Positions 1-22,771 of a stretch of 22,771 nucleotides of DNA are shown here, piece after piece (positions within the stretch are counted from its first letter, which is position 1; every line of letters starts with the position of its first letter). This DNA comes from a virus, in the IMG/VR virus record IMGVR_UViG_3300005467_000038, positions 1 through 22,771 of that record. One strand, written 5' to 3'. The notes below the pieces were generated by a model, which worked only from the letters and a program-made list of their open reading frames with translations, made no database searches and was not told where the DNA came from. A program made the translations under genes and the position numbers.

Positions 1-9
1 ATGCAGAGG

Positions 10-32
10 GGGGTCTCATTTTGCGAGACCCC
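10..32 (-). terminator. GC-rich hairpin after the 84-aa gene
   Basis: An 8-bp perfect stem (10-17 with 25-32, GGGGTCTC/GAGACCCC) encloses a 7-base loop. It lies about 125 bases downstream of the last gene on the minus strand. The window ends before a downstream U-tract could be seen, so termination is an inference; it could also be a leader hairpin for the next gene outside the window. The rest of 1-155 holds no supported gene. Confidence 0.5.
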
Positions 33-155
33 TCCCCCGGTCAAACATTTTTTTGAAAGCGTTGTCACATCACAGAGACATGATACTCCTTCCACAGAGG
101 ACATTGTCACCACATGTTCCATCACCAGTCACATCTATTAAGTTGTTGAGTAAAG

Positions 156-410
156 TCAGCGTGCCTGAGTTAGTGTCGAGTCTTCCTTCACTCTTGTATG
201 CATTCCCGACACGTTCTCAGTAACGATGTCCTTGATAGCTTGCTGAATCGCCATGTGCTGGTCCTCATCAGAGAGGTTTGGCGATGTGTGTGTCACTCGA
301 GCCAACAACGAAAGAGAGTTGTAGCGATCCCAGTCCCAGGCGAACCACTCATCGTACTGTGAGAAAGGACTGTATGGATTGTCGATAGTCGTAAGCATGT
401 AGTTGTCCAT
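156..410 (-). CDS. Conserved small phage protein next to the RNA polymerase
   Basis: An 84-residue acidic protein without membrane segments. Its start overlaps the stop of the polymerase-like gene by one base (TGATG), so it is probably translationally coupled to it. The N-terminal motif NPYSPFSQYDEWFAWD, followed by an LLARV segment and an SDEDQHMAIQQAIKDIV helix, matches from memory a small conserved protein found beside the same RNA polymerase-like gene in many phages of Gram-positive bacteria, often just ahead of the terminase. Its function is unknown. The coupling suggests it acts with, or is needed in stoichiometry with, the polymerase. Confidence 0.88.
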   Translation of the reverse strand: MDNYMLTTIDNPYSPFSQYDEWFAWDWDRYNSLSLLARVTHTSPNLSDEDQHMAIQQAIKDIVTENVSGMHTRVKEDSTLTQAR

Positions 411-3202
411 CAGTCTCCTTCCTCACCACCAACAGCCTTCTGTGCTGTAGACACAGAGACACCAAGAACGTCAGCAATCTCTGCCCATGAGTAACCCTTT
501 GCATGTAGGCTCCTGGCCTTAGCAGTACTGGCAGGCGTCATCACAGGTTCGTTCTTAGGTGTAGCTAGCTTCTTGACCTGATCTAGATCCGCATAGGTCA
601 GGATCTGAGCTAACTTATGGGCGGTGATAGCACGTGCTTGAATGGCTTTCCATTCGGCATCAGTGATCTCAAACTTATGCTTGTCAGCACCCGTTCTCAT
701 ACGGGCTGCAGACAAGGCCTGAGACTTAACCCTTTTGAGTTCTGCTTTGTTCTCTCTCAACTTGAGAGAGGGATCATCGCGGATCTTCTGCCGAACAGTG
801 GCATTTGCTATGACCTGGGCTTGTCTTTCGAGGGGGGCGTTTCTCAGAGAGAGGTCCAATTTGGCTTGTAGGGAGGACACTTCGTTCTGATACGTCGCCT
901 TCGCAGAGGGCGAGTAAGGATCTGGTTTGATCTTCACTAGTTCTCTACGTGCTTGGTTGGCCAGAGATTTCAGTCGGTTGGAGTGGTCTGCATAGACAGT
1001 CTCGATAACAGTACCCGTCGACAAGGTACGTGCATCGTCAGTCTCAGCAAGCTTTGTCGACTCCGTCTTTTCAACCTTGGTATGTACTTTGCCTTTGGAG
1101 TCAACCCACGTCTTGACCTTACCCGTTTCCTGGAATACCTTCTTGCCCGTCTTGGGATCGATAGCACCAGGACGATCGGGAGACCATTGCTTTCTCTCGT
1201 TGACATCCAGTCTCGATTTAGCTCTCGAGATCAGAGTCGAAGCACCAGCAACACGGGAATCAGAGTGATCTGTCTGATACCGTTTCACAAGCGCGGCAAT
1301 TCCATTAGCCTCGTAAGACTTCTTGTAATTTAGTTTGTGTTTCTCAGCATCGATGACCACCATCGAATGCCGAACGGCACGAGCAAGTTCGTCGTTGTTA
1401 GCACCCCTGATGCTCATGTCCGTGATCAGGTTCGAGATCTTTCCCATCTCGAGGCCCTTCTCATACGGAGTCATGACCTTCATGCCCTCGTAGTAGGGGT
1501 ACTCATCCTTAGGACTGAAATTCTTCAGACCTTCCAACGGAGGCTTAGTTCTGATTTTTCCCAAGTTATTGGGAATCACCAGAACAGTATCACCATCGAA
1601 GTCCGCACCGGACAGTCGCTCAGCAACCTTGCTATTGATCCCGATAGCATCACGAGAATCGCCAAGCAACTTGCGTGCTTCAGGATTCTTGTGACTGACT
1701 ACGAGTTCGGGGATCTCGAAAGGCCCAGCATGAGGAAAGCGAATCAGAACAACTCGCTCACCAGGACGGAAGTTAGGAGCATAGACTTCGTTGTCCTTCA
1801 GACTGTTCACAGGAAGTATGACCTGCGTCTGCTGGCGAGGCAGATGAGCAGCCTTGAGATGCACGGCCGACGAGTCGGCACCATCAGCATAAGCCTCGAG
1901 AAGCTTCTTGCGGACAGATGGGTTGTTCAGACGCAAGATTGCGTCGAGCTCAGACTTCTTCGCGTCATAGGTAATTTGAAGCTGTTCTCGAGCGAGTGGC
2001 GGTCTTTGCTTGGACAGCATCTGCGATGGAAGGTTGCGTGACCAGGTTTCCCACTTGCCTTCTTCGTTAACCTTGTTCATGACCGAAGTAAGCTTAGTGA
2101 TCCGTCCTGTTGCGTCACGCTCGCCAATTTGCCCTGTGGGTCCGATGGTTGCGCCAAACGGATTGTCTTTGTCGATAGGACCCGTAAACTTAGAGGAATC
2201 ACCGGGAGGGTCACCAGGCGCCTTCAGCCTCTTAAGAGGTTTCATGGCGTCGAGCTTGTTGCCCGTGTCGCTCTTATTGGTGTTGAACTGAAGATCCACA
2301 CCGTCAGGGAGATCGTCCTTGTAGACGGCCATACCCTTCAGGTAATGACTACCATCGACCATGATACGGACTTGCGCATATCGTCGACCGCCCAGTGATA
2401 CATCGTTCACGCCAGGGCGAACGTAGATCACGCCATCCGCATCAGCACCACCGTCTTTGTCATACCTGATTCCCACACGCTTGGAGCTAATAGACAGGGG
2501 AGGATGCATGCCAAGTAGCGTTACGCCACCATCTTGAGAATACTCGCTCAGCTGGTCTATCTTGTCGAGGTTACGATGGACATCGATCCAGTCATTACCA
2601 GGTTTGGTCAGAACTTTAAGGATCGTTTTGTTACCCGTACCAAGTTGCTCGATCTGATCCTTATGAACTCGATACCCTTCGTCCTTCAACTGCTGAAGAG
2701 CACTGCGTAGCTTCGTGCTGGTGATGCCGAGTTGATACTCGACACCCGAACCGACATCGATGAATTCCTTCTCGTCTACTGCCTTGCGGAGGGCATTGGT
2801 GACGTTGTCGATAACCTTTGCTTTACGCTCTTGGCTATCCTTGAGTAGATTGCGAACCTGGGACTCGCCGGAGACCTGAAACCCAGCCTCGCGCATGCGT
2901 GCAGCAATGGCCCCGTTTGAAAGTCCCTTATCCTTGAGCTTACGGGCCATGTGGATCTCGTCCTGTTTGCGTTCGTTACGGACGAGAGTACGAATGTCAC
3001 GAAGTTGAGTGGTGGTGACACCATGCATTTTGGCAGCCTCGGTGTCACCGACACCAAACTTCCGCTTGGTTTCCTCAATATCGTCGAGGAGGCTGCGATT
3101 GCGTTGCGATTGCGGATCATCACCAGAGCCCCACGGATAACGTCCAGAGTGTCGAGGAGTTCCATAGTGCGCAAGGTACTCTTCTTCTGGGATAGTGACC
3201 AC
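410..3202 (-). CDS. YonO-like single-chain RNA polymerase (double-psi beta-barrel)
   Basis: A 930-residue protein starting with GTG, overlapping the upstream nuclease stop by one base. Residues 531-538 read SGADFDGD, the Mg-binding DxDGD loop of the beta'-type barrel of multisubunit RNA polymerases. Residues 275-300 (YAQVRIMVDGSHYLKGMAVY) fit the QxR...KG lysine motif of the second barrel in the RdRP/YonO superfamily, and RFPHAGPFEIPEL (488-500) precedes the catalytic loop as in that family. RAVRHSMVVIDAEKH (608-622) resembles the following helix. Residues 1-190 contain helix-turn-helix-like segments, and the last 40 residues form another HTH (SWAEIADVLGVSVSTAQKA). The N-terminus HYGTPRHSGRYPWGSG (12-27) is seen in phage head-associated proteins, so virion packaging is possible. 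This is probably a phage RNA polymerase; template and stage of action are inferred. Confidence 0.82.
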   Translation of the reverse strand: MVTIPEEEYLAHYGTPRHSGRYPWGSGDDPQSQRNRSLLDDIEETKRKFGVGDTEAAKMHGVTTTQLRDIRTLVRNERKQDEIHMARKLKDKGLSNGAIAARMREAGFQVSGESQVRNLLKDSQERKAKVIDNVTNALRKAVDEKEFIDVGSGVEYQLGITSTKLRSALQQLKDEGYRVHKDQIEQLGTGNKTILKVLTKPGNDWIDVHRNLDKIDQLSEYSQDGGVTLLGMHPPLSISSKRVGIRYDKDGGADADGVIYVRPGVNDVSLGGRRYAQVRIMVDGSHYLKGMAVYKDDLPDGVDLQFNTNKSDTGNKLDAMKPLKRLKAPGDPPGDSSKFTGPIDKDNPFGATIGPTGQIGERDATGRITKLTSVMNKVNEEGKWETWSRNLPSQMLSKQRPPLAREQLQITYDAKKSELDAILRLNNPSVRKKLLEAYADGADSSAVHLKAAHLPRQQTQVILPVNSLKDNEVYAPNFRPGERVVLIRFPHAGPFEIPELVVSHKNPEARKLLGDSRDAIGINSKVAERLSGADFDGDTVLVIPNNLGKIRTKPPLEGLKNFSPKDEYPYYEGMKVMTPYEKGLEMGKISNLITDMSIRGANNDELARAVRHSMVVIDAEKHKLNYKKSYEANGIAALVKRYQTDHSDSRVAGASTLISRAKSRLDVNERKQWSPDRPGAIDPKTGKKVFQETGKVKTWVDSKGKVHTKVEKTESTKLAETDDARTLSTGTVIETVYADHSNRLKSLANQARRELVKIKPDPYSPSAKATYQNEVSSLQAKLDLSLRNAPLERQAQVIANATVRQKIRDDPSLKLRENKAELKRVKSQALSAARMRTGADKHKFEITDAEWKAIQARAITAHKLAQILTYADLDQVKKLATPKNEPVMTPASTAKARSLHAKGYSWAEIADVLGVSVSTAQKAVGGEEGD

Positions 3203-3759
3203 TACAGATCCTCCTCTCTCAATTGCGCCACCAGTGCAGCTTGTGTTTTGACTCGATCCATGATCATAAATACATCGGCTGGATCTGGTATCAGCTCAAA
3301 GACCTCGTCATTCTGATAAATACGTAGAATGATTTTGATCTCGGCTGGGTTGAAGCCATATTCGAAACAGAAAATAGCAGCATAAATCAACAGCTGCCGC
3401 ATGTCTGCTTCGGTCACACCAGTCTTGAGATCGCTGATGCGCAAAGTATTGTCACGAAACCCGCATGCGTCTGCGGTACCAAAACACTCTGGAGAATAGA
3501 ACAGAGGGACCTCAGGCGTCATAAAGAAGCCGATACAGTCGTTGATGTATCGACTTAGCGTGGTTCCGTTATCGGCCTGTTTAATGCCCAGAGTAATGGC
3601 TTGCTGGGCATAGGCGTGTAGATCGATTCCTCTTTGCGTCTGTTGTGCTTGGAAAAAGACGCGTCGAAGTTTGTCCTCGTCATATTCCAGCCAGTGATAC
3701 TTACTGGGACTAAGAAAGGCGTGTTGCCTGATGATGTTCGTATGCTTGTTGAAGCTCAT
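3202..3759 (-). CDS. RecB/Cas4-like PD-(D/E)XK exonuclease
   Basis: A 185-residue protein with the motif order of RecB-family nucleases: RGIDLH (43-48), GTAD with Asp97, SDLKTG with Asp110 and Lys112, and QLLIYA with Gln122 and Tyr126. These supply the metal- and DNA-contacting residues of the fold. No iron-sulfur cysteine set is obvious, so it is closer to the compact phage form than to classical Cas4. Its start lies 50 bases inside the VRR-NUC gene upstream, and its stop overlaps the RNA polymerase start by one base. A role in recombination, end processing or host DNA degradation is inferred from the family. Confidence 0.85.
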   Translation of the reverse strand: MSFNKHTNIIRQHAFLSPSKYHWLEYDEDKLRRVFFQAQQTQRGIDLHAYAQQAITLGIKQADNGTTLSRYINDCIGFFMTPEVPLFYSPECFGTADACGFRDNTLRISDLKTGVTEADMRQLLIYAAIFCFEYGFNPAEIKIILRIYQNDEVFELIPDPADVFMIMDRVKTQAALVAQLREEDL

Positions 3760-4060
3760 CCAGAACGGCCTCTTCGTTTTCAGGACAGATGAACGCCGCG
3801 AAGCACATGCCGTCCAATCTACCGATGTAGTACTGCTGATTCGGTTGACGACGTGCTCTCATGCTGGTCTTGGCCTCGAGAGTGGCCCAGAAACCTCCCT
3901 CGAAAAGGATTCCCATGTCGGGGATACCTTGCAAGAGAGCTGCGTCAAGACGAACCACCAAACAGCAACGATCACCGAAGCGTCGGTAGATTTCTTTGGT
4001 CAGTCTTGTTTTGTATTCGCCCTCAAGCAAGATATCCCCTTCGAGACGGCCGTATCGCAC
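3710..4060 (-). CDS. VRR-NUC-type nuclease
   Basis: A 116-residue protein. GIPDMGILFEGGFWATLEAK (45-64) gives the PD...ExK active site (Asp48, Glu62, Lys64), followed by RQPNQQYYIGRLD (71-83), the Gln-containing motif typical of phage VRR-NUC enzymes. Such proteins are structure-specific endonucleases, often Holliday-junction or flap cleaving, and usually act in replication and recombination. The only start available in this frame is the GTG at 4060, because a TAA lies two codons upstream. A strong AGGAGG site at 4082-4088 is 21 bases away, with an ATG-TAA minimal ORF between them (see findings). Confidence 0.85.
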   Translation of the reverse strand: MRYGRLEGDILLEGEYKTRLTKEIYRRFGDRCCLVVRLDAALLQGIPDMGILFEGGFWATLEAKTSMRARRQPNQQYYIGRLDGMCFAAFICPENEEAVLDELQQAYEHHQATRLS

Positions 4061-4109
4061 GAATTACATGGCTTATTCTATCCCTCCTATTACAATGTAT
4101 GTTTTTCGA

Positions 4110-4126
4110 GCGATACGATATCTAAC
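4110..4126 (-). repeat. 17-bp intergenic repeat, copy A
   Basis: On the minus strand this reads GTTAGATATCGTATCGC and sits between the NUMOD4 gene and the VRR-NUC gene, about 50 bases upstream of the latter's start. Copy B at 4938-4954 differs at one base. Occurrence in two noncoding gaps upstream of genes suggests a promoter or operator element; the function is inferred. Confidence 0.55.
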
Positions 4127-4129
4127 TTT

Positions 4130-4669
4130 TCAGACGACCTCACGGAAGTACTGACCCGTGGGCCAGACGTACGAGTTGTTCTTCATCGCAAGGTAGATCA
4201 TGAAATCCAACAACCCATGAGTCGTGGCCGCGTGCATGCTGTTCTTGTAGAGGTCGCCCGTTTCCATGTCCTCGATAGGGTTGGCGATTGTTGCGTGAAC
4301 ATCAGAGAACTGTTTGAAATACTTACGTGCATACCACAGCGGTCGCCACATGAGATTAACGACATAGTTGTTCTCTCGATCACCGTCAAGATTGATCGGC
4401 GTATCGAAAGCTGCGCGAATCTTCCCGTCAGGTTGCATGGGGGGCGGAAGAAAAGCACGAGCGACCAACAGGGGGAGTGATCGCTTGTACTGTGTTCCTT
4501 GGAGCATCAACCCAACAATCATCACACCACTCGAGTTACGCGTCGGTGTGATAAGGCAATCCCTTTTCTCGTTCCGTACTCTTCCCCAATCGCTTACCGA
4601 GTAGTAGGGGAAATCGCTTATCTCACTCCAGCGCTCTTGTACGGATGAGAACTGCGCATCTTGTATCAT
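4130..4669 (-). CDS. NUMOD4 / HNH-like homing endonuclease relative, probably lacking the HNH active site
   Basis: A 179-residue protein from the ATG at 4669; a GTG five codons earlier at 4684 is possible but abuts the AAGG ribosome site. The segment ERWSEISDFPYYSVSDWGRV is a NUMOD4 DNA-binding motif. The following LVARAFLPPP, TPINLDGDRENNYVVNLMW and RPLWYARKYF segments match the HNH-like part of phage NUMOD4 proteins, but the usual His of the (V/I)NHxDG motif is absent (INLDGD). It is therefore probably a domesticated DNA-binding protein or a decayed homing enzyme rather than an active nuclease. It stands alone between two noncoding gaps. Confidence 0.75.
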   Translation of the reverse strand: MIQDAQFSSVQERWSEISDFPYYSVSDWGRVRNEKRDCLITPTRNSSGVMIVGLMLQGTQYKRSLPLLVARAFLPPPMQPDGKIRAAFDTPINLDGDRENNYVVNLMWRPLWYARKYFKQFSDVHATIANPIEDMETGDLYKNSMHAATTHGLLDFMIYLAMKNNSYVWPTGQYFREVV

Positions 4670-4738
4670 GTGAGAGGGGCTCACCTTCTATGTGTAGCTC
4701 GGTCTTGACGAAAAGTCCGGTATGTCTATCTCGGTCAA

Positions 4739-4840
4739 AAACCAAAAAAAAAGCCCAAAACTATTTTAAAAAAGCGCTATACAATATCTAGATATCCACA
4801 TGAGTTTCCGTGTAATAGTTTTTAGGTTTTTTTTTGATTT
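4739..4840. repeat. 102-bp interrupted dyad with three co-centred palindromic blocks
   Basis: All blocks share one axis at 4789.5. The central 12-bp palindrome ATATCTAGATAT is at 4784-4795. AAAACTATT (4757-4765) pairs with AATAGTTTT (4814-4822). CAAAAAAAAA (4743-4752) pairs with TTTTTTTTTG (4827-4836). Outer bases 4739-4741 also match 4838-4840. It lies in the only long AT-rich gene-free stretch of the window (4685-4979). This could be a replication origin, a multimeric operator or a cruciform-forming site; the function is inference. Confidence 0.7.
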
Positions 4841-4852
4841 CTGGCAGAGAGA

Positions 4853-4858
4853 TTTATA
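4853..4858 (-). promoter_or_regulatory. Possible -10 box upstream of the NUMOD4 gene
   Basis: The minus strand reads TTGGTATAAATC here, with TATAAA as a -10-like hexamer in an AT-rich gap. No good -35 match lies 16-18 bases upstream. This is weak support only. Confidence 0.25.
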
Positions 4859-4895
4859 CCAAAGTAGGACATACAAGACCACGTCTGTACCGAAA

Positions 4896-4924
4896 CCTTA
4901 AGAGAACCTTAAGTTTTCCTTAAG
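4896..4924. repeat. Three CCTTAAG direct repeats with exact 11-bp spacing
   Basis: CCTTAAG occurs at 4896-4902, 4907-4913 and 4918-4924. The core CTTAAG is itself palindromic, and the period is close to one helical turn, so bound proteins would line up on one face of the DNA. The repeats sit between the large dyad and the end of the helicase gene. Iteron-like origin sites or operators are the likely interpretations. Confidence 0.7.
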
Positions 4925-4937
4925 TCCTGTTTTTTTT

Positions 4938-4954
4938 GCGACACGATATCTAAC
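4938..4954 (-). repeat. 17-bp intergenic repeat, copy B
   Basis: On the minus strand this reads GTTAGATATCGTGTCGC, one base different from copy A at 4110-4126. It follows the helicase stop and precedes the CCTTAAG repeats. Two further near-identical words, TATGACCGC and TATGTCCGC, lie in tandem at 4962-4980. Overall 4685-4979 contains no ORF with a ribosome site, only these repeats and A/T tracts. Confidence 0.55.
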
Positions 4955-4979
4955 ACCCCAATATGACCGCTTATGTCCG

Positions 4980-7007
4980 CTATCGTACGATCCAGTCATG
5001 AGCCTCCTCGTCATTTCTGTCAAAAGTGGCAGCAGAATTGACAGGACCGGATTCGAACATTTTCATGTATTTGGCTTCGTTAAACGTCTCCTTCGCCTTC
5101 AAAGATCGCCCAATCGCACGGTCAATCATCGAGTCCGACGTGAAGTCGTAGTACCACAAGTCCTTGAACGGTGTGTTAAGCCGATCGATGCGACCGTAGG
5201 CCTGCTCGGTGATTTTCCAAGAGTAGTTGCGGGAGTACATGATCATGGCATCCGTCTCGATGCACTCCCATGCTTCCGCTCCAGCGATGTACTGGACGAG
5301 GTAGATCCACCGGTCCGTCGTGGGAATCGGCTCGTGCTTGTGGCCGTTCCACTCGGCTATCGAAACCGAAGAAGCATCTGTTGCATGCCATCCCGTGGAC
5401 GTGGTGTCGGGAAGCCAGATCTTCGAGGCTCCATGGTCTACCGCATGCAGGGCATCCTTGCTGCCCCCGTTTCTCGATGACATCCTCTGCTTTGTAGAGG
5501 TGCGGTCCGAATCCGAAGGACATTCCTTGGACAATGCCGTCGGTGATGAGATGGCTCTCGTCGAGGAGATATCCCTTGACGTGCCATCCGGTTTCATCTT
5601 CGGTAACGTCAGTGACGTGGATCTTGTTGAACCATGGTTGTTCTTCGGGAAGGCTGTACTTTCCCGCGGTTTCGACGATGAGCTCGCGATAGGCTGCTTT
5701 AGGGAGGTATCCTTCAACGTCGTCAGACATGACTCACTCCCCTTCTTCGACCTTTCCGACCCAATGATAGTCCCCGGACGCGCGACGGAATATGTTCTTC
5801 CCGTCCCATCCGTAATACTCGATGTCGGGATATTGTGGTTGGACCCGATGGGTATCGAGTCTGAGACTCTTGACGTACAGTTCCGGATGGAGGAACCATC
5901 GTTCGATATTGTTGTCGATGTCGTACTCCCACATCCATGCATTTCCGTTTGATGCAGGGAACCAATCGAACGGTTGGAGTAGTGTGAGAGCTCTGACAAG
6001 CTCCTCAGTATCTCCAACTCGTAATTGAAGTTGTAGAAGACGATCAGCTTCGGATGGTTCTTCCATAGCTCCTTCACCATCTCAAGTCGGCTAGGATCGC
6101 TGTTGACCACCCGCCGCATGACGCTGAACATCTCACCAACGTCACGCAGCGGACGATCCTCGTACACATGCCAGCGCTCCTTCAACACCAAATGGAGTGC
6201 TTCCTTGTCGTAGGGGAGCGGAACCTCGACGTGACGCCTGCGCGTGTGTCGCACGTACGGCATCTCGACAAGGAGTCGGGACCGGAGGCGGACCAGCTTC
6301 CCCACACCGATGTATCGGTCCACCTTGGGGAACTTGCTGAAGTTGTTGTAGACCACATGGTCGCGCTTGAACGCAGTACGGTTCTTATAGAAGCCGTTAG
6401 CAATGAAAACCGGGATGTAGTCCATCCACGTGTCGCCAGGAGTGCCACTGAGGAGTATCCATCTGTTGTATTTAGCAATCCGGAGGAATTTGCGGGTCCA
6501 GTCACCCGAACCCACGAGGCGCTGCTCGTCAAAGATGAAGAAGGCACCTTTGACGTCAGCATACTTAGCGATGTTGTTCCATGAGTCGACGGTTACAACC
6601 CAAGGATAAGATGATCCCTTTTCGAGGCCGCCAACCTCTGTGTCGTCATGTTGTAGTGTTGAGGAGCATACTTCTGAATCAGTGCTTTCGCTCCCGCCAT
6701 GCTGATATAGCGATCCCGATACAGAGTCTCGACTTGAGCGACGAGTAGATTGAGATCCTGGGGTAGCGGTTGGACCTGACTTAGGTCCGATGTCGACGGT
6801 GTAGAACTCTTCTTGCCAGTCAAAGGAGTCTCGCTTCTTTGCCGTAGTAATGACGTAGACATCCTTGGGCGCTTCGTTCTGTAGGTAGTACGCGACAGCG
6901 ACCCGTGACTTACCTGTACCCACACCGCCCCAAAGAATCTTACCGTTCGCAAGCTTCTTCAGGGCGGTGCGTTGATGCTCTCTGAGGTACTCGTTGAGAT
7001 CGATCAT
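4980..7007 (-). CDS. SF2 (DEAH-like) phage DNA helicase with two large inserts
   Basis: A 675-residue open frame whose start overlaps the previous stop (ATGATC). RecA domain 1 has Walker A GGVGTGKS (27-34), DEQR as motif II (160-163) and SGTPGDTWMDY as motif III (187-197). Domain 2 opens with KLIVFYNFNYELEILRSL (320-337) and resumes at AEWNGHKHEPIP (551-562), ending with the arginine-finger motif EQAYGRIDR (601-609). From memory, relatives of about 450 residues join these parts through short loops. Here residues about 75-133 and 338-549 are inserted; the second is very Ser/Thr-rich (42 Ser and 27 Thr in residues 351-550). In both inserts another frame looks like the real protein (see nested entries). 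The role is unwinding or remodelling in phage replication or recombination. Whether the full 675 residues are made is unknown. Confidence 0.88.
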   Translation of the reverse strand: MIDLNEYLREHQRTALKKLANGKILWGGVGTGKSRVAVAYYLQNEAPKDVYVITTAKKRDSFDWQEEFYTVDIGPKSGPTATPGSQSTRRSSRDSVSGSLYQHGGSESTDSEVCSSTLQHDDTEVGGLEKGSSYPWVVTVDSWNNIAKYADVKGAFFIFDEQRLVGSGDWTRKFLRIAKYNRWILLSGTPGDTWMDYIPVFIANGFYKNRTAFKRDHVVYNNFSKFPKVDRYIGVGKLVRLRSRLLVEMPYVRHTRRRHVEVPLPYDKEALHLVLKERWHVYEDRPLRDVGEMFSVMRRVVNSDPSRLEMVKELWKNHPKLIVFYNFNYELEILRSLSELSHYSNRSIGSLHQTEMHGCGSTTSTTISNDGSSIRNCTSRVSDSIPIGSNHNIPTSSITDGTGRTYSVARPGTIIGSERSKKGSESCLTTLKDTSLKQPIASSSSKPRESTAFPKNNHGSTRSTSLTLPKMKPDGTSRDISSTRAISSPTALSKECPSDSDRTSTKQRMSSRNGGSKDALHAVDHGASKIWLPDTTSTGWHATDASSVSIAEWNGHKHEPIPTTDRWIYLVQYIAGAEAWECIETDAMIMYSRNYSWKITEQAYGRIDRLNTPFKDLWYYDFTSDSMIDRAIGRSLKAKETFNEAKYMKMFESGPVNSAATFDRNDEEAHDWIVR
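5176..5730 (-). CDS. Zinc-ribbon protein nested in the helicase gene
   Basis: A 184-residue frame different from the helicase. The start is decisive: AAGGGGAG sits seven bases before the ATG, and the ATG begins three bases after the stop of the other nested gene. Residues 1-125 look like an ordinary folded protein with GYLLDESHLITDGIVQGMSF and a zinc-ribbon-like CPACGRPW (93-100) ... CNRC (116-119), the same motif type as in the array upstream at 7390-10101. The last 58 residues run out of frame through the helicase C-terminal domain and have biased composition, so the C-terminus is an overlapped tail. Function unknown. I think it is a real gene, but expression is inferred from the ribosome site and composition. 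Confidence 0.65.
   Translation of the reverse strand: MSDDVEGYLPKAAYRELIVETAGKYSLPEEQPWFNKIHVTDVTEDETGWHVKGYLLDESHLITDGIVQGMSFGFGPHLYKAEDVIEKRGQQGCPACGRPWSLEDLASRHHVHGMACNRCFFGFDSRVERPQARADSHDGPVDLPRPVHRWSGSMGVHRDGCHDHVLPQLLLENHRAGLRSHRSA
5734..6066 (-). CDS. Unknown protein nested in the helicase gene
   Basis: A 110-residue frame starting at an ATG that follows AAGGAGCT, a good Shine-Dalgarno core with short spacing, inside the helicase codons for VKELW. The first 24 residues are forced by the conserved helicase frame. From FDWFPASNGNAWMWEYDIDN onwards the sequence is rich in Trp, Tyr and Asp and looks like a real soluble protein, with LHPELYVKSLRLDTHR, QYPDIEYYGWDGKNIF and DYHWVGKVEEGE. 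Its stop is three bases from the start of the nested zinc-ribbon gene, so the two form a coupled pair. No family is recognised. The contrast with the Ser/Thr-rich helicase frame over the same bases is the main evidence that this frame is coding. Confidence 0.6.
   Translation of the reverse strand: MEEPSEADRLLQLQLRVGDTEELVRALTLLQPFDWFPASNGNAWMWEYDIDNNIERWFLHPELYVKSLRLDTHRVQPQYPDIEYYGWDGKNIFRRASGDYHWVGKVEEGE
6593..6862 (-). CDS. Candidate helical microprotein nested in the first helicase insert
   Basis: An 89-residue frame from an ATG at 6862; a TTG at 6823 is an alternative start, and neither has a strong ribosome site. The informative part is PQDLNLLVAQVETLYRDRYI followed by SMAGAKALIQKYAPQHYN. 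This resembles the core of the two small genes just upstream, which carry LYFSDQITLYEAYKM and AYLRGGITLIQAYQM. It covers exactly the region where the helicase frame turns Ser/Thr-rich. It may be a third, diverged paralog embedded in the helicase, or the remains of one. Translation is uncertain. Confidence 0.4.
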   Translation of the reverse strand: MSTSLLRQRSETPLTGKKSSTPSTSDLSQVQPLPQDLNLLVAQVETLYRDRYISMAGAKALIQKYAPQHYNMTTQRLAASKRDHLILGL

Positions 7008-7201
7008 CCGCCTGGCTCGAGCACCTCCTTGTAGAAATGATTACGAGTTTCCTCGTCAGGGTCTGCCTCAGGTTCTTGACCCTGGGCGTACATCTTCATT
7101 TTGTACGCCTCATACAAGGTAATCTGATCGGAGAAATACAGCCTACGTATCTCCTCGTCGATCGTTCCCCAACCGTCTTCTTTATTTACGATTTCGGCCA
7201 T
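7004..7201 (-). CDS. Small helical protein, paralog of its neighbour
   Basis: 65 residues, mostly charged and predicted helical by eye. IRRLYFSDQITLYEAYKMKM followed by PEADPDEETRNHF aligns with the neighbour's AYLRGGITLIQAYQMH and PENPDPDAEILNLF, so the two are tandem duplicates. The stop overlaps the helicase start (ATGA) and the start overlaps the upstream gene by 16 bases. The short segment ITLxxAYxM recalls SHOCT-like oligomerisation helices, but I do not claim that family. It could be a partner of the helicase, judging only by coupling. Confidence 0.8.
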   Translation of the reverse strand: MAEIVNKEDGWGTIDEEIRRLYFSDQITLYEAYKMKMYAQGQEPEADPDEETRNHFYKEVLEPGG

Positions 7202-7386
7202 AGCTGGCTTCGAAATAGATTCAAAATTTCCGCATCAGGATCGGGGTTTTCGGGAAAGCCTTCCGACCGCCGATGCATCTGGTATGCCTGAATCAACGTG
7301 ATCCCACCACGCAGATAAGCTTCTTGAATTTGGTCGAACGACCAATCATCATCCGGCTTCAGATGCTCAAGTCCTTCTATTCCCAT
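7186..7386 (-). CDS. Small helical protein, paralog of its neighbour
   Basis: 66 residues starting at an ATG three bases after the stop of the upstream zinc-ribbon gene, with an AGGTG ribosome site. It shares the ITLIQAYQM core and the DPDxE..N.F C-terminal motif with the following gene, and carries FDQIQEAYLRGG ahead of it. No cysteines and no membrane segment. It marks the switch from the zinc-ribbon array to the helicase block. Function unknown. Confidence 0.8.
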   Translation of the reverse strand: MGIEGLEHLKPDDDWSFDQIQEAYLRGGITLIQAYQMHRRSEGFPENPDPDAEILNLFRSQLWPKS

Positions 7387-7389
7387 GAA

Positions 7390-7743
7390 TCACACCTGTT
7401 CGATATGTGCCGACGAATTCGCGTCGGGGTTCATTCTGTACGTGAAATGCACTTCGCCGTTACTCAAGACGTGGGTGATGACGAAGTCTCCACACGCACA
7501 CGACTTCGCCAGCTCGTAATCGAGGTTCTCGAGCTGACCGCCACAGACCGGACAATGTGTCAAGCAATCGAGTGCTGCGTGGATACCCATCTTGAGCAAT
7601 GGTCCTCCATGTTCTTCTTCATTGACAATATGCGAGGGCATCTCAACCGCCTGTTGCTTTGCTTTAAGGAGTTGTTCCATATCTTCCAACAATCTCTGAT
7701 AGAAGTACGATCGACCGAGCCCCGCGGTCTTGACGTCAGTCAC
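7390..7743 (-). CDS. Zinc-ribbon-like array protein 11 (last of the run)
   Basis: 117 residues from a GTG that overlaps the upstream gene. This is the longest free-standing member apart from the DUF3310 protein. An N-terminal helical part (YFYQRLLEDMEQLLKAKQQA) precedes a cysteine pair CPVCGGQL near residues 64-71 and a second pair CACGDFVITHV, the same spacing logic as the other array members. The region after the second pair, EVHFTYRMNPDANS, is unique. Probably one structural zinc; partner unknown. Confidence 0.82.
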   Translation of the reverse strand: MTDVKTAGLGRSYFYQRLLEDMEQLLKAKQQAVEMPSHIVNEEEHGGPLLKMGIHAALDCLTHCPVCGGQLENLDYELAKSCACGDFVITHVLSNGEVHFTYRMNPDANSSAHIEQV

Positions 7744-7936
7744 TGTGTGGTATCCAAACGGCTAGGTAACGCAATCCCAACAGTTCAAGAGAGAATCGAC
7801 CATGGTCAACACATGTGAGATCGCTCCGCCCATCAGTTTCCAACTCACCGGCACACACAGGGCAATACTCTAGAGATGCTCTTAACTTCTCGCATTTCTC
7901 GCGAAATTTTCTATCGATATCGTGCATGATAGACAC
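7736..7936 (-). CDS. Zinc-ribbon-like array protein 10
   Basis: 66 residues from the GTG at 7936; an ATG at 7927 three codons later is equally plausible, and neither has a strong ribosome site. A basic helical N-terminus (DIDRKFREKCEKLRASL) leads into CPVCAGEL and then CVDHGRFSLELLGL. The His-Gly after the second cysteine pair position (CxxHG) is the array signature and could supply the fourth zinc ligand. Confidence 0.8.
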   Translation of the reverse strand: MSIMHDIDRKFREKCEKLRASLEYCPVCAGELETDGRSDLTCVDHGRFSLELLGLRYLAVWIPHSD

Positions 7937-7952
7937 ATCCGAATCAGATGGA

Positions 7953-8162
7953 TCAGAACGGTTTGATCGTGGGCCACGTCACGAAGATAGCTTCGATCCC
8001 ACCATCCTCACGAAAATTCGACAGCTTGAAGTATCCACAACGTTTGGGGCATCGCTTCTCTGCAGGACGATGAGGCAGCGGAGCATCGAGTACTGACTCG
8101 CATATTGGACAAGCGACGAACACCGACAGAATGCTATCCAGTAGGGTCGGCTTCTCACCCAT
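7953..8162 (-). CDS. Zinc-ribbon-like array protein 9
   Basis: 69 residues. I place the start at the ATG at 8162 because AGGTGG lies seven bases upstream; the frame stays open to a TTG at 8201 inside the previous gene. CPICESVL near residue 18 and CPKRCGYFKLSNF form the cysteine motif; here the usual CxxHG is replaced by CPKRCGYF, giving a four-cysteine site. C-terminal EDGGIEAIFVTW is strand-like. Function unknown. Confidence 0.78.
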   Translation of the reverse strand: MGEKPTLLDSILSVFVACPICESVLDAPLPHRPAEKRCPKRCGYFKLSNFREDGGIEAIFVTWPTIKPF

Positions 8163-8178
8163 AAATAAACCACCTACC

Positions 8179-8364
8179 TCATTTCGATCCATTGGGATCA
8201 AAAATCACGACAAGGTCTCCGCTGATATTTAGTCCTGTCTGAAGGACGTTTGGATGATCAACGCACCAGACTCGTATGGTAGATTCGAACGAAACGATCC
8301 TTTCAAGACTACTACCGCATTGTGGACAGAATTGTATAAGGTCGAATGCGCTTTTCTTACTCAC
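8179..8364 (-). CDS. Zinc-ribbon-like array protein 8
   Basis: 61 residues from a GTG with AGGAAG about ten bases upstream. CPQCGSSL (13-20) is followed by an insert and CVDHPNVLQTGLN. The glycine of the CxxHG signature is a proline here. Short N-terminus of the type FDLIQFCPQCG is shared in spacing with the neighbour at 8582 (GNLLKFCPECG). Confidence 0.8.
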   Translation of the reverse strand: MSKKSAFDLIQFCPQCGSSLERIVSFESTIRVWCVDHPNVLQTGLNISGDLVVIFDPNGSK

Positions 8365-8378
8365 TCCATCTCGTCTTC

Positions 8379-8585
8379 CTAGGGTTCCAGGTTGAACTCG
8401 AGAAAAATGAAGTTGTAGCTAGTCTCATGTAAGGTAACCACACTACCGTGCGTGAGACACATCAGCGGCTTCTGACGATCTGTGGTGTCCATCAGTGGTC
8501 GTCCACAGCGAGGACAATGGCGGAAGTTATCGCAGATTTCTGCATGTAGTTGGTCGAGGGGCATCGTGATTTTCCAGCCGTTCAT
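8379..8585 (-). CDS. Zinc-ribbon-like array protein 7
   Basis: 68 residues. The ATG at 8585 overlaps the upstream stop as ATGA and is preferred over an in-frame ATG at 8618 that would overlap by 36 bases without a ribosome site. CPRCGRPL is followed by CLTHGSVVTLHE, a canonical CxxC...CxxHG pattern, and a strand-rich end (YNFIFLEFNLEP). Probably binds one zinc ion; no function assigned. Confidence 0.82.
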   Translation of the reverse strand: MNGWKITMPLDQLHAEICDNFRHCPRCGRPLMDTTDRQKPLMCLTHGSVVTLHETSYNFIFLEFNLEP

Positions 8586-8794
8586 CGCAACAAACGATCC
8601 GTATTGAACGACCTCCATTGAATGACAGGCGTATCGTAGACGACCCCATTCAGGGATCCATGGATGACGAAATCACCATGACCGAAACAGCTCATTCGCC
8701 CCTCTGCACAGGGATGTGGGACCAGTTCTCGCCCACATTCCGGACAGAATTTCAACAGATTGCCAACCCTAGTATTTTCCACATCCAAGACCAT
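8582..8794 (-). CDS. Zinc-ribbon-like array protein 6
   Basis: 70 residues from an ATG with GGAG nine bases upstream. GNLLKFCPECGREL leads to CFGHGDFVIHGSLNG: the clearest instance of the array signature C-x2-CG-x2-L ... C-x2-HG-x-F. An additional Cys-His pair (HPCAEG) lies between them. Variable C-terminus VIQWRSFNTDRLLR. Confidence 0.85.
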   Translation of the reverse strand: MVLDVENTRVGNLLKFCPECGRELVPHPCAEGRMSCFGHGDFVIHGSLNGVVYDTPVIQWRSFNTDRLLR

Positions 8795-8800
8795 ATGATT

Positions 8801-9022
8801 TTACTCCAGAGTCATGAAACCCGTCACGCCGCATTCACTACATCGCGGATATGGGTGGTTGGCGGACATACGTTCATGCTTACATCGAGGATTCCTCGTA
8901 GAGGTGTAGCACATCTCTCCCAGGTGTCCATGTCGAATGCAGCGATCACCTTCACGAATGACAGGGCTTCCTGAGTCGACGCAATAACGTTCCGACGTGA
9001 GTTTCCCCCATTTGATTCTCAC
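8801..9022 (-). CDS. Cys-rich array protein 5 (divergent)
   Basis: 73 residues from a GTG with AAAGGGGAT as the ribosome site. The first pair is broken (YCVDSGSPV), then CIRHGHLGEMC, RCKHERM and a C-terminal CSECG follow. The order of motifs is therefore permuted relative to the neighbours, with the CPxCG-like element at the end, which suggests either a rearranged copy or two half motifs. Metal binding is likely from the seven cysteines; function unknown. Confidence 0.78.
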   Translation of the reverse strand: MRIKWGKLTSERYCVDSGSPVIREGDRCIRHGHLGEMCYTSTRNPRCKHERMSANHPYPRCSECGVTGFMTLE

Positions 9023-9034
9023 GGCATCCCCTTT

Positions 9035-9298
9035 TTAATTCTTACGAAAGTCTTTGCCCCACAAACGAACTGCTTGATCCTGAGTAATGAGACCGCGATC
9101 AACGAGTGCCGTCACCTCGTATCCAAAATCCCCAGCCAGAACCTTCCGATGCAACTCACTGCAGTGATCTTCACCGATGAAACACATCGGCTTCTGCTCG
9201 TCCGTCTTCCCACAAACTCCACAAGGATGCTTACCATCCCGATAGGGGGTCTGCAAAGCCTCAGTCAGCCTCGTCAAAGACGCTCCCAAGTTAGTCAC
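9035..9298 (-). CDS. Cys-rich array protein 4
   Basis: 87 residues from a GTG within GTGACTAA, overlapping the upstream stop by eight bases. CGVCGKTDEQKPMC and GEDHCSELH form a compact Cys/His cluster. The second half, ALVDRGLITQDQAVRLWGKDF, is an amphipathic helix pair whose RGLITQDQAVRLWG resembles the ITLxxAYxM core of the 7004-7386 paralogs. This may link the two families. Confidence 0.8.
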   Translation of the reverse strand: MTNLGASLTRLTEALQTPYRDGKHPCGVCGKTDEQKPMCFIGEDHCSELHRKVLAGDFGYEVTALVDRGLITQDQAVRLWGKDFRKN

Positions 9299-9482
9299 TA
9301 TCTTCGTTCCTCATCTCTTGTAATTCTTGTTCCGTGTAAGGTTTAGGGTGATACCATCGTTCAGGATGATTACAGTGCGAGCAACACATCAAATTCGATG
9401 CTGAGCCAGACAAACAGATTCCATATCCAGCGCCGCACGCTGTACAAGGATACTTCAATCGCCATGCTGGGGGTTTCGTCAT
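9291..9482 (-). CDS. Cys-rich array protein 3
   Basis: 63 residues, ATGA overlap with the upstream gene. CTACGAGYGICL is followed by CCSHCNHPERWYHP, giving two CxxC-type pairs and extra His. The C-terminal YTEQELQEMRNEDSD is a charged helix. It departs from the CxxHG form and is closer to a classic four-cysteine ribbon. Confidence 0.8.
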   Translation of the reverse strand: MTKPPAWRLKYPCTACGAGYGICLSGSASNLMCCSHCNHPERWYHPKPYTEQELQEMRNEDSD

Positions 9483-9685
9483 CGCAATGCTTGGTTCTTC
9501 GCTTCGTACGTGACGACAAAGCCGCCTTTACCTTTGACGTTCTCCTCGATCACGAATCGACCGTGATAGCGATTAGGGCATTCCAGAATGGATGTTCCCG
9601 GCTTGGGTATCAGACCTGTACTGCAAGTAGGGCAAGCAGTCAGAAGAGCTTTGAGGCGACGCATCTGGCTAGCAAGTTCTGTCAT
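9479..9685 (-). CDS. Zinc-ribbon-like array protein 2
   Basis: 68 residues, ATGA overlap with the DUF3310 gene. A helical start MRRLKALLTACPTCSTGL leads to CPNRYHGRFVIEENVKG, the array signature with one extra residue before HG. C-terminal GGFVVTYEAKN is strand-like. Function unknown. Confidence 0.82.
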   Translation of the reverse strand: MTELASQMRRLKALLTACPTCSTGLIPKPGTSILECPNRYHGRFVIEENVKGKGGFVVTYEAKNQALR

Positions 9686-10101
9686 CGGTCGACCTTCTCC
9701 GAGGGATACCAGACCGACTCAAATGATCCTTCCATGAACTTGAGTTCGCCATGACCATTCGCACAGGACAGTACTGAGTGATCGTCGGTGGTAGCTCGAG
9801 CTGTCACAAACTCCCCGCAAACAGAGCACCGATGCATTGAGCAACGACCACAAGTGCAAACAGCCCGGTCAGGATCGCCCGACTGCGGTTTGATGATGCG
9901 ATCGATCTCTCGCTGGATATACCACAAGGCCTTCTGGAGATCCTCGACCTCAGTATCGGCATTCTTCAGGCCTGCTCGAGCGATATACTTAACCGCATTC
10001 CCGCGGTTGAAGTTCATCTGCTCCGTCAAGTCGATAACCTCGAGGCCTTTATATGCGGTGTAGTGGCTCGGATGATTGACGGAATCGTGAGTAATAGTCA
10101 T
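9682..10101 (-). CDS. DUF3310 protein with C-terminal zinc-ribbon (array protein 1)
   Basis: 139 residues from the ATG at 10101; the open frame continues to 10206 but the extra 35 residues precede the family's normal start. VNHPSHYTAYKGLEVIDLTE, then NFNRGNAVKYIARAGLKN and EVEDLQKALWYIQREID, is the DUF3310 domain of many phages, thought to be nucleotide-metabolism or replication related but uncharacterised. After it come CTCGRCSMHRCSVCGEF and CANGHGELKF, the same Cys-HG motif as the proteins that follow. This suggests that the ribbon module was fused to, or spread from, this first gene of the operon. Confidence 0.88.
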   Translation of the reverse strand: MTITHDSVNHPSHYTAYKGLEVIDLTEQMNFNRGNAVKYIARAGLKNADTEVEDLQKALWYIQREIDRIIKPQSGDPDRAVCTCGRCSMHRCSVCGEFVTARATTDDHSVLSCANGHGELKFMEGSFESVWYPSEKVDR

Positions 10102-10193
10102 CGTATTTTTCTGTTCGACCGAATGTAAGGATATTACCGTTTGTGAGGTATGGTCTTTAGTGTCCGATTGTTGATCTTGCGGAAAAATCAAGA

Positions 10194-10246
10194 ACCCGTG
10201 TAACATTGCTACGCATAGTCTGGGTTCTCATTATAACCCGTGTAAT
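10194..10246 (-). promoter_or_regulatory. Promoter with paired operator-like repeats for the zinc-ribbon operon
   Basis: A perfect TATAAT lies on the minus strand at 10237-10232; a convincing -35 is not visible. The 11-bp word TTACACGGGTT occurs twice on the minus strand, at 10246-10236, running into the -10 box, and at 10204-10194, 42 bp (four helical turns) downstream. An inverted pair CGCATA (10213-10218) / TATGCG (10249-10254) brackets the -10. The first gene starts about 130 bases downstream. Repression by a DNA-binding protein at the two sites is inferred. Confidence 0.6.
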
Positions 10247-10262
10247 TTATGCGAAAAGAAAA

Positions 10263-10282
10263 GAGGCCATGTTTCTGGCCTC
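10263..10282 (-). terminator. Rho-independent terminator
   Basis: On the minus strand GAGGCC, an 8-base loop and GGCCTC are followed by TTTTCTTTTC. It is 17 bases past the stop of the 116-aa gene and just upstream of the TATAAT box, so it separates two transcription units. Confidence 0.75.
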
Positions 10283-10299
10283 CTCTCTTTCGTCACCGA

Positions 10300-10650
10300 T
10301 CAGCAGCTACGACACATGCATGATGCCGTAGCTCCGCAATTGCTTGGTGCTACGCGAGGCCTCTTTTGGCCGAGTTTCTGCAAGCCAACCTCAGCGAAAA
10401 CCATCTCTACCTGCTCGAGGAACTCGTCGAGAAGATCGCGTTGATCCATGACGATCTTCTTGAGAAGTGCTGCCTGAATCTCGTTTTCGGGATGCGGGTT
10501 CTCTCGGATAACCTGCTCCATGGCCACGAGGAAGCCGGCCTTGGTGGGGGCACAATCTTCGTACCCCTTTCCCGCGTTCAAGAACTCTTGGTACGACTTA
10601 TCGATCGAGTCGACGATATCAGCGAGAATGGATTTTTGTAGGGGGTTCAC
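10300..10650 (-). CDS. Unknown protein with Cys-rich C-terminal tail
   Basis: 116 residues from a GTG. The body is helical and acidic (ILADIVDSIDKSYQEFL, LLDEFLEQVEMVFAEVG). After a basic linker GQKRPRVAPS the protein ends in NCGATASCMCRSC, four cysteines in 13 residues, suggesting a small metal site or disulfide tail. No family recognised. It is the last gene before the terminator at about 10263-10282. Confidence 0.78.
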   Translation of the reverse strand: MNPLQKSILADIVDSIDKSYQEFLNAGKGYEDCAPTKAGFLVAMEQVIRENPHPENEIQAALLKKIVMDQRDLLDEFLEQVEMVFAEVGLQKLGQKRPRVAPSNCGATASCMCRSC

Positions 10651-10676
10651 TGCATCTCATCTCTCTTTCGATTTTG

Positions 10677-10970
10677 TTAGACGTCTTCTCCGAGTAGTTT
10701 CAGCAACCCATTCCAAGGCCCGGGATACAGCAACGCCATGTCGCGAATCTTGACGATCATCTGGTCGTACTCAGCGGTTCCACGAACGGTATTCGTCAAC
10801 ATCCGCTCGATCTCGCGGACATCGTCGTTGAGGCCCATCAAGGCTTCATTGGATTTGCTGAGTCGGATCGTTTCCCTCTCCATTTCCATCGCCGCGAGAA
10901 CGTAAATACCGCTCAGAATGAGACCACCGATGACGCATCCTCCAATCATAAGGAGTCTGCGACGATTCAT
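10677..10970 (-). CDS. Small single-pass membrane protein
   Basis: 97 residues with GGGGGATAGGG directly ahead of the ATG. Positive N-terminus MNRRRLLM precedes a transmembrane helix at about 8-27 (GGCVIGGLILSGIYVLAA), then a charged helical domain DDVREIERMLTN and IVKIRDMALLYPGPWNGLL. Topology by the positive-inside rule: N-terminus in the cytoplasm, bulk outside. The gene starts 125 bases inside the previous ORF, a long overlap for this genome. Confidence 0.75.
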   Translation of the reverse strand: MNRRRLLMIGGCVIGGLILSGIYVLAAMEMERETIRLSKSNEALMGLNDDVREIERMLTNTVRGTAEYDQMIVKIRDMALLYPGPWNGLLKLLGEDV

Positions 10971-11235
10971 CCCTATCCCCCTCTACGAGATCGCGGATCT
11001 GTTCGACGACTTGCTTCTCGTAGTAGACCTGACGGTTGTACAAGTAATCCAGCATCTTTGTCTGCACCCACGGTTTGGACAAGGGCTGCTGCTTGAGTCC
11101 CGTCAACGCTGCTCGGTAAAAAGCAACGCGCTTGGATGGCGTGTCTTCCTCACCCCACGCCGACATGGTCTCGCGATATTGACTCTCGTACAGCTCCTTG
11201 ACCTTGTCGAGCAGCTTCTTATCAGCAGTCGTCAT
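10846..11235 (-). CDS. Unknown helical protein
   Basis: 129 residues. The N-terminal 90 residues (LLDKVKELYESQYRETM, KRVAFYRAALTGLKQQPL, YLYNRQVYYEKQVVEQIRDL) look like a helical soluble protein. The last 40 residues overlap the membrane protein gene and are Arg/Ser/Gly-rich, as expected when the other frame is the selected one. No family recognised. Overlaps nothing upstream; eight bases separate it from the preceding gene. Confidence 0.75.
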   Translation of the reverse strand: MTTADKKLLDKVKELYESQYRETMSAWGEEDTPSKRVAFYRAALTGLKQQPLSKPWVQTKMLDYLYNRQVYYEKQVVEQIRDLVEGDRDESSQTPYDWRMRHRWSHSERYLRSRGDGNGEGNDPTQQIQ

Positions 11236-11243
11236 GGATGCCC

Positions 11244-11624
11244 CTAGCGCCGCCTGAGAAGCTCGTACAGCATCCCTGTGGTCACCGCCAGGGATAGACC
11301 CCAGCCGAACTTCTTCTTGCGCATGAGAGCCTCTCCGACGTTCTTGACAAGGAAATCATCCATGAAATCATTCTCATGGAATGGGCCATCTTTCACGTAG
11401 GCGTCAGCGATCATCGTCGCCAAAGTGTTCCAGGCCTTGCGCTGTTTGTTGGTCCACTTGATCTGGATAGGATCGTCCGCGGGATCCCAAGGTCGGCCGA
11501 ATTTCTGAGTGAATCGGCGATGTGCCTTGAAGAATTCTTCGGAAGCTTGGTTGTAGAGGTCAGCGAAGGCATCGGAGATTTCGAATTTGATGGGACTGTC
11601 TTTACCGAAGGAATATGTCGGCAT
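11244..11624 (-). CDS. Unknown phage protein
   Basis: 126 residues from an ATG. An amphipathic N-terminal domain (FEISDAFADLYNQASEEFFKAH) and a charged middle end in a hydrophobic-basic tail FGWGLSLAVTTGMLYELLRRR that could associate with membrane. No recognised family. Its start follows the upstream stop within two bases. Confidence 0.78.
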   Translation of the reverse strand: MPTYSFGKDSPIKFEISDAFADLYNQASEEFFKAHRRFTQKFGRPWDPADDPIQIKWTNKQRKAWNTLATMIADAYVKDGPFHENDFMDDFLVKNVGEALMRKKKFGWGLSLAVTTGMLYELLRRR

Positions 11625-11625
11625 G

Positions 11626-11886
11626 TCAGAGAAGCCTTCCTTCTACTTGATGAATAACCTTTTCTACTCGATGCATGACCTCCGCGCCGAGAGCATCCAG
11701 CTTTTTCTCCAGATACTTCACCGTCTTCATCTGGAACGTCTTGTCATTGCTGGGGAATTTCTCGGCAAGCAACAGCGACCGCATGTAGAACATGGATCGA
11801 GTCCTGAGATCGTCGCTCCCACCCAAGATCCTGATGCTGGCTTTGAAAGCCGTCTCGAAAATCCAGTCGATCTCAGTTTCATCCAT
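11626..11886 (-). CDS. Unknown small helical protein
   Basis: 86 residues, almost entirely helical by composition, with WIFETAFKASIRILG and a C-terminal coiled-coil-like stretch FQMKTVKYLEKKLDALGAE. No cysteines or membrane segment. The stop and the next start are adjacent (TGACATG), so it is in one operon with its neighbours. Confidence 0.77.
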   Translation of the reverse strand: MDETEIDWIFETAFKASIRILGGSDDLRTRSMFYMRSLLLAEKFPSNDKTFQMKTVKYLEKKLDALGAEVMHRVEKVIHQVEGRLL

Positions 11887-11888
11887 TG

Positions 11889-12164
11889 TTACTTGTCCTT
11901 CGATCCTTCTTCGATGTCGTTGATGAACGCAGAGAGAATTTGTTCTTTGTCTTCGTAGTGCTTCTCTAGAAGAGTTGACAACTCTTTCAAAGAATTTCTG
12001 ATGCGAATTCCCCAGGATTTTTTGATCAGTGTGTAGGCGCGATTACGACCATCAGAAAGAATGTCATCCAGATATACCGAAATACGGACGACCTCTCGAA
12101 GAGCGTTATCTATCTCGATACGCTCTGGAGTTTTCTCGGGTTCCTCTGCTGTCGCGCTAATCAC
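11889..12164 (-). CDS. Unknown small helical protein
   Basis: 91 residues from a GTG preceded by AGGAGGTATCGT, a strong ribosome site that fixes the start. ALREVVRISVYLDDILSDG is followed by IRNSLKELSTLLEKHYEDKE, an amphipathic helical pattern similar in size and charge to the next gene (11626-11886); distant paralogy is possible but not shown. Confidence 0.78.
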   Translation of the reverse strand: MISATAEEPEKTPERIEIDNALREVVRISVYLDDILSDGRNRAYTLIKKSWGIRIRNSLKELSTLLEKHYEDKEQILSAFINDIEEGSKDK

Positions 12165-12174
12165 ACGATACCTC

Positions 12175-12351
12175 CTAGTGTCGATTCGGCATCTTCAGCT
12201 CGTGCCACATGTCGGTCAGATCCTGATCCATAGACATGATTTTGCGATAGGCGATGATCGCCGCTGCCGGAATAAGGACCAGGTATGTCAAGGCAACTAC
12301 CCCAGCGATCCGCTCAGGCGTGATCTTCTTCGGCAAGACTCTCCTATCCAT
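12175..12351 (-). CDS. Small single-pass membrane protein
   Basis: 58 residues from the ATG at 12351, which overlaps the upstream micro-gene stop as ATGGATAG. The frame is open to a GTG at 12378, but that start lies within the upstream gene without a ribosome site. MDRRVLPKKITPERI is followed by a membrane helix (AGVVALTYLVLIPAAAIIAY) and a charged tail. Second of three consecutive membrane microproteins. Confidence 0.75.
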   Translation of the reverse strand: MDRRVLPKKITPERIAGVVALTYLVLIPAAAIIAYRKIMSMDQDLTDMWHELKMPNRH

Positions 12352-12457
12352 ACATCCATCGTACAAAGAAGTAATCACCCGTGATGAACAGCAGCACGAA
12401 GATCACTAGAAGGATGATAAAAATTCTGTTTGACAGATACCGCTTATTGCGACCCAT
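12344..12457 (-). CDS. 37-residue membrane microprotein
   Basis: MGRNKRYLSNR precedes a strongly hydrophobic helix IFIILLVIFVLLFITG and a short aromatic tail. Its ATG shares an A with the upstream stop (TGATG), so translation is coupled. Inner-membrane location is clear from sequence; function is not. Confidence 0.72.
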   Translation of the reverse strand: MGRNKRYLSNRIFIILLVIFVLLFITGDYFFVRWMYG

Positions 12458-12555
12458 CAGCTCAGAATACGTGCCGCGACAAAGCCCACGATAACGCCGA
12501 CGATCAGTCCCTTCTTGTTCTTCTCGATGAACTGCTTGATCTGGTCCAGATCCAT
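12457..12555 (-). CDS. 32-residue membrane microprotein
   Basis: MDLDQIKQFIEKNKKG is followed by the hydrophobic helix LIVGVIVGFVAARILS. AAGGA lies seven bases ahead of the ATG, and the stop is coupled to the next start. Tail-anchored topology is likely. It opens a run of three tiny membrane genes. Confidence 0.72.
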   Translation of the reverse strand: MDLDQIKQFIEKNKKGLIVGVIVGFVAARILS

Positions 12556-12568
12556 TGTCGTTCCTTAT

Positions 12569-12907
12569 CTAGTCGGTCGAACTATCTTTGTATTCGGCAA
12601 CGCGACGAACGAGTTCCTCTTCGTCTTTGCAGTAGCGCCACTGATTTCCGTGGTAATGTTTCTCCGGTGGTTGGAACTGGAATCCCGCGGGACGTTCCCA
12701 CCCGGACAATGTGTTACCCACTGTCCAGTTGAAATACCATCCCGGATTCTCTGCGCTCAGTCGCTCACAGACCTCGAGTGCACCCTCAGGCCACCCAAGA
12801 CGCTTACTCAGAATGCGACGATTGTGGTTGAACAGCTCTAGTCGAGCTTGGTAGTAGCGGTCAGTACAGTAGCCGTCACCTGCGGTCCAGAGAGTCACTT
12901 CCGACAT
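12569..12907 (-). CDS. Unknown phage protein
   Basis: 112 residues, GAGGAG ribosome site. Rich in Trp and Tyr (GYCTDRYYQARLELF, NPGWYFNWTVGN, GFQFQPPEKHYHGNQW) and lacking membrane segments; it looks like a compact soluble enzyme or binding protein, but I recognise no family. Confidence 0.78.
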   Translation of the reverse strand: MSEVTLWTAGDGYCTDRYYQARLELFNHNRRILSKRLGWPEGALEVCERLSAENPGWYFNWTVGNTLSGWERPAGFQFQPPEKHYHGNQWRYCKDEEELVRRVAEYKDSSTD

Positions 12908-12924
12908 GACAAGGATCTCCTCAC

Positions 12925-13368
12925 CTAATCGTTTGTGGATTCCTCGGCGTTAGGAATGCTGTCCTTCTTGACAAGCCAGCCCGAATACGAACCGTGTTGT
13001 CGAACGGTCTTGTGACCGTCGTCGTAGACTGCGATGAAGACGATTGTGTCGCCAACGAGAATGGGCTGCGTGACCTTGCACCAACGATTCATATCCAACG
13101 CTTGGGTCATGTTGGCGTGCCAGTACGGCCCATTAGTATCCACGAGGTCTCTCTGCATGAGGACACGCATGCCTTCCTTCAGCTGGTAGCCATAGAAGAC
13201 GTCCTCCGTCTCGGGATTCATGCGGTAGTCACCGGGCACCATACCCTCTGGTACCGGCATGGGTTCGAGTGCGGCCTTGATACTCTCTCCCGGGGTGTCA
13301 GTCACGTTCGAGAGTCCTCCTTGTTGATACTTTCTGAAGGTAGACAAGGACTTGATGTTGTCGGACAT
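12925..13368 (-). CDS. Unknown phage protein, beta-rich C-terminal domain
   Basis: 147 residues. A disordered N-terminus with Pro-rich LEPMPVPEGMVPG is followed by a beta-rich part (GYQLKEGMRVLMQRDLV, RWCKVTQPILVGDTIVFIAVY, GSYSGWLVKKD) that could be a small barrel. The YGYQLKEGMRVLM segment reads like an RNA- or DNA-binding barrel strand pair, but that is only impression. Located after the less dense region at 13600-14187. Confidence 0.78.
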   Translation of the reverse strand: MSDNIKSLSTFRKYQQGGLSNVTDTPGESIKAALEPMPVPEGMVPGDYRMNPETEDVFYGYQLKEGMRVLMQRDLVDTNGPYWHANMTQALDMNRWCKVTQPILVGDTIVFIAVYDDGHKTVRQHGSYSGWLVKKDSIPNAEESTND

Positions 13369-13425
13369 GGGAAGCCTTTCATGTACATTTATTCATAGGG
13401 CGAGAGATCTTGATTTTTTTGAGCG

Positions 13426-13593
13426 TCATCGTTGAAGATATTCTTCAACGGTTACGACCTTCATTGTCTTACCGATGCATACGTCGTAGCCTGCACGAAT
13501 ATCCTTGTGCTCTTCCAGCCACTGTTTAACGTTGTCCGGTGTGCTGTTGTACATAGGTCGCATCTGCCGATCAAGTACTGCATCCAAATACAT
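13426..13593 (-). CDS. 55-residue unknown protein
   Basis: An ATG preceded by AAGGAGGTGAAAAGAC, the best ribosome site in the region. MYLDAVLDRQMRPMYNSTPD leads to VKQWLEEHKDIRAGYDV and KTMKVVTVEEYL. An 8-bp perfect inverted repeat (13431-13438 / 13442-13449) overlaps its last codons but has no U-tract. Function unknown. The gene is downstream of RNA element copy 1. Confidence 0.72.
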   Translation of the reverse strand: MYLDAVLDRQMRPMYNSTPDNVKQWLEEHKDIRAGYDVCIGKTMKVVTVEEYLQR

Positions 13594-13761
13594 GTCTTTT
13601 CACCTCCTTTCTTATTAGATTTAGTAGAAGAGATATCGGCGTTATCCCGTTGGCTTTAAGCCGCTCGGTCCCGAATGTTGCACGGATTGTTATCTCGTAA
13701 ACAACATGGCGTGTCGGCGCCTGTTTCGTAGAAGTAATCTATGCTCACGGTATTCGCGACA

Positions 13762-13854
13762 CCGATATCCAAATGGAGAAGAACGACTACTGTTCATCTC
13801 CGAGCAAGGGATAGGCCCCGCCAAGAAAGCCTATCCCTCACGCGCAAATGTCAG
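13762..13854 (-). ncRNA. Two-hairpin RNA-like element, copy 1
   Basis: On the minus strand: CTGACATTTGCG, a 10-bp stem (13829-13838 with 13807-13816), CCTTG, then a 5-bp GGAGA/TCTCC stem (13797-13801 with 13775-13779) and ATTTGGATATCGG. Copy 2 at 14034-14123 keeps the linkers but has a different, still paired, first stem. Its first bases overlap the stop of the 54-aa gene. From here to 13594 no gene with a proper start is visible: two protein-like frames overlap there without ATG or ribosome site. Structured leader or processed RNA is inferred. Confidence 0.55.
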
Positions 13855-14015
13855 GCCAGGGCGGAGAAGGCCGCCGCCTTGAACGCCACCTTGTCTTCCT
13901 CCGAGCACGACTTCCAGAAAGCGGTGAATTCGGTATTGGTCAACGGGTGAGCCGCGGGGCAGTCCTTCTCGAAGAACTTCTTGACGTCCAGCATGGTGCC
14001 CACGTTCTCGGACAT
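13851..14015 (-). CDS. 54-residue unknown protein
   Basis: An ATG eight bases after ACAGGAG. MSENVGTMLDVKKFFEKDCP is followed by PLTNTEFTAFWKSCSEEDKV and an Ala-rich helix to the end. This looks like a small helical protein of the kind found near phage structural or regulatory genes; no family assigned. It lies between the two copies of the RNA-like element, with copy 2 as its leader. Confidence 0.75.
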   Translation of the reverse strand: MSENVGTMLDVKKFFEKDCPAAHPLTNTEFTAFWKSCSEEDKVAFKAAAFSALA

Positions 14016-14033
14016 GTCATCTCCTGTAGGTTG

Positions 14034-14123
14034 CCGAGATATGTATCACAAGTGGAGAGGTCTGAACATCTCCGGGCCAAGGACGGAAGTTCGGGTCATC
14101 CGTCCTCGACTCGCAAACGTCAG
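14034..14123 (-). ncRNA. Two-hairpin RNA-like element, copy 2
   Basis: On the minus strand: CTGACGTTTGCG, an 8-bp stem (14099-14106 with 14080-14087), CCTTG, a 5-bp GGAGA/TCTCC stem (14069-14073 with 14054-14058), ACTTGTGATACATATCTCGG. It ends about 20 bases upstream of the 54-aa gene's ATG, so it occupies that gene's 5' leader. It shares linkers and architecture with copy 1. Confidence 0.55.
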
Positions 14124-14138
14124 ATAATGGGGATGGAA

Positions 14139-14160
14139 AGCTAGACGGGAAAATCTAGCT
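14139..14160 (-). terminator. Possible terminator after the 169-aa gene
   Basis: A 7-bp stem AGCTAGA/TCTAGCT with an 8-base loop on the minus strand, followed by TTCC. The U-tract is short, so this is a weak terminator or a processing hairpin. Confidence 0.4.
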
Positions 14161-14187
14161 CGTTATCGATGTTCTCAAGTCCAAACT

Positions 14188-14697
14188 CTAGATGGCGTGG
14201 CGATTGAAATGCCTTGACCCTTGCTGTGGTGCCTTGAGTGAGAGAGAACGAATATTGTTGGGGTTGGGAACAACACCACCGTTGGGGTTTTCTGGGCGCT
14301 GGTGGTGACATGAACATTGACTAGGGACAAGCTCCGTGATCTTGGGGGCTCGTTCCTCTTCGGGGTCTTCGACGTCATCAATCTCGTCGAGGTTGTAGAG
14401 GTCGGGGGTGAATTCGTAGCTGTCAGGAATTACCGAGAAAGTCTCGTCCAGCTTCTGCTGCGTGTAGACCTTGAAGCTGTACCTACCGTACTGCCAGGAC
14501 TTGACGACCCACAGTCCTGGAAAAGCCTCGGTCTGCCATGCTTTCTTGGCGTGGTTCACAGGAACCCGAATGAACCGGCCTCGGGCACTCTCGATGATCC
14601 GGCCTTCGCACCATCGAGAAACAACGTCCATATTTCTCTCGGTTACCTGAAAGCCAGTAACGATGAGTGGTAGTCGCATAAACCGGGTGGCCTGCAT
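14188..14697 (-). CDS. Conserved phage protein of unknown function
   Basis: 169 residues, GAGAGGAAGTAACAC before the ATG. FMRLPLIVTGFQVTERNMD, VVSRWCEGRI, GRFIRVPV and GLWVVKSWQYGRYSFKVYT follow the pattern of a small domain common in phages (xxVTxENMxxVAxWCxG ... WVV ... YKVYT). The C-terminal 60 residues are disordered and rich in Pro, Asn, His and Cys (QCSCHHQRPENPNGG). Function unknown. Confidence 0.82.
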   Translation of the reverse strand: MQATRFMRLPLIVTGFQVTERNMDVVSRWCEGRIIESARGRFIRVPVNHAKKAWQTEAFPGLWVVKSWQYGRYSFKVYTQQKLDETFSVIPDSYEFTPDLYNLDEIDDVEDPEEERAPKITELVPSQCSCHHQRPENPNGGVVPNPNNIRSLSLKAPQQGSRHFNRHAI

Positions 14698-14700
14698 GTG

Positions 14701-14979
14701 TTACTTCCTCTCGCGGAAAAGGATCCCGTTATTCAGCATAACGGAGATGGCATCGCTGGCCATCTGAGGGGTTGCGCCGGCCTCGCACAAGGACCCGTAT
14801 ACTCGTGTAAGTGTGTGCTCGTCGAAATACTCGTCGCGGCTGTAATTCAATCGGGGGATTGCTGCCGCCTCCAGCATGCAATCCGGACATTGGAAAATAC
14901 CACCACACCGGGCGGGCTTGATCGGGGGATTATCACCAAGCCTCGTCCCGGGTATGTGGCAGCCATGGGTGGTGCGCAT
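14701..14979 (-). CDS. Conserved small phage protein with Cys motif
   Basis: 92 residues. CHIPGTRLGDNPPIKPARCGG followed by CPDC gives a possible zinc site, then a helical C-terminal half (TLTRVYGSLCEAGATPQMASDA, ISVMLNNGILFRERK). A similar layout occurs in other actinophage and Gram-positive phage proteins from memory. It is not in the zinc-ribbon operon and lacks the CxxHG element. Confidence 0.78.
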   Translation of the reverse strand: MRTTHGCHIPGTRLGDNPPIKPARCGGIFQCPDCMLEAAAIPRLNYSRDEYFDEHTLTRVYGSLCEAGATPQMASDAISVMLNNGILFRERK

Positions 14980-14999
14980 AAGACCCCCAGGATGACGTT

Positions 15000-15596
15000 C
15001 TAGTCTTCGATCACCTCCACACCGATATCCTCGGCATCCACGGCGCGGTGCTGCTCCGTGTCGACATGGATCATGTCCTCGACCGTGGCGTATTCCTGCT
15101 CGAGCTCATCCAGGAGAATATGGCCGAAGAAGCTCTGTAGATATGCCTTCTTACCACGTTGACCCGCGGCAGTCTTGTAATTCGAGATGGCGATGACCAT
15201 GTGCGCCTCGCCCAGATCGAGGTTGTCCATCATGTGGACGAGTTCCTCGGTCAGTAGCGTCTTGCGCAAGGGCAACGTGTCGCCATCACCGGTCACCATG
15301 TAGACGCGAGGCGGGCGTCGGTCGTAGTTGACTGCTACCGGCAGGTGGTACATCTGTTCTTCGTCTTCGTCGCGCTTGCGCAGAGGCTTAACGTTCAGAC
15401 CCTTGTCCACCAGCTCCTTCGCCAGTCGCTCGTCGAGAACGATGGAGAACCCGCGGACACCGCCTTCTTGGTTGAAGGGTGTCGGTCGACCGGTGAAATT
15501 CCGGAAGGTGGTCTGTGCGTAACGGAAGGTGATCGTCTCCCGCTGCGGCATGCGACTGATCGGGTAAGCAGGCCGAAGAACTAGTTCGTTACTCAA
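15000..15596 (-). CDS. Phage single-stranded DNA-binding protein
   Basis: 198 residues from a TTG (AAGGACG upstream); no closer ATG fits the family's start. TTFRNFTGRPTPFNQEGGVRGFSIVL (29-54), AKELVDKGLNVKPLR, LPVAVNYDRRPPRVYMVT (85-102) and MVIAISNYKTAAGQRGKKAYLQSFF (133-157) match in order the phage SSB family with an OB-fold. The acidic C-terminus (VDAEDIGVEVIED) is typical of proteins that recruit replication partners. It probably coats ssDNA for the polymerase-primase-helicase encoded upstream at 16945-20925. Confidence 0.82.
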   Translation of the reverse strand: MSNELVLRPAYPISRMPQRETITFRYAQTTFRNFTGRPTPFNQEGGVRGFSIVLDERLAKELVDKGLNVKPLRKRDEDEEQMYHLPVAVNYDRRPPRVYMVTGDGDTLPLRKTLLTEELVHMMDNLDLGEAHMVIAISNYKTAAGQRGKKAYLQSFFGHILLDELEQEYATVEDMIHVDTEQHRAVDAEDIGVEVIED

Positions 15597-15670
15597 TGTA
15601 TGGTCGTCCTTCTATGATGGCGCTTTTTTTCGTAGTTACAGGATGGGCGTGCTGTCAGCGATGACGATAT

Positions 15671-15793
15671 CTAGCGGTGACCGTTACGCAGGAAACAGAT
15701 GCCGATCCACACCAACCAGAGACCCCCGGTGATGCAGACCAGGAAAAGATCCAGCAGCAATCGCGCCAGACCGTACTTCTTACGCCGAGCCAT
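15671..15793 (-). CDS. 40-residue membrane protein
   Basis: Starts at the ATG at 15793, ten bases after AAAGGA; an in-frame ATG at 15802 is only one base from that site. MARRKKYGLAR gives a positive N-terminus, followed by LLLDLFLVCITGGLWLVWIGICFL, enough for one long or two short membrane helices. The GGLWLVW motif is common in tiny phage membrane proteins. Its stop lies in an ACGATATCTA word that resembles part of the 17-bp repeat. Confidence 0.72.
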   Translation of the reverse strand: MARRKKYGLARLLLDLFLVCITGGLWLVWIGICFLRNGHR

Positions 15794-15810
15794 GGTGATC
15801 ATGTCCTTTC

Positions 15811-16092
15811 TTAGTTGTGAGGAGTGATGTCGTCTTCCAGCTGCTTGTAGGCCTTGAGCGTGGGCTCGAGATGAACTCCTTCCCAGGTAACCTTGTAGAT
15901 GACGCCGTCCGGGAGATTCGTCGTGAGAAAGATCGTCCACGTCCCCATGACGAAACCGCTCATGAGGGTCTGGGCCTCGATCTTGGGCGTTTCCGTGGTG
16001 TACAGTACCGTCCTGGCATGGCGCAATACCATCATGCGAGCTTCGACATTTCGCTCGGCCTCGAGACTGATTGAGGGCTTGCTGGTCACCAT
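15811..16092 (-). CDS. Unknown phage protein
   Basis: 93 residues, start overlapping the upstream stop by seven bases. SLEAERNVEARMMVLRHARTVLY is helical, then strands TWTIFLTTNLPDGVIYKVTW and a helical end TLKAYKQLEDD. No membrane helix or motif recognised. Confidence 0.76.
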   Translation of the reverse strand: MVTSKPSISLEAERNVEARMMVLRHARTVLYTTETPKIEAQTLMSGFVMGTWTIFLTTNLPDGVIYKVTWEGVHLEPTLKAYKQLEDDITPHN

Positions 16093-16286
16093 GGAAAATC
16101 CTCGTCCGTCGTCGGGATGAATACGCTGACTTTTACATCGATTATGGTCTCGCGAAATGCCCAGCTTCGGTTGTGCGTGATGAATCCCTTGGGGATCTCC
16201 GCAACCAGTCGGAGTATGCCGGTTTCAGGATCGTATTCGGCTTCGCCCACATCGCTCCCGATGATGCGCACCGGGATTTTTATCAT
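16086..16286 (-). CDS. Unknown small beta-rich protein
   Basis: 66 residues, AAGGG ribosome site eleven bases ahead. IKIPVRIIGSDVGEAEYDPETG, then ILRLVAEIPKGF and RETIIDVKVSVFIP, an alternation of strands consistent with a small barrel or sandwich. No family recognised. Confidence 0.76.
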   Translation of the reverse strand: MIKIPVRIIGSDVGEAEYDPETGILRLVAEIPKGFITHNRSWAFRETIIDVKVSVFIPTTDEDFPW

Positions 16287-16333
16287 AAGTTAGATACCCT
16301 TCTTCTCTTCGCGCTTCTCATCATCCCCATAGA

Positions 16334-16642
16334 TCACCGTCGAACGCGCTGCGACGATGTGGCAACGAAAATATCTACCGCGTGATAGATGACCACGATC
16401 GTTTTTTCCGAAGAACACTCATACCGTACCTCGAACAACATATTGTTCGTATCGGTGATCATTCCTCGGATCAACGCCACAAAGCCGTCTTCGCTGGCGT
16501 CCATGCTGACAATAACGATGTCGTAATCGTTAGTTTTTCGACCTGCCAAATCCCACGCGCGATATACGTGATCGTTAACGGCGGCTTCTGCCCACTCTTT
16601 ATAGGTGAATTTCGTTCCTTTGATCGTATAGTCGTTGCTCAT
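16334..16642 (-). CDS. Unknown phage protein
   Basis: 102 residues. IKGTKFTYKEWAEAAVNDHVYRAW, then NDYDIVIVSMDASEDGF and MLFEVRYECSSEKTIVVIYHAV; mixed alpha/beta, soluble. Its first 44 bases overlap the membrane microprotein gene upstream. The gap 16287-16333 contains no gene. Confidence 0.75.
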   Translation of the reverse strand: MSNDYTIKGTKFTYKEWAEAAVNDHVYRAWDLAGRKTNDYDIVIVSMDASEDGFVALIRGMITDTNNMLFEVRYECSSEKTIVVIYHAVDIFVATSSQRVRR

Positions 16643-16754
16643 CCGAATGAAGCTCCTTTAATTCTTTTCGAACATCTCGGATAATGAAAAAGACAACGAC
16701 AAGGGTCGCGAGGACGATTAGCGCTATCCCCGCGACCACCACGGCGTCATTCAT
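16599..16754 (-). CDS. 51-residue membrane protein
   Basis: The ATG overlaps the upstream stop as ATGA and has no ribosome site of its own, so it relies on translational coupling. MNDAVVVAGIALIVLATLVVV begins a membrane helix running to about residue 25, then RDVRKELKELHSDEQRLYDQ, a charged coiled-coil-like tail on the cytoplasmic side. Size and architecture recall spanin-like or holin-like microproteins, but no lysis gene is nearby and I do not assign that. Confidence 0.74.
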   Translation of the reverse strand: MNDAVVVAGIALIVLATLVVVFFIIRDVRKELKELHSDEQRLYDQRNEIHL

Positions 16755-16933
16755 CGAGGAGGTTTCAGTAGATCTTCGTTACGGATCGACTTGATTCCCA
16801 CGATTTTGTTCGGCATCTCTTTCGTGTCCCGCTTGCTCATCACTCGAGCCGACACGGCAATAAGTAGACCGATCAGCAGGATCGTGACACAGATAATCCC
16901 CACCGACCAGACCAGTGCCTCCCAACCGGTCAT
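16751..16933 (-). CDS. 60-residue membrane protein
   Basis: GGGAG lies eight bases ahead of the ATG. A hydrophobic helix at about 6-30 (ALVWSVGIICVTILLIGLLIAV) is followed by a basic tail (KRDTKEMPNKIVGIKSIRNED). First gene downstream of the large replication protein, 11 bases from its stop, and coupled to the next membrane gene. Confidence 0.77.
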   Translation of the reverse strand: MTGWEALVWSVGIICVTILLIGLLIAVSARVMSKRDTKEMPNKIVGIKSIRNEDLLKPPR

Positions 16934-16944
16934 TATGTTTCTCC

Positions 16945-19900
16945 CTAACTCAAGAACTCGGCAACAGAAGAGAAGCCACTACCCACGAGAAACTGATCGA
17001 TGTTGGCTCGAGCCTCCTCGACGAGGTGATCAAAGAAGCCGTAATCGATCGCGTCTCCGGGCAGATCCATGGCAATCTTCGAATCAACCCACAGATGACC
17101 CTTGGTTCCTTGGACGGCATACGCTTTACCGTCCTTGACACGCCAGAGCTGTCCCCCGCCGTAGCCCTCCAGGACAGGCGTAAAGCGACCCGTCTTGCCG
17201 ATGAAGATGAGCTTGTCGAGTGCTTCGCTGTAGACCTTGGCTTGGTCTTCTTCGGACGATCCACCCTTCTTCATCGCTTTGATCTGGTACAGGGCATCGT
17301 CGACATAACCCATGGATGGATCACGATCCCCCGTTTCGCGAGTGTAATCGTGATTACCGAAGTCCAGATACAGCGCTCCCTGCTGAACGTGCTTCGTCAC
17401 GCAGAGATCGAAGAAGTTGATGTCATCGTCATAGCCGAACAGCTTCTTGAAGACGTACGGATTGACGTCAGGATGGAACTGGCTGCCGGTCGCCGTCCAG
17501 CAGTTGTCGACGCAGTTGTCCTTCTTCGCCACGTAAACGGCGTCATTGACCAAGGCCAACTTAGAATACTGATCCTTCTCTGGATCGTATTCCATGCTGT
17601 AACCGTACTTGGCAGCAAAGTTGACGACTGCCTCGATGATCTCCGGCGTGGCGTTGGGGATCTTCACCGAGTCGGTCTTGATGTGCGCAACCGTGAAGCC
17701 CTGGTCCTGAATATAGTTCTTCAGATCCACCATGAACAGAGCGCCACGCTTGGCAACGATATTGTCCACGTTGCGCAGATCTCGGAACGGATTGTCGAAT
17801 TTCGCCGAGGTTAGACCATAGACGATATTCATCGCGATCTTCAGTCCATCGCGTAGATCCTTAGTTGCCTTCTTCGCCGCCTCTGGATCCCTCTCACGCA
17901 GACGCTCAATGTCTTCGACGTAGGGTCGAAGTTTCCCGTCGAAGGCACCCTTGACCGAATCGTAGTTACCATGCTTGAGCGCAAGCTGCGCCTCCACGAG
18001 AGCCATGTAGCGCGGCGTGTACTCACCGAAAAGATTGAGCTGACCAATCGATGTAGGATGCATCGAAGCGACGTCAAGCAGCGCGACATCTCGGTAAATA
18101 CCTGGCTCAGCGTAGACATAGCCGCCTTCACCGACGTCAACACCTCGGTAAGTGCTGACCATGGGATTTCCTTTGACGCCGTCCTTGGGTCCGTAGACAT
18201 ATCCAGGGAAATCCTTCGAAAGATCGGTGTAGACGAAACTCCTCTGCGGGTTCTTGTCGCGACCGAAGATGATCCGGGCAGTGTGATTGGCGGTGGTGTG
18301 GTTAGGTGTCAAACCACTGAGATCCGACAGGATGAGACGAGCTTTCCAGTCACCCTGCAGGTGTTTGTGGGTCTTCTCGGTAGAAACCACGTCGTTGGCG
18401 CAATACGCCGCCACATCCATGATTCGATCCTCGGGAACCGGCTTGTCCCAAGGAATATCCATCTCCCGATGCTCGAGCCCCAGCTCGATCTGCCACTTCT
18501 TCAACCCCTGCTTCTTGGTGCTGTAGTCGAAGATGTCGGTGTACGAGAGGTTGTACGCCTCACCGAACTTGGCGCCGACGGAGTTGTTGATGATCTTCTG
18601 TGACAAAGCGTAGAGCTGCGGGATGCTGAAGCCCATGGCCGCAGCCCACATCATGTGGTTGTCATAGCTGCGGTTGTTGAAGCCCACGAGCTTGTACTTG
18701 AAGAGAGCTTCCACCTCGTGCGGCTTCGGGTTGATCATCGTCACCACGCTGTCGACCGAGGGCTCGTCTTCCTCGAACTTCCAACAGATGACAAACAGGT
18801 TGGGGTAGCACTCGATATCGTAGAAGACCAGCCGCGGCTCCAGCGGCGTTGGCTCATCCGGAGGAAGTTCGTCTTCCTCAGACTTCCATCGCATGGAATT
18901 GACGATCTTCAGACATTCGAGAGCCCTGTTACTGCTCCTACTGGCAAACGTGGTGATCTTGGGGCGAAGATCGGTCACGTCGTAGCGGAGACCATCGTTG
19001 TAGGCATCATCAAGGATTTTCTTGATGAAGTCCACCGAGGGCTTAGTTCCGGGATGGATCTCTTTCCGCAGGTTGCGAGCGATCAGATCCCGAAGGGCCT
19101 TCTCGCTCTTCATAGTCCCAGGTTCGATCACTCGCGTATTCTCCTTGAGCGGCAACCCGCTATTTATGGTGGCGATAGGTACATTATTACATCGCGTAAG
19201 TCGACGACGTAACGAAGAGTGTCCAGGGAACCGTTTGATCTCAATCCCTGGAGCGTAAAGCGAATCGAGCCGCTCTGGATCTCCGTCGTAATAGAAGTGG
19301 AGGTGTACTCCGTCGCCACTTCTGCTAAGTTCAGCATAGGTGGCTGGCCATTTTGCAGCTTCTCGTAGATTTCGTTCAAGGGATTTCTTTCCATTGTCGT
19401 CCTTCAAATCGAAATCAGCGACGATATGGTTCGGTGCTAGGCCTCCGACGAAATGCTCTCGCGACGTGTCTATCTCAGCAAGACGCGTCGTCACATCCTC
19501 CCACTTCTGTTTCGGCGCTCCTCGCGCTGATGCGTATTGTGCGGGATGCTCGGCAAGTTCGAGATCCAACAAGGAAATGGTCTCGTCCAACCGCAAGGTG
19601 AACGTGCTGAGATCATCATCCACCGGCGTCTTGAATGGCTCTGCCTTGAAGCCGGAGTACCAACTCCGAACGATAGTCCCGTCATCCATCGTGTGACGAA
19701 TATGGAACTCGTCGAAATAATTGCCGAGCTCTGACTTGAAGGCGTACCGTGTCATCTTGGTATCGACGTTTGCTTTTTCGCAATACGTCTTGAACAACAT
19801 CCAAGCTTGTTCGACACTGGTGCCGTTCTGCTCCGCGAAGATGTTGTAGTTTGCTTCGATGAAGTTGAAGAAGGCGTTCGTCTTGAACATCATCTCCAAC

Positions 19901-20925
19901 GGCTGGTAATTGCTGTAGTAGTTCTCGCCCATCTCCTTGAAAACCTGGAGACAGTGATGAGCGATAGCGCCAAGCTCGAACGTGATGCGGTCCATCAGTG
20001 CATGATAACGCCCAGGCGGAAGCTTGACCCCGGAAGGATGTACGTCAATCAAACGACGAATAAGACCCGATTGCGCGTCAGTGATCTTGACCGGTTTGTT
20101 GGTCCCCATGAGCAGGAACGCATTGACGCGGGCGTCGTAGGAGGGCTTGAACTTCTCGTTCATCCGCATGATCTCGTGCGAGACAATCGAGTTGAGAGTG
20201 GTGTTATTCTCCACCCGCGACAAGTCGCCATCATGCTGGATGGCTACGAGAGGATTCCCCGAAAATGCCGCGGCGGCAAATTGATTCCCATTCGATGCCA
20301 AGGCAGCGGCGTCAAAGGTCGTCACATAGCCGTCGAACAGCATCAGAATGATATTGAGGATCGTCCCCTTGCCTGCTCCTGGAGGCCCATACAGTACAAG
20401 GAATTTCTGAATTTTCTTGGACGCCCCAGCAACAATCGCCCCGATCGCCCATTCGATCTTGGCTCGCTCGTCTGGCTTGTAGAGAGTCCCGACAAGTTCA
20501 TCCCAAGCGCTGTGATCCCCCTCGGCAAGATCATAGGGCAGCCTCTTGCTTACGTAATCTTTCTTGCCGACCTTGGTTCCCTGGAAGGTCAGTGTTTCGT
20601 CAAGCTGATGTGCGTTGTCGCCGATTTCCCGCATGAACTTCCGAAAGGTACTTTGACCGTTCGAGCTGAAGCTCTTCATCAGCTTGACTTCAACAACATC
20701 TTTGTTTTCTTTGCGGTACGAATTTAGCTTGTCGTCCACGATACGTTGTACGTCATATTCGTCCGTGGACCACAGACCTTTTTGTTCGTCCCAGACGGCA
20801 TAGAAGGATTTCGCTCGGACCATCAAGTCTTCGGACCGACCAACGACCCAGTCGGGATATGCGATCAGTCCGCCGCCTTGTTTTTCTGTACGCTCTTTAA
20901 CTCTGATCTGAATGAAATCGACCAT
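16945..20925 (-). CDS. Fused SF3 helicase / AEP primase-like / family B DNA polymerase
   Basis: 1326 residues. Helicase: Walker A GPPGAGKGT (180-188), acidic motif LVAIQHDGD (226-234), sensor FLLMGTNKPVK (270-280) and arginine pair at 290-291. Primase-like: VADFDLKD (502-509), SGDGVHLHF (536-544), then GIEIKRF and RRRLTRCN (560-580), the pattern of archaeo-eukaryotic primases. Exonuclease: DIE (703-705), GFNNRSYD (748-755), YCAND (841-845). Polymerase B: motif A DVASMHPTSI (951-960), motif B KIAMNIVYG (1029-1037), motif C KTDS (1083-1086). All catalytic residues seem present. The order helicase-primase-polymerase in one chain would give a nearly complete replisome. The C-terminal polymerase half is a widespread phage family from memory. 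Activities are inferred, not tested. ssDNA-binding protein downstream is a likely partner. Confidence 0.92.
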   Translation of the reverse strand: MVDFIQIRVKERTEKQGGGLIAYPDWVVGRSEDLMVRAKSFYAVWDEQKGLWSTDEYDVQRIVDDKLNSYRKENKDVVEVKLMKSFSSNGQSTFRKFMREIGDNAHQLDETLTFQGTKVGKKDYVSKRLPYDLAEGDHSAWDELVGTLYKPDERAKIEWAIGAIVAGASKKIQKFLVLYGPPGAGKGTILNIILMLFDGYVTTFDAAALASNGNQFAAAAFSGNPLVAIQHDGDLSRVENNTTLNSIVSHEIMRMNEKFKPSYDARVNAFLLMGTNKPVKITDAQSGLIRRLIDVHPSGVKLPPGRYHALMDRITFELGAIAHHCLQVFKEMGENYYSNYQPLEMMFKTNAFFNFIEANYNIFAEQNGTSVEQAWMLFKTYCEKANVDTKMTRYAFKSELGNYFDEFHIRHTMDDGTIVRSWYSGFKAEPFKTPVDDDLSTFTLRLDETISLLDLELAEHPAQYASARGAPKQKWEDVTTRLAEIDTSREHFVGGLAPNHIVADFDLKDDNGKKSLERNLREAAKWPATYAELSRSGDGVHLHFYYDGDPERLDSLYAPGIEIKRFPGHSSLRRRLTRCNNVPIATINSGLPLKENTRVIEPGTMKSEKALRDLIARNLRKEIHPGTKPSVDFIKKILDDAYNDGLRYDVTDLRPKITTFASRSSNRALECLKIVNSMRWKSEEDELPPDEPTPLEPRLVFYDIECYPNLFVICWKFEEDEPSVDSVVTMINPKPHEVEALFKYKLVGFNNRSYDNHMMWAAAMGFSIPQLYALSQKIINNSVGAKFGEAYNLSYTDIFDYSTKKQGLKKWQIELGLEHREMDIPWDKPVPEDRIMDVAAYCANDVVSTEKTHKHLQGDWKARLILSDLSGLTPNHTTANHTARIIFGRDKNPQRSFVYTDLSKDFPGYVYGPKDGVKGNPMVSTYRGVDVGEGGYVYAEPGIYRDVALLDVASMHPTSIGQLNLFGEYTPRYMALVEAQLALKHGNYDSVKGAFDGKLRPYVEDIERLRERDPEAAKKATKDLRDGLKIAMNIVYGLTSAKFDNPFRDLRNVDNIVAKRGALFMVDLKNYIQDQGFTVAHIKTDSVKIPNATPEIIEAVVNFAAKYGYSMEYDPEKDQYSKLALVNDAVYVAKKDNCVDNCWTATGSQFHPDVNPYVFKKLFGYDDDINFFDLCVTKHVQQGALYLDFGNHDYTRETGDRDPSMGYVDDALYQIKAMKKGGSSEEDQAKVYSEALDKLIFIGKTGRFTPVLEGYGGGQLWRVKDGKAYAVQGTKGHLWVDSKIAMDLPGDAIDYGFFDHLVEEARANIDQFLVGSGFSSVAEFLS

Positions 20926-20946
20926 CTACACCCTCCTCCCGGATAT

Positions 20947-21489
20947 TTAGATGCGTATGCGTTCCAGTAGGTAGTCTTCAGCCTGATACCACAGCTCAAC
21001 TACCCGCCGGTCAAGGGCGGCGTCCGTCCAGTTCTTGAGAGGGAACAAACCGCCCGCGCCGTTCGGAGCGTAATCCCTGTTGATGACCTTGTTCAAGATA
21101 TGGTCAATGATGGCTTCTTCCGGGGGGTGTGCATCAGTACATTCGGTCAAACCGAGATTGGCGATGAGCTCCCAGAACCATTCGGTCTGTGTCATCCCAT
21201 CGCCATCCCAGGCGAGCTTGAACGACAGGGCAATCAGCAGCTCCAGGAACGTACACGGCCGATCCATCCACTCAGCATCGACGTTCCTGCGCCCTGTTTC
21301 TTCGGCGAATTCCTTGCGTAGATCCTTACCGTCTTGTGCTCGGTTCCCATCCGTCTCGATGTCAGACCAACTGAACTCCTTTTTGTGGAGAAGTCGTAGT
21401 AGTTTCCAGTAAGTCTTGGAGCGGTTACGAACAGTTACCGAGCCGACTTGACTGTACAGCCACGCAAGATATGCCTCGTCAAGCGGCAT
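20947..21489 (-). CDS. Conserved phage protein of unknown function
   Basis: 180 residues from the ATG at 21489, with AAGGAAG upstream; the frame stays open to 21555 but overlaps the previous gene. MPLDEAYLAWLYSQVG, TYWKLLRLLHKKEFSW, DGKDLRKEF, PCTFLELLIALS, FWELIANLGL and GGLFPLKN...RRVVELWYQ follow in order a conserved phage family from memory. It usually sits near the polymerase and membrane-anchored proteins as here. Function unknown. Confidence 0.85.
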   Translation of the reverse strand: MPLDEAYLAWLYSQVGSVTVRNRSKTYWKLLRLLHKKEFSWSDIETDGNRAQDGKDLRKEFAEETGRRNVDAEWMDRPCTFLELLIALSFKLAWDGDGMTQTEWFWELIANLGLTECTDAHPPEEAIIDHILNKVINRDYAPNGAGGLFPLKNWTDAALDRRVVELWYQAEDYLLERIRI

Positions 21490-21509
21490 GACTATCACTT
21501 CCTTTCTTG

Positions 21510-22355
21510 TTATCGTCCACCAGACTGTCGGGCGGCACCCATAGCATCGGACCATCGACTGGACTGGGCGAGACTCGCATCGTCTTCGTCACCATCTCCG
21601 GTATCGGATTCGCTCTCACCCAGCCCCATGTATTCCGTCAGGCTCTCCTCAGTCCGACGGATTTCGTAGTCGACGCGAAGACCGGTGTTGCGAACGCAGA
21701 TGATGTCGTCGTCCGAACTCTCATCATGTCCGAACAACGTCAGGTTGGCTTCACCGACTCGGTCGATATCGACCGGCTCGCTGTCGGCGACCATGAGAAG
21801 CGTTCGATCGTTGACGAACCACAGCAGATTCTCCTGCTCGTGCTCCGGATCGTTAACGAGGAATTCTTCCTGCGTGATCTTGTAGGGATCGTCCCCCTGA
21901 TGGGCGTCTTCCTCGGACTCGTGGGTGGGGAGAAATCGTCCAGACGGACCACGAGGAGGTAGCTGCTTCTTCGGCTTCGCCGTAGTGCCGAAGATGTTGT
22001 TCTCGACGACCTGACCGTTGTCGGGGCTGGCTTTGAACGGCTGGGTGTAATCCACCACGGCAGCCGCAGCTCGACGACCCTTGTCGGTCACAGGGTTTTC
22101 GAGCGTCTCCATCTTCTCGACGACGGGCTGCGCAGCCTCCTCCGTCTGACGCAGAAGGGTTTCGGGAGTGTCGGGCTTTTCGCGAGCCTGCATGAGAAGT
22201 ACGGAGTAGTGCTTCTTGATCTCCGCCAGCTCGGCGTCGAGCCGCTCGTCGAAGGCCTTACCGACCTTCTTCTTGGCGAGGAAATACCCCGCCGTAGCGC
22301 CGACCGCCAGAGACGCGAGCGAAGAGCCTCCGGCGATAATGATGGTCTTGTTCAT
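21510..22355 (-). CDS. Membrane-anchored conserved phage protein
   Basis: 281 residues. An N-terminal membrane helix (about 4-26, IIIAGGSSLASLAVGATAGYF) and basic KKKVGK stop-transfer are followed by a long charged, disordered middle (to about 145). A folded domain starts at YKITQEEFLVND and continues with LLMVADSEPVDIDRV, LTLFGHDESSDDDIICVRN and LRVDYEIRR. The same domain ends many phage proteins of this type. The acidic C-terminal tail (SDTGDGDEDD) is disordered. Start coupled to the upstream microgene. Possibly a membrane platform for replication; inferred from context. Confidence 0.83.
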   Translation of the reverse strand: MNKTIIIAGGSSLASLAVGATAGYFLAKKKVGKAFDERLDAELAEIKKHYSVLLMQAREKPDTPETLLRQTEEAAQPVVEKMETLENPVTDKGRRAAAAVVDYTQPFKASPDNGQVVENNIFGTTAKPKKQLPPRGPSGRFLPTHESEEDAHQGDDPYKITQEEFLVNDPEHEQENLLWFVNDRTLLMVADSEPVDIDRVGEANLTLFGHDESSDDDIICVRNTGLRVDYEIRRTEESLTEYMGLGESESDTGDGDEDDASLAQSSRWSDAMGAARQSGGR

Positions 22356-22465
22356 CCCTCAGCCTCCACGATGGCTCGCAGACCCGCTCGAATGAATGTC
22401 GCGGTCGAAGCAGCGATCACGATAAGCATCGCTGCACCTGCGAGGTACTTGGTACTCTTTCGCAC
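22352..22465 (-). CDS. 37-residue membrane microprotein
   Basis: GTG start with GAAAGGA eleven bases upstream; the stop overlaps the next ATG (ATGA). MRKSTKYLAGAAMLIVIAAS is a basic N-terminus plus membrane helix, ending FIRAGLRAIVEAEG. One-pass membrane protein, function unknown. The pairing with the following membrane-anchored protein suggests a small complex. Confidence 0.7.
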   Translation of the reverse strand: MRKSTKYLAGAAMLIVIAASTATFIRAGLRAIVEAEG

Positions 22466-22481
22466 GAAATATCCAGTCCTT

Positions 22482-22771
22482 TCAGATCAGGTCGTAGATC
22501 GGACCAGCGACGTTGAAGTCCAGGACGACGTACTTCTCATGCCCATCCAAGAACGCATCGACGAACTCAGGGTCGCCGTCGAACACGCCGAAGCTGACGT
22601 AGTCATCGCCAACCTGCTTGTCCTTGTCGTAGACCCAGCCGACAACCTGACCGGCCTTGGTACGAGGCATATCCAGCATGTCGTAAACCTCATTCAGGAA
22701 CAGGTGACCCTTCGCCCTGAGTCGCTCGTTCGCCCAGTTCATCCGCATCATGAGGAAGTCACGGTTTCCAC
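22482..22771 (-). CDS. Conserved phage protein, 5' end beyond the window (DUF6353-like)
   Basis: Only the C-terminal part is present. The frame is open to the window edge and reads GNRDFLMMRMNWANERL before the apparent internal Met, so the true start is further upstream. NWANERLRAKGHLFLNEVYDMLDMPRT, VVGWVYDKDKQVGDDYVSFGV and EKYVVLDFNVAGPIYDLI match, from memory, the conserved C-terminal domain of the DUF6353-type phage proteins, which commonly have a membrane helix at the missing N-terminus. It is usually encoded just before the membrane-anchored protein found here. Function unknown. Confidence 0.8.
   Translation of the reverse strand, partial: GNRDFLMMRMNWANERLRAKGHLFLNEVYDMLDMPRTKAGQVVGWVYDKDKQVGDDYVSFGVFDGDPEFVDAFLDGHEKYVVLDFNVAGPIYDLI

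Follow-up and report, generated by a model that had tools for sequence, protein, structure and literature searches.

Small genes apparently nested in shifted frames inside two loops of a phage helicase gene

How can a single stretch of DNA be read as a helicase gene and, over part of the same bases, appear to encode other proteins in other frames? The question is raised by a viral DNA stretch of 22,771 nucleotides (the window, by which the whole stretch is meant), in which a helicase ORF on the minus strand carries two segments that do not resemble a helicase. A sequence-only reading of this locus had proposed that whole genes were placed inside loops of the helicase and tolerated there as disordered linkers. 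The host gene and its two loops are listed below.

4980-7007, minus strand: Snf2-like SF2 phage helicase, an open ORF of 675 aa and the host gene of both inserts
6597-6830, minus strand: site 1 loop, 234 nt against 75 nt in most relatives, open in the helicase frame
5355-6014, minus strand: site 2 loop, 660 nt against 39 nt in most relatives, open in the helicase frame

The ORF at 4980-7007 matched the DNA helicase family phrog_62 of PHROGs with an E of 1e-47, and it was placed among the Snf2-type SF2 motors by profile and predicted fold. The motifs invariant in 58 relatives (Walker A, DE, motif III and GRxDR) were all kept; by family profile and conserved motifs, the protein belongs to the Snf2-like SF2 phage helicases (phrog_62). 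When the window helicase was modelled with AlphaFold (59 sequences), the two lobes mostly exceeded a pLDDT of 90, and residues 81-129 and most of 356-542 fell below 50 without secondary structure. The helicase is predicted, on this model, to be confidently folded with both inserts disordered. Two further large genes were noted on the minus strand of the window: the 930-aa protein at 410-3202, which matched phrog_4291 (labelled RNA-dependent RNA polymerase) over its whole length and is probably a single-subunit phage RNA polymerase, and the 1,326-aa protein at 16945-20925, which had primase and DNA polymerase family matches.

Related loci were collected by five protein queries to IMG/VR, with the relatives returned, and by one query to GTDB genomes. 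Three pieces of the helicase were aligned independently, so that their frames were free to differ, and the sample comprised 288 distinct helicases; the p-values throughout disregard relatedness among the phages. The alignment to relatives confirmed the two insert stretches recognised from the window alone at residues about 75-133 and 338-549, with the slightly different borders given above, and put the extra length of the window helicase at ∼53 codons (site 1) and ∼207 codons (site 2). Across the 288 helicases, 19 distinct loop lengths were found at site 1 (45-690 nt) and 50 at site 2 (33-1,641 nt). All of these lengths were multiples of three, and not one helicase-frame stop was found inside the loops at either site, so the two properties first claimed for the window inserts hold throughout the sample. 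They also go beyond chance, as judged by a recoding test in which the nested proteins were kept fixed and their synonymous codons were replaced at random according to codon usage in the phage's own helicase: in 31 inserts, about 152 stops in the helicase frame were expected, and 0 were observed. For the window inserts, the chance of a stop-free helicase frame after recoding was 0.003 at site 2 and 0.046 at site 1. An expectation based on how densely stops occur in ordinary neighbouring ORFs was 181 plus 38 helicase-frame stops, again with 0 observed.

For introns and inteins, a frame-preserving insert in a replication gene is a typical setting, and to that extent the location suits a reading in which an intron, an intein or an assembly error has split two genes. 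An intron, however, requires neither a length in multiples of three nor an open frame, and the same or related inserts were found again in separate metagenome records. Assembly error, which the sequence-only reading had kept as an alternative, is very unlikely because the recurrence extends across many independent metagenome records, and we give the whole of this reading next to no credence. Searches of the window rejected three specific candidates. For an intein, the 675-aa frame gave no Pfam match, to an intein or endonuclease or otherwise, and the insert is predicted to be disordered; for a self-splicing intron, no Rfam match was obtained over 4900-7100; and for a palindromic mobile element of the Rickettsia palindromic element (RPE) type, no palindrome of at least 14 nt was found in the window inserts.

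The three other-frame ORFs proposed over these inserts were all present, in the +1, -1 and -1 frames relative to the helicase, and are listed here with two free-standing ORFs next to the helicase gene.

6593-6862, minus strand: nested microprotein ORF, +1 frame, site 1; start uncertain (ATG 6862 in helicase sequence)
5734-6066, minus strand: nested Trp/Tyr-rich ORF, -1 frame, site 2; probable start ATG 6066
5176-5730, minus strand: nested zinc-ribbon ORF (CPACGR...CNRC), -1 frame; 5355-5730 within the insert
7004-7201, minus strand: free-standing microprotein directly upstream of the helicase, of a family found nested at site 1 in relative L003
7186-7386, minus strand: free-standing tandem paralogue of 7004-7201, resembling nested site 1 ORFs of relatives L001 and L003

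At site 1, the +1 frame gave the best codon score over 6593-6862, and the ORF was similar to a nested ORF of L001 (pairwise E 6e-4). The Trp/Tyr-rich ORF at site 2 resembled, by eye, the nested ORF at 6266-6454 of L002, and no homologue of it was found in cultured phages. For the zinc-ribbon ORF, the -1 frame scored best, the ribosome site AAGGGGAGTGAGTC-ATG stands ahead of its start at 5730, and the ATG, with its AAGGGGAG ribosome site, lies two codons past the preceding nested stop. The frame and ribosome site proposed for this ORF were thus borne out, but not nesting over its full length: because its last ∼60 codons cover ordinary helicase sequence, only 5355-5730 lies within the insert. 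No homologue was found in viral contigs, cultured phages gave chance-level matches only, and a weak PHROG match was to head maturation proteases (E 0.005). The two free-standing microproteins matched each other with a pairwise E of 5e-8, and that at 7004-7201 was 35% identical to the nested L003 ORF over 47 aa (pairwise E 3e-5). The motif LYxxGxITLxEAxxM is nested at site 1 of L003 and free-standing twice in the window upstream of the helicase. Farther upstream, at 7390-9300 on the minus strand, lies a series of small ORFs, of which several contain zinc-ribbon CPxC motifs; they may be an accessory pool feeding the nested sites.

A coding signal and homologues were also found among the relatives. 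Per-frame codon statistics, suggested as a check by the sequence-only reading, favoured the nested frame in most inserts (-1 at site 2 and +1 at site 1), and nested proteins matched one another between phages in that frame. Free-standing counterparts were found as well: a nested segment of L103 was 60% identical to a free-standing 63-aa gene in the neighbouring DNA of L139, and nested proteins of L139 and L074 were 50-54% identical to a free gene of L165, with shorter or weaker matches between nested and free-standing proteins involving L174, L004, L137, L101 and L133. Seven phages carry nested members of a small zinc-ribbon family, in every case in the -1 frame, and three others have free-standing ones; Cys, His, Cys and Cys are invariant in this family, and its predicted fold reached a pLDDT of 83. 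According to substitutions counted by nested codon position in five pairs, the second position changes least and the third most, which points to the nested frame, although the data were too noisy for dN/dS; identity was higher in the nested than in the helicase frame in four of these five noisy pairs and about equal for L139/L165. De novo overprinting was rejected as a candidate, given that several nested proteins have free-standing homologues in relatives (none was found for the zinc-ribbon ORF of the window). No nested protein tested was given a name by Pfam or PHROGs, which recognised only an in-frame DUF4326; no homologue of three nested proteins of relatives was found in cultured phages, and the iterated profile of a short DWQ module recovered nothing beyond its three nested seeds, and thus no copy outside a helicase gene. 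A clear nested gene was lacking, or an in-frame domain present, in the inserts of L079 and L089 and at site 1 of L163.

These data bear on another account, in which the inserts are ordinary in-frame disordered linkers that grew longer on their own, with composition alone giving rise to the other-frame ORFs. In its favour, Ser/Thr-rich linkers of low complexity are common, and any gene here is Ser/Thr-rich in its +1 frame. The other-frame proteins are nevertheless conserved and have zinc ligands and ribosome sites, the other frame scores as the coding frame, and the free-standing homologues already contradict the account, which we regard as barely tenable. As to definition, a second ORF lies inside the first on the same strand in another frame, and the evidence in the helicase and nested frames satisfies the further condition of selection on both; by these two sequence criteria the ORFs qualify as nested genes, the making of both products in the cell being inferred.

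Several nested ORFs can occupy one insert. That of L133 contains six -1 frame ORFs in 1,641 nt, whose internal ATGs stand directly after the previous stop or one codon later, behind purine-rich sites (AAGGAG, GGAGG). The frame was unchanged at twenty junctions between nested ORFs, and the last nested ORF of each insert often extends over helicase sequence. Three consecutive nested genes at 6845-7246 of L133 have near-identical beginnings (MSEQP, MSDQP and MSETP), a hint that nested start sites may have undergone duplication or recombination.

Within the insert, a start codon for the first nested gene is often lacking, so this gene must start in helicase sequence. In the clade of the window, an ATG lies 52 nt before site 2 in all four members and in none of the 113 insertless relatives; in the window it is position 6066, within conserved helicase sequence, and its assignment as the start of 5734-6066 is supported. 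Outside this clade, 27 of 28 insert-bearing helicases have a -1 frame that runs open from an ATG or GTG located 160 nt upstream of site 2, also in conserved helicase sequence, compared with 27 of the 113 insertless helicases (p 6e-13). This start also has a better Shine-Dalgarno match in the insert-bearing helicases (p 9e-7), and relatedness inflates both values. The first nested gene at site 2 appears to start inside conserved helicase sequence, translation from these sites being inferred.

The same observations can be turned towards programmed frameshifting, another alternative of the sequence-only reading, in which ribosomes would leave the helicase frame by a -1 shift, or leave and re-enter it, to reach an alternative C-terminal domain without any independent gene. 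Such a mechanism would fit the site 2 inserts, whose nested frame is invariably -1 and already open in the helicase sequence upstream, and the several first nested ORFs that lack a start codon inside the insert. It is not needed, because start codons enriched with the inserts, in nearly all of the insert-bearing helicases outside the window's clade, stand at the head of the nested frame at site 2. Nor would a single shift suffice for the many inserts with at least two nested ORFs, where a stop is followed immediately by an ATG and often accompanied by a ribosome site. Visual inspection of the surroundings of site 2 in the window and L001 revealed no slippery heptamer, and the helicase frame itself stays open and hydrophilic. 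Frameshifting is thus considered improbable and was rejected.

The preferred reading, in which independent genes are nested within a helicase frame that is still translated, was further addressed by the composition of that frame. Where a nested gene is in the -1 frame, its third codon positions fall on the middle bases of the helicase codons, and A and G after a second-position T were avoided in nested genes (1.4% and 9.9%, against 10.3% and 28%). When the helicase frame at site 2 was compared with stop-free recodings, it was more hydrophilic, with a mean hydropathy z of -2.55 in 27 inserts and -3.6 in the window, whereas 371 ordinary ORFs of the same loci gave a mean z of -0.24 (p 2e-9). The Ser/Thr richness pointed out in the window inserts is in part typical of the +1 frame of any gene here, but the linkers exceed this background: Ser was 22.6 versus 14.6%, Thr 13.0 versus 9.2%, Glu 6.5 versus 2.4% and Arg 5.4 versus 12.0% in linkers and in the +1 frame of ordinary ORFs, respectively. 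Asp was likewise raised in the site 2 linkers, and Val, Phe and Trp were lowered. As far as codon choice in the nested genes can tell, the helicase frame at site 2 is tuned as well as open.

No hydropathy tuning was found at site 1, where z was scattered around zero and the cases are few and partly related. Site 1 cannot be tuned silently, because the middle base of the helicase codon is there the first codon position of the nested gene. The pattern of tuning at site 2 and z near zero at site 1 is what would be expected if the helicase frame is translated through a disordered linker. Taken as properties of the DNA rather than of its products, the lengths in multiples of three, the open frame, the codon tuning, the homology of nested proteins and the start-codon enrichment are established. 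Neither the linker tuning nor the same-frame arrays of nested genes had been seen by the sequence-only reading.

On a FastTree phylogeny of 150 helicase cores, the presence of an insert at site 2 changes about 20 times, gains and losses together. Finding the same insert as a conserved in-frame domain in relatives would have spoken against nesting; an in-frame domain was seen, but only as a different cargo in other phages. L079 carries DUF4326 in frame at 1089-1364 in site 2 (PF14216, 1e-28, Pfam) and lies very close on the tree to the insertless L057 and L064; site 2 therefore also takes ordinary domains. By eye, DUF4326 is also in frame in L089 and in the middle of the site 2 insert of L002. 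Site 2 measured at most 90 nt in the 76 helicases from GTDB genomes, and inserts were absent from cultured phages in the 60 of 316 matching records viewed, all of which gave a one-piece match of ordinary length. Large inserts were seen only in uncultured phages of this sample, among dozens of uncultured relatives.

Taken together, these results make it very probable that accessory genes were captured recurrently into the helicase loops and kept under dual-frame selection, the reverse of overprinting, with the expression of both products inferred. The original proposal of whole genes in loops, tolerated as disordered linkers, is thereby supported by comparative evidence and predicted disorder. 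Under this explanation, the two loops would repeatedly receive small accessory genes, which are captured out of frame with the helicase (-1 at site 2, +1 at site 1). The first gene at site 2 would most likely start in conserved helicase sequence, and later ones beside the preceding nested stop. Ribosomes in the helicase frame would pass the insert without a stop and produce a hydrophilic, Ser/Thr/Glu-rich disordered linker, the lobes still folding. Selection would act on the nested proteins and also on the helicase frame, which must stay in multiples of three, stop-free and, at site 2, hydrophilic, mostly via third codon positions of the nested genes. Translation of both products, a working long helicase and the arrival of the genes by recombination are inferred. 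Weighing against the explanation are the inserts with an in-frame domain or without a clear nested gene, the first nested genes that lack a start in the insert, the untuned and few site 1 cases and the window's zinc-ribbon ORF, for which no homologue was found.

A question raised by this arrangement is why genes should nest at all. Because nesting saves no DNA here, its benefit can only be guessed as shared expression or protection from deletion. A more specific version, which we favour only slightly over its negation, is that the loops form a dedicated intragenic accessory-gene locus with exchanged cassettes (up to six, in one frame), in which codons are selected for a neutral hydrophilic linker and nesting would protect the cargo from deletion and couple its expression to that of the helicase. 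Because gene callers are biased against overlapped genes (PMC6139136), annotation may lack whole families of phage proteins. The inserts also provide a replicated natural data set on the joint optimisation of two frames, which is useful for synthetic overlapping genes.

No prior description of genes nested in helicase loops was found in the open-access literature. The broad class is that of nested genes, and the helicase inserts are evidently an unusual overlapping form that arose by gene capture. In the spanins, Rz1 is embedded in Rz, a phage gene inside a gene (PMC6139136), and gene overlaps are known in phiX174 (PMC8227390); as in the helicase, a complete same-strand gene lies inside another in a shifted frame, and such genes are often missed by callers. 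These are, however, single fixed pairs or compact overlaps, whereas the helicase inserts are recurrent, exchangeable and lengthen the host gene. Inteins and self-splicing introns likewise place extra coding DNA in phage replication genes, but the helicase insert has no recognised splicing element or endonuclease and is read as retained in the protein. The Rickettsia palindromic elements are in-frame inserts in protein genes (PMC10969869) and share the tolerance of frame-preserving DNA inside an unrelated coding sequence; they are repeats of ∼150 bp translated in the host frame, while the helicase cargo consists of diverse other-frame genes. Viral overprinting is similar in that two frames are jointly constrained and one is disordered, and overprinting is the usual explanation of overlapping genes. 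In its classical form, the nested protein is the new one (PMC8227390) and has no homologues, whereas in the helicase system the nested proteins have free-standing homologues and the host linker is new and disordered, so that the process would be the reverse of overprinting, with old genes entering a host gene apparently many times.
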